Source: Thermogutta terrifontis (GTDB taxonomy: Bacteria; Planctomycetota; Planctomycetia; Pirellulales; Thermoguttaceae). From it: a DNA stretch of 64,000 bases. Both the position numbers and the translations under genes were made by a program. The stretch spans positions 1 through 64,000 of the forward strand of contig NZ_CP018477.1 of assembly GCF_002277955.1 (NCBI RefSeq). Reading direction: 5' to 3'. The notes under the pieces are model-generated. The model searched no databases. It was not told the origin of the DNA and saw only the letters and a list, made by a program, of their open reading frames with translations. Numbering within the stretch: position 1 is the stretch's first letter; every line of letters starts with the position of its first letter. This document shows positions 1-64,000 of this stretch, in pieces.

Positions 1-227
1 CGTGTCAGCCGCCAAACCCGGAGTGCCCGCAAGTCAATGGGGCTCACAATCCCGGCGTCTCTTATCTGCTTTATCGCCAGAGAAAACGCAAAGGATGAAT
101 AAAATATCTCAAATAGTAAACAACGCTAATGTGCAGTAACAAAATGGAACGCGGTGATTCTCTTCAGTGGGCAGAGCGCGCAAGCGGACTCGCCTTTCCA
201 GGGCCAGACCCTGCATGGCATTTTGGC

Positions 228-382
228 GGGCACGACGAGTATGCCCCTCCGAAGGAACTCGTGCAGGAACCGGCTTGCTAAGTCGCCGTATTAACGTTTC
301 GATCACCTATTTCACCCGGCCGGCTCCAACTACTCGGTTCACTTGCTGGCTGAGCGGAAGGGGGCAATTCATGACTTGCCCC
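228..382. repeat. Decayed copy of the palindromic repeat array
   Basis: The 631 bases before dnaN contain no convincing gene. Within them, 228-246 is an imperfect copy of the GGGCACG-loop-CGTGCCC hairpin followed by CCTCCG, and 361-382 is a one-mismatch copy of the GGCAATTCATGAATTGCC palindrome. Both modules recur intact in six later arrays. The copies here carry arm mismatches that are not compensated, so this looks like an old, decaying array. No DnaA-box cluster (TTATNCACA) was seen, so an origin cannot be claimed. Confidence 0.6.
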
Positions 383-631
383 GAGAACTCACCGTGCCAT
401 CGGGATGACATTGGGGGTTCCAAAAGTGGGGATGGGCTAGCGGCCGCATTACTCCCAGAACGACCGGATTTATGGGATAATGAAGGGATTGAAACTCGGT
501 CGGCCAAAGAAAGAAAAATGGCGGCAGTGCGCGAGTGACAACTGGGAGGTTGGGGCTTTGGGGCGGCGACGGGATTGGTCATCTCTCATGTGTCAGGCAT
601 CAACCGTGGTGAGGCTGTTAGGAAATTTGCA

Positions 632-1753
632 ATGAAGGTAGTCGCACAGCGAGAGAGTTTGGCGGAAATGGTGCAGTTGGCCCAGGCCGTCTGTCCCGGC
701 CGATCGGCTAGACCAATCCTGGAAAACCTGTTGCTCGAGTGCCGTGACAGTGGTGGCGCGCTGATGGCCACCGATCTTGAAGTTGGGTTGCGGCTCCACG
801 TCCCGCAGCTGGAGGTGGAGGTGCCGGGCACCACGCTCCTCCCTGCCCGCACGATGCTCGCCCTCCTGCGAGAACTCACCGATGAAGAGATCCGGCTGGA
901 AAGCCAGGGCGATCGGTTGCTCGTGTTGGGTGAAAAGAGTGAATTTCAGTTTCCTACGCCTGATGCGATGGAGTTTCCCGAGGTCCCCGACTACCAGGCC
1001 GAGTCCTATCATGCCTTCACGGCGCGAAATCTTTCGGAGATGCTCCGCCGCACCGAATACGCGGTCGAGACGGAAGGCACGCGATTCAATCTGGGAGGAG
1101 TCTATTTGGAGCTGGGCGACGAGAAGGTGACGGCCGTGGGCACAGATGGACGCCGGCTCGCCTGTCAGGAAGGTCAGGCGCGGCGGGTTGGCGGGCATCG
1201 TCCCAGTGAAGACGTGATCATTCCGCGGCGGGTGGTGGAAATCATCCAGCGGATCCTGTCTCGGGAATCCGATGATCAGGAAGTCAAGTTGGCGGTGGAG
1301 GACGGCAAGATCTTCGTCATCACGTCTTCGGCGGTTGTTTCCGGTCGGCTGGTGGACGCCCGATTTCCCAAGTGGCGCGAGGTCTTCCCCAAGGCCCCGG
1401 AGAAGGTCCGTGTGGATCTGCCGGTCAGAGAGTTTGCCTCGGCGACGCGGCAGGCATCTATCGTCGTGGACGATAAAAATCCTGGGATTCTGTACACATT
1501 TACCTCGGGGAAGTTGGTCCTTTCCGGCCGGGGTGCGTCTCAGGGCGAATCCCGGGTGGAACTTCCCATCGGCTACGACGGGGAGGAGGCGATGGTCCGC
1601 TTAAACCAGCGTTTCATTCTGGACTTTCTGAAAGTTCTCGGTGATGAGGGAACGTTTACACTCAAAATCTGGTCCGAGGAGAGTCCCGTGCTTGCCGAGA
1701 CTGCTGACGGCTACGCCTACCTGATGATGCCGCTCGTCCTCGGCAGCAATTGA
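632..1753 (+). CDS. dnaN: DNA polymerase III subunit beta (sliding clamp)
   Basis: This is the ring-shaped processivity clamp that tethers DNA polymerase III to DNA in the cytoplasm. The 373-aa product starts MKVVAQRESL and has the usual length. Clamp-family signatures include RPILENLLLE near the N-terminus, FNLGGVYLE and AVGTDGRRLA in the middle, and a C-terminal end with LMMPLVL. The ATG at 632 is preferred to an upstream in-frame start at 575, because the extra 19 residues are not clamp-like. A DUF721 gene and gyrB follow on the same strand, a replication cluster that often lies near the origin. dnaA itself is not in the window. Confidence 0.96.
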   Translation: MKVVAQRESLAEMVQLAQAVCPGRSARPILENLLLECRDSGGALMATDLEVGLRLHVPQLEVEVPGTTLLPARTMLALLRELTDEEIRLESQGDRLLVLGEKSEFQFPTPDAMEFPEVPDYQAESYHAFTARNLSEMLRRTEYAVETEGTRFNLGGVYLELGDEKVTAVGTDGRRLACQEGQARRVGGHRPSEDVIIPRRVVEIIQRILSRESDDQEVKLAVEDGKIFVITSSAVVSGRLVDARFPKWREVFPKAPEKVRVDLPVREFASATRQASIVVDDKNPGILYTFTSGKLVLSGRGASQGESRVELPIGYDGEEAMVRLNQRFILDFLKVLGDEGTFTLKIWSEESPVLAETADGYAYLMMPLVLGSN

Positions 1754-1782
1754 CTGGGCCTCCAACGGGGAGAGATCAAGGA

Positions 1783-4768
<2,986 letters not shown>

Positions 4769-4907
4769 TTGGCTTCGCCCGACTTTTTGCGGTGCTCCGT
4801 CATGCCTCCCATAAGGGCGTAAATTTCGGCACAGGCGGAGGTGGCGCTGCGGCCGAAGTTAATCTTGGACAGCGAGCCCCTGTGGCTGGTAGGTCCGAAA
4901 GTTGGTC

Positions 4908-5341
4908 GGGGCAGTTCATGAATTGTCTCCACATGGAGCATCCGAGAGACCTCTTTCTCAGGCTTCTTTTCATTGCCAGTCCGTTTTTTCGGAGGGACGT
5001 GCTTGTCACGTCCGCTGTGCAACGTTCGATGATCAATTCCCTTTTCCCGGGCACGACAGGCGTGCCCCTCCGGTCCTTTTTCTCGGAGGGACCTGCTCGT
5101 CAGGTCCGTTTCTTCGGAGGGACCTGCTTGTCGGGTCCGCCGTTCAACGCTGGATCGTCCATTCCGTTTTACCGGGGACTGAAGTCCCACGCCAAAAGCG
5201 GGGCTAAAGCCCCGCACTCCATGGAGTGCGGCGATTTATCGCCGCTTTCTGGTGAAGGCTTTAGCCTTCGCCACCTTGCCGTTTACGGTGCTTTGCCGTG
5301 ACCACGAAAGCGCACTCGTAGGGGCAATTCACGAATTGCCC
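4908..5341. repeat. Palindromic repeat array 1
   Basis: The gyrB-TetR interval holds no gene but a string of distinct inverted repeats. In order they are a worn GGCAATTCATGAATTGCC type (4909-4930), GGACGTG-CTTGT-CACGTCC (4995-5013), GGGCACG-ACAGG-CGTGCCC (5049-5067), GGACCTG-CTCGT-CAGGTCC (5089-5107), a mixed-arm copy (5120-5138), GGGACTGAAGTCCC (5175-5188), GCGGGGCTAAAGCCCCGC (5198-5215), ACTCCATGGAGT (5216-5227), GCGGCGATTTATCGCCGC (5228-5245), GAAGGCTTTAGCCTTC (5254-5269) and an AATTCACGAATT type (5321-5340). Linkers containing AACGTTCGAT recur between hairpins. ORFs across it are open only because the modules lack stops. Confidence 0.93.
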
Positions 5342-5396
5342 GTACGTAGAGGATGTGGTGCAGCCGCCTGTCGTCCCCTTCGAGGATTCTCTTCAA

Positions 5397-5449
5397 TCAA
5401 TCGAGTGATTTAATCATTTGATTGACTTTTTTGAAAACCAAGATAGGAT
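5397..5449 (+). promoter_or_regulatory. Promoter with overlapping palindromic operator for the TetR operon
   Basis: An inverted repeat at 5397-5425 has arms TCAATCGAGTGAT and ATCATTTGATTGA around TTA, with 11 of 13 positions complementary. Its right arm overlaps a -35 box TTGACT (5422-5427). A -10-like TAGGAT (5444-5449) follows after 16 bases. The site lies 44 bases before the start of a TetR-family gene, so autorepression is the obvious reading. Operator function is inference. Confidence 0.7.
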
Positions 5450-5492
5450 AGCTTAAAGAGGACCGCAAACGTATCCGCCGCAGGAGACAGTC

Positions 5493-6221
5493 GTGAAGGC
5501 TCGCACAACAAAGCACCGAGGCAAGTCGGTTCCGCGGGGAGATCAAACCCGTCAGCGGCTTCTGGAAGCCGGGATCGAGGCCTTTGCGCAGTTTGGACCG
5601 GAAGAAGTGGGGATTCGCCGGCTGGCCGCCGCTGCAGGGGTCAACAGCGCGGCGCTGTCGTACTACTTTGGCGGGAAAGAGGGATACTACCGGGCGGTTC
5701 TGCGCTTTCTCATCAATACGGTGGGGCGATCGATTCGGGAGGCCGCGGAAGCGGCGGAACAGTCGCTTCGTCGGCAGCCCGATTCGGCCAGTGCTCGTCA
5801 GCTCCTGTGCCAGTTCATGCGAACGCTGGTAACGGTTGTGCTCACCAAACCCTATGCGGAGGCCGCGGCGGCTATCATCTGGCGCGAGCTTCTCCGGCCA
5901 TCGAGCGGGTTTTCCATTGTGTATGAACGGATGATTCGCCCGGTCCACGAGGTGATCACAAGGTTGACGGCAGCGGCAATGGGCACGCAGCCTGACGACC
6001 CGCAGGCCGTCCTGCTGGCCCATACTCTGTGGGGACAGGCGGCCATCTTTCGGCTTGGCTTTCATGTGCTGCGCCGCCGTTTGAAGTGGCGCGGGCGTCG
6101 ATTATCGCAGGAATGGGTGGACCGCATTGCCGACACCGTGGAGGCGATGGTGGCGCGGCTCTTCTCTTCGGATACGCCGGCGGAATCAGAACACAGTCGC
6201 AGTAGGACATTGCTCCCATGA
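5493..6221 (+). CDS. TetR-family regulator, CecR (YbiH)-like
   Basis: This 242-aa cytoplasmic repressor has an N-terminal TetR helix-turn-helix: RQRLLEAGIEAFAQFG, then VNSAALSYYFGGKEGYYRAV at about residues 25-75. The C-terminal half resembles the CerR/DUF1956-type ligand-binding domain. The start is GTG at 5493 with AGGAGA at 5482-5487. It overlaps the adaptor gene by four bases. The five-gene order matches E. coli cecR-ybhGFSR, where the regulator controls the adjacent exporter. The palindrome at 5397-5425 is the likely operator. The ligand is unknown. Confidence 0.88.
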   Translation: MKARTTKHRGKSVPRGDQTRQRLLEAGIEAFAQFGPEEVGIRRLAAAAGVNSAALSYYFGGKEGYYRAVLRFLINTVGRSIREAAEAAEQSLRRQPDSASARQLLCQFMRTLVTVVLTKPYAEAAAAIIWRELLRPSSGFSIVYERMIRPVHEVITRLTAAAMGTQPDDPQAVLLAHTLWGQAAIFRLGFHVLRRRLKWRGRRLSQEWVDRIADTVEAMVARLFSSDTPAESEHSRSRTLLP

Positions 6222-7288
6222 AGAAGCGCATCATTTTGCTGGTGATCGTGGCGGTTGTTGTTGGGCTCTCCTTGTGGAGCGCGCAGCATTACCGGGTTTC
6301 GCGCGTGGCACGGGTCTCGTCGGCCCAGCCGTGGTGGAAGGTCTGGCTGGAGGAAGTCTCTGGTAAGGTGTGGGAACTCCACGGGAATGTGGAAATTCGC
6401 GAGGTGCGTCTGGGTTTCAAGGTGCCCGGGCGGATTGTCCGCCTCCATGTGGACGAGGGAGACACAGTAAAGCCGGGACAGCTCTTGGCGGAACTGGATC
6501 AGGCTGAATTTCTGGACGCGGTGCGTCAGGCCGAGGCAGCCCTGGAAGCGCGGCGGGCTGAGCTGGCGGCCCTCGAAAATGGTTCCCGTCCTGAAGAGAT
6601 CGAGAAAGCCCGGGCATTGACGGAGGCTGCCCGGGTGGCCGTCCGCAACGCGGAAATTGCGCTCCGCCGCGCAAAGGAGCTGGCGCCCAAAGGGGCGGTT
6701 TCCCAGGAAATGCTGGATAATGCCCAGGCGGCCTACGATCAGGCCGTGGCCAACTACCAGGCGGCGGTGGCTGCACAGCGGCTGGTGGAGGTGGGACCAC
6801 GTCAGGAAGAGATCGACCGCGCCCGGGGCCTTGTCCGGCAGGCGGAGGCCGTCCTGAAAGATGCCCAGCGACGGCTGGGCGACACGAAACTGCTCTCGCC
6901 CGTTTCGGGAGTGGTGCAGGTCCGGGTGCACGAAGTGGGTGATTTCGTCAACACCGGCGAGCCGGTCTTCTCCATCGCAAGGCAGGAAGAAGTTTGGGTG
7001 CGGACGTATGTGGCGGAAGAAGACCTCGATCGCATTCGGCCGGGGATGCAGGTGGTGGTGCTCACCGACGGTGGGAACCAATTCCTGGGGCAGGTGGGAT
7101 TCATTTCCTCGGTGGCGGAATTCACGCCCAAAACCGTGGAAACCCGCGAGGTGCGAACGAATCTCGTGTATCGCGTGAGGGTACTGGTCAACGATCCGGA
7201 GTGCAAGCTGCGGCAGGGAATGCCGGTCCGCGTGCGGATTTCCGCCGAAAAGACCTTCGCGAGTGATCAACCGGGGAAACAGCCGTGA
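6218..7288 (+). CDS. HlyD-family membrane fusion protein (YbhG-like)
   Basis: This is the periplasmic adaptor of an ABC efflux pump. The 356-aa product has an N-terminal signal anchor (RIILLVIVAVVVGLSLW, residues 4-20). A lipoyl-like half-motif follows (VPGRIVRLHVDEGDTVKPG), then a long Ala/Glu/Arg-rich helical hairpin (about 85-215) and the second lipoyl half with beta-barrel (VSGVVQVRVHEVGDFVNTGE). Its ATG overlaps the regulator's stop, and its end overlaps the ATPase start by four bases, so the three are translationally coupled. It probably links the two ABC-2 permeases to the outer envelope. Substrate is unknown. Confidence 0.9.
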   Translation: MKKRIILLVIVAVVVGLSLWSAQHYRVSRVARVSSAQPWWKVWLEEVSGKVWELHGNVEIREVRLGFKVPGRIVRLHVDEGDTVKPGQLLAELDQAEFLDAVRQAEAALEARRAELAALENGSRPEEIEKARALTEAARVAVRNAEIALRRAKELAPKGAVSQEMLDNAQAAYDQAVANYQAAVAAQRLVEVGPRQEEIDRARGLVRQAEAVLKDAQRRLGDTKLLSPVSGVVQVRVHEVGDFVNTGEPVFSIARQEEVWVRTYVAEEDLDRIRPGMQVVVLTDGGNQFLGQVGFISSVAEFTPKTVETREVRTNLVYRVRVLVNDPECKLRQGMPVRVRISAEKTFASDQPGKQP

Positions 7289-8997
7289 TTCGTTTCGAGC
7301 AGGTGACCAAGACATTTCCGCGAAGCCAGCGCCCGGCCCTCCATGAGGTCACGGTGGACATCCCTGCTGGGGCCATCACGGGTTTGGTCGGACCGGATGG
7401 CGCCGGCAAGACCACCTTTCTCCGCCTTGCGGCAGGACTGCTCGTTCCCACGAGCGGCCGGATTCTGGTACTGGGGCAGGATACACAAAAAGATCTGGGT
7501 TTTCGGGACCATCTGTCGTACATGCCGCAGAAGTTCGGTTTGTACGAGGATCTGACTGTCATCGAAAATCTTCATCTTTATGCCCGGCTGCGAGGCATTC
7601 CCCGCGAAGAGGAAAAGGCGAGCATCGACCGACTTCTCGCTTTCACCGGTTTGGCGCCGTTCACCCGACGGTTGGCGGGGCATCTTTCTGGCGGCATGAA
7701 GCAGAAACTGGGCCTGGCCTGTTCGATGCTGCTTCGTCCAAAGATCATGCTCCTCGATGAGCCGGGGGTGGGCGTGGATCCTGTTTCCCGCCGAGAGTTA
7801 TGGAAGATCGTTTGTGATGAGCGCGATCGGGGCGTGGGGATTATTTGGAGCACGCCCTATCTCGACGAGGCCGAACGCTGCGATTACGTGCTCGTGCTCT
7901 ATGAGGGACGGATTCTGTTCTTTGGTCGGGCGGCCGAGTTCACCGAGCGGGTTAAATGTCGGACGTTCCTGGCGGAGGTCTCGCCAGAACAGCGGCGACG
8001 AGTCACCCGGGAATGGCTGGTGGATCCCGACATTGTAGACACGCGGATTCAGGGGCAGCGGGTGCGGGTGGTGACGCGGAATGGGGCAGAGGCCCTGGCA
8101 CACCGGTTTCCGAACGTCACCCTTTTGCCTACCGAACCACGATTTGAAGACGCATTCATCGACGCGTTGGGGGGCATTCCCAAGGAATACGTCGTTTTTG
8201 GCGCGAATGGGGCAAAGGTCACCCAAGACTCGCGGGAGGAGGTGATCGTCGCGGAGAATCTTGTCAAACGTTTTGGAACCTTTACGGCGGTGGATCACGT
8301 CTCTTTCCGCGTGCGTCGCGGCGAGGTGTTTGGGCTTCTCGGGCCGAACGGGGCAGGAAAAAGTACGACTTTTCGCATGCTGTGCGGACTCCTCGCCCCC
8401 ACCGCCGGTCATGCCGCCGTGGCAGGCAGAGACCTCCGTACCGCACGCGCCGAGGCCAGACAGCACATCGGTTACATGGCCCAAAAATTCAGCCTCTACG
8501 GCAATCTGACGGTGAAACAGAACCTGGAGTTTTTTGGTGGGGTGTACGGCCTGCGTGGGGAACGGCTTCGGCGTGCCATTGAGCGGGCCCTCGAGGAATT
8601 TGAACTGGGGCCCTTTGCTAACCAGAAGTCCGCGCTCCTCCCTCTGGGATTCAAGCAACGGCTGGCTCTGGCCACCGCCATTCTCCACCGACCGGCGGTG
8701 GTGTTCCTCGACGAACCGACGAGTGGCGTCGATCCACTGGCCCGCCGCGAATTCTGGTTGCGGATCGACCAGCTTGTGGAAGGCGGTGCGGCCGTCATCG
8801 TGACCACGCATTTCATGGACGAGGCGGAGTACTGCGATCGCGTGGCGCTGATCAATCGGGGGCAGATCATCGCGATGGATACGCCGGACGGAATCAGGGC
8901 GATGGTGCAAACCCCGGATCGCCCGAACCCCACCCTCGAGGACGCTTTCATCGAGCTTCTCGTTCGCGCCGGACAAGCTGGCAACACTGCCGCGTGA
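7285..8997 (+). CDS. Tandem ABC transporter ATP-binding protein (YbhF-like)
   Basis: Two nucleotide-binding domains are fused in one 570-aa polypeptide, the length expected for YbhF. NBD1 has Walker A GPDGAGKTT (36-44), signature LSGGMKQ (134-140) and Walker B LLDEP (156-160), but proline at the switch position (STPYLDEAE, P191). NBD2 has Walker A GPNGAGKST (353-361), an altered signature LPLGFKQ (452-458), Walker B FLDEP (474-478) and an intact switch histidine (TTHFMDEAE, H509). One composite ATP site is therefore degenerate and the other canonical. The start is GTG at 7285. It powers the two ABC-2 permeases that follow. Confidence 0.93.
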   Translation: MIRFEQVTKTFPRSQRPALHEVTVDIPAGAITGLVGPDGAGKTTFLRLAAGLLVPTSGRILVLGQDTQKDLGFRDHLSYMPQKFGLYEDLTVIENLHLYARLRGIPREEEKASIDRLLAFTGLAPFTRRLAGHLSGGMKQKLGLACSMLLRPKIMLLDEPGVGVDPVSRRELWKIVCDERDRGVGIIWSTPYLDEAERCDYVLVLYEGRILFFGRAAEFTERVKCRTFLAEVSPEQRRRVTREWLVDPDIVDTRIQGQRVRVVTRNGAEALAHRFPNVTLLPTEPRFEDAFIDALGGIPKEYVVFGANGAKVTQDSREEVIVAENLVKRFGTFTAVDHVSFRVRRGEVFGLLGPNGAGKSTTFRMLCGLLAPTAGHAAVAGRDLRTARAEARQHIGYMAQKFSLYGNLTVKQNLEFFGGVYGLRGERLRRAIERALEEFELGPFANQKSALLPLGFKQRLALATAILHRPAVVFLDEPTSGVDPLARREFWLRIDQLVEGGAAVIVTTHFMDEAEYCDRVALINRGQIIAMDTPDGIRAMVQTPDRPNPTLEDAFIELLVRAGQAGNTAA

Positions 8998-9011
8998 AGG
9001 AGGATAACACA

Positions 9012-10196
9012 GTGGACCAGGACCACTCCGTTTCATCGCAAACCGACGCTGCTTACCAAAGCCGGCGGACGCGAGGAAGAATCCGGCTCCGCTGTGTGCT
9101 CGCCCTCACCCGAAAAGAAGCCTACCAGATTTTCCGTGATCCCAGCAGTTTGATCATCGCCTTTGTATTACCCAATATTCTGCTTCTCCTTTTTGGTTGG
9201 GGTATTTCCCTGGACCTGGGCTATATCCCCATCGGCGTGGTGGTGGAAAATCGCTCCGCGGATACAAACCGGATCGTTGCCGCTTTGAGAGGAAGTCCCT
9301 ATTTCATGGTGCGCGAGGCCGAGCATCGCAAGGAACTGGAATCCCTGCTGGTTGGCGGGCGGATTAAAGGACTGGTCGTGCTCTCGCAGGATCTGAGCGC
9401 CCGACTGAATGTGGGCAGTGCCCCGGTCCAGGTTCTCGTGGCTGGCAGCGATGCCAACACGGCGGAGCTGATCGTCGCATACATGGAGACGGTCCTCCAG
9501 AAAGATCGTTTGCATTGGGCGGAAGAAGAGGGTCGGCCTCTCCGATCTGGAATCATCAACATCGAAGGCCGCGTCTGGTACAACCCGAACATGGATTCGC
9601 GCTCGGCGATTCTGCCGGGCTCAATTGCCGTCATCATGACGCTCATCGGGACGATTCTCACCTCACTGGTGGTCGCCCGGGAATGGGAGCGCGGCACCAT
9701 GGAGGCCCTGCTGGCCAGTTCCATCACTCGAGCGGAGTTCCTGCTGGGAAAATTCATTCCGTATTTCGCGCTCGGGCTGACCGCCATGATGCTGGTGGCC
9801 ATCGTATCGGTGGTGGTTTTCGCCGTGCCATTTCGCGGTTCCTGGGCGGTGCTGGTGGGTGTCTCGGCGGTTTATCTGACGGTAGCACTGGGCCTGGGGC
9901 TTTTCATCTCCACCGCCACGCGGGACCAGTTCGTCGCCACGCAGGCCGCCCTCATCGTGGGCTATTTGCCGTCGTTCATCCTCTCGGGTTTGGTCTTTGA
10001 GATCGACAGTATGCCACTCCCCATTCGGGTTTTGACGCACGTTTTGCCGCCGCGCTATTTTGTCTCTGCCCTGCGAACGCTGTTTCTGGCGGGGAATGTC
10101 TGGGATGTGATCATCCCAGACACGCTCATTCTCTGTATCTTTGCCGCAGTCTTGTGGAATCTGACCATTCGTAAGACCCGGCTGACACTGGAGTGA
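9012..10196 (+). CDS. ABC-2 type permease (YbhS-like)
   Basis: This inner-membrane subunit of the efflux transporter is about 394 aa. There is a short cytosolic N-terminus, TM1 near SLIIAFVLPNILLLLFGWG, and a periplasmic domain of about 160 residues. A cluster of five hydrophobic segments follows, containing the ABC-2 signature EWERGTMEALLASSITRAEF. The GTG at 9012 is preferred because an ideal AAGGAGG lies eight bases upstream. A GTG at 8994 overlaps the ATPase stop in the same frame. It pairs with the next gene as a heterodimeric permease. Confidence 0.9.
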   Translation: MDQDHSVSSQTDAAYQSRRTRGRIRLRCVLALTRKEAYQIFRDPSSLIIAFVLPNILLLLFGWGISLDLGYIPIGVVVENRSADTNRIVAALRGSPYFMVREAEHRKELESLLVGGRIKGLVVLSQDLSARLNVGSAPVQVLVAGSDANTAELIVAYMETVLQKDRLHWAEEEGRPLRSGIINIEGRVWYNPNMDSRSAILPGSIAVIMTLIGTILTSLVVAREWERGTMEALLASSITRAEFLLGKFIPYFALGLTAMMLVAIVSVVVFAVPFRGSWAVLVGVSAVYLTVALGLGLFISTATRDQFVATQAALIVGYLPSFILSGLVFEIDSMPLPIRVLTHVLPPRYFVSALRTLFLAGNVWDVIIPDTLILCIFAAVLWNLTIRKTRLTLE

Positions 10197-10209
10197 TTTT
10201 GGGGGGATT

Positions 10210-11331
10210 ATGTTCGAGCGGATCCGTCGTCTGGTGATCAAGGAGTTTCTCGCGATTTTTCGCGATCCGGCCAGCCGCATGGTGGTGACAATTCCACCGC
10301 TCGTTCAGCTTTTGGTCTTCAGTTTCGCCGCTACCCTGGAAGTCCGCAACGCAGGCCTGGGAATCTACAATGAGGACGGCGGGCTTTTCGGTCGCGAATT
10401 GGTGGCGCGATTTTGCTCCGTGCCCGTCACCTTTTCGCGAATCGTTCCCTGTGAAAGTCTGGACGACGTCCGGGAGGCTCTGGATACCCAGCGGGTGCTG
10501 GCCGTGGTTCATGTCCCCCAGGATTTCAGCCGGGAATTGCAGTCGGGACAGACGCCGACGGTGCAGGTACTGCTCGACGGCCGACGATCCAATGCCGCGA
10601 TGGTGGTGCAGGGCTACATCGGGCGGATTATCGCTCAGTTTGCACAGGAACGCATGACAACCAATGAGAATCGCCGCACCCGGTCGCCGCAACTTGTGTC
10701 GGTCACCCGGGTGTGGTTTAACGAAAACCTGCATCCTTTGTGGAGCTCGGTCCCGGCGCTGCTGGGTATTCTCACCAACCTGGTGGCCCTGCTGGTGACG
10801 AGCCTTTCCGTGGCGCGGGAACGCGAACTGGGCACGTTCGACCAACTCCTCGTTTCACCGCTCCGTCCCGGGGAAATCCTTGTGGGAAAGGCTGTGCCTG
10901 CCTTCGTGGTCGCCTACGTGGAGGGGGGTCTCATGGTGGCGGTTGCGGTGACCATCTTTGGCATTCCTTTTCGAGGGTCGCTCTTGCTCCTGGCGGCTGC
11001 GCTGTTTGTGTTTCTTCTCGCCATCGTGGGAATTGGCCTGTGGATCTCTTCCCTTGCGGCGACGCAACAGCAGGCACTTCTGGGGAGCTTCACCTACATG
11101 GTGCCCGCGGTGTTACTTTCGGGATTCGCCACGCCCGTGGAAAACATCCACCCGGCTATTCGCTGGATTTCCGACATCGATCCCCTTCGCTACATGGTGG
11201 CCATCAATCGGATGATGTTCCTGGAGAATCCAACCCCCGATGTCGTTCTGCCCTACGTTTGGCCGCTGATCCCGATTGCCGTCTTCACGCTGGTCAGCGC
11301 CGCGTGGCTGTTCCGCCATCGGTTGGAGTGA
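10210..11331 (+). CDS. ABC-2 type permease (YbhR-like)
   Basis: This second permease subunit has 373 aa and starts at ATG behind GGGGGGATT. Architecture parallels the previous gene: FRDPASRMVVTIPPLVQLLVFSF as TM1, a periplasmic domain, then the ABC-2 motif ARERELGTFDQLLVSPLRPG and five C-terminal hydrophobic segments. It is the last gene of the regulator-adaptor-ATPase-permease-permease operon. It ends eight bases from the stop of the convergent ubiD-type gene, leaving no room for a separate terminator. Confidence 0.9.
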   Translation: MFERIRRLVIKEFLAIFRDPASRMVVTIPPLVQLLVFSFAATLEVRNAGLGIYNEDGGLFGRELVARFCSVPVTFSRIVPCESLDDVREALDTQRVLAVVHVPQDFSRELQSGQTPTVQVLLDGRRSNAAMVVQGYIGRIIAQFAQERMTTNENRRTRSPQLVSVTRVWFNENLHPLWSSVPALLGILTNLVALLVTSLSVARERELGTFDQLLVSPLRPGEILVGKAVPAFVVAYVEGGLMVAVAVTIFGIPFRGSLLLLAAALFVFLLAIVGIGLWISSLAATQQQALLGSFTYMVPAVLLSGFATPVENIHPAIRWISDIDPLRYMVAINRMMFLENPTPDVVLPYVWPLIPIAVFTLVSAAWLFRHRLE

Positions 11332-11339
11332 CGGACAAC

Positions 11340-13187
11340 TTAAATGATGCCGTGGAGGGGCTGGCCCGGGGCGGCCAGCGCTTCCACCCGCCGCACAATC
11401 TCCGGGTCTTCTACAAGGGGCGGCGGATGTTCCGGCTTGGCCCGGGCATCGATGACCAACGAGCCGTGACACCCCCAGTGCTTCTTGTGAATGAATTCCT
11501 CAATCCCGTGAATATCTCCCGCTGGATCGCTGCGGGTGAACGTGGTCCACAGGAAATTGTCGAGAGTCCGCGCGGTGAACTCGCTGTCGTCCACCACAAC
11601 GATAAGCGGAAAGAGGTTGATCGCATCCTGCCGCTTGTAGAAGGCGCAGAATTTCTTGATGTTTTCATCTTCCCCCTGTTCATTGCGGGAAAACGGCGGG
11701 CCCTGGACCACGAGAATGCCGGGCAACATCACCCGCGGATCGGAAAACCCCAGATCTTCCGGAATCCGAATCCGGGAATCGAGGGCGACGGGCAACGTTC
11801 GTCGCGGCTTCCCCACCGCTGCAATCACGACTTTGGAACCCTGATTGAGGGCCCCCCCTGTGTAGTCGAGAGTATCTGCCGTCGTGCAGGTTTGAAAATG
11901 GACATCCCGCCGCCAATCGACGCGCTCCAGAATGTGTCGCAGAAAATCATCGACCTCGTAGACACTCAACTCGGGATTGTCCTCGCCAGCCGCGATGAAC
12001 AGGTACTTGGCGAGAGAGAGTTGCCCATGGCCGAGGAGGGCATTGGCCAGCGTCAGAAGCTCCTGGGGCCGCTTTCGCTCGTCGTAGGGGGTGTAACGTT
12101 CGCTGCCGATGGCGAGGAGGAGTGGGTGCACACCAGCGGCATCCACCGCGTGCACCGCACGGATGCCGGGAATCGTTTTCGGGATCACCGGCCCCACGAG
12201 TTCGTGAATGAGCTTGCCAAACATGGAATCTTCCTGGGGTGGTCGCCCCACCACCGTGAACGGCCAGATCGGCTGCGGTCGATGATACACATGCTCCACC
12301 CGCATCACGGGAAAATCATGCGCCAGGCTGTAATAGCCGAGGTGATCTCCGAACGGGCCTTCGGGCAAAAGCTTCTTGGGTTCAATGTATCCCGTAAGGA
12401 CGAAATCCGCCTCGGCGTAGATGGGTAACCCTTCCGGCTGCCTGATCATCGGAATGCGGTGTCCCCCTAAAACCCCGGCGAAGAAAAGTTCACTCATGCC
12501 CTCAGGGAGCGGCATGACGGCGGCCACCGTCATCGCAGGTGCACCCCCGACAAACACGTTGACCCGCAGCTTCTGCTTCATCTCGATGGCTTTCGCATGG
12601 TGGACGCCAATCCCGCGATGGATTTGATAGTGGAGTCCCACTTCGCACTCGGGGTCGTACTTTCCTCCGGTGATTTGGACGCGATACATGCCCAGGTTGG
12701 AATGGGCAAAGCCGGGCCGGGCGGGATCCTCTGTATAGACCAGGGGAAGCGTGATGTACGCGCCGCCGTCGTTGGGCCATGAACGCAGCTTGGGTAGCTG
12801 CCGGAGGCTGATTTCATGGGCGGTGGCGGGTCCGCGGCGAACGAGTTTCGGCCAGGCCCGCCAGCCCCACCACGGCAGTTTCATGAGCAGTCGCGGGCGC
12901 CGCAGCCAGTCGGCCGGATCAATTCCCAGCGAAATCAGCTTCGCAAGATGATCCAAAGTATCGCGAAAAATATAGCGGATGCGGTCCATCGTCCCGAACA
13001 GATTGCTGACCATGGGGAAGCGGCATCCGCGAACCGAAGCGAAATAGAGAGCGGGACCGCCCGCCTTGAAGACCCGCCGTTGAATGGCCGCCATTTCCAG
13101 GTCCGGATCCACCGGCACGTCGATCCGAATCATCTGACCGGTGGCCAGGAGGTCATTCACGCACTGGCGGAGTGTTCGGTAGCCCAT
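11340..13187 (-). CDS. UbiD-family decarboxylase
   Basis: This 615-aa cytoplasmic enzyme belongs to the UbiD family of prenylated-FMN-dependent (de)carboxylases, which act on aromatic or unsaturated acids, for example in quinone synthesis. It starts MGYRTLRQCVNDLLATG. Family hallmarks include GMYRVQITG, HRGIGVHHAKA, a metal/prFMN-site segment PEGPFGDHLGYYS and a C-terminal HWGCHGSLVIDAR. It is longer than E. coli UbiD (about 500 aa), with the extra length mainly at the C-terminus. Planctomycetes use menaquinone, so a menaquinone-pathway role is plausible, but the substrate cannot be read from sequence. A small basic-protein gene lies 85 bases upstream on the same strand. Confidence 0.88.
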   Translation of the reverse strand: MGYRTLRQCVNDLLATGQMIRIDVPVDPDLEMAAIQRRVFKAGGPALYFASVRGCRFPMVSNLFGTMDRIRYIFRDTLDHLAKLISLGIDPADWLRRPRLLMKLPWWGWRAWPKLVRRGPATAHEISLRQLPKLRSWPNDGGAYITLPLVYTEDPARPGFAHSNLGMYRVQITGGKYDPECEVGLHYQIHRGIGVHHAKAIEMKQKLRVNVFVGGAPAMTVAAVMPLPEGMSELFFAGVLGGHRIPMIRQPEGLPIYAEADFVLTGYIEPKKLLPEGPFGDHLGYYSLAHDFPVMRVEHVYHRPQPIWPFTVVGRPPQEDSMFGKLIHELVGPVIPKTIPGIRAVHAVDAAGVHPLLLAIGSERYTPYDERKRPQELLTLANALLGHGQLSLAKYLFIAAGEDNPELSVYEVDDFLRHILERVDWRRDVHFQTCTTADTLDYTGGALNQGSKVVIAAVGKPRRTLPVALDSRIRIPEDLGFSDPRVMLPGILVVQGPPFSRNEQGEDENIKKFCAFYKRQDAINLFPLIVVVDDSEFTARTLDNFLWTTFTRSDPAGDIHGIEEFIHKKHWGCHGSLVIDARAKPEHPPPLVEDPEIVRRVEALAAPGQPLHGII

Positions 13188-13272
13188 GCTGTCTCCTCAT
13201 GTGCCTGAGTTACTCCCTCCCCGAATCCGCGCTGCCGTACCGATGGTCGTCCCCGAGAATGCTCGACGGGCA

Positions 13273-13404
13273 TCAAACCGGGCGACCTTTGCGGGGTCGC
13301 TGAAGCATCCGCTGCCGCATCCGTTTCATGAGATGGGCATAGCGCGTTGCAGGCCGACGAACGATGCGTTTTGTTTTCCTCGGCAACCCTTTGTCGCTGG
13401 TCAT
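13273..13404 (-). CDS. Small basic protein, 43 aa
   Basis: This short frame reads MTSDKGLPRKTKRIVRRPAT at its start and MKRMRQRMLQRPRKGRPV at its end, followed by TGA. It has 18 Arg/Lys against a single Asp. The ATG at 13404 is preceded by a strong Shine-Dalgarno run, GGGAGGG, five bases upstream, which is the main reason to believe it. It lies 85 bases ahead of the ubiD-type gene on the same strand and could be cotranscribed. Size and charge suggest a nucleic-acid or ribosome-associated protein. No family is recognised. Confidence 0.55.
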   Translation of the reverse strand: MTSDKGLPRKTKRIVRRPATRYAHLMKRMRQRMLQRPRKGRPV

Positions 13405-13583
13405 GGGTACCCTCCCTTTTGTCGCAGAAAGAACGTCTTAACGGCGGAAGCCGGCACCGGGCAAGCAGCCCCGGATGAGCTCCTGCCTGCCCCGAATCCC
13501 TCGTGCCTCTTTTTTCCCTCATGAAAAATCCGCCTCCCGCGTTTCCCAATTCTACATACGATCTACCGAAAAGGCAGCGGTTT

Positions 13584-14297
13584 GACGTGCTCGTTGTGCC
13601 CGGTGAGGGGAATTGGATCATCGAACGTTGAACGGGGGACTGAACGTGTTGTGTGGGGCAATTCATGAATTGCCCCTACCGATTAACCAGCGGAATGTGG
13701 ACGCGACATATGGAGTGCGGTGCTTAAGCACCGCTTTTTGCGCGGGACTTTAGTCCCCGCTGAAAGGAAATCGATGATCGAACGTTGAACGGCGGACCTG
13801 ACAAGCAGGTCCCTCCGAAAAGCGGACGTGACAAGCACGTCCCTCCGGAGAAGGTCGGAGGGGCACGCTCGTTGTGCCCGGTGAGGGGAATTGGATCATC
13901 GAACGTTGAACGGGGGACTGAACGTGTTGTGGGGGGCAATTCATGAATTGCCCCTACCGATTAACCAGCGGAATGTGGACGCGACATATGGAGTGCGGTG
14001 CTTTAGCACCGCTTTTTGCGCGGGACTTTAGTCCCCGCTGAAAGGAAATCGATGATCGAACGTTGAACGGCGGACCTGACAAGCGGGTCCCTCCGGAAAA
14101 GGTCGGAGGGGCACGCTCGTCGTGCCCGGTCAGGGGAGATGGGGCATCAATCGGTGTTCATCGGACCCGACAAGCGGGTCCCTCCGAAAGAAACGGACCT
14201 GACAAGCAGGTCCCTCCGAGGGGAAGAGGACGTGACAAGCACGTCCCTCCGGAGGCGCGCATGTCGTCGGGTAGGGGCAATTCATGAATTGCCCCTA
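13584..14297. repeat. Palindromic repeat array 2 (inverted orientation)
   Basis: The same modules as array 1 occur here, reading on the opposite strand. They include GGCAATTCATGAATTGCC types (three copies), GCGGTGCTTAAGCACCGC and its variant GCGGTGCTTTAGCACCGC, CGGGACTTTAGTCCCCG, and hairpins of the CTTGT-core family with arms GGACGTG, GGACCTG, GGACCCG and GGGCACG. The linker GATCATCGAACGTTGAAC recurs. The array separates the ubiD/small-protein pair from the Tat-exported protein gene. No transposase or integrase frame is present. Confidence 0.93.
13591..14095. repeat. Tandem duplication inside array 2 (period about 278 bp)
   Basis: The segment beginning TCGTTGTGCCCGGTGAGGGG at 13591 recurs at 13869. 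It continues through the AATTCATGAATT palindrome, a unique-looking linker (GATTAACCAGCGGAATGTGG) and the paired GGTGCTT-AGCACC and GGGACTTTAGTCCC hairpins. The copies differ at a few positions, notably TTAA versus TTTA in one hairpin core. The first copy carries an extra GGACGTG-type hairpin. This points to recent local duplication. Confidence 0.9.
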
Positions 14298-14983
14298 CGG
14301 CGTCCGGTGGAGAATGTATTCCATCCCATGTCATTGGCCGGGGTGTAACCGAGCCCGCTAATTTCCTCGGGCCTAAATTACTTTCTGATCGAACCCCGTG
14401 CCGCAGTTCGCGCTCCCTTTTTCATCGCAGAGAACAACCGGGGCCAGGGCAGGGAATTGGCGGAGTGGCGGTGTCATCTATGGGATGAACGACAAAAAGG
14501 GTTGATAAAAAACCCCGCCGCTCGCAACCATAGGCGAAACGACGGGGCCGGAACAGAGAAGAGGCCGAACGAATTAATTCCCGTGTAATTTCCCGCGCAA
14601 CTGTGCGTTTGTCCCCCTACGCTTCCAACTTCTATCTTACCAACCCGATCCCGGTTGTCCACAGACTTTCCGCACGCCGGGAAGCCTGTCAATGGGTGCC
14701 CCATACGTTGGGTATAATGCCACCCCAAAGTGTTATCGCCGCCAATCTTGGCTCGTCATTAGGAGAAGTCAGAGATCGCGAAGCCGCGTGGATTATTCAA
14801 TACCTTGCGGAGCGAGATGTCATCGCCGGATGGCCGGAGCGACCGCCGCATAAAAGCAAAACGAGTAAAGCGGCTCAACACCCAACTCTGCGTTTTGATC
14901 TTAGCGGGGAAGGTTCATCTGTCTGGACTGGCCAGAACTCCAGCGGGATTGATTAGCCGGCTCACGGCCCGGGAATTATCCGC
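14298..14983. other. Intergenic stretch without a convincing gene
   Basis: Apart from a terminator-like hairpin at 14507-14547, nothing is secure. A plus-strand frame from ATG 14717 to 14956 could encode 79 aa (MPPQSVIAANLGSS at the start), but it has no ribosome site and no recognisable family. It ends near the stop of the opposing Tat gene. A TATAAT at 14712-14717 overlaps that ATG and has no matching -35. Confidence 0.4.
14507..14547 (-). terminator. Rho-independent terminator (minus strand)
   Basis: Read on the minus strand, CCCCGTCG pairs with CGGCGGGG (one G-U pair). There is a further TCGC/GCGA inner stem, and six T residues follow immediately. It lies about 430 bases beyond the stop of the Tat-exported protein gene, so that transcript would have a long 3' end, or a short unannotated RNA may end here. 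Confidence 0.7.
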
Positions 14984-16000
14984 TCATGCGTACCATTCGC
15001 GCTCGCGCTGATTGCCAACCTTGTAGTAAGCGTCTTTGAACATGGCAACGTCTTCCGCCACCTGGAAGTCGAACATCCCCACGATGACGAAGTCCGCGCC
15101 ATTGCGGAGAGCGAACGGGAACCCCATCCGCGGATGGATGGCGCCGGCGGCCAGCACTTTGAACGCAAACCACGGTTTCTTGACGTTCTTGAAGAATTCT
15201 GACGTCTTTTTCCAGTCCAGGCACCACATATTATCACGGTAAGTGCCCGCCTGCTGACCCTGCGGCAAATACCAGCACCATTCCTGGCGATTCTCCGGCG
15301 TGGTGGCCGACCAGTATTGATCGTGATGGAAGGTCTTCACATAAAAGTCAGCGCCCACGTTCTGAGCTTCGCACTGCATGGGGGTTTCCAGGGAGTGGCT
15401 GCCGATTCCCGCCGGTACCCCCGCCTGTTTGATGAGTTCGATTGTCTTGGCGAGGATATCCAGCCGACCAGCCATCGTTTGCCGGTCGGTGGCTTCCCCG
15501 TGTGTGTAGAGAAAAGTGGCGCCTTTGCTCAAAAGATCTTCGATCTGGTTCTTAACCTTGCCTGCGTCTGCATCAGGGTGAATGCAAACGAGGGCCTGCA
15601 TCTTGCCCCCGCGCTCGGTGAGATAGCGGTGGAAAACGTTGATACAGGCAGGATCGAGCTGGACGGTGTTGATGCCGTGCGATTCGCACAGGGCCAGTGT
15701 CTCAAAGACCTTTTCGTCGGTGTTATACGCCTTGAACAACCGGGAGACATAGAGGAGATCCCGGCTGTGGGCCCAGCCGCCGATCAGGTTCCCTCCGATG
15801 ATCATGCGGCTGATCTTGAGCTTGCCAATTTGACCATAAGGCATCGGCCGGTCATCCGCCGGAGCTTGCGCCCCCTGAGGAGCTCCCTCCTGAAGGGCAG
15901 CCAGAAGGATTCGTTCTTCCAGACTCAGTGCCGCCGCGGCGCCTGCTGTCCCCAGGACCGTTCGTGTCAAAAACTCTCGCCGATCGTTTTTGTCGGCCAT
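14984..16000 (-). CDS. Tat-exported TIM-barrel (aldo/keto-reductase-like) protein
   Basis: The 338-aa product begins MADKNDRREFLTRTVLGTAG. It has a twin-arginine motif (RREFL) and a short hydrophobic Ala-rich stretch, so export folded through Tat is likely. The mature part (PYGQIGKLKISRMIIGGNLIG, then CESHGINTVQLDPA, and a C-terminal RNGADFVIVGMFDFQV) resembles aldo/keto-reductase-type barrels, but catalytic residues could not be assigned. The ATG at 16000 is chosen over 16036 because GGAGAT sits seven bases before it and the Tat signal then starts properly. It is the last gene before a terminator. The adjoining genes also encode exported proteins. Confidence 0.75.
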   Translation of the reverse strand: MADKNDRREFLTRTVLGTAGAAAALSLEERILLAALQEGAPQGAQAPADDRPMPYGQIGKLKISRMIIGGNLIGGWAHSRDLLYVSRLFKAYNTDEKVFETLALCESHGINTVQLDPACINVFHRYLTERGGKMQALVCIHPDADAGKVKNQIEDLLSKGATFLYTHGEATDRQTMAGRLDILAKTIELIKQAGVPAGIGSHSLETPMQCEAQNVGADFYVKTFHHDQYWSATTPENRQEWCWYLPQGQQAGTYRDNMWCLDWKKTSEFFKNVKKPWFAFKVLAAGAIHPRMGFPFALRNGADFVIVGMFDFQVAEDVAMFKDAYYKVGNQREREWYA

Positions 16001-16247
16001 GGTCGATCTCCTTTTTTTGGGATGACGTTCACTCACGCCTATTGAACGCGTTATTAAAAATCGTTGTACTCACACGGCGGAGGTTGTAATTACGACCAAG
16101 CGGGAGTCGGTGTGACCTCAACGCGTACGGCTGCTTGGCCACGTGCATGCCTTCATTGTCAGCCGACTGCATTTTTAACTGCCGAAAATGCAGTGTCAAG
16201 CGCTTTTGACGAACACGATAAAAAATGCCCACCTCATGCGCAATTTT

Positions 16248-18164
16248 TTACGGTCGCGGAGCTGCCAGGGCTTTCCGTTCCAGGTACCACACCCAACCGC
16301 AGCGTTCATACCGGCGATCGCGAGATTTCTCCAGGAGGGCCAGCGTCACTTCCCAAAGTGCCGCCCGAAGTGCCGACTCCTCTCCTGGGCCGGCGTGCTC
16401 CAGCTTTTGCCACAGTTCTTCCCGCCGCTTGACGAGGCCGTCCACCTCAGCCCGTTCCTCCGGCGTCAAATCCCGGAATTGAACCACCCGGCGGTTGACA
16501 TCCCCCAAAATCAGGTCGGGGAGATGGTCTCCGTTGATATCGGCGGCAATGGGGCAGGGACTCCAGCCCGGGCACGGCCGCCATAATTCCCGTCGCCCTT
16601 TGTTGCGGTGTGGAATCGGCAAAACGCTCTCCTCCGCGACGGCAGTCACCAGCGTGAGTGGAAAGTCCCAGGCCGGCTTTTCTTCCGTGCCCACATTCCG
16701 CACCCAGACAACGCTACCGGAACGGGAACCGATGACCAGGTCCATCCGGCCGTCGCGGTCCCAGTCAGCAAAGGCGGGGGCTGCCGCTCCTTCGAGCTGA
16801 AGTTCCCACCGACCGATCTGCACCGCCGTCGGGACCGTCCAAACCGGTTTTTCAATTGACCCCTGCTGGAATGAAAGGAAGACGTTTCCCGCTTGATCTC
16901 CCGCCACAAGTGTCCAGGCCAGCTCTTTTTGGAGGTGGCCCACCTGGGCTGAGAAAAGGTAGGGGACGCGAAGCGCTTCTCCCTTTTCGTTGACCAACTT
17001 TTCCACTCTACCGAAAGTACCATCAGCCCGGCCTCGAATCAGGACGAGCTCGCCCGTGCTCGTTCCCACCAGAAAATCGGGACGACGGTCCTGATCAAAA
17101 TCCAGAACCTGTAAAACCGTCACCTCGTTGCCGGAGAGGGCATTCCACGGGCAGTTGGGTGCACCCATTTTCCAGCTTATTAGGGGGCTAGGCCCCAGTT
17201 TACTACCGTCCAAGCTCCAGACCTGGCATTCGCCGGTTCCCCGGGCACTGAGAACCAACTCCGGTCGGCCGTCACCCTGCCAGTCAAAGAGTCCTGGCAC
17301 AATACCCGTACCTTCGTAGGAAACGGCATCCTTCTCCGTCCGCAATTGGACTGGTTCGGCAAGCTCCGGGGCATAGTCCCAGTTGATCTCGGGGAGTGGC
17401 ACCGTGCCCGTGTGCACGGCGTGGGCCAGTTCGGTCAAGACGGGCAGGGCTTCCTGGGGAATGGTGAGGGTGGCTCCTGAACCCAGGCGAATCTCGGTGG
17501 GCAGTTGCTTGATCTCCCAGAGGGACGCCCCGATGAGGATGGCCGTCACATAGTCGCCAAGACTCGTGGCGCGGTCGGAGGTCAGATCATTCATCCACGG
17601 CGCAGAACCACCGCGTTTTTTAAGCATATCCAGCGCTGCAAGCCCGGATAGCGGACGGAGCGTCGGGAAGTCTCCGGCCCGCTTGAGAACCTCCACGCGC
17701 TCGGCCTCCAGGGCTGCGTTAATGCGAGGCATGGGCGAGAGCACCCACAGCACTTGCGGAGCCAGACCGCTGAGGATGTGAAGGTTGTCCGCCAGCACGC
17801 CGGGCTTCCGATGCACGAGGAGTCGAGCCGCCTGGTCGTAAACCACCACGGCTTCATATTGATAGCCGGGTTGCTCACCTTTCTCATCGGGTGCGACGAG
17901 CCCAGTGAGAATCTCCTCAAGGGGTCGGCCTTTGGCAGGGATTTCACGCACTTCCAGTGCGACGCCATTCACGGCCCCAAGGGCCTGAAGCGCGTGGCGG
18001 ACGGTTCCCGCACTCCAGTCGGGATCTCCCAGGAAGGCCAGGCGGAATGGCGGTTGGGCGGCCGAGGCCGTCGATGGTCCATCTTCCGCAGCGTCTCCCC
18101 GCGGATAGGAAGCGCCAAGAATAAGAACCGCCAGGGATGTACAAACCAGAAACGACTTTTTCAC
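16248..18164 (-). CDS. Secreted FG-GAP/VCBS-repeat protein
   Basis: This 638-aa protein has a Sec signal peptide (SFLVCTSLAVLILGASY, then a processing region near residue 25). An N-terminal domain of about 230 residues includes YEAVVVYDQAARLLVHRKPG. Calcium-binding-type beta-propeller repeats follow: DWQGDGRPELVLS, DFDQDRRPDFLVG, DWDRDGRMDLVIGS and DINGDHLPDLILGD. A C-terminal helical tail contains KRREELWQKLEHA. FG-GAP propellers usually mediate binding or adhesion outside the cytoplasm, so a scaffold or binding role is likely. No enzyme motif was recognised. Confidence 0.8.
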   Translation of the reverse strand: MKKSFLVCTSLAVLILGASYPRGDAAEDGPSTASAAQPPFRLAFLGDPDWSAGTVRHALQALGAVNGVALEVREIPAKGRPLEEILTGLVAPDEKGEQPGYQYEAVVVYDQAARLLVHRKPGVLADNLHILSGLAPQVLWVLSPMPRINAALEAERVEVLKRAGDFPTLRPLSGLAALDMLKKRGGSAPWMNDLTSDRATSLGDYVTAILIGASLWEIKQLPTEIRLGSGATLTIPQEALPVLTELAHAVHTGTVPLPEINWDYAPELAEPVQLRTEKDAVSYEGTGIVPGLFDWQGDGRPELVLSARGTGECQVWSLDGSKLGPSPLISWKMGAPNCPWNALSGNEVTVLQVLDFDQDRRPDFLVGTSTGELVLIRGRADGTFGRVEKLVNEKGEALRVPYLFSAQVGHLQKELAWTLVAGDQAGNVFLSFQQGSIEKPVWTVPTAVQIGRWELQLEGAAAPAFADWDRDGRMDLVIGSRSGSVVWVRNVGTEEKPAWDFPLTLVTAVAEESVLPIPHRNKGRRELWRPCPGWSPCPIAADINGDHLPDLILGDVNRRVVQFRDLTPEERAEVDGLVKRREELWQKLEHAGPGEESALRAALWEVTLALLEKSRDRRYERCGWVWYLERKALAAPRP

Positions 18165-18241
18165 GCGGCCATTCGCTCACAGAATTGCAGGAGATTCCAG
18201 TCATCACCGGAGCCAGCCACCCTGCCAAGATTGGGAGTCTC

Positions 18242-19210
18242 TCAGGGCTGGTTCCACTGCTCGATCTGTCTTTGCAAAGCCTGGCGATCGAAATTGTTGG
18301 GCATCGGTTCGTCGAGATTTTCCAAAAGCTCGTCGATGGTTGGTGTTTTGGTTTTCAATCCCTCGGGCGGGATGTCAAGATGCGCTGTCCAGGCAATGGC
18401 GTTCAGCACCACCATCCGATACTGATCGTGAGCCCAATTCCAGTGGAAGTGTCCACCGGTAAACCCGAATCCTCGTCCACCATCCGGCCGTTCGTAGGCC
18501 CAGGCGACATGCTCGGGCATGCCCTTTCTCGCCCGAACGGCCGGGTTCCCGCTGTGCGGACCGTCGGGACCCATCCGGGTGCGGTCCGGCGGAATCGCCG
18601 TGAGAATCGGCGTCACGCCTTTCATATCGTCTACAAAACGCATGTGGTAGTACCATTCGTCGTTGATGCTGAAAGGCTTGACCCCGCGAGTGACGGGATG
18701 ATCCGGAAGCTCCTTGAATTCCGCCAACCAGGTCGGATTGACCGACCAGAACGTTTCGTAGTAACCGCCAATCCAGGATTTCAGCTTTTCTCGGGCTTCG
18801 GGCGAGGCCACGTCCAGGGCATAGTGCAACACCACCAACCCTGCTCCCTCTTTGATGGCCGCCTCAAGCTCCGCAAGATGTTGGGCGATGATGTTTCCCC
18901 CGCCACCGTCGGCAAAGATCACGATCGTGCTCGCACCGGACAGGGCGTCCTTCTTTTCCGGCCAGCCGTTCGTGTACACGACGGTCTCAATTGCAGGCAG
19001 GGCCTCCTTGAGCTTTTTGGCCAGCAGCAGGCATCCCGCATTGTGCTCGTGGCTGCCGAAGCCGTGGCTGGGTCGGCCGGCAATAAACACCACCCGCTTG
19101 GCAACCGCGGAGGATTCCCCAAGACAGGCAGGCGCGCCCCAGACCAAGACAATTCCCGCCAAGACGATGGCCAAGCAGCCAAGTTGGGTCCTTGTCAGAT
19201 GTTCATACAT
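18242..19210 (-). CDS. ThuA-domain protein, exported
   Basis: This 322-aa protein starts at ATG 19210 behind GGGGAGGAATCACC. A signal peptide (LGCLAIVLAGIVLVWGAPACLG) precedes a ThuA-like, glutamine-amidotransferase-fold domain: KRVVFIAGRPSHGFGSHEHNAG, FADGGGGNIIAQHLAELEAAI and VVLHYALDV, with a late GFTGGHFHWNW segment. ThuA domains are named from trehalose utilisation and are abundant in planctomycetes, often in glycan-degradation contexts. The biochemical role is unsettled. The frame opens further upstream (19321), but those residues are not signal-like. Confidence 0.85.
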   Translation of the reverse strand: MYEHLTRTQLGCLAIVLAGIVLVWGAPACLGESSAVAKRVVFIAGRPSHGFGSHEHNAGCLLLAKKLKEALPAIETVVYTNGWPEKKDALSGASTIVIFADGGGGNIIAQHLAELEAAIKEGAGLVVLHYALDVASPEAREKLKSWIGGYYETFWSVNPTWLAEFKELPDHPVTRGVKPFSINDEWYYHMRFVDDMKGVTPILTAIPPDRTRMGPDGPHSGNPAVRARKGMPEHVAWAYERPDGGRGFGFTGGHFHWNWAHDQYRMVVLNAIAWTAHLDIPPEGLKTKTPTIDELLENLDEPMPNNFDRQALQRQIEQWNQP

Positions 19211-19518
19211 GGTGATTCCTCCCCTCGCAAACGATAATCGGCTGATCCGAGTTTCCCGAAACCTCTTGCAAATCTCTCCATTAAACCGGGCCACCAACCC
19301 TGTGAAATCCCGCCGAAACACTTCGCAACGGGCTCACAGGCAAACCGTCTATATTTTAATTGCCGGGGTTACAGTCTGCGGCAGAAAGCGGACAGGCCAG
19401 CACTCGGGAGTGACAGTCGGCCCGAGGCTAGCAACCCCATCAGTGTACGTTGGCGAACGGCAGCATTCCACCAGCACGTCAAAGGCAGCGCTGAGAAGCA
19501 GCTCCCCGCGCGATCGCT

Positions 19519-19975
19519 GGAGGGGCACGCTTGCCGTGCCCGGGCAAAGGGAATTGATCATCGAACGTTGCACAGCGGACGTGACAAGCACGTCCCTCCG
19601 AAAAAGGTCGGAGGGGCACGCTCGTCGTGCCCGAAAAAAAGGAACACGTCATGAATGGAGGCCGTGGAACGCGTCTGTCCATTGCATGGATTGGGGGATC
19701 GGGTTCCACGCCGACCGGTCAGCTCCGTTCCGCCAGGGCCAACGGCAAAATTGGTGAAGGCTAAAGCCTTCACCAGAAAGCGGCGATAAATCGCCGCACT
19801 CCATATGGAGTGCGGGGCTTTAGCCCCGCTTTTGGCGCGGGACTTCAGTCCCCGGTGAAACGGGATGGGTGATCCAACGCTGCGCGGCGGACGTGACAAG
19901 CACGTCCCTCCGAAGAAACGGACCCGACAAGCGGGTCCCTCCGAAAAAGGATTCGGAGGGCCACGCCCGTTGCGC
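19519..19975. repeat. Palindromic repeat array 3 (inverted orientation)
   Basis: The interval between the divergent ThuA and DegT genes contains GGGCACG-core hairpins, two GGACGTG-type hairpins and one GGACCCG type. It also has the five-palindrome cassette in reverse: GAAGGCTAAAGCCTTC, GCGGCGATAAATCGCCGC, ACTCCATATGGAGT, GCGGGGCTTTAGCCCCGC and GGGACTTCAGTCCC. The central palindrome here has grown from CCATGG to CCATATGG. The rest of 19211-20115 shows no gene. Confidence 0.92.
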
Positions 19976-20115
19976 CCTTTCCAGCTTCCCAGAACCCCTC
20001 GTGACGTCCCTGACTTGTATGAGGGAATAAAATCCGCTAAAACTTTGGCAGCCAATTCAAAGGCAAAAATGAGTTGAGGAAAGAGATGTTGAATACGGCA
20101 GAAGGAGGTGGAGTC

Positions 20116-21405
20116 ATGTCCTTTGACACAATTGTCTCGCAGAAACTGGCGATTGATGGGGGACCCAGGGCGGTGACCAATAAGTTGCCCGGCTGGCCTC
20201 AGTTCACGGAGGAAGCAATCCAGGCCGTGGAGAGGGTTCTCCGCTCGGGCCGTGTCAATTACTGGACTGGCCCGCTGGGGATGGAGTTCGAACGTCGTTT
20301 TGCCCAGTGGCAGGGAAGCCGGTTTGCAGTGGCCGTCTCCTCAGGCACAGCGGCTCTCCACGTGGCGCTGTCTGCCCTCGGGATCGGTCCCGGCGATGAA
20401 GTCATCGTGCCCAGCTACACGTTCATCGCCACAAGTTTTGCTGTTCTTCAGGCAGGGGCTATCCCTCGATTCGCCGACGTCAACCTCGAGGACCACTGCA
20501 TCAGTGTGGAATCAGCGGAGAAACTCGTCAACAAGCGGACAAAAGCGATTATTCCTGTCCACCTTTACGGCAATGTCTGCGATATGGACAAAATTAATGC
20601 CTTCGCAAAGAAATATAACCTCTATGTTATCGAGGATAATGCCGAAGCTTATGGGGGAGAATACAAGGGCAAAAAGACGGGAACGCTCGGCCATATTGCG
20701 GCCTGCAGCTTCTGTCAGAACAAGACCTTTACCACGGGCGGAGAGGGCGGCATGGTGACCACCGACGATGAGGACCTCGCATGGGAGGCTCGCAGTTTCC
20801 GCGATCACGGCTATGACGTCAAGGAACGTCTTAATCTCCTGGAACTTGAACAAAAGCTGCCATATATCCACACGCGGCTGGGGTGGAACTATCGGATGAC
20901 GGAAATGCAGTCCGCCATCGGGCTGGCCGAGCTCGATCGCATCGACACGTGGAATTTGCCCCGCCGACGCCGCAATGCGCATATTCTGATGGACGCCCTC
21001 ATGCCATTGCCGCAGGTGAAATACGGACCCATCGATACCGAGGAGCGCCGCAACGGTTTCTATGTGTGCGCATTTTCACTGGATATTGAGAATATGGGCT
21101 GCGATATTCAGCAATTTGTCAATGCCGCGATTGCTGAGGGCGCGCCCGTGTGGAAAGTCTTTTGGCCGCAATGTCATACGGAGCGAGCCTACAGGGAACA
21201 CCGGGGTTTCGGCCGGACAGGATTCCCATTCACCTCTAAGGAATATACTGATCCGGAAAGTGTCGATTATTCAAAGGTAGATGTCCCCAATGCCCGGTGG
21301 CACGAGAGGCATACCTTCACCTGTTTCGCCTATCCGACATATTCGGAAGAGGACATGCGACAGATTGCGGCCGCCCTCGTCAAAGTGATTAAAGCATACA
21401 GTTGA
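20116..21405 (+). CDS. DegT/DnrJ/EryC1/StrS-family aminotransferase
   Basis: This 429-aa PLP-dependent enzyme is of the sugar-aminotransferase type, which converts keto-sugars to amino-sugars for glycan or lipopolysaccharide building blocks. Motifs are SSGTAALHVALSALGIGPGDE (cofactor phosphate region), VIEDNAEAYGG (cofactor aspartate near 174) and the PLP lysine in SFCQNKTFTTGGEGG (K203). The start at 20116 is fixed by a near-perfect GAAGGAGGTGG. Upstream frame codons at 20074 precede that site. The next gene is a Gfo/Idh/MocA dehydrogenase, a common partner in UDP-sugar modification. The exact sugar is unknown. Confidence 0.88.
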   Translation: MSFDTIVSQKLAIDGGPRAVTNKLPGWPQFTEEAIQAVERVLRSGRVNYWTGPLGMEFERRFAQWQGSRFAVAVSSGTAALHVALSALGIGPGDEVIVPSYTFIATSFAVLQAGAIPRFADVNLEDHCISVESAEKLVNKRTKAIIPVHLYGNVCDMDKINAFAKKYNLYVIEDNAEAYGGEYKGKKTGTLGHIAACSFCQNKTFTTGGEGGMVTTDDEDLAWEARSFRDHGYDVKERLNLLELEQKLPYIHTRLGWNYRMTEMQSAIGLAELDRIDTWNLPRRRRNAHILMDALMPLPQVKYGPIDTEERRNGFYVCAFSLDIENMGCDIQQFVNAAIAEGAPVWKVFWPQCHTERAYREHRGFGRTGFPFTSKEYTDPESVDYSKVDVPNARWHERHTFTCFAYPTYSEEDMRQIAAALVKVIKAYS

Positions 21406-21488
21406 TGAGATAAAAGGCTAAAAACGATCTGGCGTCGCGGAGAGTTTTGTTCTGTTATCCTGGCTCGTCAGTGTGGAGGGTACGGACA

Positions 21489-22532
21489 ATGCCAGAGAAG
21501 CTCGGCGTGGGCGTCATCGGTGCAGGCGGGATCGCTTTTCGCAGGACGATCCCCGCGATGCTGAAAACAAAAAACGTGCGGGTCGTGGCGGTGATGGATC
21601 CCGTGGATGTGGAGAAAGTCGCGAAGACATTTCGCATCCGTCGATACTACTCAGAAATAGAACCGCTTTTGGAGGACCCGGAAGTAGAAGCCGTCTATAT
21701 TGCTTCTCCTGTTCATTGTCATCTGGAGCAGATAGAAGCAGCCGCACAGGCGGGAAAGCATATTCTGTGCGAGAAACCGCTGGCGCGGAATCTGGAAGAA
21801 TCGAAAAAGGCCGTGGATATTTGTCGGCGAAAAAAGGTGTTTCTCCAGGAAGGCTATATGATGAAATTTCACGGTGCGCATCAGATGATCAAAGGATTGA
21901 TCGACGAAGGCCGACTGGGCAAACTCGTGTATATTCGGGCACAGCTTTCCTGCTGGTATCCGCCGATCCCTGGCGCCTGGCGGCAGGATCCGCGGACCGG
22001 GGGTGGGGGTGCGCTCATCGATATGGCGACGCATCTTTTGAATCTCCTCGAGTTTTTCGCCGGACCGATTCGGCGGCTGGTGGCGCTGACCGGCAACCTG
22101 GTCCATTCGTACCGTTCGGAGGATGCCTCGACGATTCTCGCCGAGTTCAAGGCGGGAACACACGCCACAATCGATTGCTTCTGGTGCATCCCGGATGAGG
22201 CCAGCCGCACAAGATTGGAGCTCTACGGTGCGGCAGGCGCTGTCTTTACGGAAGGCACCATTGGGCAGAGCGTGGGCGGAAAGGCGGAGGGGATCTTTGG
22301 ACTGGGGTCGGCGGGCTACGATGCGGCCCAGAGTAAGGACGTGGTCCGCAAATTCCAGCCGCTTCCGTTCAAAAAGATCAATCCCTATCAGGCGGAATGG
22401 GAGTATTTCGCGCAGTGTGTTCTGGATGGCCGTGCCCCGGAAATCAACGGCCCCGCGGAGATCCTGAGAATGGCGAAACTGGTGGACGCAGCTTACAGCT
22501 CGGCCAGGAAAAAGGCCTTTGTGAGCGTTTAG
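21489..22532 (+). CDS. Gfo/Idh/MocA-family oxidoreductase
   Basis: This 347-aa NAD(P)-dependent sugar dehydrogenase has an N-terminal Rossmann nucleotide motif VGVIGAGGIA (residues 7-16), the catalytic-lysine signature CEKPLAR (94-100) and a central GGGGALIDMATHLLNLL typical of the family. The ATG at 21489 follows GGAGGG. It lies 83 bases behind the DegT aminotransferase, so the two probably modify the same nucleotide sugar or inositol-like substrate. The following gene is convergent, 78 bases away, with no obvious terminator between. Confidence 0.87.
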   Translation: MPEKLGVGVIGAGGIAFRRTIPAMLKTKNVRVVAVMDPVDVEKVAKTFRIRRYYSEIEPLLEDPEVEAVYIASPVHCHLEQIEAAAQAGKHILCEKPLARNLEESKKAVDICRRKKVFLQEGYMMKFHGAHQMIKGLIDEGRLGKLVYIRAQLSCWYPPIPGAWRQDPRTGGGGALIDMATHLLNLLEFFAGPIRRLVALTGNLVHSYRSEDASTILAEFKAGTHATIDCFWCIPDEASRTRLELYGAAGAVFTEGTIGQSVGGKAEGIFGLGSAGYDAAQSKDVVRKFQPLPFKKINPYQAEWEYFAQCVLDGRAPEINGPAEILRMAKLVDAAYSSARKKAFVSV

Positions 22533-22610
22533 CGCCCCACATGCCAGCCGCAGATCGTCACTGGGCCGGGCCAGCAGGGAAAATGTGCGGACTGAGAAGG
22601 AGGGGCAGAT

Positions 22611-24101
22611 TTACAGCGTTTGCAGCAGGCGGGCTGGTGACGTGCCGATGGCTTTTCTCGTGGTCAGCACTGTCATGACGATCCAGCACGCAGCTACGGA
22701 ACAGGCGATCATCGAGACCATCGCAGGACTAAACTGAAAGGCCAGGCTCGCGTAGCGCGACGCTTCAGGAATAAGGGCCGGTGCCACTAGGTACTTTCCC
22801 AACAGGAAACTTGTAATAACGGCGACAATTGTTCCCAGCAACCAAATAATTAGCGACTCCGTAATAAACATCCACCTGAGAAATCTTTCTGACATCCCGA
22901 TGGCTTTGAGTAAACCGATTTGAGCCATCTTTGCCTCGGTGCGCAGGGTTTGCACCGCTGTAAGGACGAGCATTAATCCTGTAAAGATGAGTATAAGAAA
23001 CGCCGTAACAAATCCTGCCTGAATCAAATTAGATCGGTTGAGCTGTTCTAATCTGTTGATTGTGTCATTTGTATCGCGGACATAGAAACCGTTCTGTTCC
23101 AGCTTTTGTTTCAGTGAGCGGAGATGGCTGACGTCCTTCACATAGATAGCCCCCATGTTTTCTGCCGGAAGCGCATGGGGATTGACTTGTTGATTGATGG
23201 GACGGGCGTCCTTCCAGAATTCCTCGCTCGCCGGAGAAAATCCGGCAGTGGTCATCAACGAGTTGATTTTTTGCAGGAACGTGGTCCAGTCTCGAATGTG
23301 GTAACCATTGTCGCGCCAGGTTTCAATCCTCCAGGCGCTGCCGGCTTTTTGCGGGACGAACATGCGATAGGTATCAAAAGCGGTCCGAACCAGCTTCGGC
23401 AACTGGGCGGGCGGAGGCCAGTCTGCGGGAATCGGCCCGGTGACCAGGATAGCGCAACGCACATCGGCGTGTTCCTGGAGAAAGTCCGCATACCAATTTT
23501 TATCCACGACGAATTTGTGGCCCCAGGGAAGCTCATCGTAAATCGCGGCAACTGGTACGGACACAAGTTCACGGTTTGGAGCCTCAATAAACAGTTCCCG
23601 CGGTTCGGGTTCGCTGGGACGCCAGCCGAGTTGTTCAAGTAGTTTGCGGCTGACGTACAGACCTGAGGTGGGTTTGTCAGTTTTCTGGGTCGTCCGGTTT
23701 CTGAGAACGGGGTCCTCTGGATCGCGCGTTCGGCCTGTCACTGACAGGCTTCCCGCCAAAGGATCTGATAATAAGCCGAAGAATATGTCAATTTCATGGA
23801 AAAAATACCAGCCAGATAGTCCCGGCTCATTAGTTAATAGTCGACTCAGTTCTTTTTTACGTTCCGGGGTAAATACCTGTTCTTTAAGTCCGGGAAGCCC
23901 GACCCAGAGACAGAGCGTCAACGGGTCTTCGAGAACGATTTGCCGCTGCACGGCATAGAGTCCAAAGAGAATTCCGTAAACTTCTAATGGAAGAAAGACC
24001 ATGAGTGCGACAGCGAAAACGCAAACGAACGTGATGAGCCGCACCCTCGGCCGAACCATGCCACGCCAAACCATCCAAAAAAGAATCCTCAGGACGTTCA
24101 T
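22611..24101 (-). CDS. FtsX/MacB-type ABC transporter permease
   Basis: This 496-aa inner-membrane protein has one N-terminal TM (RLITFVCVFAVALMVFLPLEV), a periplasmic domain of about 290 residues, and three C-terminal TMs starting at IQAGFVTAFLILIFTGLMLVL. A cytoplasmic coupling segment, AKMAQIGLLKAIGMSERF, is typical of the FtsX/MacB/LolC fold (type VII ABC). The ATG at 24101 is chosen over GTG 24110; neither has a strong ribosome site. It is the last gene of the long operon, nine to eighteen bases behind its ATPase. The large periplasmic domain suggests mechanical coupling to exported partners rather than bulk transport. That is inference. Confidence 0.82.
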   Translation of the reverse strand: MNVLRILFWMVWRGMVRPRVRLITFVCVFAVALMVFLPLEVYGILFGLYAVQRQIVLEDPLTLCLWVGLPGLKEQVFTPERKKELSRLLTNEPGLSGWYFFHEIDIFFGLLSDPLAGSLSVTGRTRDPEDPVLRNRTTQKTDKPTSGLYVSRKLLEQLGWRPSEPEPRELFIEAPNRELVSVPVAAIYDELPWGHKFVVDKNWYADFLQEHADVRCAILVTGPIPADWPPPAQLPKLVRTAFDTYRMFVPQKAGSAWRIETWRDNGYHIRDWTTFLQKINSLMTTAGFSPASEEFWKDARPINQQVNPHALPAENMGAIYVKDVSHLRSLKQKLEQNGFYVRDTNDTINRLEQLNRSNLIQAGFVTAFLILIFTGLMLVLTAVQTLRTEAKMAQIGLLKAIGMSERFLRWMFITESLIIWLLGTIVAVITSFLLGKYLVAPALIPEASRYASLAFQFSPAMVSMIACSVAACWIVMTVLTTRKAIGTSPARLLQTL

Positions 24102-24119
24102 GGCCTGCACCGTCGGCTT

Positions 24120-24947
24120 TCAGTCGGAAGAAGCCATCCACTGGGTGATAGCCGTTATTCCCCCTGCCGCTTCCAGCTCGGATTTGGAAACCACGCGATT
24201 CTGAAGGAGCCGCCCCACACAGTTGAACACCACAAAAGTGTCACAAAAGTCCCAGGCTTCTTGAAGGTCGTGGGTTGCTATGAGTAGTGTGCGTGGAATA
24301 TCAATCGTTTGATCATGTAAGTGACCGTCATGCCAATTCCGAAGGATGGCGAGCACTGCCTCGGTGCTCCGTGGATCAAGATTGCTCAGGGGCTCGTCAG
24401 CAAACACGACCAGTGGATCATGGATGATCGCACGAAGAACGGCAATCCGCTGGCGCTGGCCCCCCGAGAACGGGCCGAGGCGATCGGCCAGGGCGATTAA
24501 CTCGCCATCGATGGCTTCCACCATTGTGAGGAGTTTTTCCGCCTTTCGCCACCATTGCTGTTTTGAGTATCCCTGGAGTACCAGTGGGAGGGCGATATTC
24601 TCACGGCATGTAAGATGCGGAAAAAGACAAGCAGTCTGAAAAACGAACCCGAAATCGCGAAGACGGAGCCTGTCTTTTGCCGAACGATCGGCCAGGCGCG
24701 TGTATTCCACGGCCTCGCCGGTTCTCGGGCATCGGTACGTGATCAACCCTGATTTGACTACTTCTTCGGAAATAAGGCCCAGGAGATGGAGAAACGTGGA
24801 TTTGCCCACGCCGCTTCGCCCGACGACGGCCACTTTTTTCCCCAGGGGCACCTGGACCGTAAGCCCGCGAAAAATATAGATCCCATTACCATAGCCTACG
24901 GAAAGATCCTGAATATCAAACAGAGGGGATGTTTCACGGCCATTCAT
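24120..24947 (-). CDS. ABC transporter ATPase (LolD/MacB type)
   Basis: The 275-aa cytoplasmic ATPase shows Walker A GRSGVGKST, Q-loop FVFQTACLFPHLT, signature FSGGQRQRIA, Walker B VVFADEP and switch histidine IATHDLQEAW. All are intact, so it should hydrolyse ATP. The start overlaps the end of the vWA gene by 14 bases, and its stop lies just before the permease, a sign of coupled translation. Family and neighbour both point to the type VII (MacB/LolCDE/FtsEX) class. Confidence 0.9.
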   Translation of the reverse strand: MNGRETSPLFDIQDLSVGYGNGIYIFRGLTVQVPLGKKVAVVGRSGVGKSTFLHLLGLISEEVVKSGLITYRCPRTGEAVEYTRLADRSAKDRLRLRDFGFVFQTACLFPHLTCRENIALPLVLQGYSKQQWWRKAEKLLTMVEAIDGELIALADRLGPFSGGQRQRIAVLRAIIHDPLVVFADEPLSNLDPRSTEAVLAILRNWHDGHLHDQTIDIPRTLLIATHDLQEAWDFCDTFVVFNCVGRLLQNRVVSKSELEAAGGITAITQWMASSD

Positions 24948-27312
24948 CGCGCACCCTGACCCAGTAATACTTGAGCAATCCGTCCGGGAGAGAAAACGAT
25001 CGCGACGTCGGTTGCCGACTCGTCCGAACCCACTGACCGTCCCGCCACCGGTAATCGCATTGCTCCTCGTTCAGAATGTCGTTCAGTCTTAGCATGCGAA
25101 CCTGAATCTCTTTCAGGTCTTCCAAGGAGACGTCTCCGCGAAGAATTCTTTCCAGGCGAGCTTTGGCCCCTTCCAGAGCCGTCATTTTAATAACCAGATT
25201 TTCAATAGTGGTTTTATCCTCTTCACCGAGTGCATGTTCGATTATGGACTTGATCTTCTCGGTGTCCCATTGAGTACCTATTTTTGCCCAGAAAACACGC
25301 AGTGCCGAATATACACTCTCCAACTCGCCGGCGGACAGCAAAAGCACGTATTCAGTGCAGCATTTATTCTGCATGGCGGCCAGGAAATTGTCCTCCGGCA
25401 TCCAGACGTAACCGTCCAGAACTATCTGAAGTCCTTTGACATTGCGTATTTTATCGATGATCTCTTGGTCAAATCCCGTTGTGTTGAGCAGCTTTTTTAT
25501 TGTGGTATCAGTAGTGACGGCCGAAAAGTTCCCGAGCCTCATTTTTCTAATATCTGTTTGAAGTTTCTGTTGTAGCTCAAGGAGGGCATTGAACGCTTGA
25601 AGGATCAAAGTAACTACCTGACTTGCCTCGCGAACATTATAAACGGTGGCAGGTATGACCGATGAGTCGCCATTTGCACGTTGTGTTATTTCGCTGTTAT
25701 AAAGTTGTGCAATCGTATTCATTTGTTTCCAAAAGGCCATGGCTGGAGGCCGTCCGTCGAGCCTCTCGGGAGGATAGACCTGGATGGCAATGAAGCTGAT
25801 GGGCGTTGTGTAATTGTGGAGCAGTCGACTCACAATCTGTTTTTCCTGCGGATGCTGGGGATCATTCTCGTCAGATTTATCGCCATCGTCACCAATAACG
25901 ATGAGCATTTTGAGCCGATCGGAGCTGAATCCCGCTTGATCAATCGCCTGTTTAATGCCATCGAAGACCATTTCCCGTGGATCACCCCCTGCCGAGACCT
26001 GATGGGTGCGGATTTTGTCAATGAGCCTTGGCAATTGATCGGGCGGTTGGAGGGGAGTCACCTCGACGGGAACGAAGTGTGTGCTCGTTTTGTCATTATA
26101 AAAGGTGACCCCAACTCGAAGTTGAGGACGCATGGGCAGCTCTCGAAGGGAGTCAACAATCTGTTCAACCGCACGAGCCGCGTGCGGGAACAGGTCGACC
26201 ATGCTCTCCGTATCGTCAATGACGAACATGAGTTCCAGCGTTTCCAACCGCTGTTGAATAATCGCCAACCTACTCTGCAAATTGGCAATATCTGCTTCCG
26301 ACGCCACGGGAATACCCTGCTCGTTCACGAGCCCCCCAGGAACACAGACTCTGAGGAGCTTCCAGCCCGGATACTGGTTCTGGATCTTTTCTCGATATCT
26401 CTCCGCATCCTCCCAGCGAAGAATGGGAAACCGCGGCCAGTCGGGCGGTTGCGGAACGGGCCCGTTGTCGAACGGTTCACGGAAGAGGTACTGACGGCTG
26501 TCTGTGTTGGCTTCTGGACCGGCCGCCAGCGCCTCGTCGGGGCTCGCCCAAATTTTGCCAGGATGCATGGGGCGGCCTGGCGCTGTGCTCCACTGAATGG
26601 CCTCGCGGGTTGTCCAAAGCTGGAAATATTTCAGCTCCACCCAGCCTATGCCCACGGTCTGTGCATGTGATTCGTCCTGCCCCAATTCGTACTGCATTGC
26701 CAAATAGGCCCAATCGCGCTCTGAGTTGTCCCCCGTCTTTGCCATGACGAAGTAAAAATTGAAAAACTTGAGTTCCATCGCGGTCTGGGCATCCATTTTG
26801 GGCTGTGTCCGCGCGGCGATTTGCCTGAGTCTCCCGGTTTTATCGATGGCTTCCTCAAGTTCTGCTATAGAGGGCCGCAAAAAGGCCTTGAGGTGGACTC
26901 CTGTCACCGGATCTTGAAGGGCCTCCCCTTGGGGAGCCACATATTTTCGCGGGACCCACCCCAAATACTCCTTCACCGTTACCACCCGACTATTGCCGCT
27001 TTCATCGTCCAGTCTGGCCAGAAGGAACCACTCTTCGCCGGAGGTTTTTGAGCTGGATACCGTCGCACTTTGCCGATAAACATAAAAATACCGGCCCAGA
27101 TACTTGAGAGGAGTATTGATTTCCTCAGCATTGTCGTCGGGTTGGGAACGCGGTTTTAACCCTTCGTACAAAGTAAACACATACTGGTTATAAATAGATG
27201 ACCATTCAAACGAACGCCGAGATTGTACCGCCTGAGGGATTGCCACTTCCCCCTGTGCCGCTTCACCAGCCAACAGGACTAAAAGTACTGGCCAGCACCA
27301 AGGAATACGCAT
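24934..27312 (-). CDS. Exported von Willebrand factor A protein with SH3-like segments
   Basis: The 792-aa protein begins with a signal peptide (CWPVLLVLLAGEAAQG). Two segments end in SH3b-like strands, LGWVPRKYVA (about 117-126) and IGWVELKYFQLW (about 222-233). A vWA domain follows, with MIDAS motif DDTESM at 366-371 and a second acidic motif, IVIGDDGDKSDE. The C-terminal 250 residues are helical. The vWA fold with bound metal commonly mediates protein-protein contacts. An AAGGAGG site precedes the ATG. Coupling with the ABC ATPase downstream (14-base overlap) suggests it is the periplasmic partner of that transporter. Confidence 0.8.
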   Translation of the reverse strand: MRIPWCWPVLLVLLAGEAAQGEVAIPQAVQSRRSFEWSSIYNQYVFTLYEGLKPRSQPDDNAEEINTPLKYLGRYFYVYRQSATVSSSKTSGEEWFLLARLDDESGNSRVVTVKEYLGWVPRKYVAPQGEALQDPVTGVHLKAFLRPSIAELEEAIDKTGRLRQIAARTQPKMDAQTAMELKFFNFYFVMAKTGDNSERDWAYLAMQYELGQDESHAQTVGIGWVELKYFQLWTTREAIQWSTAPGRPMHPGKIWASPDEALAAGPEANTDSRQYLFREPFDNGPVPQPPDWPRFPILRWEDAERYREKIQNQYPGWKLLRVCVPGGLVNEQGIPVASEADIANLQSRLAIIQQRLETLELMFVIDDTESMVDLFPHAARAVEQIVDSLRELPMRPQLRVGVTFYNDKTSTHFVPVEVTPLQPPDQLPRLIDKIRTHQVSAGGDPREMVFDGIKQAIDQAGFSSDRLKMLIVIGDDGDKSDENDPQHPQEKQIVSRLLHNYTTPISFIAIQVYPPERLDGRPPAMAFWKQMNTIAQLYNSEITQRANGDSSVIPATVYNVREASQVVTLILQAFNALLELQQKLQTDIRKMRLGNFSAVTTDTTIKKLLNTTGFDQEIIDKIRNVKGLQIVLDGYVWMPEDNFLAAMQNKCCTEYVLLLSAGELESVYSALRVFWAKIGTQWDTEKIKSIIEHALGEEDKTTIENLVIKMTALEGAKARLERILRGDVSLEDLKEIQVRMLRLNDILNEEQCDYRWRDGQWVRTSRQPTSRSFSLPDGLLKYYWVRVRDEWP

Positions 27313-27383
27313 AGGTGGTCCTCCTTGTCAAACGATCACCGTTGGCTGTTTCGGTAAACAGAGATTTTCTTATGCTGTACAGG

Positions 27384-28367
27384 TTAACGTGGTTGGTTTG
27401 TGTTATTCTTGACAATAAAATAGGCGGCCTCTTTTTGCAGTATTTCAAGGAGAGTGTTCGGAACCGCGTCGGGAAAATTAGGAACAAGATGCATGCTCTG
27501 CGCGTTGGCAAGTTTCCGCACCTGCACGAACGACTCTTCCCCGACCAGCACCACGTGGACAGGCACGTTCATTGATCCGATTTCCTTGAGGTCCTGTTCA
27601 TTGAATTCCTGGCTGGCCGGGCAAATGATGATCACAACATCGACCCGACCAGCTTGATCGACCTGACGAGCTTGTCGTAGAACTTCTTGAAGCAAATTCC
27701 ACTGGATTCTGCCGGTAGCATTGGAGGCAGGAGTCTGACGGGCCAAAAGTTGCTGTCCGGACTTATAAACTAGTTCACATTTATCTTGCTCCTGAACATA
27801 ACACTCGAAATCAAAGGGGAACAGACAATTGCTCAGACGCTTTTCCAATTCTGACCAATGTGGATGGTACTGGGATTCCTGTAAGTTTTTGGAATGGACA
27901 AACCAAATGAGCGCTTTTCGTTTTCCAGCGCTGATCTGTGACATGAACATCACCAAATCAGATAGCTCTTGAACAGATGTAGTGAGCTTATCTAGCGCAG
28001 AGAAAAGGTTTTCGGATTGTTCCTTGCCACGCTTATCAAGTTCGTCAACCTTGCCGTCTATAGTGCGGAGTGTCTTTCCGAGTTCGTTCGCTTGCTCGGT
28101 AAATGTTTGGATCAACTGATGGCTAAGATTGGTTATCTGCTCGGAGGTGGCTTTGTTTTCTATCTTATTGAATGTTTCATGCTGTAACTTGTCTATCGTG
28201 GCCTTTAAAGTAGCTAATTCCTTATTTGTCTCTGTGACTCTCAGTGCAATCAGCACAAGGAGCACCGTTATCAGAATAATGGTCAGTAAGAACAGAATCA
28301 CTCCCGCTAGCGAAAGGAAGACGGGCCATCGGCGTGACTTTGATTGCTCGTTTTTTTGGGAAGGCAT
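27384..28367 (-). CDS. Membrane-anchored coiled-coil protein with C-terminal vWA-like domain
   Basis: No named family is recognised in this 327-aa protein. A strong TM helix (FLSLAGVILFLLTIILITVL, about 19-38) is followed by a long coiled coil (about 45-140, with repeated LxxxL/heptad patterns). The C-terminal alpha/beta domain has strands ALIWFVHS, VDVVIIICPAS and VPVHVVLVG, resembling a vWA/Rossmann fold without an obvious MIDAS. An AAGGAGG site seven bases before the ATG supports the start. The previous operon gene ends 22 bases upstream. Confidence 0.6.
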   Translation of the reverse strand: MPSQKNEQSKSRRWPVFLSLAGVILFLLTIILITVLLVLIALRVTETNKELATLKATIDKLQHETFNKIENKATSEQITNLSHQLIQTFTEQANELGKTLRTIDGKVDELDKRGKEQSENLFSALDKLTTSVQELSDLVMFMSQISAGKRKALIWFVHSKNLQESQYHPHWSELEKRLSNCLFPFDFECYVQEQDKCELVYKSGQQLLARQTPASNATGRIQWNLLQEVLRQARQVDQAGRVDVVIIICPASQEFNEQDLKEIGSMNVPVHVVLVGEESFVQVRKLANAQSMHLVPNFPDAVPNTLLEILQKEAAYFIVKNNTNQPR

Positions 28368-28389
28368 GCGTTACCTCCTTTCTCAGGCA

Positions 28390-30417
28390 TCATTGTGTTA
28401 GTTTGTCAATAATCGTTCGCGCCACGGCAGTGGCCGTGTCGGCGTCCAGCCGGTCGGCATTCTGTAACTCGATGACATAGGCCTTTTGATTAAAGAACGC
28501 GGTAAGTTTTCGAGAGCGTCGTTGCGGAACACCCTCGATGGGTTTGCAGACCCAGATGCAGTGGAGCGGTAAATCGTCGGGGACCTTCAGAATAGCCGTG
28601 GGGGCATCGTAATCGGGATTGCTATCACTGCACCAAACCACAAAGACCGCCCGAAGCGGCTCGGTGCAGCGCTGCGCGAAAGCCTGTGCTGTCTGAAACG
28701 CAGTTTCGAAAGCGTCTTGAAAATCCTCTTTCTCGCGAAATGGCAACAAGGGGTTCGTCGCGCCCTGGTTTTGGCTGGCCGGTAGCGGTTGGCGGTTGGC
28801 ATCCACCAACCAGATAGCCTTGCCGAGCAAGGAGGTCTGTGGCGGAAGTTGCTGCTGGATGGCCCTGGCGAATGCCCATGAGTCGCCGGGAATACTCGTC
28901 ACGGGAATCAGAACCAGCACATTGCCCTCCAGGGTGGGCTGGGCCTGAATGGTGACCGTTACCGCAGGATCGCTCGGCAGGCGGACATTCGTGGGATCAT
29001 GGAAGACCACACGAAATGAAAGATCATTTTTCTCAGACAATTGTAAGCCATAGACGGTGAGTTTGATCACATTATTCGTGGTATTATCAAAAACCAGCCG
29101 ACCTTCGATTGGCCCGACGTAGTGCCTGCCCGCCCTGGCCGTTCCATCCTCGGTGTGAAACTGGACCGTGACCGGCCAGGGATAGGTTTTGCTGATCTGG
29201 ACAGGCAATGAAATTTCCTGCTTCGCCAAAGGGGGCGGACAAACGGAGAGAGGCTGTACTACTAACTGCGGAGGCCGAGGGGGATAAATAAGTTTAATCG
29301 ACTTTTCAATCCGGTCCTGGGCAACACCGTCAACCTCTGTGACCACCACCTGAAAAAAACGTGTTTGTTCATAATCCGCATCCTGCGCCGGGAGTAACCG
29401 GATGGGAAGCTGGACCTCGGTTTGCCCGGGCGGAAATGTCAGCTTCGTATCGATGGGCACATAGTGACGTCCCGCGAGGGCCGTCCCATCGCGAGTTTGT
29501 ACGTGGACTATCACAGGTGACATGACCGGCTGTGAAAGCTTGAATGTAACCACAGCGGCTTCGGTCCCCTGCGGGGCGAGATTCACATCGGAAGATTCCA
29601 CGAGAAGTTTCGTACTGCCGCCCGGAAACTGCACCACGACGCGCAGGCGTTGTTCGACACGCAGCGTGTTGTCTGCGGACCACGCCCGAAGATTGAGCCA
29701 GAAATCCTTCTCCGCCGCCACCAGGGGAATTCTGAGAATCCGGATGGGAATTGTAAAATGGTTCTGCCCGGCCTTCAGTTCCGTGGTGCCCTCACCGGCT
29801 TCGAAGTCGCTTCCCGCAATAGCTGTTCCATTACTTGTGGAAAACTCAGCGCTCAGATTTCCCTCGCACTGCCGCGATAAGCTGACGCCCAAGAACAACT
29901 CCATGGGCGAGTTGACGATGACTTTGGGTGTATCCACGATAAATTGTAATGACTCATTGTCCGCAATTGTAACCGCAATATGATCACTTTCTAGTACTAT
30001 TCCCGGGGGCGCTTTTAGAGCGATCTCAAAATGCTTCGCAACTGGAATGTCGATGATAGCGTCGTCAAGAATGTCGAGATCAATTGTGGCCTCGGTCTGA
30101 CCTGGTACAAAATTGATCGTGGGGGTAAGTAAATTGAATTCACGGTTGGCTCGGGCGGAGCCATCCTCAGCGGAAATTTCCAAGGACACGGGAAGATTGA
30201 TGGCCTCGCCGGTGAGTTTGACGGGCAATCGGAGGGTTTTTGCCGATTCTGAAACCGTGACCTGTACTCCCGTCGGACAGACGACCTTCCACTCCAGAGA
30301 CTGCCGATACCGGACCTGACTGAGCCAAACGATATTGACAGCGCCAATTAAAGCAAGTGTTAATAACGGTGGAAGCAGAAGTATGGCATTTATGCCGTTG
30401 AAAGAGCTCCGTTTCAT
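28390..30417 (-). CDS. Membrane-anchored Calx-beta-repeat protein
   Basis: The 675-aa protein has an N-terminal TM (AILLLPPLLTLALIGAVNIVW, about 11-31), then at least three Calx-beta-type repeats. These are recognised from the pattern DGTA-AG--Y/F plus FPPGQTEV strands: SNGTAIAGSDF, RDGTALAGRHY and EDGTARAGRHY. A C-terminal alpha/beta domain of about 160 residues contains VLVLIPVTSIPGDSW and LRAVFVVWCSDS. It resembles the end of the neighbouring 327-aa protein. Calx-beta domains bind calcium and occur in extracellular adhesion proteins. Topology suggests a large periplasmic portion. It is part of the long operon. Confidence 0.7.
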   Translation of the reverse strand: MKRSSFNGINAILLLPPLLTLALIGAVNIVWLSQVRYRQSLEWKVVCPTGVQVTVSESAKTLRLPVKLTGEAINLPVSLEISAEDGSARANREFNLLTPTINFVPGQTEATIDLDILDDAIIDIPVAKHFEIALKAPPGIVLESDHIAVTIADNESLQFIVDTPKVIVNSPMELFLGVSLSRQCEGNLSAEFSTSNGTAIAGSDFEAGEGTTELKAGQNHFTIPIRILRIPLVAAEKDFWLNLRAWSADNTLRVEQRLRVVVQFPGGSTKLLVESSDVNLAPQGTEAAVVTFKLSQPVMSPVIVHVQTRDGTALAGRHYVPIDTKLTFPPGQTEVQLPIRLLPAQDADYEQTRFFQVVVTEVDGVAQDRIEKSIKLIYPPRPPQLVVQPLSVCPPPLAKQEISLPVQISKTYPWPVTVQFHTEDGTARAGRHYVGPIEGRLVFDNTTNNVIKLTVYGLQLSEKNDLSFRVVFHDPTNVRLPSDPAVTVTIQAQPTLEGNVLVLIPVTSIPGDSWAFARAIQQQLPPQTSLLGKAIWLVDANRQPLPASQNQGATNPLLPFREKEDFQDAFETAFQTAQAFAQRCTEPLRAVFVVWCSDSNPDYDAPTAILKVPDDLPLHCIWVCKPIEGVPQRRSRKLTAFFNQKAYVIELQNADRLDADTATAVARTIIDKLTQ

Positions 30418-30459
30418 GTCTGCTATCCCCGTCCGTTGCCACAGATGCGCGAGCGCAAT

Positions 30460-31347
30460 TCAGTTTTCCCAAATGAATAAATTGTCGGCATCGTCGTGAT
30501 AGGGAGGCTTGTATTCATCTTGCCGTGTTTTTTTCTCGTCAGCGGATTGGGTCCCTTCATCCAGCGCTGGGGCCTCCTCGGGAAAACTACGCTCAGGGGG
30601 GCTTTCGGGTGTTGGTTCGGGAGTGCCGGCTGGATAAACTGCCGTTTCCGTTCGGTGTTCCATGGGAGACTGCGAGGGCAGGTGCTCGTCGGATTCGATC
30701 TGGGCCTCCTCCTCACCGGAAGAGAGCAAAGAGCTCCTTTGCCATGTTTGGACCAGTCTCACGTGGATGGGAAGTATTAGCGTGTTGGCCAGCACCGCTA
30801 CACCCAAGCTCAACGCGGTCAGGGACCAAATGGGCCACGATAAAGTTGCCAGTGACGGGACAGAGTGTGGATAGCAGTTATTCAGGCGCTTCATCTGAAT
30901 CAGCCAGATGGCGACTGTGAGAAAACACAGGGGAAGATAGTAGCTAAGGATGTGACTGCGAGCCAGGGACCAGAAATATGATCCCGCGAGACGACGGATT
31001 GTAAGTTCACGGCCTTCGCGATTGCGGAGTGCGCGGTCAAGCTGGTCGTTTAAGATTGAGATAATCCGTGACGCGGTTGACCGATCGTGTGTAAAGAATT
31101 CGACACAGATGGCAACGACCATGAAAACGGGCGGAGCGATGCCCAGCACGATGGTTGCAAGGAAGATGAGGAAATAGTCGTCCATGATCGGGCCGGCAGA
31201 GAAAAACATCCAGCCGGCACACAGCAGGCAAAGGGCCACCATGAGCCACACGAGCGTCACAAAGAGAAAGGGCCTCGTGGCGGAAGTCTTATCATTTGTC
31301 ATATCGTGCGGGAGATGATTTGCCATATCTTTGGCCGCCCGATCCAT
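30460..31347 (-). CDS. Multi-pass membrane protein of unknown family
   Basis: The ATG at 31347 overlaps the stop of the 858-aa gene (TAATG) and is preceded by AAGGGA, so it is preferred to the frame's opening at 31377. The 295-aa product has four hydrophobic segments: FLFVTLVWLMVALCLLCAGW and FLIFLATIVLGIAPPVFMVV, then YLPLCFLTVAIWLIQ and a fourth near LGVAVLANTLILPI. A Pro/Glu-rich, charged C-terminal tail of about 80 residues follows. No motif or family is recognised. It may anchor the cytoplasmic operon components at the membrane. Confidence 0.6.
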   Translation of the reverse strand: MDRAAKDMANHLPHDMTNDKTSATRPFLFVTLVWLMVALCLLCAGWMFFSAGPIMDDYFLIFLATIVLGIAPPVFMVVAICVEFFTHDRSTASRIISILNDQLDRALRNREGRELTIRRLAGSYFWSLARSHILSYYLPLCFLTVAIWLIQMKRLNNCYPHSVPSLATLSWPIWSLTALSLGVAVLANTLILPIHVRLVQTWQRSSLLSSGEEEAQIESDEHLPSQSPMEHRTETAVYPAGTPEPTPESPPERSFPEEAPALDEGTQSADEKKTRQDEYKPPYHDDADNLFIWEN

Positions 31348-33923
31348 TAATCCCTTCGATACTTCCAAATCTTGCACGCCAGCAAGGTTTTTTCGCCATG
31401 TTTAACGGCACGACGGCGAACATAAAAGTTATTTGCACCGATGGGTATATCATTCTCATTTTCGATCATGACCCAAGTGCGACGCTCGTCGGCCTCACTC
31501 ATAGTGCCTGGCTCCCAGAAAGTGAGCTCCAAAGATTTGGCGAGCTTATTCAGGTGCTCCCGTAGACTGTCTAACTTTTTCAGAAGATTCTCATCCAGGT
31601 GACTTTTTGTCGGTTGGGGGCCATCTTCCGGAAACTCCTCGGTGAACTTCTGATAAAGCTCAACAAACCAATCTATCCAAATATCACGAGGGTCCTGATG
31701 TTCGCTGGACTGGATTTGTTTAAAGCGTTCCGGTGCGTCCCTGACGAGATCCTGGAGAAAACCAAGGGCGGGAGTTGTATTGACGATTTCGCGGATGGCC
31801 GCGAAATCCTCGGGCGGTTTTCCAACAGATATTCGAAATTTTAAGGTGACAATTCGGTTGGTATTGTCGATGGAATCGATAAGCGGCGTAATGTAGCCCT
31901 CGGGGTAGGCTTCGTCAAATTCGTATTTCTCAATACCCTTCCTGGCGTTCTCTGAAAGATCAGCGAAAAACGCGGTGAGATCGTAATCTTCTGGCTGGAT
32001 GGTCCAGCCGCGAGTCCGGCCATAGTCACGAAAGAGAGAAAATAAGTCCGTAGCGAGGGACGAATTGTTGCGCCTCAAATTGATTATATGGTTAAGGATG
32101 TTTTTGACGTCCTGGTCTGTAAGGGGGTTCTCATTATCACCGGTGAGAAACGCGTAGCATTCTCGGCGGAATAGCTTCCCGCATAGGGCGGCAAGGTCGC
32201 CAGGCGAAGTCGTTTGAGTTTGTTTCGATTTGTCGTAGAGCGCCCAGGATCGTTGAAGCGACTCGGGGGCCTTTTCTTGAGGTCCAAGGCTGACGGTGTA
32301 GCGAGAGTAGTGCGGATCGACACTCGCGAACTCGCTCGAGATGATATAGCCGGCTGGTAAATCGTTGAAAGTGACCTCGACGGCTGGGGGGAGTTCACGA
32401 GATTGGGTGTTTTTCCACAAGTCGGTGTTGCATCGTGCCTCCTCGCCTGTCTCAATCCTTGGATCAAGGTCGATCTGAGCACACTCGCGAAGAAGATCGA
32501 GCCAAGCTTGTGCCTTATCGGGGGGCATCCTCAGGGCCTGTGTGTTGCGCGAAGCGCACCGGAACAGCTCGTTGAGATTGTCCGAGATCTTTGAATCGTG
32601 TTTTGCTTGCTTGATAGTGTCCCGGAGTCTTAGGCAGGCTTCGTCGAAACGCCGCTCACGATGCGTCTCGATGAAACGAAGCTGTTTCGCGGTGGTGACC
32701 CATTGGATGAGCTCATCACACATCCATGACTTATCCACAGGTAGGTCCGCGACTTTTAAGATGTTCCGGGGACACTTGCCTGTGGAAACTGTCCAGGTGA
32801 TGGGTTTACTGAAGGTGATTTTGTCACACCAAAAGCGGTCCAGTTGGAGGACGGTTCCGGCGGGCTGAGGCGGGTTACTAACGGGTTTTGCATGAACTTT
32901 GTCTTCTGGCAGTGATCGAATTTCGTCCTCGGACAGGTATAATTCGAGTTTGGGATAGTCCTTGACCTGTGGAAGGATTTCCAGGCAGAAGAAAGTCTTA
33001 ATAAATTTATGCCACCACTTAAACAAGTTGCGTAATTCTGGATGCCTTGTCCCGTGGTCCTGGCAGGCGTGGTAGATCTTGTCAAGAGCCGTGAGTAACC
33101 TTTCGGCTGAAGGGTCGCGGAAGTTGGTGTTTAAGGCTTCAAGCACAAGTGGTTGCAATTCGGAAGCGAGGCTCCTGCACTCGTCAGGCCAGGTTTGTCC
33201 GAGCGCTTCAAGAAGGTTGCGGAGGATACTTGTTTGTTGTTCGTTCCCGGCCACTATGATGTAGGACCACTGTTTCGGAACCGAGCCTCGAGAAGGACCA
33301 TTCGAAGAAGCGCGTTTCAGTGTGACCAGGAAGATTGTGAGTTTGTCACGCTGGTCGGTTAAGACAGCAGGCCAACGTTCGTTAAAACGTTCCACATTCA
33401 GCTTGCCTGCTGGAATAAATTCGGCACGAAGGCCGGTTACGCGAAGAAATTCCTTAACTGATTCCCAAACTGCGGAATCTCTGGTTTGCGTTGTCAACCA
33501 GATGTTGGCCAGCCGCATGACATCGCTTGGCTCGTCAGGATCAATGCTGGCAAGACGGAGCGCAGGCAGGAGTTCTCTCGGGATTTTTGCCAGACCTAGT
33601 TTGGTTAAGGCATCGAGTTGCGTGGCGAGCGATTCGGCGTTCCGAATCAGATCCAGGTATGCCTGTTCTGTAGGGGCATTATTAATCTGCTCTTCAATAT
33701 ATTCCGCACAAGCCTTTAACGTTTTGTCCAGATCCGTGAAGTGTTGGGATAGAGTGCCAAGAAATTGGATATCCCAGAAGTCCAAAAGCAGGAATAGCTT
33801 GAGGCGTGCGAAGGCCTGGCGCCGAGCAATGATGTCCTTCAATTGGGATAATTGATTGACTAATGTGTTGATATCATTTTGTATTTGTTGCAAACGGGAC
33901 TGGTCAGATTTGATCTCGCTCAT
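31347..33923 (-). CDS. Uncharacterised 858-aa cytoplasmic protein
   Basis: No signal peptide, TM or known catalytic motif is visible. The first 40 residues (SRLQQIQNDINTLVNQLSQL) look coiled-coil. The middle holds WSYIIVAGNEQQTSILRNLL and many Trp/Leu-rich helical stretches. The C-terminus (ERRTWVMIENENDIPIGAN) is charged. It sits between the Hsp70-like gene and the membrane protein and is translationally coupled to the latter. Its base composition looks clearly more AT-rich than flanking genes such as gyrB or the kor operon, a possible sign of transfer. A scaffold or effector role is only a guess. Confidence 0.6.
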   Translation of the reverse strand: MSEIKSDQSRLQQIQNDINTLVNQLSQLKDIIARRQAFARLKLFLLLDFWDIQFLGTLSQHFTDLDKTLKACAEYIEEQINNAPTEQAYLDLIRNAESLATQLDALTKLGLAKIPRELLPALRLASIDPDEPSDVMRLANIWLTTQTRDSAVWESVKEFLRVTGLRAEFIPAGKLNVERFNERWPAVLTDQRDKLTIFLVTLKRASSNGPSRGSVPKQWSYIIVAGNEQQTSILRNLLEALGQTWPDECRSLASELQPLVLEALNTNFRDPSAERLLTALDKIYHACQDHGTRHPELRNLFKWWHKFIKTFFCLEILPQVKDYPKLELYLSEDEIRSLPEDKVHAKPVSNPPQPAGTVLQLDRFWCDKITFSKPITWTVSTGKCPRNILKVADLPVDKSWMCDELIQWVTTAKQLRFIETHRERRFDEACLRLRDTIKQAKHDSKISDNLNELFRCASRNTQALRMPPDKAQAWLDLLRECAQIDLDPRIETGEEARCNTDLWKNTQSRELPPAVEVTFNDLPAGYIISSEFASVDPHYSRYTVSLGPQEKAPESLQRSWALYDKSKQTQTTSPGDLAALCGKLFRRECYAFLTGDNENPLTDQDVKNILNHIINLRRNNSSLATDLFSLFRDYGRTRGWTIQPEDYDLTAFFADLSENARKGIEKYEFDEAYPEGYITPLIDSIDNTNRIVTLKFRISVGKPPEDFAAIREIVNTTPALGFLQDLVRDAPERFKQIQSSEHQDPRDIWIDWFVELYQKFTEEFPEDGPQPTKSHLDENLLKKLDSLREHLNKLAKSLELTFWEPGTMSEADERRTWVMIENENDIPIGANNFYVRRRAVKHGEKTLLACKIWKYRRD

Positions 33924-34003
33924 AGTCCGCCTGAAGTTTTAACTCGACGTTGATGGTTTCGGTGTGACCAAATTGAATTTGCGAGTGCCCAGTCCGAAAT
34001 GCG

Positions 34004-36583
34004 TTAGTCCCTTGCCTTTGGCAATCGGATCCGGCCACGCTGGACTGGCGCGAAATAAACCGCTCGATCGATATCCCGCTGGCCAACAGCACGCTCGCCA
34101 GTGTCCTGACATTGGGCGATAAACTGGTGCTGATCGGGATCTATGGAAATAACCACTTCGCCTTTCACACCGTGAGGAAAATGAAACAGCAGGAACGGTT
34201 CGTATTCACCGCCCGGCCACTGGTTTTCGAGACGGATCCATTGCTGAGGCTTCCCGTCGGGGGAAGGCTGGACATGAATGGTTCGGGGCTCGAGGGTGTC
34301 GTATGACTCGCCTTCCTCAAAGAGGATCACGTGAGTGCGGGTGGCGGCGTTAAACCAGGCAACGGTAAACGGCAAACGGTTGCTGAGGCCTTCATCGAAC
34401 TGAATCCGAATTCCGAGGGCGGACTCTTTCATCGCCAGGGCGAGGGCCGCTCCCTTGGCAACGGCATGTTTGATATCGACAGGATCCAAATTCACGGACC
34501 CGCCGATGGCGTCGGTTGCTAAACCGCTGGTCGAGCTGTCACCCAGAACGGATTCGCGAACGAGGTTTGTCACCAGGGGATAGCGGGAACCATTACCGAT
34601 GATGAACACATCGTCCACAAGTCCCCCGCGAAAATGGAGTTTGGATTGCAGTAAGGCCTTGCATACTTTCACGCTTTTTTTAATATACGGCTGTACTAAC
34701 GCATCAATTTCAGCCGCCGTAACGGACACGCCATCGACGATTTTCTTAAGATCGCTTTCTGGGACAGAAGCGACACTTGCAAGTGCCTTCGCGAGGGACT
34801 CTGTCAGTGCGGGGGCGTCTCTATCACCGTGTTTCACTGCTTGTGCATAATTCCACAGGTGCAATGTGAGTGCTTTGCGGGCATCCACATCGGAACTTAC
34901 GGATTGAGGGTCGAAATCCGTGGGGACGAACCTGTCGCATTCCCGCAGGAATACCTCATCCTGGAGGCAGAGGCGAAGCTCAGCAGCTTTTGATGCATTT
35001 AGAGATCCGGCTCCCACGGTTGGCAAAGCTTTCAGTGCTCGTCCCGAGCGGCTAGCCAATTGCTGGGCGAGTTTGGTCTTTAGTAACAAAAACACGGCGA
35101 TGGTGATATCGTCACCACCGAAATCACGGAGTCCCGTGCGTCCGAGAACCTCGAAGGTCAAACTCCCTCTTTCGGGAGAGGCGGCACGGACCAGGGAAAT
35201 GTCGGTCGTAGCCCCGCCACAATCGTAGACGAGCAAGTAAAACCCTTCCGGGTAGAGCCAGCGAAATGTGTGAAGTCCCCCCGGCCCCTCGAGAACAAAA
35301 TGTGCCAGATAGAAAAACGCCGCGGCGGTTGCTTCGTCCAGTGCCAGGGGAATCACTTCCTCCCGGCTTGCGTGCCCGGCCGGGTTGAATCGTTCGGCGA
35401 GCCGCCAGGCGTTGTAGATCGTGTTGACAACGCGAATGAGCTCCGACTTCATGTAGCTCGTGGGGTAGGTGACAACGACCCGCCTGGGGTAGGCACGCTG
35501 GAGATTCTTGAAAATCTGGAACAGTCGGCAGATAAAAAGCTCGGCCGGTCGTTCCGGCGGCAACTCGGCCTGGTAGTCGGCTGGCCTCTGCAAATTCGCC
35601 TGTGGAGGAACAGAATCATCAAGTCGCGTTCTTACCGAGATAGCCGCTACCGTTTTGTCTATTGTGAGCTGCCGCTTCGGGCTGACAATCAATCCATCCG
35701 AAGGGCGCGCCAACGGTTGCGCCGCCTTTCCAATGGCAAATGTATACCCCTCGACCATCCCGTGCAGTTCCGCAGGATCCGCGAGCCCTAATTGTTCCGC
35801 CCACTTTTGGGCCTCCGGACTGGTTGTATCGGTAACACTGTAAATTCGCAGGACGGAGGGTATAAAATCGGCGGACCTTGAAAAGGAGTATGATTGGGGA
35901 TTATCTTCCCCAAACATGATTTCCGGGCAAATCAGGACACGGCTCGCCTGAGGTTCTTGATCGACACTCACGGCCGCCAACGTCGTATTGGTGTTGCCGA
36001 GATCAACGGCGACAACTCCGCCGAACGGCCTCGCGTACTCCGTCGGCTTCAGCGTGAGGCGAATACGTTTTCTAAATACGATCGGTTCTTTTTTCTGTTC
36101 ATCGGTGCTGCGAAGAATCAGATAACAGTGAACAATAGGAGACAGATCAGGCGGGTTTTCATCTTGGCGATTCAAGTAGTTCAATATTGTGGGATGGTTG
36201 GTATCGATAACGAAAGCCATCTTCACGGAATCCTCGGGCCGCACAATCGCGCCAATAAACGGCGCGCTGCTACCCAGCTTGGGGCTTGACCCCGTGTAGT
36301 TACGAAGTAACTCAAGAACTTTGTTTCGGTCTCTTACAAATTCGGTTTTGGAAGGTGACTTCCCCTGCCGATCCGCTGGATGGATCACCTCAGCGCTTCT
36401 GATATTGAGGTAAGGCACGGCAGTGGACCAAGCGAGCGTCAGAAGCCCGTTTTGACTGCCAGAAAAAGAGCCGCGTATGGGATCCGAAAACCATTCTTCC
36501 AACCGGGGAGTGGAAAACTCGTAGTAGACCGGCCCGGTTCCCCAGTACACGTCGGAAATGTTGAGTTGGATATCTTCTTCCAT
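34004..36583 (-). CDS. Hsp70/actin-fold ATPase with extra N-terminal domain (SrfB-like)
   Basis: The 859-aa protein has a domain of about 185 residues before an Hsp70-type nucleotide-binding fold. Motifs are phosphate-1 VAVDLGNTNTT (191-201), the Hsp70-like LALDEATAAAFFY (about 413-425), phosphate-2 YDCGGATTD (453-461) and adenosine loop VFIIGNGSRYPLV near 700. No DnaK-type substrate-binding domain is apparent. The ATG at 36583 is preferred because the opening codons at 36664 overlap the GTPase gene. Long Hsp70-like proteins next to a P-loop GTPase recall the SrfB/SrfC virulence-factor families. That link rests on motif memory, not a search. Confidence 0.75.
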   Translation of the reverse strand: MEEDIQLNISDVYWGTGPVYYEFSTPRLEEWFSDPIRGSFSGSQNGLLTLAWSTAVPYLNIRSAEVIHPADRQGKSPSKTEFVRDRNKVLELLRNYTGSSPKLGSSAPFIGAIVRPEDSVKMAFVIDTNHPTILNYLNRQDENPPDLSPIVHCYLILRSTDEQKKEPIVFRKRIRLTLKPTEYARPFGGVVAVDLGNTNTTLAAVSVDQEPQASRVLICPEIMFGEDNPQSYSFSRSADFIPSVLRIYSVTDTTSPEAQKWAEQLGLADPAELHGMVEGYTFAIGKAAQPLARPSDGLIVSPKRQLTIDKTVAAISVRTRLDDSVPPQANLQRPADYQAELPPERPAELFICRLFQIFKNLQRAYPRRVVVTYPTSYMKSELIRVVNTIYNAWRLAERFNPAGHASREEVIPLALDEATAAAFFYLAHFVLEGPGGLHTFRWLYPEGFYLLVYDCGGATTDISLVRAASPERGSLTFEVLGRTGLRDFGGDDITIAVFLLLKTKLAQQLASRSGRALKALPTVGAGSLNASKAAELRLCLQDEVFLRECDRFVPTDFDPQSVSSDVDARKALTLHLWNYAQAVKHGDRDAPALTESLAKALASVASVPESDLKKIVDGVSVTAAEIDALVQPYIKKSVKVCKALLQSKLHFRGGLVDDVFIIGNGSRYPLVTNLVRESVLGDSSTSGLATDAIGGSVNLDPVDIKHAVAKGAALALAMKESALGIRIQFDEGLSNRLPFTVAWFNAATRTHVILFEEGESYDTLEPRTIHVQPSPDGKPQQWIRLENQWPGGEYEPFLLFHFPHGVKGEVVISIDPDQHQFIAQCQDTGERAVGQRDIDRAVYFAPVQRGRIRLPKARD

Positions 36584-36629
36584 GTCACACAATTTTCGCG
36601 CAAAACAACAATGATCCAACAATGATTTA

Positions 36630-38711
36630 TCAAGTGCGAACGATTTCGGACATACGTCTATCAAACTCAGCCATCATTTGAGACCATTCGTGGGGCAAAG
36701 AAATGTCTCCACGATTAAACAAATCCAGCGCATACTGGCGGATCAGTTCCAGTAATTCTCTAACTTTGTCGTAAACTCGCAGAGTGAGAAGAATTGCTAT
36801 CTGTTGTGAAACAACCTGCATTTTTCGAGTCATAACCTCCAGATATTCCTCGCCCGTGTAAATGGGCGCCGAATGATCGGGTAAATCCTCGAAAGGATTG
36901 TGCGCCTTGAATGAGGGAAGTTTTCCATTTATCCAGGACAGGTCCCGTTGATCGCGAGTTGCGCAATCCTCCAAGTAGTCTGCAATGCCGGAATCGCAAA
37001 CGCCGGGCAGTGACAAGCTCCCATCGGCATGTTCGTGCTGACGCAGCTGTTCCACCAGAGGACGGTAGGCTGTCGTCGTCCATTCTGTTCGCAGGAAGGT
37101 TTGGATGGCGTTGTCCAGCCGATAAGCATGCATCATGAATTCTTCGCGCAAGCGAGTGTTGCCGCCCTCCCTGGCGATATGATCAACCAACTCCGAACGA
37201 AGCTCGAGAGAGTCCCATGTGGCTGAAAGGTCGTTGAAGAACTGGTTAGCGAAACTCCGAATTTGAGAGGGAGTGATGATGGCGGCCTGCAGGAGTCGAT
37301 GTCGCCATTTGCTGATCCGCTCGGGCAACTCACCGAGCCGTTTCTCGTTATCCAACTCCCGGAGATGGCTGTAGAATGTTTCACAAAGCTCTGGCAGTCG
37401 GTTGCTGGCCTGACGCGCGATGGACTCGCCGACCTGCTTGGCGACCTGATCAACAATCAATCGTCGCAAGGCGCCAATTCCACCGTCCTCGCTGAGGCTG
37501 TCCCATTGTTGCCTCAGCTCTGGCCAGTCATCGGAGACAGCATCAATCAGTTCATTCACCCGCTTCCGAAAAGTCCCGTCCTCCATCCGGCGACGAAATC
37601 CCGCCAGATCATTGGTCACGAAGATGATCTGGCTTTGGGGAATACCTTTGTTTTTGGCGAAATTCTTTATTTGATCGAAAATGTTGCGGTCTTCACGCGT
37701 TGCACCGTTTCGGATATTAATATCATCACAGCGGGTGATGACCAGCCAGACGCGACCGCGAAGGTCGTGTCCCAGCACGTGCCGCAGATTAGTCACAATG
37801 GTTTCTACGATTCCGCCGAAGTCGGTAGCTCGGCAAAAGACAAAGGCCGCCTGAAGCGTCTTGAGGAACTGGTCGGTTAGAAAGGCATCGACACTGCAAT
37901 CACCGTCATAGCCGGGAAGATCCAGAAGTTCAAGGGTAGGCGGGATGGCCTCCGTGCTGTATTCAATAATCACCTCGCGCAGCAAAGGAGTAACGTGGGC
38001 ATCTTGTTGATCCCACGGATCGGGCGGATGTTGCAGATACCGGGCACGTTCTGCAAAGGGCACATTATTAAGGACGATACGGCTATCGGCAATGCTAGAG
38101 CGAAACCGCGCATAACTTCTCAGAAATAACGCGAGATACTCGACATCCTTTCGCCGTACCGGTATTTCATTGCCCGATGCATCCGTCCGGGTGCGGACTT
38201 CCTTAGTCCAATTTCTCAGAATATCCGGAATTTGTTGAAGTACAACCTCATCCTTTTCATTACCTTTAAATCCGACGAGACGAAGAAGAAACTGGCGTTT
38301 TTCCTCAAATTCGGTCGTGGAAAGGAAAACCGGACGAACGCAATGCTTTCCCGAGGCGGACTTGACCAGCCGGGTGATGACGGCCGTGGTGGGAAATCCC
38401 TGGCCCACCTTGGCCGGTTCCTCCTCGGTATCGGTCGCATTGAGCACATTATTGAAGGTGCTCGATTTGCCAGCCTGAAATGGCCCCAAAAAGCCGACGC
38501 AATATGTTCTCCGGGAGAGCTGTTCCCCTAATCGGGTCAGTGCACTGAGGGCCTTGTTGATCGATTCCGGCAGGTGACCTTCGGGATAGGACTGACAAAC
38601 GATTTCAGCTAGGTCCCGGGCCAAATTGAACTGCTGAACCAGCCGAGCGCGATGGCCAACAGGAACGAGCGGACATGCCTCTTCCACAAGTTGGCGCAGC
38701 TCACCGTTCAT
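36630..38711 (-). CDS. Dynamin-like GTPase (SrfC-like)
   Basis: The 693-aa protein has a G domain with G1 GPFQAGKSS (76-84), a likely G2 threonine in GFPTTAV, G3 DLPG (264-267) and G4 TRCD (326-329). It is followed by about 350 mainly helical residues, as in bacterial dynamin-like proteins or SrfC-type P-loop proteins. The GxFQAGKS form of the loop is typical of these large GTPases. The start at 38711 has GGAGG nine bases upstream. An earlier in-frame TTG at 38765 is less likely. It lies 46 bases before the Hsp70-like gene. A switch acting on membrane or on the Hsp70-like partner is plausible. Confidence 0.8.
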   Translation of the reverse strand: MNGELRQLVEEACPLVPVGHRARLVQQFNLARDLAEIVCQSYPEGHLPESINKALSALTRLGEQLSRRTYCVGFLGPFQAGKSSTFNNVLNATDTEEEPAKVGQGFPTTAVITRLVKSASGKHCVRPVFLSTTEFEEKRQFLLRLVGFKGNEKDEVVLQQIPDILRNWTKEVRTRTDASGNEIPVRRKDVEYLALFLRSYARFRSSIADSRIVLNNVPFAERARYLQHPPDPWDQQDAHVTPLLREVIIEYSTEAIPPTLELLDLPGYDGDCSVDAFLTDQFLKTLQAAFVFCRATDFGGIVETIVTNLRHVLGHDLRGRVWLVITRCDDINIRNGATREDRNIFDQIKNFAKNKGIPQSQIIFVTNDLAGFRRRMEDGTFRKRVNELIDAVSDDWPELRQQWDSLSEDGGIGALRRLIVDQVAKQVGESIARQASNRLPELCETFYSHLRELDNEKRLGELPERISKWRHRLLQAAIITPSQIRSFANQFFNDLSATWDSLELRSELVDHIAREGGNTRLREEFMMHAYRLDNAIQTFLRTEWTTTAYRPLVEQLRQHEHADGSLSLPGVCDSGIADYLEDCATRDQRDLSWINGKLPSFKAHNPFEDLPDHSAPIYTGEEYLEVMTRKMQVVSQQIAILLTLRVYDKVRELLELIRQYALDLFNRGDISLPHEWSQMMAEFDRRMSEIVRT

Positions 38712-38787
38712 GCCCGGCTTCCTCCATTTCGATGATTCCCATTCGCTGATCGTTAACCGATGCAAACAATCTTGTCCAAGAACATAG

Positions 38788-40056
38788 TCACGGATTTGCC
38801 TGGAGTGCCTGCCTCAGGATTCGATCCCAAGAACTCATTTCTTCCATGATATAGAGACGATCACCCCCTGGCGCTTCCACATAAATGGCTTCTCGCGAGG
38901 AATTGTTCGGATATTCGAATTCCCATACGAGTATGCGATACATTCTAGGATATTTCTGAACGAGCGATCCAAGATCTTCGATTCGTCGCGCCAGTTTGAT
39001 GCGCCCTTCAAATCCTGAACCACTTGGGGCCAATTCGAACCAGCGGGGGCCTGGCAATTCCAAAACGGCCTGGTCAGGCGAAGCGGCATTCTTCCGGATA
39101 AACTCTGGGAGTGCCACCGAAGGATCAGGCAGCTTATCGATCATGGCGGCGGTCCGCTGCGCCTCTTCCTGGGTCAAGGGAAACAGCATCCAAGCGCGGG
39201 AGGGACTCCGCCCAGCAACACCGCTCACACTCACAAACAGGTCGGTGCCAACGACCGTTTCCCCCGTCGCTGCACTGCGGGCATCGATACTTCCGAACAC
39301 CAATGTGACGTTGGTCCGCTCGCGAATATCCGTGAATGGATTCGCCACTTTATCTTTATTTTTGACTACCTCGAAAAGCTGCGTTTTATCCCCCACAAAG
39401 TCGAGGAGGTTGATCACATAGCATTTATCCACGAGTGGAAAGTCGCCTTCATCGACCTTGGGAGAATTTGGTCCGGAGTAATGAACTCTGTATTTTGCTG
39501 GACGACCTTTTTGCTCATCGGGGCGAAATTCATAGAGGCCATTACGGACGGAAATAACAATAAGTCCCGGAAATTGAGCCTTTTCCGGTGGGACAGGTTC
39601 GTACGAGACCCACTCCTGGGCGCGTTCATACCACACTTCAAGCTTTTCGATCCAATCGGTTGTGGGGGCGGGGAGACGAATTTCCCACGTCTGAAGTTCG
39701 GTTTTTCTCAGTTCGAGTTTACTGGTCAGCCGATTAACCCATCCCTTGCTCGTTGGCTCGAGCATGCGCAGGGTTGCTTCCAGTTGATCAATAACGCGAG
39801 GATCAACTTCTCGGATCTGGATAGAGGTACAGGTGCAACCTGCCTGCTTGATTCCCGCCAGGAGTGTTGCCTTAATTCGATCTGACGTCGTTTCCGGATT
39901 TGCCCGCACAAGAAGCAGGAGGGATTGGGCGTCAGCGGATCGAGCGGCACTCTCGGCCGAAGCTGACTCGGCTGGACGGGCTGCCGTGGGCGCCAGGCCG
40001 AGGAGCATCAGCGCCACAACCAGATGAACCAGGCCCTGTGATGATCGGCTAATCAT
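38788..40056 (-). CDS. Secreted protein of unknown function
   Basis: The start at 40056 overlaps the pseudokinase stop by eight bases and has GGAG upstream. The frame opens earlier, but only this start yields a signal peptide (GLVHLVVALMLLGLAPTAARPA). The 422-aa product continues with LLLLVRANPETTSDRIKATLLAGI and several beta-rich segments (FPGLIVISVRNGLYEF, NVTLVFGSIDARSA, YRILVWEFEYP). No family is recognised. Two cysteines (AGCTCTS) lie close together near residue 75. It is presumably a periplasmic component of the operon. Confidence 0.6.
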   Translation of the reverse strand: MISRSSQGLVHLVVALMLLGLAPTAARPAESASAESAARSADAQSLLLLVRANPETTSDRIKATLLAGIKQAGCTCTSIQIREVDPRVIDQLEATLRMLEPTSKGWVNRLTSKLELRKTELQTWEIRLPAPTTDWIEKLEVWYERAQEWVSYEPVPPEKAQFPGLIVISVRNGLYEFRPDEQKGRPAKYRVHYSGPNSPKVDEGDFPLVDKCYVINLLDFVGDKTQLFEVVKNKDKVANPFTDIRERTNVTLVFGSIDARSAATGETVVGTDLFVSVSGVAGRSPSRAWMLFPLTQEEAQRTAAMIDKLPDPSVALPEFIRKNAASPDQAVLELPGPRWFELAPSGSGFEGRIKLARRIEDLGSLVQKYPRMYRILVWEFEYPNNSSREAIYVEAPGGDRLYIMEEMSSWDRILRQALQANP

Positions 40057-41326
40057 GGGGGAACTCCAGCTCAAGGAACCTCTCCACTTTGCTCCTAAGA
40101 GCTTCTGCCTGTGCCCCAGAAGAATTACGTAACTGTTCCCGCAATTGCCGGAGCCGCTTATTTGTTTCTTCCCACTGAACGGGGGTCGGATTATCCCTGT
40201 ATTGTGTGACAATCTCGGTAAAACTCTTTTCTAAATCGGCCAGCGTTGCACTTACCGGAAAATTGTGGGAATCCGTTGGAGCAGGGGCGGTCTGCGGAGC
40301 GGCCAGGTCTTCGCTGGTGCCCGTTCCTTGCGGCGATTGAGACTGGGACAGATCACTTGCCTGATGATCTGGCGCTCGGAGAATAAGCCATATTGCGAAT
40401 ATTAAAGCGCCTAGGGTCAATAACACGGTGGCTGTAGCGAGACCAATGGCCCAGCCGCTCACACGACGGTGGACCGGACCTAAAAAATGCTGGCTGAGTG
40501 GATATTCCCGCAGAGCTTGCCGAATATCGTCAATACTGGTCAGCTCACCGTGGATGATTTGTGCGAGGACAACCCAGATTCTTCTTGCGAGAGGAACGGA
40601 GGGGGGATCGGCCTGAGTCTCAGGAACGGTGTCCGGATCGGGAACATCGCGATACGGCCGTCCCAAGAGGGCTGAACAGAAGACTCGTCCAAGGATGCGC
40701 AAATCGCAGCTGCTGTCGAACCGTTCTAGCTGTCGCCGGGGGTTCTCCCAAAGTTCGGCGTGTGGATTGACCTTGGGATCAGATTCGAGCCATGCCGGAA
40801 GGGTGGGAGCCAGCGGATCGTCCCAATAGAATCCCAGATCGGTAAAACTCACTGTAATCCCATTTTCCCATTCCAGAATCAGGATATTCTCGGGGGCCAG
40901 TAAACCGACGCCCTCATGCTGGGCATGGAGGTGTTCCACAAGGTCCAGGACCTTATCCACTATCTCGTCCAATAATCGCAGCGGCTCGGGAATTATTGGG
41001 GAGTTGGCAGGGATTCGGCACAGCTCCTGTCGCTGTTCACGAAGTTGCTGGCAATATTGTGCGAGCGTGAAAAGCCGACGGGGCGGATCACGAAGGGGCA
41101 TTTTGAATAGAATGCGTGACCGAGACTCTTGATGCCAGCGGGGGACGTGATTTGGTAAAGGGGGTGGCCGATACTTTACTCCATCCCGCACGGTGCGCCA
41201 GAGGACCAACCCACCCTCCGACAAAAAGTCCAAACCGCCATCCTCCCCCAGAAGCCCGCGTGCCGCGTGAGAAGCATCTTTAGCATTAGTTGCCCCAATT
41301 TTTTCCTGCCTCTGTGGCTGACTCAT
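40049..41326 (-). CDS. Membrane-anchored pseudokinase
   Basis: The first 280 residues of this 425-aa protein follow a Ser/Thr kinase layout but lack key residues. ILFKMP (K75) may be the beta-3 lysine. The catalytic loop reads GLLAPENIL (141-149), keeping PEN but losing the HRD aspartate. The DFG motif is DLG (163-165). DLRILGRVFCSALLGRPY (208-225) matches helix F. A TM helix (GWAIGLATATVLLTLGALIF, about 291-310) and a Pro/Gln-rich linker lead to a C-terminal coiled coil. It is first in the operon, after the promoter at 41443-41471. It probably binds or senses rather than phosphorylates. Confidence 0.72.
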   Translation of the reverse strand: MSQPQRQEKIGATNAKDASHAARGLLGEDGGLDFLSEGGLVLWRTVRDGVKYRPPPLPNHVPRWHQESRSRILFKMPLRDPPRRLFTLAQYCQQLREQRQELCRIPANSPIIPEPLRLLDEIVDKVLDLVEHLHAQHEGVGLLAPENILILEWENGITVSFTDLGFYWDDPLAPTLPAWLESDPKVNPHAELWENPRRQLERFDSSCDLRILGRVFCSALLGRPYRDVPDPDTVPETQADPPSVPLARRIWVVLAQIIHGELTSIDDIRQALREYPLSQHFLGPVHRRVSGWAIGLATATVLLTLGALIFAIWLILRAPDHQASDLSQSQSPQGTGTSEDLAAPQTAPAPTDSHNFPVSATLADLEKSFTEIVTQYRDNPTPVQWEETNKRLRQLREQLRNSSGAQAEALRSKVERFLELEFPHD

Positions 41327-41803
41327 CCCCGCTCTCCGGATAAGAGCCCCGCGAACACCACCTCTTTGTAAATGATACCTCGTCGTCTGTGTTTTGCAAT
41401 AGGCGGCCCGCTGTCCATACTCAGTACCTGGGCGATGTAGTTTGTATAAAGGGGAGATCTTGCCTGGTCAAAAGTTTAGAGCCACGCGTTGTTGGGCACC
41501 ATTATACGGGTTGGGCCGGGCCCACTAGTCGTCAACCCTGGGTTCCCCGGGGCGCTGCCCAAGGCCAGCGACCCCTCCTGAGTGGGCGCCGCCGTATTCT
41601 CATTTTGACTCAGCTAGAACTACCGTATCGTATGGCTTGACTGAGCCTCACCAATCACCAATACGCCGTATCGACGACCTACTTAATAGTTAAACAAGTT
41701 ATTGATTCAATCCGGATCCTCAGATCCCTGCGATGACATTTTACCGAGTCACGCGCCAGCCAGCTTCGGCCTTTCCGGGAAGGCCAAAACGGCTGGGTCT
41801 GTT
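41327..41803. other. Intergenic region between the TPR-like and pseudokinase genes
   Basis: Apart from the promoter at 41443-41471, no gene is supported. A small inverted repeat (GGCCTTTCCGGGAAGGCC) at about 41770-41787 lies just beyond the stop of the upstream gene. It could end that transcript, although no T-run follows. Confidence 0.5.
41443..41471 (-). promoter_or_regulatory. Promoter of the 11-gene operon
   Basis: On the minus strand, -35 TTGACC (41466-41471) and -10 TATACA (41443-41448) are separated by exactly 17 bases. The pseudokinase ATG at 41326 lies about 110 bases downstream. No comparable gap or promoter was noticed between the following genes down to 22611, so this site may drive the whole block. 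Confidence 0.65.
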
Positions 41804-43342
41804 CTATCGAATTTGCCTGGAATCACTCGCAAGTGGCTGCGGGCTCATTGGCTGGGGGCCCCTAGGCCGGGTTGTCCGTAATGCTAGCGCTGCCCTTGGA
41901 CGAAGTTTCTCGATCACAGCGCGGAACCTGCCCTGAACCCTTTCCAACGCCATCGCAATCTCTCGCGGGTTCGCGGACTTTTCATGCAGCACAATCGCCG
42001 TAGTAATTGAGCGCTCTGCATCGTCCATTCTGTTGAGCGCCAGTTCTGAAAAGCCCTTGAAATACCACAGGCGCGCGTCCTCAGAGTTGACCTGCAAACC
42101 CATTTCAAAAAGCTCCAAAGCTTCCGCATAGTTCCCTTGCCAGAATAGATGTGTGCCACGGCCGAACAATTCGCTCGACAACTGCGGCAAAATAATTCCT
42201 TCCGACGGGCCGTTGGCGGGAGTGTTGACAGACTCATAGGAGACTTGCAGGATCGTCTTTGTCCGGTGATTTCCACTCAATGCTTCGGCTTCAGGGCCGT
42301 GAGGGACAAACGCGGCAATCAGACGCGCAACTAATTGCTCGTTATTCCAAAAGCTGTCGGGCACACTTGTGGGTCTGGGGTTTGCGGAAGCGGGTCCGAC
42401 AGGATCAGACTCCCGTACATAAACTGAACTCGCACACCAATCAGAGCTGGACAAGACATACTGATGCCTGCCGAAGCAGCAGAAAAGGCGACCTAAGAGA
42501 CACCGATGACCAACCTCATAATACTCGCCAACCGGTGCTAGAGTGAGTGGCCCCGCCAAATTTTGCTCCCAGACGTGACTTTCAGGTTGCGCTTGATCAA
42601 AGGTGGCAGGGGGGGACGTTTCTGGCAGCTTTTTAGCTACAGAATCACTTTTCTGAGGCATGGGTGAAGGTGAAGCTGGCTGATCCGGTGGGGACGAGGG
42701 GGCTTGTGGCAGCGCTGGCGTGCTCAGGTCGACAATAAAGCCAGTAAATCCCAAGTTCTTGGACATTGTTTCCAACTGGCTTATAATCTTAGCTTTTTCC
42801 CCTTCCAACAAAGGCTTGTCTGTCCGGAACAGCAACCGCTTCTTCGTTTCATCGATATCAGCGAGGGGTATTGCTTCCAGTAACCCGTCTTGACGCAATC
42901 CATTCTCCAAGATTTCTCTGGGGTTGACCTCGATTTTCACTTGGTAATCGGGTTCGGCAACTTTGGGTAGGTGCTGCGCGACGTTGCCCTCGCCCCGTTG
43001 CAGTGCACTTTTTATATTCTTTTCGAAAGTTTCCTTTTCTTCGGGAGAAAGATACTTCTTTCCTTTGAGCGTCCACCCGTTTTCGGTAAATGTCTCTTGG
43101 TTGAATTCAACTGCATCCTGAATGTCTTTCTTCAGGGTTTTCCACAACTCGGGAAGGTTTTCACGCGCCCTTGCTAGCTCACTCGACTGCTCAGCAGACG
43201 AGGGAGACGGTTGTGACGCCGTCGGAGATGAAACCGGAGGAGCATTTACTGGCTCCGCTTTGACCGGAGTGGTCCGGCTGACGATTGCGAAGAAGATAGC
43301 TGCGACAAGTGGTGTCCAGCACACTAAGCGGCACGCCCTCAT
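41804..43342 (-). CDS. Secreted protein with TPR-like C-terminal region
   Basis: The 512-aa product starts at ATG 43342 behind AAGGAG. It has a signal peptide (LVCWTPLVAAIFFAIVSRTTPVKA region), a helical N-terminal part, a Pro/Ser-rich linker (about 215-260), a cysteine-containing patch (GHRCLLGRLFCCFG), and TPR-like helices near the end (GTHLFWQGNYAEALELFEMG, then ARLWYFKGFSELALNRMDDA). TPRs are protein-protein interaction modules. It has its own promoter and precedes the pseudokinase operon on the same strand, so membership in that system is plausible but not shown. Confidence 0.7.
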   Translation of the reverse strand: MRACRLVCWTPLVAAIFFAIVSRTTPVKAEPVNAPPVSSPTASQPSPSSAEQSSELARARENLPELWKTLKKDIQDAVEFNQETFTENGWTLKGKKYLSPEEKETFEKNIKSALQRGEGNVAQHLPKVAEPDYQVKIEVNPREILENGLRQDGLLEAIPLADIDETKKRLLFRTDKPLLEGEKAKIISQLETMSKNLGFTGFIVDLSTPALPQAPSSPPDQPASPSPMPQKSDSVAKKLPETSPPATFDQAQPESHVWEQNLAGPLTLAPVGEYYEVGHRCLLGRLFCCFGRHQYVLSSSDWCASSVYVRESDPVGPASANPRPTSVPDSFWNNEQLVARLIAAFVPHGPEAEALSGNHRTKTILQVSYESVNTPANGPSEGIILPQLSSELFGRGTHLFWQGNYAEALELFEMGLQVNSEDARLWYFKGFSELALNRMDDAERSITTAIVLHEKSANPREIAMALERVQGRFRAVIEKLRPRAALALRTTRPRGPQPMSPQPLASDSRQIR

Positions 43343-43397
43343 TTGGTTCTCCTTTCCCGTTTGACCATGGTACATTTGCGACCCACACCGTTCACCG

Positions 43398-43426
43398 ATT
43401 CTAATTACCGCGATTCCGGTTTTCAA
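43398..43426 (-). promoter_or_regulatory. Promoter of the TPR-like gene
   Basis: Minus-strand -35 TTGAAA (43421-43426) and -10 TAGAAT (43398-43403) are spaced by 17 bases. Start of transcription would be near 43391, giving a leader of about 50 bases to the ATG at 43342. The following 43427-43985 holds nothing else recognisable. Confidence 0.65.
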
Positions 43427-43990
43427 TTCGAAGATCACTTGTTTGGTGATCTTTCAGTTGCCTGGTTGTCCGGGCCAATTTTTACTGGCTATGCCTCTCG
43501 GTTAACAGGGCGCTTATCTCGGAGTTAGTTCCCCGGTTAGGGTGAGGTTCCCGTGTGAATCTCCCACGTTAAATAGATTGTGAAATCGCAGATCCAGATG
43601 CGGGGCTGTATGTGGAGGCTTGCTGGGCAGATGCGCGTAGACGAGAAACGGCGCAGTTTAAAGAAGGGAGAAACCAAACGCCAGCCACGACTGTCACCCC
43701 GGCGCCGAGTTACGCAGATTTTTCGATAGCAACCACGAGAAGCACGGCGGCGAACCCGCTGTTAATTCGATAAGAGGACAACGCACTTAGGGCGGGCCTT
43801 CAATCGCGTTCACGGATGTCTCTGTAGCTCTCGGCCGGAAAAGCCTCTCTTGTGGCAATGCCGAGCACCTTGGTTCAATGGCCTTTTAAACAGCGAAGAT
43901 GTTTGGTATGGCCCACTCGTGATGTTTTGGCTCTGCGACGGGCATGCGGACGTGGGCACGGGCTTGGGCGGAAGCGAAATTCAGCTCAGA

Positions 43991-44678
43991 GGGACCCGCT
44001 CGTCGGGTCCGTTTTTCTATGATGGATGATCCGCTTCCTTTCACCGGGCACGACAAGCGTGCCCCTCCGAATCATTTTTCGGAGGGACCTGCTCGTCAGG
44101 TCCGCTTCTGCGATTGGAGGGACGTGCTTGTCACGTCCGTGTATTGGGACTGGGGAGGGACGTCTTTCTCTACACGGAACAAGCACTCTCAGCGTTCACC
44201 GGTAGGGGCAATTCATGAATTGGCCCTTCCTGGATCTGAATGTGCTGTACTTGCAATTCATGAATTGCCCCTATCGACATGCCGTTTTGCCCTGATGAAC
44301 GTATTTTGGGCGCGATTCATGAATCGCCCCTACCAACGTCGGAGGGACCCGCTCGTCGGGTCCGTTTATCAACGTTCGATCATGAATTCCGTTTCAGCGG
44401 GGACTGAAGTCCCGCGCGGAAAGCGGGGCTAAAGCCCCGCACTCCATGGAGTGCGGCGATTTATCGCCGCTTTTTTGTGAAGGCTTTAGCCTTCACAATC
44501 TCACCATTGATCCGGATGAAAACGGAGTACCGGTCGGGGTGGAACCCGTTCCTCCAATCCATGCAATGGAAGCACGCCTTACGCGGCCCGCTATTCCGAC
44601 GTCTGATATACCATGCCGCTTCACCGGGCACGACAAGCGTGCCCCTCCATGTTTCGAAGGGACCTGCTTGTCAGGTCC
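43991..44678. repeat. Palindromic repeat array 4
   Basis: Modules include GGACCCG-CTCGT-CGGGTCC (43992-44010), GGGCACG-ACAAG-CGTGCCC (44046-44064), a GGACCTG type near 44091, GGACGTG-CTTGT-CACGTCC (44120-44138) and three AATTCATGAATT palindromes between 44200 and 44335. They also include another GGACCCG type, the full five-palindrome cassette (about 44399-44495), a second GGGCACG hairpin near 44630, and GGACCTG-CTTGT-CAGGTCC ending at 44678. All four arm variants of the CTTGT-core family occur within 700 bases. Confidence 0.93.
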
Positions 44679-44762
44679 ATTCCAGGTTCTATGCGAGGTT
44701 TTCGAGGTTTTCCCTTCTATCCGGCATGCAAGGTTTTTCTGCCAGAACATTGTGGCGAAATC

Positions 44763-44810
44763 AAAAACCCCGTGAAATCCGTCACTTACGTGGGAAATCA
44801 CGGGGTTTTG
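44763..44810. terminator. Bidirectional terminator downstream of tRNA-Lys
   Basis: AAAACCCCGTGA (44764-44775) pairs perfectly with TCACGGGGTTTT (44798-44809), giving a GC stem with a T-run on either strand. It lies 18 bases past the 3' end of the minus-strand tRNA-Lys, which it most likely terminates. Confidence 0.85.
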
Positions 44811-44826
44811 GATATCTACTGTGGAT

Positions 44827-44899
<73 letters not shown>

Positions 44900-44929
44900 A
44901 ACTAACTTCTTGTATCACTTCCCACGCCC

Positions 44930-44975
44930 GAAAACTTCACAGGACGCTTGAGTTGACAAGCGTCCTTTAGTTTTC
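44930..44975. other. Strong hairpin upstream of tRNA-Lys
   Basis: AGGACGCTTG (44941-44950) pairs perfectly with CAAGCGTCCT (44957-44966). Outer arms GAAAACT and AGTTTTC extend it after a small internal bulge. It sits 31 bases ahead of the tRNA on the minus strand. It may end an upstream transcript or belong to the tRNA leader. It shares the GGACG/CTTG wording of the array hairpins but is not a copy of them. Confidence 0.5.
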
Positions 44976-45165
44976 GGATCGGCTCTCACCCGCTTAGGCG
45001 CCCAATTTTACCGTGCACCGCCGGGTATCTCCGGCCCTTGACGGCCTCAGACCGTTTTCCTTGGACACCCGATCTCGCCACCCACCGCATTATTCAATTG
45101 TCCGGCCCGCTTTGAGGCCTCCCGCATTCTCCACGGAATTGCTAACCTCACCCCGCCCGGTTCTC

Positions 45166-45198
45166 CGAGGTGTGATCAACAGGAACTTATCACACTCG
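45166..45198. other. Unassigned hairpin in gene-free region
   Basis: The stretch 44976-45639 contains no convincing gene. The notable structure is CGAGGTGTGAT (45166-45176) facing ATCACACTCG (45189-45198) around a 12-base loop, a stem with one bulge. It could belong to a non-coding RNA or be a protein-binding site. RNase P, tmRNA and SRP RNA signatures were not found. A plus-strand frame at 45252-45581 starts with a signal-like stretch but has no ribosome site. Confidence 0.4.
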
Positions 45199-45639
45199 TC
45201 CCAGCCACTGGGCCATGGGCGGACCAGCCGGTATGCTCCTCGGCAGCACCCATGTCGGGCATTCTCGCAACAGCGGTCTGGCTTCTTTTCCTAATTTTAA
45301 CCGGCTCGTCTGGATTAGCCAGGGCCCCGATCGTCGGAGATGACGTCGCCGGCGGCGGAACGGGCAGGGCTCGCCGATCGGCAATGGAGTATATCGAGGC
45401 TGGGATTGGCTTCCTTCACCTCAGCGATTGGTGGATGTGCGAGAAGCCGACAGATGGAAGGACTATCCTCTTGCTGAATCGGTCCAAACTGGTGAGGATG
45501 CCGGTGGTTGCGGCCCGATCGATCTGCCTTTGTGCGTCCATGCTGGTCGAGGAAACCGGGAACCGGGCTAGTTTGAGCTAATGGTTCCGGCGGCCATCAA
45601 AAGGCCGACCGAAGGAGTTCCGCCGGGAAGGAGGTTCCC

Positions 45640-46203
45640 TCAGGGGCTGATGGGGGTCACGTCTTTATCCGAATTGGCGATGGCGATGGGGATGGCGATA
45701 GCAGCGGCGACCATTCCTCCCACGACCAGTTTGTCATCGATTGTCAGCAGTTCATCGACCTGCCGCTGGCCACGAATCGTCTGAGTGCCCACCACCACGA
45801 GGAGTTGATCGCGGGCAGAGGGCGGGGCCGTTGTAGCATCCCAGACGCGCACGGTAGCCAAGCTGTCGGGCTCCACGCGGAGGTGATAGATTCCCGGAGT
45901 GATGCCCACGATTTGAAACCGGCCCTGGCGGTCGCTCCTCGCGTGGGTCAGGGCTTTGGGGGAATCAGGCCGATAGAGGGTCAACAAGACGTTCGCGAGT
46001 GGGGCTCCCTGGGGAGAAACAACCGTGCCCTGGAGGGTATTTCGGCCAACCAGGCGAATGTCGGGGATACGAGGCCGGTTGCCCGTGGCCTGCTGCGATT
46101 CGGGGTTGCCCGCCTGGGCCTGACCGACCGCCAGGCATAAGAGGATTGCCAACGCGAGGATACCGCGAATTCCGGTGGTACGAGGCCAACTTCCGCACGT
46201 CAT
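45640..46203 (-). CDS. Exported protein with carboxypeptidase-regulatory-like domain
   Basis: The 187-aa protein has a signal peptide (GILALAILLCLAVGQAQA) and a beta-sandwich of the carboxypeptidase regulatory-like type (LQGTVVSPQGAPLANVLLTL, then SDRQGRFQIVGITPGIYHL). A hydrophobic stretch near the C-terminus (VVGGMVAAAIAIPIAI) may anchor it in the membrane. TTGGAGGATCGGCA precedes the ATG. Such domains are common on planctomycete surface proteins. No enzymatic part is present. The 325 bases upstream (46204-46528) hold no gene. Confidence 0.75.
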   Translation of the reverse strand: MTCGSWPRTTGIRGILALAILLCLAVGQAQAGNPESQQATGNRPRIPDIRLVGRNTLQGTVVSPQGAPLANVLLTLYRPDSPKALTHARSDRQGRFQIVGITPGIYHLRVEPDSLATVRVWDATTAPPSARDQLLVVVGTQTIRGQRQVDELLTIDDKLVVGGMVAAAIAIPIAIANSDKDVTPISP

Positions 46204-46528
46204 TGCCGATCCTCCAACAGATTTCCGTAGGTCGGAAAAAGTTACGGTGATAACGTTAAAAGTTTCTCCGAGGCAGACCGAGTATCGAACATCTCCAGGT
46301 CGGCAGAAGGGAGAATGACCTTACCGCCAACGGCCGGGGCGCGGAAAGTAGCCTCTCGTCAGGGAAGCTGTCAAGAGATGTTTTTCTCGATGCGACGTCC
46401 CAAGCCGTTGATGTGAGCACTTCAGGGGGCGGTCGCCGGAGAGGGCGTGTAATAACTCATGGGGAGAGGTTCTGTTGCTTTTTGCCGCGGTAGAGTGATT
46501 TGATCGGGTGGGTTAAGCTGCGGGCGAA

Positions 46529-47488
46529 TCAGTTGGCGAGTTGTTTGCGTATGAACTGGACCTGAGGTTCTCCGCCGAGGCCGCCGCCGGTGAGGCTTTC
46601 GGCAAGATAACGAACACGTTCTCGGGAGTTGACCGGGGAGCGGAAGTTGTCGCCTTTCTGGAGGATGGGGCGAGGGTCCGGCATTTCGCCGAAGGCTTCG
46701 CTTCCGGCGAGTTGGCAGGGGAACCAGTAGCCTCGACCCTCGTCATCGACGAGGTAGAACTCTCCGTAGCAGTGACCGGGCACCCAGACGGTGCGGGCCG
46801 GGACGCCTGCTGCCCGACAGAGAGCCACGAACAGGGAGGTCATGTCCTCGCAGTCGCCGACGCCCTCTTTCAATGCATAGACGGCCCCTCTCAGGGGTGC
46901 GCCGCTTTGATACTTGACGTGCTCCCGGACGAAGTTATAGATCGAACGGACCTTTTCCCAGTCGTTGCTGCCCTGGGCAATGAGGGTTTTCGCCTGCTCC
47001 ATGATTTTTGGGTCCCGGGATTCGATCTTCGGGCTGGGACCGAGGAACACGCGAACATCGGTGGGTAGCTTGTCAGTGATTCGAAAGATCGTTGTGTCCG
47101 GCGGGGGGAGCTGGACATGTCGGCGGACCTCGACCGTCACAAGGGCGTGGGCCTCACTCCCGTTGGGTAGGCTGGGGATTTTTACCACCATCTGATCGAC
47201 AAGGTTATCCACGGTGCGGTACTGGACGGTGACGCCTGGAGAGAAATCTTCTTCCACGATTTCCACCTGTTGTTCGGGCCAGTCGCGGGGGAGGGGGGCC
47301 GTCCCGACCATATTTCGGCAGGCACCGGCCACTGCCTTGACCACGATACCGGCCTGCCATTTGGAAACGACGGCCTCACCCAGCCGCCAGCCCTTGCCCT
47401 GGTCTTCCTTGAACTGGGCCCAAAGTGGGCGCGGCAAAACCGCGATGGTGAGCAAAACGAAGCAGCCGAAGCTCGCGATGCGATTCAT
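46529..47488 (-). CDS. Exported transglutaminase-like protein
   Basis: The 319-aa product starts at ATG 47488 with a signal peptide (ASFGCFVLLTIAVLPRPLWAQ). The transglutaminase-like core carries the Cys-His-Asp set: C213 in GVGDCEDMTSLFVALC, H239 in WVPGHCYGEFYLVDD and D248 in the same segment. The N-terminal 140 residues are beta-rich. Such proteins act as proteases or amidases on cell-envelope peptides. The upstream gene on the same strand encodes a Prc-type protease. Extra frame residues before 47488 are not signal-like. Confidence 0.82.
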   Translation of the reverse strand: MNRIASFGCFVLLTIAVLPRPLWAQFKEDQGKGWRLGEAVVSKWQAGIVVKAVAGACRNMVGTAPLPRDWPEQQVEIVEEDFSPGVTVQYRTVDNLVDQMVVKIPSLPNGSEAHALVTVEVRRHVQLPPPDTTIFRITDKLPTDVRVFLGPSPKIESRDPKIMEQAKTLIAQGSNDWEKVRSIYNFVREHVKYQSGAPLRGAVYALKEGVGDCEDMTSLFVALCRAAGVPARTVWVPGHCYGEFYLVDDEGRGYWFPCQLAGSEAFGEMPDPRPILQKGDNFRSPVNSRERVRYLAESLTGGGLGGEPQVQFIRKQLAN

Positions 47489-47696
47489 TGCCCGTTCGTT
47501 ATCTATCAAGCCACGCTTTGTGACAAACGCCTCATCCGCGGGCGAAGGACCTGCCGTCCTCAGCGGCGATGGCAATATCTTGCTGCATTTGGACGGTTAT
47601 CACACCGACGTGTGTGCCTTCTGCAAGCCGTTGTTCCTCAGTCAACAACCGCAACCGGAGCTGTGCGGACGGTCGGTGGTCCAGCTTCGGAAAGCT

Positions 47697-49754
47697 TCAC
47701 CGGGCCTGTGCCACGACCCGCTGCTGGAGGTAATCGGTCATGATCTGGAACACTTCTTCCAGATAGTAATCGCGTTTGATGCCTTCTTCGCTCCCTTCGT
47801 CGAGGGCACGGAGGCGTTTCTCTTCTTCCTTGTCGGCATTGAGTTCCTTGACCTGGGCCATGAATTTTTCTTCCTGGAGCGGCACCGTTTTCTTTTGACG
47901 TTGAGCGAGGTAGCGCTCGATGTCCTGCTTCACTTTCTGGAAGTCCGGGGAGTTATTGACCCGTTCTTCAGAACGCTTTTTCAGAAAGTCCACCACGGCA
48001 CTGTTGACATCCGGATAGACCTGATATTTGGCCGGCTGGATGCGGTCGAAGGGGAGGGCGTAGTCGAGATCCGACTCGGCGATGCCCTCCAGATGATTGG
48101 TGAGTGAGGGGAGTTCGATATCGGCGAGCACGCCGCGGTTTTGAGTGCTGTCCCCGTCCGGTCGGTAAAACTGCTGGATGGTCAGTTTCAGGGCTCCCAG
48201 TTTGGGGGCATTGGGAAGACGGAAGAGTTCCTGCCCGAGATCAATGAGACTCTGCACGGTACCCTTTCCATGGGTGCTGTGGTCGCCGACGATCAGCCCG
48301 CGGCGGTAGTCCTGAATTGCACCGGCGAGTATTTCGCTGGCACTGGCGCTGAATTTACTGATGAGCACGATGAGCGGACCGCGCCAGGCGACGCTGGTGT
48401 CCTCGTCGTCGTAAACCATCACCCGACCTGCCGAATCCTTCACCTGGACGATGGGACCACTTTCGATGAACAGGCCGGTGAGGTTGATGGCTTCCTGGAG
48501 CGAGCCGCCGCCGTTTCGCCGGAGATCCAGAATGACGCCATCCACGCCCTGCTGGGTGAAGGAGTCGAGGATGCGCCGCACATCTCGCGTGGTGCTGCGG
48601 AATTCAGGGATGCCCAGCCGGGCACCGCTCATATCCATATAGAAGCTGGGCAGGTCGATCACTCCGATGCGGTACGGTTTGCCGTCCGGCTTTTGCCCCA
48701 CTTCGAAGACCTGTCCCTTGGCCTCGCTGTCTTTGAGTTCAATTTTTTCACGGGTGATGGTGATGATTCGTTTGGGACTGCCGTCGGCAGGGAGTACTTC
48801 CAGCCGGACCACCGTGCCCCGTTTTCCGCGGATGAGCTGAACAACATCGGAAAGTTTCATATCGACGACGTCCACGATTTCGCCGTCTTCGCCCTGTCCC
48901 ACGCCGATGATTTTGTCATCGACTTTGAGGCGACCATCTTTTGCCGCCGCTCCTCCCGGGATGATGCGTTTCACCACGACATAGCCGTCTTCCGACTGGA
49001 GGGCCGCCCCGATGCCTTCCAGCTCGAGTTTCATGGTGATGTCGAAGTTTTCCAGCGTCTCGGGGGACATGTAACTGGTGTGGGGATCATAAGCCTCGCA
49101 GATGGCCGACAGATAGGTCTCGAGGAGTTCGTCCTCGTCAGTCTGGTGGATTCGCTTGGCGAAGCTCGTGTAACGGCGCTGAAGCTTTTCGATGGCTGCC
49201 GGTCCGCTCGTCTCTTTGTCCGCCTTGAGAACGAGCAAATCAAGCTTGATCCGTTTCCGCCAGCGGTCATGGGCCTCCGCGGGCGTTTTGGGATAGGTCA
49301 GAAGATCGGGATCGCGGATGATCTCCTCGTCCTGGGTGAAATCGAGAGGCTGCTGGAGGATTTCCAGGGCGGTGGCCACCCGCTCGTCCACCCGTTTGAG
49401 GAATACGGAAAAGATTTCATAAGCCGGGCTGATGTCTCCACTCTTAAGCAGCGTTGCCCACTGGTCCTGTTTCTCGGCGAAGCGATCCACATCAGATTGA
49501 TAGAAATAGAGTTTCATGGGGTCGAGGGACTTGAGGAACAATTTGAACGCCCGCCGCGAAATTTCCTCGTCCAGAGGATGTTTGGTGAGATGCCCCTGGG
49601 GAAGCCGGATGGCAATCGTCCGTGCGATGTAGCGGTCCTGGGCACGTGGCCCGGCGGGGTCTCCACAGGCGGAAATGCTGCTGACAAGGACAAGAAGTCC
49701 AGTCCAAAGAAGGATGAGGGGCACCCTCGAGTAAGAGCGTTGGGACAATCTCAT
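47697..49754 (-). CDS. Carboxy-terminal processing protease, Prc/S41A type, lipoprotein
   Basis: The 685-aa periplasmic protease degrades proteins from the C-terminus. From ATG 49754 the N-terminus is a lipoprotein signal ending in ISAC. A helical N-terminal domain follows, then PDZ (LELEGIGAALQSEDGYVVVK, GGAAAKDGRLKVDDKIIGV), the S41 core and a C-terminal helical DUF3340-like tail. The Ser-Lys dyad is visible as SASASEI and THGKGT. Length matches E. coli Prc (about 680 aa). The frame opens 28 residues earlier, but those residues spoil the signal peptide. Confidence 0.9.
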   Translation of the reverse strand: MRLSQRSYSRVPLILLWTGLLVLVSSISACGDPAGPRAQDRYIARTIAIRLPQGHLTKHPLDEEISRRAFKLFLKSLDPMKLYFYQSDVDRFAEKQDQWATLLKSGDISPAYEIFSVFLKRVDERVATALEILQQPLDFTQDEEIIRDPDLLTYPKTPAEAHDRWRKRIKLDLLVLKADKETSGPAAIEKLQRRYTSFAKRIHQTDEDELLETYLSAICEAYDPHTSYMSPETLENFDITMKLELEGIGAALQSEDGYVVVKRIIPGGAAAKDGRLKVDDKIIGVGQGEDGEIVDVVDMKLSDVVQLIRGKRGTVVRLEVLPADGSPKRIITITREKIELKDSEAKGQVFEVGQKPDGKPYRIGVIDLPSFYMDMSGARLGIPEFRSTTRDVRRILDSFTQQGVDGVILDLRRNGGGSLQEAINLTGLFIESGPIVQVKDSAGRVMVYDDEDTSVAWRGPLIVLISKFSASASEILAGAIQDYRRGLIVGDHSTHGKGTVQSLIDLGQELFRLPNAPKLGALKLTIQQFYRPDGDSTQNRGVLADIELPSLTNHLEGIAESDLDYALPFDRIQPAKYQVYPDVNSAVVDFLKKRSEERVNNSPDFQKVKQDIERYLAQRQKKTVPLQEEKFMAQVKELNADKEEEKRLRALDEGSEEGIKRDYYLEEVFQIMTDYLQQRVVAQAR

Positions 49755-50096
49755 CGCTGGAATCCAAAACAAAAGGGGAAACTTTACCATCCGGTCCGGC
49801 GTATGCGTTAGCCCGACCAACTGTCCACTCATCAACAATACACCTTTGCTGACCTAATTTTAACCCGGTTGATCCAATCGGGGGAGTGTAAAAAACACAG
49901 CGGCAGGACGGTGAAAGGCCGCGTTGGGGTGCCTCTTTACCGCGATTGTGAGTGGCTCATCCCCCTTGATAGCCCGCCGAAGTCTGTCCCGGCAGACCGG
50001 GCGATAATTTGCGGATATCGCGCCCAAAACCCGCCGAATTCCGTGAAATCGTAGCATTGGGGACGGGATTTCACAAGGTGAAAGTTGCCGCCCCGC

Positions 50097-50991
50097 GGAC
50101 GTCCTTTTCACGTCCGCCTGCCGGAGGGACCCGCCCGTCGGGTCTGATGAACACCGATTGATGACCCATCCCTCCTCGCCGGGCACGACAAGCGTGCCCC
50201 TCCGACGTTTCGGAGGGACGTGCTTGTCACGTCCGCCTCTCGGAGGGACCTTTTCCGGAGGGACCCGCTCGTCGGGTCCGCTTTTCGACGTTGGATCATC
50301 CATTGCCTTTCACCGCGGACTGAAGTCCCACGTGGAAAGCGGGGCTAAAGCCCCGCACTCCATGGAGTGCGGCGATTTATCATGGAGTGCGGCGATTTAT
50401 CGCCGCTTTCTGGTGAAGGCTTTAGCCTTCACAATCTCACCGTTGGTCGAGATATCAACTGAGTAGCGGTCGGGGCGGAACCCGAGCCTCCAATCCATCC
50501 AATGGAAGGACAAGTTCCAGGGCGTCCATTCATGAGTTGTCAGGTCCATCTTCCGGAGGGACCCGCTTGTCGGGTCCGCTCGCGCACGTTCGATCATCCA
50601 TTCGCTTTCGCCGGGCACGACAAGCGTGCCCCTCCGACCTTTCGGAGGGACGTGCTTGTCACGTCCGCCTCTCGGAGGGACCTTTTCCGGAGGGCCCCGC
50701 TCGTTTGGTCCGCTCGCGCACGTTCGATCATCCATTCGCTTTCACCGGGCACGACAAGCGTGCCCCTCCGACCTTTCGGAGGGACGTGCTTGTCACGTCC
50801 GCCTGCCGGAGGGACCTTTTCCGGAGGGACCCGCTCGTCGGGTCCGCTTTTCGACGTTGGATCATCCATTGCCTTTCACCGGGGACTGAAGTCCCGCGCC
50901 GAAAGCGGGGCTAAAGCCCCGCACTCCACGTATCGACGACCCGGTTCCACGCCAGCCACGCCACCGGCACGGGCAATTCATGAATTGCTTC
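50097..50991. repeat. Palindromic repeat array 5
   Basis: Between the divergent prc and tpiA genes lies a long array. Three near-identical blocks pair a GGACGTG-CTTGT-CACGTCC hairpin with CCTCTCGGAGGGACCTTTTC-type linkers and a GGACCCG hairpin (about 50212-50281, 50642-50715 and 50776-50847). They are interleaved with GGGCACG hairpins and two copies of the GGGACTGAAGTCCC/GGGGCTAAAGCCCC cassette. One cassette is complete, the other cut after ACTCCA. An AATTCATGAATT palindrome closes the array. The region 49755-50096 before it holds nothing recognised. Confidence 0.92.
50361..50400. repeat. Exact 20-bp tandem duplication inside a hairpin cassette
   Basis: CATGGAGTGCGGCGATTTAT occurs twice back to back (50361-50380, 50381-50400). 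The unit spans half of one palindrome and half of the next. The duplication therefore interrupts both hairpins while leaving one complete copy downstream, as expected from slippage at a hairpin. Confidence 0.95.
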
Positions 50992-51203
50992 TACCGACAC
51001 ATTGGGCCCGTGCCATCCGAAAAGTGGAAATGAGGCAACCTCCTGCCCACTTGTCAGAGTGGGCCAAACCGGCGAAGATAAGGGTTTTCGGCCAACCATG
51101 TGCGAGGCATCTCCCCTCACGCCACGAGTGATTGCCCAATGAGTCTTTAGAGAGAGGCTTCGCGGTTGGGCACTCCGGAGCAGGACAAAGGAGACCGACT
51201 ACC

Positions 51204-51974
51204 ATGCGCCGTCCATTTGTTGCAGGCAACTGGAAGATGCATATGGACCGAGCTTCTGCCGTCGCGCTGGCTGAAGCCGTGGCGGAAGGGGCCGGGGCCT
51301 ACCCTGGCGTGGACGTCGCGGTTTGTCCTCCGTTCGTTTATCTCGAGGCGGTGGCGCAGGCCCTGGTGGGAAGCCCGGTCGCCCTCGGAGCGCAGAACCT
51401 TTATCCCGAACCCAAGGGCGCCTACACCGGCGAGATCAGCGGGCCCATGCTCAAAGATATGGGTTGCCGGTATGTGATCCTCGGGCACAGCGAACGCCGG
51501 GCGATGGGCGAGTCGAGCGAATTCGTGAACGAAAAGGTGTTTGCCGCCCTGGAGTGTGGGCTGCAACCCATCATCTGTGTGGGGGAAACGCTCCGGCAGA
51601 GAAAAGAAGGCAAGACCCTCGCGGTGGTCCGGCGTCAAATTGATGGCAGCCTCTCCGGGCTCACTGCGGACCAGATGCGGCAGTGTGTCATCGCCTACGA
51701 GCCAGTATGGGCCATCGGAACGGGGGAGAACGCCACTCCCGAGCAGGCCGAGGAGGTCCAGTCCGAAATCCGCCGCCTTCTTGGGGAGCGATTCGGGAAG
51801 GACGTTGCAGATTCGGTGCGAATTCAGTACGGTGGAAGTGTCAAGGCGGCGATTGCAGGAGATATATTCCGGCAGCCCAATGTGGACGGTGGCCTGATCG
51901 GCGGCGCAAGCCTCAAGGCCGATGAGTTTCTGGGGATTGTTGCGGCCGCCCAAAAGGTCAAAGTGGGGACCTGA
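51204..51974 (+). CDS. tpiA: Triosephosphate isomerase
   Basis: This cytoplasmic glycolytic enzyme interconverts dihydroxyacetone phosphate and glyceraldehyde 3-phosphate. The 256-aa barrel has active-site K11 in AGNWKMH, H95 in VILGHSERR and E166 in AYEPVWAIGTG, plus the phosphate loop QYGGSV. The ATG at 51204 is preferred to the frame opening at 51132, because it gives the canonical N-terminus and AAGGAG lies upstream. secG follows after 24 bases, a pairing common in bacteria. Confidence 0.97.
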   Translation: MRRPFVAGNWKMHMDRASAVALAEAVAEGAGAYPGVDVAVCPPFVYLEAVAQALVGSPVALGAQNLYPEPKGAYTGEISGPMLKDMGCRYVILGHSERRAMGESSEFVNEKVFAALECGLQPIICVGETLRQRKEGKTLAVVRRQIDGSLSGLTADQMRQCVIAYEPVWAIGTGENATPEQAEEVQSEIRRLLGERFGKDVADSVRIQYGGSVKAAIAGDIFRQPNVDGGLIGGASLKADEFLGIVAAAQKVKVGT

Positions 51975-51998
51975 TGTGGCGAGAAACGCGGTGAGGAT

Positions 51999-52382
51999 AT
52001 GAAGTTTCTTATTCTGATATTACTGGTCCTGACGGCCATTTTCATGATCCTGCTGGTGCTCATTCAGCGGGGGCGCGGCGGTGGACTGGCTGGTGCCTTC
52101 GGGGGCCTCGGTGGCCAGAGCGCATTTGGTGCCAAGGCGGGGGATACCTTCACACGCATCACGATTGGGGTGGCTGCCTTCTGGATCTGCCTTTGCATCC
52201 TCAGTCACCTGTATTTCCGATGGACGCATCGGTCCCGGCTTGATTTGGGACCCACGGCTCCGACGGTCACGAATTCAGCCCCTCTGGAGCCGACAACACT
52301 TCCCGAGCCGTCCGGGCAGGGGACAGGAGGGGCTACGGACAATCCCACGAGCAGCGCTCCGGTCGCTCCGACGCCGCAGTAG
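51999..52382 (+). CDS. secG: Preprotein translocase subunit SecG
   Basis: This auxiliary membrane subunit of the SecYEG channel has 127 aa. It has two TM helices (FLILILLVLTAIFMILLVLI, about 3-22, and ITIGVAAFWICLCILSHLYF, about 54-73) joined by the Gly-rich loop GGGLAGAFGGLGGQSAFG that defines SecG. The C-terminal 50 residues are a Pro/Thr-rich tail not needed in the family. GAGGAT precedes the ATG. It follows tpiA and is probably cotranscribed with it. Confidence 0.93.
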   Translation: MKFLILILLVLTAIFMILLVLIQRGRGGGLAGAFGGLGGQSAFGAKAGDTFTRITIGVAAFWICLCILSHLYFRWTHRSRLDLGPTAPTVTNSAPLEPTTLPEPSGQGTGGATDNPTSSAPVAPTPQ

Positions 52383-52519
52383 ATCGTCACTGGCGCAGCG
52401 GGTCTTTCCCGCTCGGACTTCCTTTTTAAGCGACGTTATCGTGTTCTTTTGAGTTGCCCAACGCAGAAGGCTGTGCCGCTTCGCAACTCCGGGGCTAGAA
52501 TGAGCGATCGTGGAGGGAA

Positions 52520-53461
52520 GTGACCGCCGCAAAGCGGGCATTGATTCGGAATGCGGAGGCATCCCCGTTGCTTTGCAGCATGACCGGTTTCGGCGAAGCC
52601 CGATTGCAGAAGGACGAGACGTCCTTTCGGGTGGAAATCCGCGCGGTCAACAATCGATTCCTGAAAATATCGATTCGCTGCAACGAAGATCTGCCCGCGG
52701 CCGCGGAGAATGAGATCGAAAATCTGGTTCGGAAGTACATTCGTCGCGGCACGGTGCAGGTAGCGCTGTTCCTGGATCGGCAACCGCGGCCTGGAGACTA
52801 TCGGATCAATACCCAGGTTTTGCTGGGGTATTACCGTCAGGTGGAAGCTGCCGCCTTGGATGCCGGTTTAACGCCGCCTTCCGGCATCGAGCCGTTTCTG
52901 GTGCTTCCCGGCATTGTGAGTGAGCTGGTTGATCCCTCCGCCTATGTTGCGGAAATTCTTCCCTCACTCCTCACGGTGATCGCACAGGCCCTGGAGCAAC
53001 TCCAGGCGATGCGCATTCGCGAGGGCCACGCGATGGCTGCGGATATGCGGGCAACGTGCCTGCGGATCTACTCCCTCAGCGAAGAGGTGGAGCAGCGGGC
53101 GCCCATGGTCGTCGAGAATTATCGGCAACGGCTCCAGGAGAGGATGACCCGATTGCTGGGGGAAGCAGCAGAGGTTCTGAAGCCGGAAGACATTTTGAAG
53201 GAAGCGGGACTTTTCGCGGAACGGGCGGACATCTCGGAAGAGATCGTTCGCCTGCGCAGCCACGTTCAGCAGTTCCTCTCCGTGTTGGAGAGTCCCGGGG
53301 AAGAACCCCCCGGCCGACGTCTGGAATTCCTTACCCAGGAGATGTTCCGCGAAATCAATACCATGGGCGCCAAGGCCAATGATGCCGAAATCAGTCGTTG
53401 TGTGGTGGATATGAAGACCCAGGTGGAACGGCTGCGGGAAATGGTCCAAAATGTCGAATGA
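52520..53461 (+). CDS. YicC-family endoribonuclease
   Basis: The protein belongs to the YicC family (YicC_N plus DUF1732), shown in E. coli to be an RNA endonuclease. The N-terminal signature SMTGFGEARL is at 20-29, then EIRAVNNRFL. The C-terminal domain contains RLEFLTQEMFREINTMGAKA, where most members have the same RE-NT pattern. The frame starts at GTG 52520 behind GGAGGG. An ATG at 52580, just before TGFGEA, is the alternative and closer to typical family starts. Its end overlaps gmk by 11 bases, a frequent arrangement. Confidence 0.9.
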   Translation: MTAAKRALIRNAEASPLLCSMTGFGEARLQKDETSFRVEIRAVNNRFLKISIRCNEDLPAAAENEIENLVRKYIRRGTVQVALFLDRQPRPGDYRINTQVLLGYYRQVEAAALDAGLTPPSGIEPFLVLPGIVSELVDPSAYVAEILPSLLTVIAQALEQLQAMRIREGHAMAADMRATCLRIYSLSEEVEQRAPMVVENYRQRLQERMTRLLGEAAEVLKPEDILKEAGLFAERADISEEIVRLRSHVQQFLSVLESPGEEPPGRRLEFLTQEMFREINTMGAKANDAEISRCVVDMKTQVERLREMVQNVE

Positions 53462-54140
53462 CCGTCCTTTACAAGGGCCGGAAAACCGACCCGGACGCAT
53501 TGTCATCCTTTCCGGGCCATCGGGGGTGGGCAAGACCACGGTGGCCAATCGGCTGCTGGCAGAATCCCCGGTGCCTCTCGTGAGAAGTGTGTCGGCCACC
53601 ACGCGGCCTCGTCGCCCGGAGGAAATCGATGGGGTTCATTACCGCTTCTTCACCCCGGAAGAATTCGAGCGGCTCCGCCAGGCCGGGGCCTTTCTGGAGT
53701 GCTTCCAGGTGTTCGATGACGGCCACTGGTACGGCACCTTGAAAGAACCAATCCTTTCCGCATTACAATCGGGTAAATGGGTGCTGCTGGTCATTGATGT
53801 CCGTGGGGCACTGACTGTTCAGGAGCAATTCCCTGATGCCGTGAGCATCTTTCTGCTCCCCACCAGTTGGGAAGAGCTGGAACAACGCCTGCGCGGACGG
53901 GGTACGGAACCGGAAGAAGTTGTGCGACTGCGATTGGAAAGGGCGGCCGAGGAGTTGCGACTTTCCGAGCGGTACCGTTACCGCGTGGTGAACGATCGAC
54001 TGGAAGACACCGTTCGTGCCATTTGTGACATCCTGAGGAAAGAAGCAGGAATCACCGCAGACGTGGGTGAATCCGGTCAGCCAGTACTCTCTCAGTCGGA
54101 AACAGGAGGCGAGCGCCATGTACGAGGAACTGAAAGATGA
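53451..54140 (+). CDS. gmk: Guanylate kinase
   Basis: This enzyme phosphorylates GMP to GDP with ATP in the cytoplasm. The 229-aa product has P-loop SGPSGVGKTTV, GMP-binding motifs SVSATTRPRRPEE and VHYRFFTPEEFERL, and the lid region RLRGRGTEPEEVVRLRL. The C-terminus is about 20 residues longer than in E. coli and overlaps the start of rpoZ. yicC-gmk-rpoZ-coaC is a conserved order. Confidence 0.96.
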   Translation: MSNDRPLQGPENRPGRIVILSGPSGVGKTTVANRLLAESPVPLVRSVSATTRPRRPEEIDGVHYRFFTPEEFERLRQAGAFLECFQVFDDGHWYGTLKEPILSALQSGKWVLLVIDVRGALTVQEQFPDAVSIFLLPTSWEELEQRLRGRGTEPEEVVRLRLERAAEELRLSERYRYRVVNDRLEDTVRAICDILRKEAGITADVGESGQPVLSQSETGGERHVRGTER

Positions 54141-54372
54141 TGCCCTGATCGACAAGGTGGGAGGCCGTTTCAAGCTCTCCACCCTCATTCAAAAGCGGCT
54201 GGTGGCGCTGATGAAAGGGGCCCCGCCGCTTGTCGATCTGGACACCAAAGATCGCATCCAGATTGTGCTTCGCGAAATTATGGAGGATAAGATCTATCTC
54301 GACTTGGGCGGCAACGTGCGCACTGTCGCCGACCGATCCGATCAACCGCCACCCAGCTTGAGCTCCTTATGA
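54118..54372 (+). CDS. rpoZ: DNA-directed RNA polymerase subunit omega
   Basis: This small RNA polymerase assembly subunit has 84 aa and begins MYEELKDDALIDKVGGRFKL. The ATG at 54118 has AGGAGG nine bases upstream. The frame opening at 54067 lies inside gmk. Conserved parts are the N-terminal helix, LSTLIQKRLVALMKGA and DRIQIVLREIMEDKI. The C-terminal end is short. Identification relies on length, motif and the gmk-rpoZ-coaC neighbourhood. Confidence 0.88.
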   Translation: MYEELKDDALIDKVGGRFKLSTLIQKRLVALMKGAPPLVDLDTKDRIQIVLREIMEDKIYLDLGGNVRTVADRSDQPPPSLSSL

Positions 54373-54932
54373 AAGGGCGTGAGATTGTCATCGGCGTAAC
54401 AGGGGGGATCGCGGCCTATAAGACGGCGGCCCTGGTGAGCCGTCTCGTGCAGGCCGGCGCCGGTGTCACGGTTATCATGACGCAGGCCGCGACCCAGCTC
54501 GTTGCGCCGAAAACATTCGAGGCGCTGACAGGTCGGCCCGTGGCGCTCGATATGTGGGCTCCCCTGAGCGCCCATCCCCATATCGACCTGGCAGAAAAGG
54601 CCGAGATTCTCTGTGTGGCACCGGCGACGGCCAACTTTCTGGCCAAGGCTGCCTGCGGACTCGCCGACGATTTGCTCTCCACGACGGTTCTGGCGTTCGC
54701 CGGTCCCGTTGTGATCGCCCCCGCCATGAACACCCGAATGTGGCAGAAACCCGCCGTTCAGCGAAATGTTCAGCGGCTGCGAGAGGATGGTTTCATTCTC
54801 ATCGACCCGGAGGAGGGCTACCTCAGTTGTGGCATGACCGGCCCGGGTAGGATGGCCGAGCCGGAGACGATCTTCCAGCGTCTGAAAGCCATTCTGGAAG
54901 AAATGTCTGGCCCGCCAGCGGAGTCCGGCTGA
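54369..54932 (+). CDS. coaC: Phosphopantothenoylcysteine decarboxylase (CoaC-type flavoprotein)
   Basis: This FMN-dependent enzyme decarboxylates 4'-phosphopantothenoylcysteine in coenzyme A synthesis. The 187-aa product has GVTGGIAAYKTAALVSRL, the histidine in AHPHIDLAEKA, PAMNTRMW and the active-site cysteine region GYLSCGMTGPGRM. It covers only the decarboxylase half. No CoaB synthetase domain is fused, unlike E. coli Dfp. The ATG overlaps the rpoZ stop by four bases. Confidence 0.9.
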   Translation: MKGREIVIGVTGGIAAYKTAALVSRLVQAGAGVTVIMTQAATQLVAPKTFEALTGRPVALDMWAPLSAHPHIDLAEKAEILCVAPATANFLAKAACGLADDLLSTTVLAFAGPVVIAPAMNTRMWQKPAVQRNVQRLREDGFILIDPEEGYLSCGMTGPGRMAEPETIFQRLKAILEEMSGPPAESG

Positions 54933-54996
54933 TCTTTCCTATCGGGTCACGACTCGTCTTTTCAGCTTTTTTGGTGACCGCGATGAGCCGCGCCGT

Positions 54997-55025
54997 TTGG
55001 CCTTTCGGGTTCGCGGCCGTATAAT
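54997..55025 (+). promoter_or_regulatory. Promoter of the Rrf2-type regulator
   Basis: A perfect -10 TATAAT (55020-55025) lies 17 bases after a weaker -35 TTGGCC (54997-55002). The leader to the ATG at 55170 is about 140 bases and includes GGTACGAAATACTC, but no clear operator was identified in it. Confidence 0.6.
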
Positions 55026-55169
55026 TTAGGTATCAACGGTACGAAATACTCTGGATTTGTAAGAAATGTTTTTTGAGGCTAGTTAGAAAGCGGTCCTGGT
55101 TTGTTCTGCTCACACCGGCGGTTGATTTTCCCGCTTCCTGCTGTTTCCACTGGCGAGAGAGGTAGTCCC

Positions 55170-55661
55170 ATGACCGGTTTGGTTCGCATTTCTGAAGCCG
55201 CGTCTCTGGCGCTTCATGCACTGGGGGTGATGGCGCGTTCCCCGCAGCGGTGGACCACGGAGCGCCTCGCGGAGGTTCTCCGTGCTTCAACGCATCATCT
55301 TGCCAAGGTCATGCAGCGTCTTGTCAAGGCGGGGCTGTTGCGTTCCGTGCGGGGGCCTCATGGCGGTTTTGAATTGACACGACCCCCTGAAGAGATCACC
55401 CTTGCTGAGATTTATCAGGCCATCGAGGGTCCACTTCCCACGGCGGGTTGTCTCCTGGGAGAACCGATCTGCCGAAATGGAGCGGCGAACTGCATGCTGG
55501 GCGATTTGGTCAACATGGTCCACCGCGAGGTGCACGACTATCTCTCCCGCACCACGCTTCAACGAATGGCTCAGGCCCTGGACCTAATCACCATTCCCAC
55601 ACCCGGCGATAGCGTTTCCCAGCCCCTCGACCCACCCTGTCATCTCACGTCCCTGAGCTGA
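55170..55661 (+). CDS. Rrf2-family regulator with three-cysteine cluster (IscR/NsrR-like)
   Basis: This 163-aa transcription factor has an N-terminal winged helix (WTTERLAEVLRASTHHLAKV, then LVKAGLLRSVRGPHGGFELT) and the Rrf2 signature RGPHGGF. Three cysteines, C94, C101 and C108, occur in the region where IscR and NsrR bind an iron-sulfur cluster, so redox or NO sensing is likely. Spacing (six residues between each) differs slightly from IscR (five). GAGAGG precedes ATG 55170. No iron-sulfur assembly genes are adjacent. Confidence 0.85.
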   Translation: MTGLVRISEAASLALHALGVMARSPQRWTTERLAEVLRASTHHLAKVMQRLVKAGLLRSVRGPHGGFELTRPPEEITLAEIYQAIEGPLPTAGCLLGEPICRNGAANCMLGDLVNMVHREVHDYLSRTTLQRMAQALDLITIPTPGDSVSQPLDPPCHLTSLS

Positions 55662-55871
55662 ACCGGGTCGCCACTGACTGCCGCTGCTGTGGGCGAGTCT
55701 TGAACTTCCGGAATTACGCCCGATTCGCTGGTCGAATGATTGATCCGCCAGTCGGGGCGATTCTCAAATGGCCCCTCTTCGAGCTTTGATCGACTCGTCC
55801 GCGTTCGAGGTGCAGTCCGTGCGATTGAACGTTTGTCCTTACCACCCGAGATTACCAACGGTTAACGTGCG

Positions 55872-55925
55872 GGTGAATTTCGCCGAAAATTCGCCTTGAC
55901 CGTCTTCTCCAGTGGGTGCTATATT
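55872..55925 (+). promoter_or_regulatory. Promoter with adjacent palindrome upstream of the SurA-like gene
   Basis: A -35 TTGACC (55896-55901) and -10 TATATT (55920-55925) are separated by 18 bases. An inverted repeat abuts the -35: GGTGAATTT (55872-55880) against AAATTCGCC (55887-55895), 8 of 9 positions paired. It may be an operator, possibly for the neighbouring Rrf2-type regulator. That is inference. The rest of 55662-55999 shows nothing else. Confidence 0.6.
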
Positions 55926-55999
55926 GCGGCGTCTCGCCGGAGAGGCGTGTTTCTTGACCCACTCTGTTCTCCATGCGCTCGGTTACAGGAGGGACCGAC

Positions 56000-57946
56000 A
56001 TGCAAGGAAAGGAATTCCAATTCGCAGGGAAGCGTCACATTCGATGGAAACTCGTCCTGGGGGTTCTCGGAATTGTCGGCGCGGCAGTAGCCATTCGATG
56101 GTTCTGGGGAAGTGAACGGGCGACAGCGCAGGCTCCCGGCCCCGGTTCCGCAAGCACCGCACGTTCAACCCCCGAGGCCATTCCTGCTCCCGCTCCGCGC
56201 GGAAATTCAGGCGCGTCCCAGGCACCAGGTGCCTCCGGCGCTGTCACCTCACAACCGAGCCAGCCGCAGATCGTGGCGGTGGTTAATGGGGAACCCATCA
56301 CCCGCGACGAACTGCGTCGGGAATGCCTCCGCCGGTATGGCGAAGAAGTTCTGGAAAGCGTGGTGAACAAGTATCTCATCATGGAGGAGTGCCAGCGCCG
56401 CGGAATCACCGTGACGGCCGAAGAAATCGACGCCGAGATCACGCGGATGGCCACCCGATTCGGCATGCCCGTCGAAGCCTGGCTGAAACTCCTCAAGGAC
56501 GAGCGGGGCATCAAGCCCGAGCAATATCGCCGCGATATCATCTGGCCGATGCTGGCCCTGAGAAAACTGGCTGGACAAAAACTCCTCGTAACGCCGGAGG
56601 AACTGCAACGGGAATTTGAGAGTCGCTATGGCCCGGCCGTCAAAGCACGGATGATTGTCGTCAGTCGGCGGGACCTGGCGGAACGCCTGCGGAACGAGGC
56701 GGTTGCCCATCCAGACCAGTTCGGCGACCTGGCCAAGCAGTATTCGGAAGACGCGGCCAGCGCAAGCCTTAAGGGACTCATCCAGCCGATCCGCAAACAT
56801 GTCGGGCAGAAAGAAATTGAAGACGTGGCGTTCGGCCTCAAGCCGGGAGAAATTTCCCCGGTCATTCCCGTGGCCAATCAATTTGTCATTTTGAAGTGCG
56901 AGGACCAGCTTCCCGCTGTGAAAGTCCGCCTGGAAGACGTGCGGGCGGAGCTGGAAGAAATGGCCCGCGACGCCAAACTGCGGACGGTTGCCCAGGAAAT
57001 CTTTCAGGAGCTTCAGAAGCGGGCCCAGGTGGTCAACGTCCTCAACGATCCTCAAAAGCGTCAGCAGATGCCCGGCGTGGCTGCTCTCATTAACGGTCGG
57101 CCGATCCGGCTGGAAGATCTCGGTGAGATCTGTATCGACCGCCACGGGGAGGAGGTCCTGGAATTGACTATCAACCGCAAACTCATCGAACAGGCGTGCA
57201 AGAAAAGAGGTATCACGATTACCGATGCCGATGTGGAAGCGGAAATCGCGCGGTTGGCCTCTCAGAATTTGCCTCCGCGAGCGGATGGCAAGCCCGATGT
57301 GGAAAGATGGGTGGATATGATCTGTGAGCAACAGAAGATCACGCCTGAGATCTATCGGCACGACCTCGTCTGGCCCACCGTTGCGCTCAAGAAACTGGTC
57401 AATGCCGACGTCCAGGTAACCGATGAAGACCTGAAGAAGGCCTTCGAGGCGAATTATGGTCCCCGGGTGCGGTGCCGGGCCATCGTGCTCAATAATCTTC
57501 GGCGGGCCCAGCAGGTGTGGGAGAAGGCACGTGCCAATCCCACGGAAGAGAACTTCGCCGACCTCGCCGAACAGTACTCCATCGATCCCGCCACGCGGGC
57601 CCTCCGTGGCGAAGTGGCCCCCATCCAAAAACACGGTGGTCAGCCCAATCTGGAAGAGGAAGCTTTCTCGCTCAAACCTGGGGAAATCTCAGGGATTATC
57701 CAGGTAGGACCGGAAACCTACGTCATTCTCTACTGCCTGGGCTTCACCAAACCCGTGGATGTGGATTTTGCTTCCGTCAAAGACATCCTCACGGAGGATA
57801 TTCGGGAAAAGAAACTGCGTCTTGCCATGGCAGACTATTTTGACAAGTTGCGGGCGGCCGCCACGATTGACAATTTCCTGGCCGGCACCACCCAGTCCCC
57901 CAATTTGACTCGTCGTGCCGCGGGGATGGAATCGACCGTTCGCTAG
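56000..57946 (+). CDS. Membrane-anchored SurA-like parvulin with two tandem halves
   Basis: The 648-aa protein starts at ATG 56000 behind AGGAGGG. It has an N-terminal signal anchor (LVLGVLGIVGAAVAI, about 19-33) and a Pro/Ala/Ser linker. Two homologous halves follow. Each has a SurA_N-like helical part (NGEPITRDELRRECLRRYGE and NGRPIRLEDLGEICIDRHGE) and a rotamase-like part (FGDLAKQYSEDAASAS and FADLAEQYSIDPATRA, each followed by KPGEIS). It is probably a periplasmic peptidyl-prolyl isomerase/chaperone for outer-envelope proteins. Whether both parvulin domains keep catalytic residues is unclear. Confidence 0.82.
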   Translation: MQGKEFQFAGKRHIRWKLVLGVLGIVGAAVAIRWFWGSERATAQAPGPGSASTARSTPEAIPAPAPRGNSGASQAPGASGAVTSQPSQPQIVAVVNGEPITRDELRRECLRRYGEEVLESVVNKYLIMEECQRRGITVTAEEIDAEITRMATRFGMPVEAWLKLLKDERGIKPEQYRRDIIWPMLALRKLAGQKLLVTPEELQREFESRYGPAVKARMIVVSRRDLAERLRNEAVAHPDQFGDLAKQYSEDAASASLKGLIQPIRKHVGQKEIEDVAFGLKPGEISPVIPVANQFVILKCEDQLPAVKVRLEDVRAELEEMARDAKLRTVAQEIFQELQKRAQVVNVLNDPQKRQQMPGVAALINGRPIRLEDLGEICIDRHGEEVLELTINRKLIEQACKKRGITITDADVEAEIARLASQNLPPRADGKPDVERWVDMICEQQKITPEIYRHDLVWPTVALKKLVNADVQVTDEDLKKAFEANYGPRVRCRAIVLNNLRRAQQVWEKARANPTEENFADLAEQYSIDPATRALRGEVAPIQKHGGQPNLEEEAFSLKPGEISGIIQVGPETYVILYCLGFTKPVDVDFASVKDILTEDIREKKLRLAMADYFDKLRAAATIDNFLAGTTQSPNLTRRAAGMESTVR

Positions 57947-58013
57947 GCCCTGCACCGGGTTTACCGATACGAGAGAATGACGGGAACCTCGCGAACGCGT
58001 TCTCGGGCTGTGT

Positions 58014-58535
58014 TCACCCCGCCTCGAGAAGACGTGTGAGGTGGCGAAAGACCTCGCGCACAGAGACCACCCCAACAAGCTGGCCGTCGCTGAGAATAGG
58101 GATGTGCCGATAACCACCGACCGCCATACGATGGATGGCAAACGCCAAGCGGTCTTCCAGTTCGAGCGTCTCGACCGGCGAGGTCATGAAATCTCGCACA
58201 GCACGGTTTTCCCATTCCGCCCGATCGAGGCTGAGCCGAAGCAGCGCATCGCGTTCCGTGAAGATACCCACGAGCTGCGACGCTTCCATGACCAGGGCAC
58301 AACCGGTCCGCGCGGCGACCATCCGCCGCAGGACTTCTCCCACCGGCGTTTCCGGTGACACGCAAACGGGATCGCGGATGTCGAGCCGGCCGATGCGATC
58401 GTAGGCAACGCTTCGTTCCAGCTCATTCTGGGGAACAAACGCCTCTTCCTGGGTGAGCGACTGATGACAGCGGACACACTCGTCGGCCCCCGCCAGGTTT
58501 TCGTGGCCACAATCGGGACAGATAATCCGCGTCAT
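58014..58535 (-). CDS. CBS-pair protein with N-terminal zinc ribbon
   Basis: The 173-aa protein has an N-terminal zinc-ribbon-like knuckle (CPDCGHE and CVRCHQ, four cysteines, residues 6-23). Two CBS motifs follow (VCVSPETPVGEVLRRMVAAR and SQLVGIFTERDALLR; PVETLELEDRLAFAIHRMAV and GQLVGVVSVREVF). CBS pairs bind adenine nucleotides and regulate partner enzymes. The ATG at 58535 has GAGGACAGT upstream. The long upstream frame extension to 58811 is antisense-like overlap with korB and was excluded. It closes the korAB operon. Confidence 0.82.
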   Translation of the reverse strand: MTRIICPDCGHENLAGADECVRCHQSLTQEEAFVPQNELERSVAYDRIGRLDIRDPVCVSPETPVGEVLRRMVAARTGCALVMEASQLVGIFTERDALLRLSLDRAEWENRAVRDFMTSPVETLELEDRLAFAIHRMAVGGYRHIPILSDGQLVGVVSVREVFRHLTRLLEAG

Positions 58536-58575
58536 ACTGTCCTCTACGTGTTGTGCAAACAGTGAAGTCGAGGTG

Positions 58576-59628
58576 TTACCTCGCCGGAGTTCCGTCTTCC
58601 GGCACCACCCAGGTGTCGCCTTCGTGAAAGAGGTCATCCAGGGACCGAGGCCCCCCGCGGGCCGCGATTGCCTTGGCGAGCTGCTCGTTGAGCAGCCCGT
58701 CATAGGTGGGTTGTTCCACCGCCCGGAAAACACCGATCGGCTCAGGAAAATCGGGATATCGCATGCGGCTGAGGACGTAGGCGAGAGTCGGATCGGCAGC
58801 CTTTTCATCATGGACGGCGATGTCCGCCTCGGTCACGCCGTCTCCCAGTTCCACGATCTCGGGGAGACATCCCCGGAATCGAATGCCTTTGTTCCGATTC
58901 TTGCCGAAGAGCATCGGCTTGCCATGCTCCAGTTCGAGAATATGATCCTCCTTCACCTGGCGATCGGTGGCGTATTCCCAGGCCCCGTCGTAGAAAACGA
59001 CACAATTCTGGTAGATTTCCACGAAAGAGGTGCCTTTATGGGCGGCCGCCCGCTCCAGCACCATCGCCAAATGCTTTTGGTAAACGTCGATACTCCGCGC
59101 GACGAATGTGGCCTCCGCCCCAATCGCAAGGGAGATGGCATTGACCGGATGCTCCAGTGTGCCGAAGGGATTGCTCTTCGTGGGATGGCCAAGGGGAGTG
59201 GTCGGCGATGACTGACCCTTGGTGAGTCCATAGATTCGGTTGTTAAACAACAGGATAGTCAGATCGACATTCCGCCGGATGACGTGCATGAGGTGATTCC
59301 CGCCGATGCTCAGCCCATCGCCATCCCCGGTAATCACCCACACATGAAGGTCCGGGCGGGTGCACTTGAGCCCGGTGGCGATGGCCGGGGCCCGACCGTG
59401 AATCCCGTGGATTCCGTACGTATTGACGTAGTAGGGAAAACGGCTGGAACATCCAATGCCCGAGATGAATACCGTCTTTTCCCGAGGCAGGCCCAGACTG
59501 GCGAGAGTTTTCTTGACCTGGGCGAGGATGGCGTAGTCGCCGCAACCGGGGCACCATCGCACTTCCTGCCCGCTGGCATAATCATTCGGAGTCAGTTTCG
59601 CAGCTTCCACAAGGGCATCGACGGACAT
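58576..59628 (-). CDS. korB: 2-oxoacid:ferredoxin oxidoreductase, beta subunit
   Basis: The 350-aa subunit binds thiamine diphosphate and an iron-sulfur cluster. It shows the cysteines WCPGCGDYAI and SGIGCSSRFP, the TPP motif TGDGDGLSIGGNH and the family segment NNRIYGLTKGQSSPTT. With KorA it oxidatively decarboxylates a 2-oxoacid, probably 2-oxoglutarate, to the acyl-CoA, reducing ferredoxin. The 2-oxoglutarate preference is inferred from family resemblance, not residues. It follows korA by 81 bases. Confidence 0.9.
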   Translation of the reverse strand: MSVDALVEAAKLTPNDYASGQEVRWCPGCGDYAILAQVKKTLASLGLPREKTVFISGIGCSSRFPYYVNTYGIHGIHGRAPAIATGLKCTRPDLHVWVITGDGDGLSIGGNHLMHVIRRNVDLTILLFNNRIYGLTKGQSSPTTPLGHPTKSNPFGTLEHPVNAISLAIGAEATFVARSIDVYQKHLAMVLERAAAHKGTSFVEIYQNCVVFYDGAWEYATDRQVKEDHILELEHGKPMLFGKNRNKGIRFRGCLPEIVELGDGVTEADIAVHDEKAADPTLAYVLSRMRYPDFPEPIGVFRAVEQPTYDGLLNEQLAKAIAARGGPRSLDDLFHEGDTWVVPEDGTPAR

Positions 59629-59709
59629 CGGTCAATCCTCACGCACAATGATTTTCAGGGAGGTGTTTTCCTGCGAGCGCGGATTCTTTTTCAGTTTTCA
59701 CGCGCTTTG

Positions 59710-61665
59710 TTACTTGACGTATTCCACGACAACATTTTCCGAGGGTTGCGAGGTTTTCTCTCCGGTTTCAAGGATGGCCAGGGCGGCCTCCACAAGTTCA
59801 CTCACAGTGAACGGGCGGCCTTGCACCTTATTTACCCGATGCACCGGCCGGAGATATTTCGCCTGCAATAACAGGGCGAGTTGTCCGAGATTCAACTCCG
59901 GCACCATGACGTGCTCATATCGGGACAGAATATCCTCCAGATCGAGAGGCAGGGGATTGAGGTAGCGGAGGTGCGTGAAGGCGACGTCCTGGCCGGTCGC
60001 CCACAGTTCCTGCACCGCCGAATACACCGAGCCATACGTGCTTCCCCAGCTTACGATGAGAAGCTTTCCCGACTTGGGGCCTTCCACGACCTGCGGCGGA
60101 TAATCCTTGGCGATGAGGGCCACCTTTTTGGCCCGCAGTTCCACCATCCGCTGGTGATTGTCACCGTCGTAACTCACCGCTCCGGTTCCATCCTGTTTTT
60201 CCAGGCCGCCGATCCGGTGCATGAGCTGCGGTGTTCCCGGAATCGCCCAGGGACGTGCCAGCCACTCGTTACGGGCATAGGGGAGGAACGGCTGTCCCTC
60301 GACGGGTTGCGGATGCTCGACGGGTATCCTGGGGAGTGAAGACATGTTGGGGATCCGCCACGGCTCGGAGCCGTTGGCCACGTAGGCGTCGCTGAGAATG
60401 ATGACGGGCGTCATATGTTTGACGGCGATCCGCCAGGCCTCGATGGCGATGTCGAAGCAGTCGGCAGGGCTCCGCGGAGCGACGATAGCCACGGGGCATT
60501 CCCCATGCCGCCCGAACATGGCCTGGAGGAGATCGGCCTGTTCCGTCTTGGTGGGCATTCCCGTACTCGGTCCTGCACGCTGCACATCAATCACCAAGAG
60601 CGGCAATTCCAGCATCACGGCCAGACCGATGCCCTCGAGCTTGAGCGAAATCCCCGGACCACTGCTTGCAGTGACCGCCATGGCTCCCCCGAAGGAGGCT
60701 CCAATGGCCGCTGCGACGGCGGCAATCTCATCTTCTGCCTGAAACACACGAACCCCAAACTCGCGACGGAGGGCCAGTTCGTGGAGAATGTCGCTGGCGG
60801 GTGTGATCGGATAACCAGCAAAAAAGAGATCACAGCCACTGAGCCGGGACGCCGCCATCAGTCCCCACGCCAATGCCTGATTTCCCATGATGTTGCGATA
60901 CGTTCCCGGCGGGAGTTTGACGGGCGGAACCACGTAGCGATGGTGAATAAGTTCGGTGGTCTCCCCATAGTGGTAACCGGCCATCAGGGCCCGGCGGTTG
61001 GCCTCCGCGATGATAGGCTTCTTGCCGAACTTGGCCTCAATGAAGCGGAGGGTGGGTTCCAGCGGCCGATCGAAGATCCAGTACACCAGGCCCATCGCGA
61101 AGAAGTTACGGCAACGATCCGCTTCCTTCGTTGTCAGGCCGAGATCCTTGACGGCTTCGCGAGTCAGCCGCGTGATTTCCACGGTGACAAGCTGATAATT
61201 GGCCACCGTGCCGTCTTCCAGGGGGTTGGATTTGTATCCCGCAAGCTCCAGGTCCCGTGGGGAAAACGAGTCCACGTCCACAATCAGCAAACCGCCCGGC
61301 ACCAGATCGGGAAGACTCGTGGCCAGGGCCGCAGGGTTCATCGCCACCAGGGCGTCCACCTTATCACCGGGCGTGTACACCCGCTTGGCACCGAAGTGCA
61401 CCTGGAAGCCACTCACTCCGGCCTTGGTACCCCGAGGCGCGCGGATTTCCGCCGGAAAGTCGGGAAACGTGACGACGTCGTTACCCGCCACCGCCGAGGT
61501 ATGGGTGAACTGGGTCCCGGCCAGTTGCATCCCATCTCCCGAGTCTCCCGAAAAGCGTACCGTGGCCTCTTCCAGCTCTATCACCCGTTTTTCCATAACG
61601 CCCTGGCCCTTCTGAATGCCGCCCGGGGCAGGATTGTTGGAAGTTGCGGAAATCGGAGGTTCCAT
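59710..61665 (-). CDS. korA: 2-oxoacid:acceptor oxidoreductase, fused gamma-alpha subunit
   Basis: The 651-aa protein fuses a gamma domain (VRFSGDSGDGMQLAGTQF near 36-53, FPDFPAEIRAPRGTKAGVSG) to the alpha pyrimidine-binding domain (FAGYPITPASDILHEL, FQAEDEIAAVAAAIGASFGG, TASSGPGISLKLEGIGLA). This is the standard KorA architecture. No ferredoxin-type delta subunit is encoded nearby, so an external ferredoxin is needed. It follows a CBS-domain gene by 14 bases and precedes korB. Confidence 0.92.
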   Translation of the reverse strand: MEPPISATSNNPAPGGIQKGQGVMEKRVIELEEATVRFSGDSGDGMQLAGTQFTHTSAVAGNDVVTFPDFPAEIRAPRGTKAGVSGFQVHFGAKRVYTPGDKVDALVAMNPAALATSLPDLVPGGLLIVDVDSFSPRDLELAGYKSNPLEDGTVANYQLVTVEITRLTREAVKDLGLTTKEADRCRNFFAMGLVYWIFDRPLEPTLRFIEAKFGKKPIIAEANRRALMAGYHYGETTELIHHRYVVPPVKLPPGTYRNIMGNQALAWGLMAASRLSGCDLFFAGYPITPASDILHELALRREFGVRVFQAEDEIAAVAAAIGASFGGAMAVTASSGPGISLKLEGIGLAVMLELPLLVIDVQRAGPSTGMPTKTEQADLLQAMFGRHGECPVAIVAPRSPADCFDIAIEAWRIAVKHMTPVIILSDAYVANGSEPWRIPNMSSLPRIPVEHPQPVEGQPFLPYARNEWLARPWAIPGTPQLMHRIGGLEKQDGTGAVSYDGDNHQRMVELRAKKVALIAKDYPPQVVEGPKSGKLLIVSWGSTYGSVYSAVQELWATGQDVAFTHLRYLNPLPLDLEDILSRYEHVMVPELNLGQLALLLQAKYLRPVHRVNKVQGRPFTVSELVEAALAILETGEKTSQPSENVVVEYVK

Positions 61666-61679
61666 GGGATTGTTACCTT

Positions 61680-62150
61680 TCAGGGCCCTTCACGCTCGAT
61701 CAAAACGTCAGGAGTTGGAGGTAATGTGTACACCGCACGCGGAAAATGTTCCACAAGCCACTGAATGATGTTGATCGCATCGACCATCCCCACAACCTGT
61801 CCATCGTCATCCACCAGGGGCAGATGCCGATAGCCACGGTAGGACATGCGCGAAATAGCTTCTGCCAGACTGTCTTTCTTTTCCACAGTCACCGGGTTGG
61901 GAGATGCCACGTCTCCTATTGGGGTCTCCAAATCCGTGGCCTCCGCCAAACAGCGGAGGGCGTCTCTCTCTGTGAAGATCCCCACGGTTTGACCGCGATC
62001 GCAGACGGTCACAGCGCCCAGCTTCTGATCCCGCATTAGCTCCAGAACAGTTCTCAGGGGAACGCCACGCGCCACAGAAACAACAGGAGACGTGGCCAGC
62101 CGTGCCACGGGCTCACGCGAGATGTTGAAGGTGTTCAAAAGAGACGCCAT
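61680..62150 (-). CDS. CBS-domain protein preceding korA
   Basis: The 156-aa product from ATG 62150 is essentially one CBS pair: SPVVSVARGVPLRTVLELMR with QTVGIFTERDALRCL, and NPVTVEKKDSLAEAISRMSY with GQVVGMVDAINIIQWL. It lacks the zinc ribbon of the similar protein at the operon's other end. It probably senses ATP/AMP or a related nucleotide and modulates the 2-oxoacid oxidoreductase, but this is inferred from linkage. The frame opens at 62303. The extra 51 residues are basic and not CBS-like. The region 62151-62570 beyond it holds no gene. Confidence 0.8.
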   Translation of the reverse strand: MASLLNTFNISREPVARLATSPVVSVARGVPLRTVLELMRDQKLGAVTVCDRGQTVGIFTERDALRCLAEATDLETPIGDVASPNPVTVEKKDSLAEAISRMSYRGYRHLPLVDDDGQVVGMVDAINIIQWLVEHFPRAVYTLPPTPDVLIEREGP

Positions 62151-62570
62151 GGCCTTGGTTCCGGAATGGCGCGACGAGCCACCCTTACCGCTGCTCCATC
62201 CCTGGAGAGTGACCCGACAAAGCAAAAGTCTTTCACGCAACTCACACTTGTAATCCGCTGGCCGGTGTTTTACCCCGGATCCGGTGCCCTTTCGGTCCCC
62301 CACATGGGCACGCCGTCCCCGTGAGGCTCGCGCTTCCCGGCCATTTCCCCGTAATCTGCAGGGAATTGATGCCCTCCCGCCCCTTCACTAAGCAAACCAT
62401 CGGCAAACTTTCCCATTTGAGGATATCAATTTTGTCACTCTTAATTCTTTCATTTCCAGCCCCCTATGTCAATGCAGCGATTTGCTGATACATTCCCACT
62501 TTCCCTCTGGCGACGGGAATGCGCGGGTCCGCGCGGGCTCGCGGCACCATCATACGGACCGCGATTCGGT

Positions 62571-63558
62571 AGGGGCAATTCATGAATTGGCCCAACCTAC
62601 GTCGGAGGGACCCGCTTGTCGGGTCCGCCGTTCAACCTTCGATCGTCCATTCCGCCTCACCGGGCACGACCAGCGTGCCCCTCCGACCCATCTCTTCGGA
62701 GGGACGTCCTTGTCACGTCCGTTCTTCAACATTGGATCGTCCATTGCCTTTCGGCGGGGACTCAAGTCCCGCGCCGAAAGCGGGGCTAAAGCCCCGCACT
62801 CCATGGAGTGCGGCGATTCATCGCCGCTTTTCGGTGAAGGCTTTAGCCTTCACCACCTTGCCGTTGGCGATGTTTTGCCACAACCACGAAAGCGTACCCC
62901 TGGTAGGGGCAATTCATGAATTGGCCCAACCTGCGTCGGAGGGACCCGCTTGTCGGGTCCGCCGTTCACCTTTCGATCGTCCATTCCGCCTCACCGGGCA
63001 CGACCAGCGTGCCCCTCCGACCTATACCGGAGGGACCTGCTCGTCAGGTCCGCTTATCCACGTTCGATGTTCCATTTGCCTTCACCGGGCACGAGAGGCG
63101 TGCCTCTCCGACCCATCTCTTCGGAGGGACGTCCTTGTCACGTCCGTTCTTCAACATTGGATCGTCCATTGCCTTTCGGCGGGGACTCAAGTCCCGCGCC
63201 GAAAGCGGGGCTAAAGCCCCGCACTCCATGGAGTGCGGCGATTCATCGCCGCTTTTCGGTGAAGGCTTTAGTCTTCACCACCTTGCCGTTGGCGATGTTT
63301 TGCCACAACCACGAAAGCACACCCCTGGTAGGGGCAATTCATGAATTGCCCCAACCTACGTCGGAGGGACCCGCTTGTCGGGTCCGCCGTTCAACCTTCG
63401 ATCGTCCATTCCGCCTCACCGGGCACGACCAGCGTGCCCCTGCGAAGTTTACCAGACGCCGTGGACAACGTCCCTCCAATAAACGCGGCTTCCACCCGGG
63501 CCAAGGCACACGACCATACGTACCCCAATTCGGTAGGGGCAATTCACGAATTGCCCCT
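62571..63558. repeat. Palindromic repeat array 6 with segmental duplications
   Basis: A block starting GGTAGGGGCAATTCATGAAT occurs at about 62568, 62903 and 63328, that is, at spacings of about 335 and 425 bases. It runs through GGACCCG-CTTGT-CGGGTCC, the linker CAACCTTCGATCGTCCATTC and the GGGCACG-ACCAG-CGTGCCC hairpin. The first two blocks also share a downstream cassette from GGACGTC-CTTGT-CACGTCC through GAAGGCTTTAGCCTTC. The second block has an added GGACCTG/GGGCACG pair. The array separates the CBS gene from the LptF/G gene. Long frames here merely translate repeats. Confidence 0.94.
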
Positions 63559-63682
63559 CCAACACCCTGTGCCCGCGGCATGTCACGGGTTTTTGCAAAA
63601 ATGGGGATGGCTCAGCACCGAGCGGGGACCGACCTGGGCGATTATCTACTGAGACGCTGGTGTTTTTAAATCGTGAGGAAAG

Positions 63683-64000
63683 TTATTCCCAAAGCCAGTC
63701 CAACTGCGCCACGGCGGCGGGGATGGAGATGAAAAATGGCAGCCATACCGCAAACGCCGGGGATAGTAGGTAGATGTTGCCCAGATATTCGCAGGTGAGG
63801 ACGACGGCTGTGAAAAGGCCCACGACAAGAATGCCCAACCCCAGCGCGATGAAGACGTTTCTCTGCTCCCGCCGCACCACCAAAGGCAACCCTAAAAACA
63901 GCAGGTTGAGATCGCGAAGAGGCTGCACAATCCGGGCATGGATCCGCACCCGCACGTCCGCGCCCAGATCCAGACTCGGATTATGCAATCCGCGAATCAG
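63683..64000 (-). CDS. LptF/LptG-family permease, C-terminal part (partial)
   Basis: The frame is open to the window edge, so only the last 105 or so residues are present. DLGADVRVRIHARIVQPLRD and LLFLGLPLVVRREQRNVFIA are typical of the C-terminal half of LptF/LptG (YjgP/YjgQ) permeases, followed by two TM helices (ALGLGILVVGLFTAVVLT and FAVWLPFFISIPAAVAQL). These proteins extract lipopolysaccharide from the inner membrane with LptB. Presence implies a Gram-negative-type envelope. LptF versus LptG cannot be decided. Confidence 0.82.
   Translation of the reverse strand: MIRGLHNPSLDLGADVRVRIHARIVQPLRDLNLLFLGLPLVVRREQRNVFIALGLGILVVGLFTAVVLTCEYLGNIYLLSPAFAVWLPFFISIPAAVAQLDWLWE

Follow-up and report, generated by a model that had tools for sequence, protein, structure and literature searches.

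What kind of element are the hairpins clustered at positions 43991-44678 of the Thermogutta terrifontis genome, and how do their arms stay complementary while differing in sequence? We analyzed this array in the window (the whole stretch of 64,000 nucleotides that begins the contig), in the complete genome (a single contig of 4,810,751 bp), and in related and more distant genomes.

The hairpins of the array and the window

The order of the hairpins along the array is c, D, b, a, c, D, b; both D copies lie on the strand opposite to the rest. The letters indicate the left arm of the stem: a, GGACGTG; b, GGACCTG; c, GGACCCG; D, GGGCACG.

43992-44010, + strand: c hairpin GGACCCG-CTCGT-CGGGTCC; tag AGAG; terminator-like, with a T tail
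44046-44064, - strand: D hairpin GGGCACG-CTTGT-CGTGCCC; GGAG tag at 44065-44068 on the - strand; folded
44081-44103, + strand: GGAG tag and b hairpin GGACCTG-CTCGT-CAGGTCC (hairpin 44085-44103)
44116-44138, + strand: GGAG tag and a hairpin GGACGTG-CTTGT-CACGTCC (hairpin 44120-44138)
44341-44363, + strand: GGAG tag and c hairpin GGACCCG-CTCGT-CGGGTCC (hairpin 44345-44363)
44626-44644, - strand: D hairpin GGGCACG-CTTGT-CGTGCCC; GGAG tag at 44645-44648 on the - strand
44660-44678, + strand: b hairpin GGACCTG-CTTGT-CAGGTCC; tag GAAG

All seven hairpins have a complete, complementary 7-bp stem. A preliminary description of this DNA had listed the same four arm variants, and all four are indeed in the array, each with complementary 7-bp arms. 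It had also called the CTTGT core invariant. We found that the core is CTTGT in four of the seven hairpins and CTCGT in the other three. A feature absent from that description is the tag GGAG, which lies directly 5' of the stem at five of the seven hairpins; AGAG and GAAG are in this position at the other two.

A search of the 64-kb window for GGACNTGCTTGTCANGTCC, allowing up to three mismatches, gave 30 matches, compared to 0.17 in shuffled sequences. As single-stranded DNA, each of the four kinds was predicted to form the expected hairpin (-7.2 to -9.0 kcal/mol, DNA parameters), and the first 166 bases of the array folded better than 200 of 200 shuffles. A search of the intergenic stretch that holds the array for promoters found none. 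Further arrays of the GGAG-CTYGT family in the window are:

4995-5138, + strand: array
13794-14246, - strand: array, with the + order b, a, D, c/b hybrid, D, c, b, a; D on the + strand and the others on the - strand
19577-19938, - strand: array, with D at 19614 on the + strand
50097-50845, + strand: array
62608-63385, + strand: array that includes a 425-bp tandem duplicated unit

Pairing, arm kinds and orientation across the genome

The pattern GGN5CTYGTN5CC had 831 matches in the whole genome compared to 143 for the reversed pattern, and with the tag included (GGAGGGN5CTYGTN5CC) there were 637 matches compared to 0 for the reversed control. We measured pairing in a sample of 1.264 Mb (the window plus 60 stretches of 20 kb) by taking every GGAG-N7-CTYGT and leaving the right arm free. 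There were 270 such elements. At least six of the seven stem positions are paired in 225 of them, and all seven are paired in 171; shuffling the right arms left 44 perfectly paired on average and 61 at most. Each of five alternative tags gave 8-20 elements, only 0-3 of which had at least six of seven pairs. When the tag was dropped from the pattern there were 185 perfect hairpins, compared to 0-2 for five alternative loops. In exact copies of each kind, the GGAG tag is 90-100% conserved at every position. As in the array, the core varies: of the tagged (GGAG) copies in the sample whose left arm matches a consensus, 176 have CTTGT and 31 have CTCGT.

The arm had been proposed to act as a subfamily label, and the counts fit this idea: 169 of the 171 perfectly paired copies in the sample carry arm a, b, c or D. 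Rare symmetric arms also exist. One is GGCCCCG, present at 181067 and 181599 (both outside the sample) and once in the sample; another is GAACGTG.

It had also been proposed that a single substitution in one arm has its counterpart in the other. This is true of the differences between the four subfamilies. It is not true of single copies. We found 54 sampled copies that are one change away from a consensus and therefore uncompensated. An additional 19 copies are two changes away, 17 of them uncompensated and 2 compensated. That is, covariation separates the subfamilies and was not seen running copy by copy; the uncompensated arm mutations that had been named as evidence against it occur inside subfamilies and not between them. 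Hybrids of two subfamily arms account for 10 of the 54 one-change copies, compared to 2.4-2.8 expected from point mutation (P = 0.0001-0.0004 if copies are independent, which tandem units are not). The hybrid arms are suggestive of exchange between copies, although they do not prove it.

We determined the orientation of neighboring copies, tagged or untagged, that were at most three changes away from a consensus. The D variant had been described as usually having the opposite strand sense, and this was so for both copies in the array and for all 136 sampled pairs in which D and an a, b or c element are within 400 bp of each other. Neighbors among a, b and c had the same orientation in 68 of 69 pairs. 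The most common spacing was 54 bp from a/b/c to D and 34-39 bp from D to a/b/c. The alternating orientation and regular spacing that characterize BIMEs are thus both present. So are the REP properties of a short palindrome in high copy number and a mostly intergenic location: 30 of 225 elements were inside ORFs of at least 200 aa, which cover 74.8% of the sample (as called by a crude ORF picker). The orientation of the genes flanking the elements was near background. CT is found soon after many a/b/c hairpins; of 58 D hairpins, 55 lack it in the 12 bases that follow.

RAYTs and the distribution of the hairpins

In genomes of Verrucomicrobiota, we found RAYTs that have hairpins of this class, with other compensated arms, on their flanks. 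The RAYT at locus L247 (genome G634) has three facing pairs of hairpins on one side; on the other are a D-like hairpin and a further pair. A RAYT that is broken off (L249, genome G752) has GGAG-CTTGT hairpins on both sides, and one near a contig end (L248, genome G711) has a GGAG-CTTGT hairpin on one side only. At four additional loci (L183, L193, L194 and L199), hairpins with a different loop, GGAG-CTCYGT, are at most 500 bp from the RAYT. In a tree of 71 RAYTs, from which four duplicate loci had been removed beforehand, these seven RAYTs fall in one clade of eight rows (98/86) that is nested in a clade of nine rows (99/96). The eighth row, L213, has a different loop. RAYTs with CTTGT and with CTCYGT hairpins are intermixed, and loop length gives no clean split of the clade. 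The loci for this tree were taken from NF047646, and the profile for extracting the RAYTs was seeded with L247 and L001. Nine of the 72 RAYT loci that we scanned first had GGAG-CTTGT/CTCYGT-type hairpins; at L186, L187 and L224, whose RAYTs are not in the clade, the distance from these hairpins to the RAYT is 0.9-1.3 kb.

Two RAYT loci were detected in T. terrifontis at E ≤ 1. The first, L175 (896562-896966), is an open frame and encodes the one protein over the cut-off of the NF047646 profile (83 bits compared to a cut-off of 80); this protein matches TnpA-REP 4er8 by sequence. The second, L179 (3676418-3676786), is a weak NF047646 match that looks split between frames. The preliminary description had called for a Y1/RAYT gene flanked by the CTTGT hairpins in this genome, and neither locus is such a gene. 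L175 is flanked by hairpins of another REP family, GGAGt-GCGGCGA-TTTA and GGAGt-GCGGGGC-TTTA, in which the loop is TTTA and an additional base separates the tag from the stem. The surrounding 20 kb (L250) contained no CTTGT-type hairpin, and in the RAYT tree L175 is distant from the CTTGT clade. The L179 locus carries a GTAGGGGC-type palindrome and has no CTTGT-type hairpin in its 3 kb; the nine loci with GGAG-CTTGT/CTCYGT-type hairpins, out of the 72 scanned, do not include it.

When we searched four Thermogutta genomes at the protein level with a RAYT of the clade, the best match was L175, at 20% identity, and a RAYT of the CTTGT clade was not detected in these four genomes. The RAYT matches of two of them (G002 and G003) are outside the clade. 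We inspected weak matches as candidates for a decayed cognate RAYT in Thermogutta and accepted none. One of these, L259, is near CTTGT hairpins and lies within a 280-aa ORF that by eye has no other RAYT parts; we attribute it to chance.

Within the genus, the hairpins are present in G001 (whose match positions are the same as in Thermogutta sp. MAG-77), were not found in G002, and have a single chance-like match in G003. Among 392 Planctomycetota genomes (including T. terrifontis, excluding G001), 15 others had one match each and 0 perfect hairpins; among 61 genomes of the same family, 7 others had one or two matches. A scan of contigs for the exact pattern, which may omit the T. terrifontis genome itself, gave 83 stretches, 75 from MAG-77 and 8 from two Verrucomicrobiota MAGs. 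Seven of these eight contain facing hairpins 47 bp apart with other arms (e.g., GGCTCTG, GGTCCTG). In the family of the two MAGs, 3 of 26 genomes had 24-31 matches. Across Verrucomicrobiota, 26 of 387 genomes had a match and 12 had at least two, with a maximum of 43, and the arms vary by genome. This patchy distribution fits horizontal spread of a RAYT together with its REP, or loss.

We also tested pairing across genomes, using an ungapped alignment of 54 distinct 23-mers in which chance-like rows were kept. In this alignment 87.0% of cells were paired, compared to 69.0% in shuffles (0 of 500 as high), and there were 78 two-sided changes over the whole structure, compared to 30.3 (0 of 500 as high). 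The covariation score was 0.447, compared to 0.144 in shuffles and 0.049-0.169 in slid controls. The number of pairs with a two-sided change (5 compared to 4.0) was within the range of the shuffles (51 of 500 as high). The four inner stem pairs, which the search patterns left free, vary on both sides. Because the patterns prescribed the outer GG/CC, the CTTGT loop and the tag, the invariance of these parts in this alignment is uninformative.

The D-like hairpins of G634 are imperfect. Those at L247 (1456-2365) and L251 (2021) are GGCGACG-CTTGT-CGGAGCC and GGCGAGG-CTTGT-CCGAGCC, with two stem mismatches, apparently tandem G-A, and the stem of the partner is perfect. The expected hairpin was not formed when the one with the GGCGACG arm was folded (-3.5 kcal/mol, z = -0.34). 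Another locus, L198, has two equal-scoring RAYT matches (G455:C330:22161-22463 and 23013-23315) that are 852 bp apart, each in a 717-aa open frame.

Origin of the hairpins and their present dynamics

The hairpins share with the REPs and BIMEs of E. coli (y, z1, z2) a tag and a hairpin, and one kind that is mixed with several others. By analogy, D would correspond to y and take its place in the BIME layout, and a/b/c would correspond to z1/z2. The alternating orientation is also shared with BIMEs as they are described in PMC2817692. Unlike the E. coli REPs, the Thermogutta family has GGAG rather than GTAG, a perfect 7-bp stem without a bulge, a CTYGT loop, and no cognate RAYT found in the genome. 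According to PMC8266576, the group-3 REPtrons of Stenotrophomonas maltophilia and Marinomonas likewise have perfect palindromes, but differ in having a GTAG tag, other loops, and the enzyme in the genome. The GGAG-CTCYGT BIMEs at the four Verrucomicrobiota RAYTs have the GGAG tag, a 7-bp stem that starts with GG, a CT..GT loop and facing pairs; they differ in their six-base loop and in the RAYT alongside, and their RAYTs are in the CTTGT clade. The GTAG and CGTC repeat families, which occur in Planctomycetes and Verrucomicrobia, are also tagged palindromes with complementary stem changes, and the CGTC repeats are without a dedicated transposase (PMC3733652). A search of the running text of that paper found neither GGAG nor CTTGT at the start of a word. 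A REP has been defined by a 5' tetranucleotide GT(A/G)G that adjoins a palindrome (PMC3686654). GGAG differs from this at the second base, and the combination of tag and palindrome as such is present; the GGAG-CTYGT family is a variant of the known REP/BIME kind with a tag outside that definition. A search of titles and the starts of abstracts in a limited collection found no report of GGAG-CTTGT repeats.

The hairpins are very probably REPs in BIME-like mosaics that belong to the REP class of one clade of RAYTs (TnpA-REPs), as an orphan family with a variant GGAG tag. The suggestion of REP-like DNA of the RAYT kind is borne out by the tag and hairpin, the alternating orientation, the intergenic location, the hundreds of copies, and the Verrucomicrobiota RAYTs. 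Mobilization by a RAYT, as had been proposed, agrees with this kind of element; the part that did not stand is a RAYT with these hairpins in the genome itself.

How might such an enzyme account for the arms? In the assays of two group-3 systems (PMC8266576), certain loop bases tolerate no change, a mismatch in the stem reduces or nearly abolishes cleavage, and replacing blocks of the stem by their complements changes the outcome modestly; the stem sequence is largely tolerant and the tag may help to select where the strand is cut. By analogy with that work, a RAYT of the CTTGT clade would read GGAG and the CTYGT loop and need only pairing in the stem, and in single-stranded DNA the GGAG tag would direct strand cleavage. 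An enzyme with these requirements should produce a fixed loop and arms that are free but compensated. A mobilizable copy would have to keep complementary arms of any sequence, and the differences between founder subfamilies would be compensated. No RAYT flanked by CTTGT hairpins was found in Thermogutta, which counts against this reading; mobilization there is an inference, in which a RAYT of the clade would once have copied these repeats and then been lost. The family extends REP/BIME elements to a GGAG-tagged class that is sporadic in Planctomycetota and Verrucomicrobiota, and names the RAYT clade that accompanies it. It is a natural experiment, one loop and tag with many compensated stems, in hundreds of copies and with no detectable cognate enzyme. 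It should make it possible to test directly whether a RAYT recognizes the loop and tag or the stem, and what becomes of REPs after the enzyme is lost.

The family would not be an orphan if L175, the genome's own RAYT, mobilized the CTTGT hairpins in trans. L175 is an open member of NF047646, its own REPs also start with GGAG, and REPs of its TTTA type share one array of the window with the CTTGT family. We nonetheless consider mobilization by L175 unlikely, given the different loop and extra base of its REPs, its distance from the clade, and the lack of CTTGT-type hairpins around it. In addition, G001 has the same CTTGT hairpins and no RAYT match at E ≤ 1 (in a 96%-complete genome of 1,120 contigs).

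Pairing could instead be kept for RNA structure, if the hairpins were transcript ends or elements for processing or stability. REPs have been hypothesized to function in transcription termination and mRNA stabilization (PMC3733652), and the hairpins are stable as well as intergenic, with one of the seven terminator-like. However, the intergenic stretch that holds the array has three terminator-like sites compared to 2.0 in shuffles. The preliminary description had offered a structured RNA as an alternative, but this is not supported: no Rfam family reached its gathering score in the array. At that threshold the only match in the window was a tRNA (44827-44899), and four weak matches in the array (E = 0.09 to 0.74) were far under their respective gathering scores. 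The near-background orientation of flanking genes, the opposite strand of D in all 136 neighboring pairs, and private arm mutations that are mostly uncompensated also argue against selection at the level of RNA, which we regard as very improbable. Compensated arms could also arise without selection by quasi-palindrome correction, in which one arm serves as the template for the other during replication. Such correction would give symmetric arms, and a few rare ones (GGCCCCG, GAACGTG) do exist. It predicts many different symmetric arms, though, and only 2 of the 171 perfectly paired copies are outside the four kinds; furthermore, 17 of the 19 two-change copies are asymmetric. It is the least probable of the explanations that we weighed.

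If the hairpins are orphaned REPs, how do they change now? We compared arrays in T. terrifontis and MAG-77. The array was present in both in 35 of 38 comparisons, with many sites counted twice (from both sides), and shared arrays differ between the species in the number and order of units. Of the remaining three, two (L109, and L038 versus L121) differ in length by several hundred bases and the third, L045, has near-equal lengths; at L038 there are hairpins immediately outside the compared stretch. Clear cases of an array in one species and not in the other were thus scarce, which counts against the reading as mobilized REPs. In a loose, position-matched comparison, 49 of 59 matched windows could be typed in both species: D was matched with D in 18 of 18, and a/b/c arms were the same in 15 and different in 16. 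A stricter comparison that required a unique best flank left 17 matches, with 8 D-D, 7 a/b/c the same and 2 different, one of which is c versus a c/b hybrid. Both comparisons used MAG loci chosen for exact a or b copies. In-place switching of arms between species was not upheld by the unique-flank test; the switches in the loose comparison may be mostly register shifts within arrays, and therefore we do not claim switching. It is plausible that the present dynamics consist of recombination within arrays and decay. On this view, array recombination or gene conversion, together with uncompensated decay, would account for present changes in the copies in place of new transposition. A more specific scenario, which we consider doubtful, is that a REP/BIME population without its transposase continues to evolve, with the D arm fixed, the three partner arms exchanged by recombination, and pairing maintained by copying intact siblings.

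The 425-bp unit at 62560-63409 of the window is duplicated in tandem; the two units are identical at 373 of 425 positions, and the first 110 bp are far less alike than the remainder. We considered this duplication as a case of switching, with c facing b, and rejected it; the two are within the poorly matching 110 bp.

Other palindrome families are interspersed with the hairpins at 43991-44678. The one at 44200-44337 has the form (G)TAGGGGC-AATTCATGAATT-GCCCCTA(C), and a palindrome with the same outer arms, GTAGGGGCACGGCATGCCGTGCCCCTA, is inside the weak RAYT locus L179. At 44395-44480 there is a third family, GGAGt-GCGGCGA-TTTA-TCGCCGC and an inverted GCGGGGC partner, which resembles the repeats that flank L175. 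The first of these palindromes has a T tail and is terminator-like.
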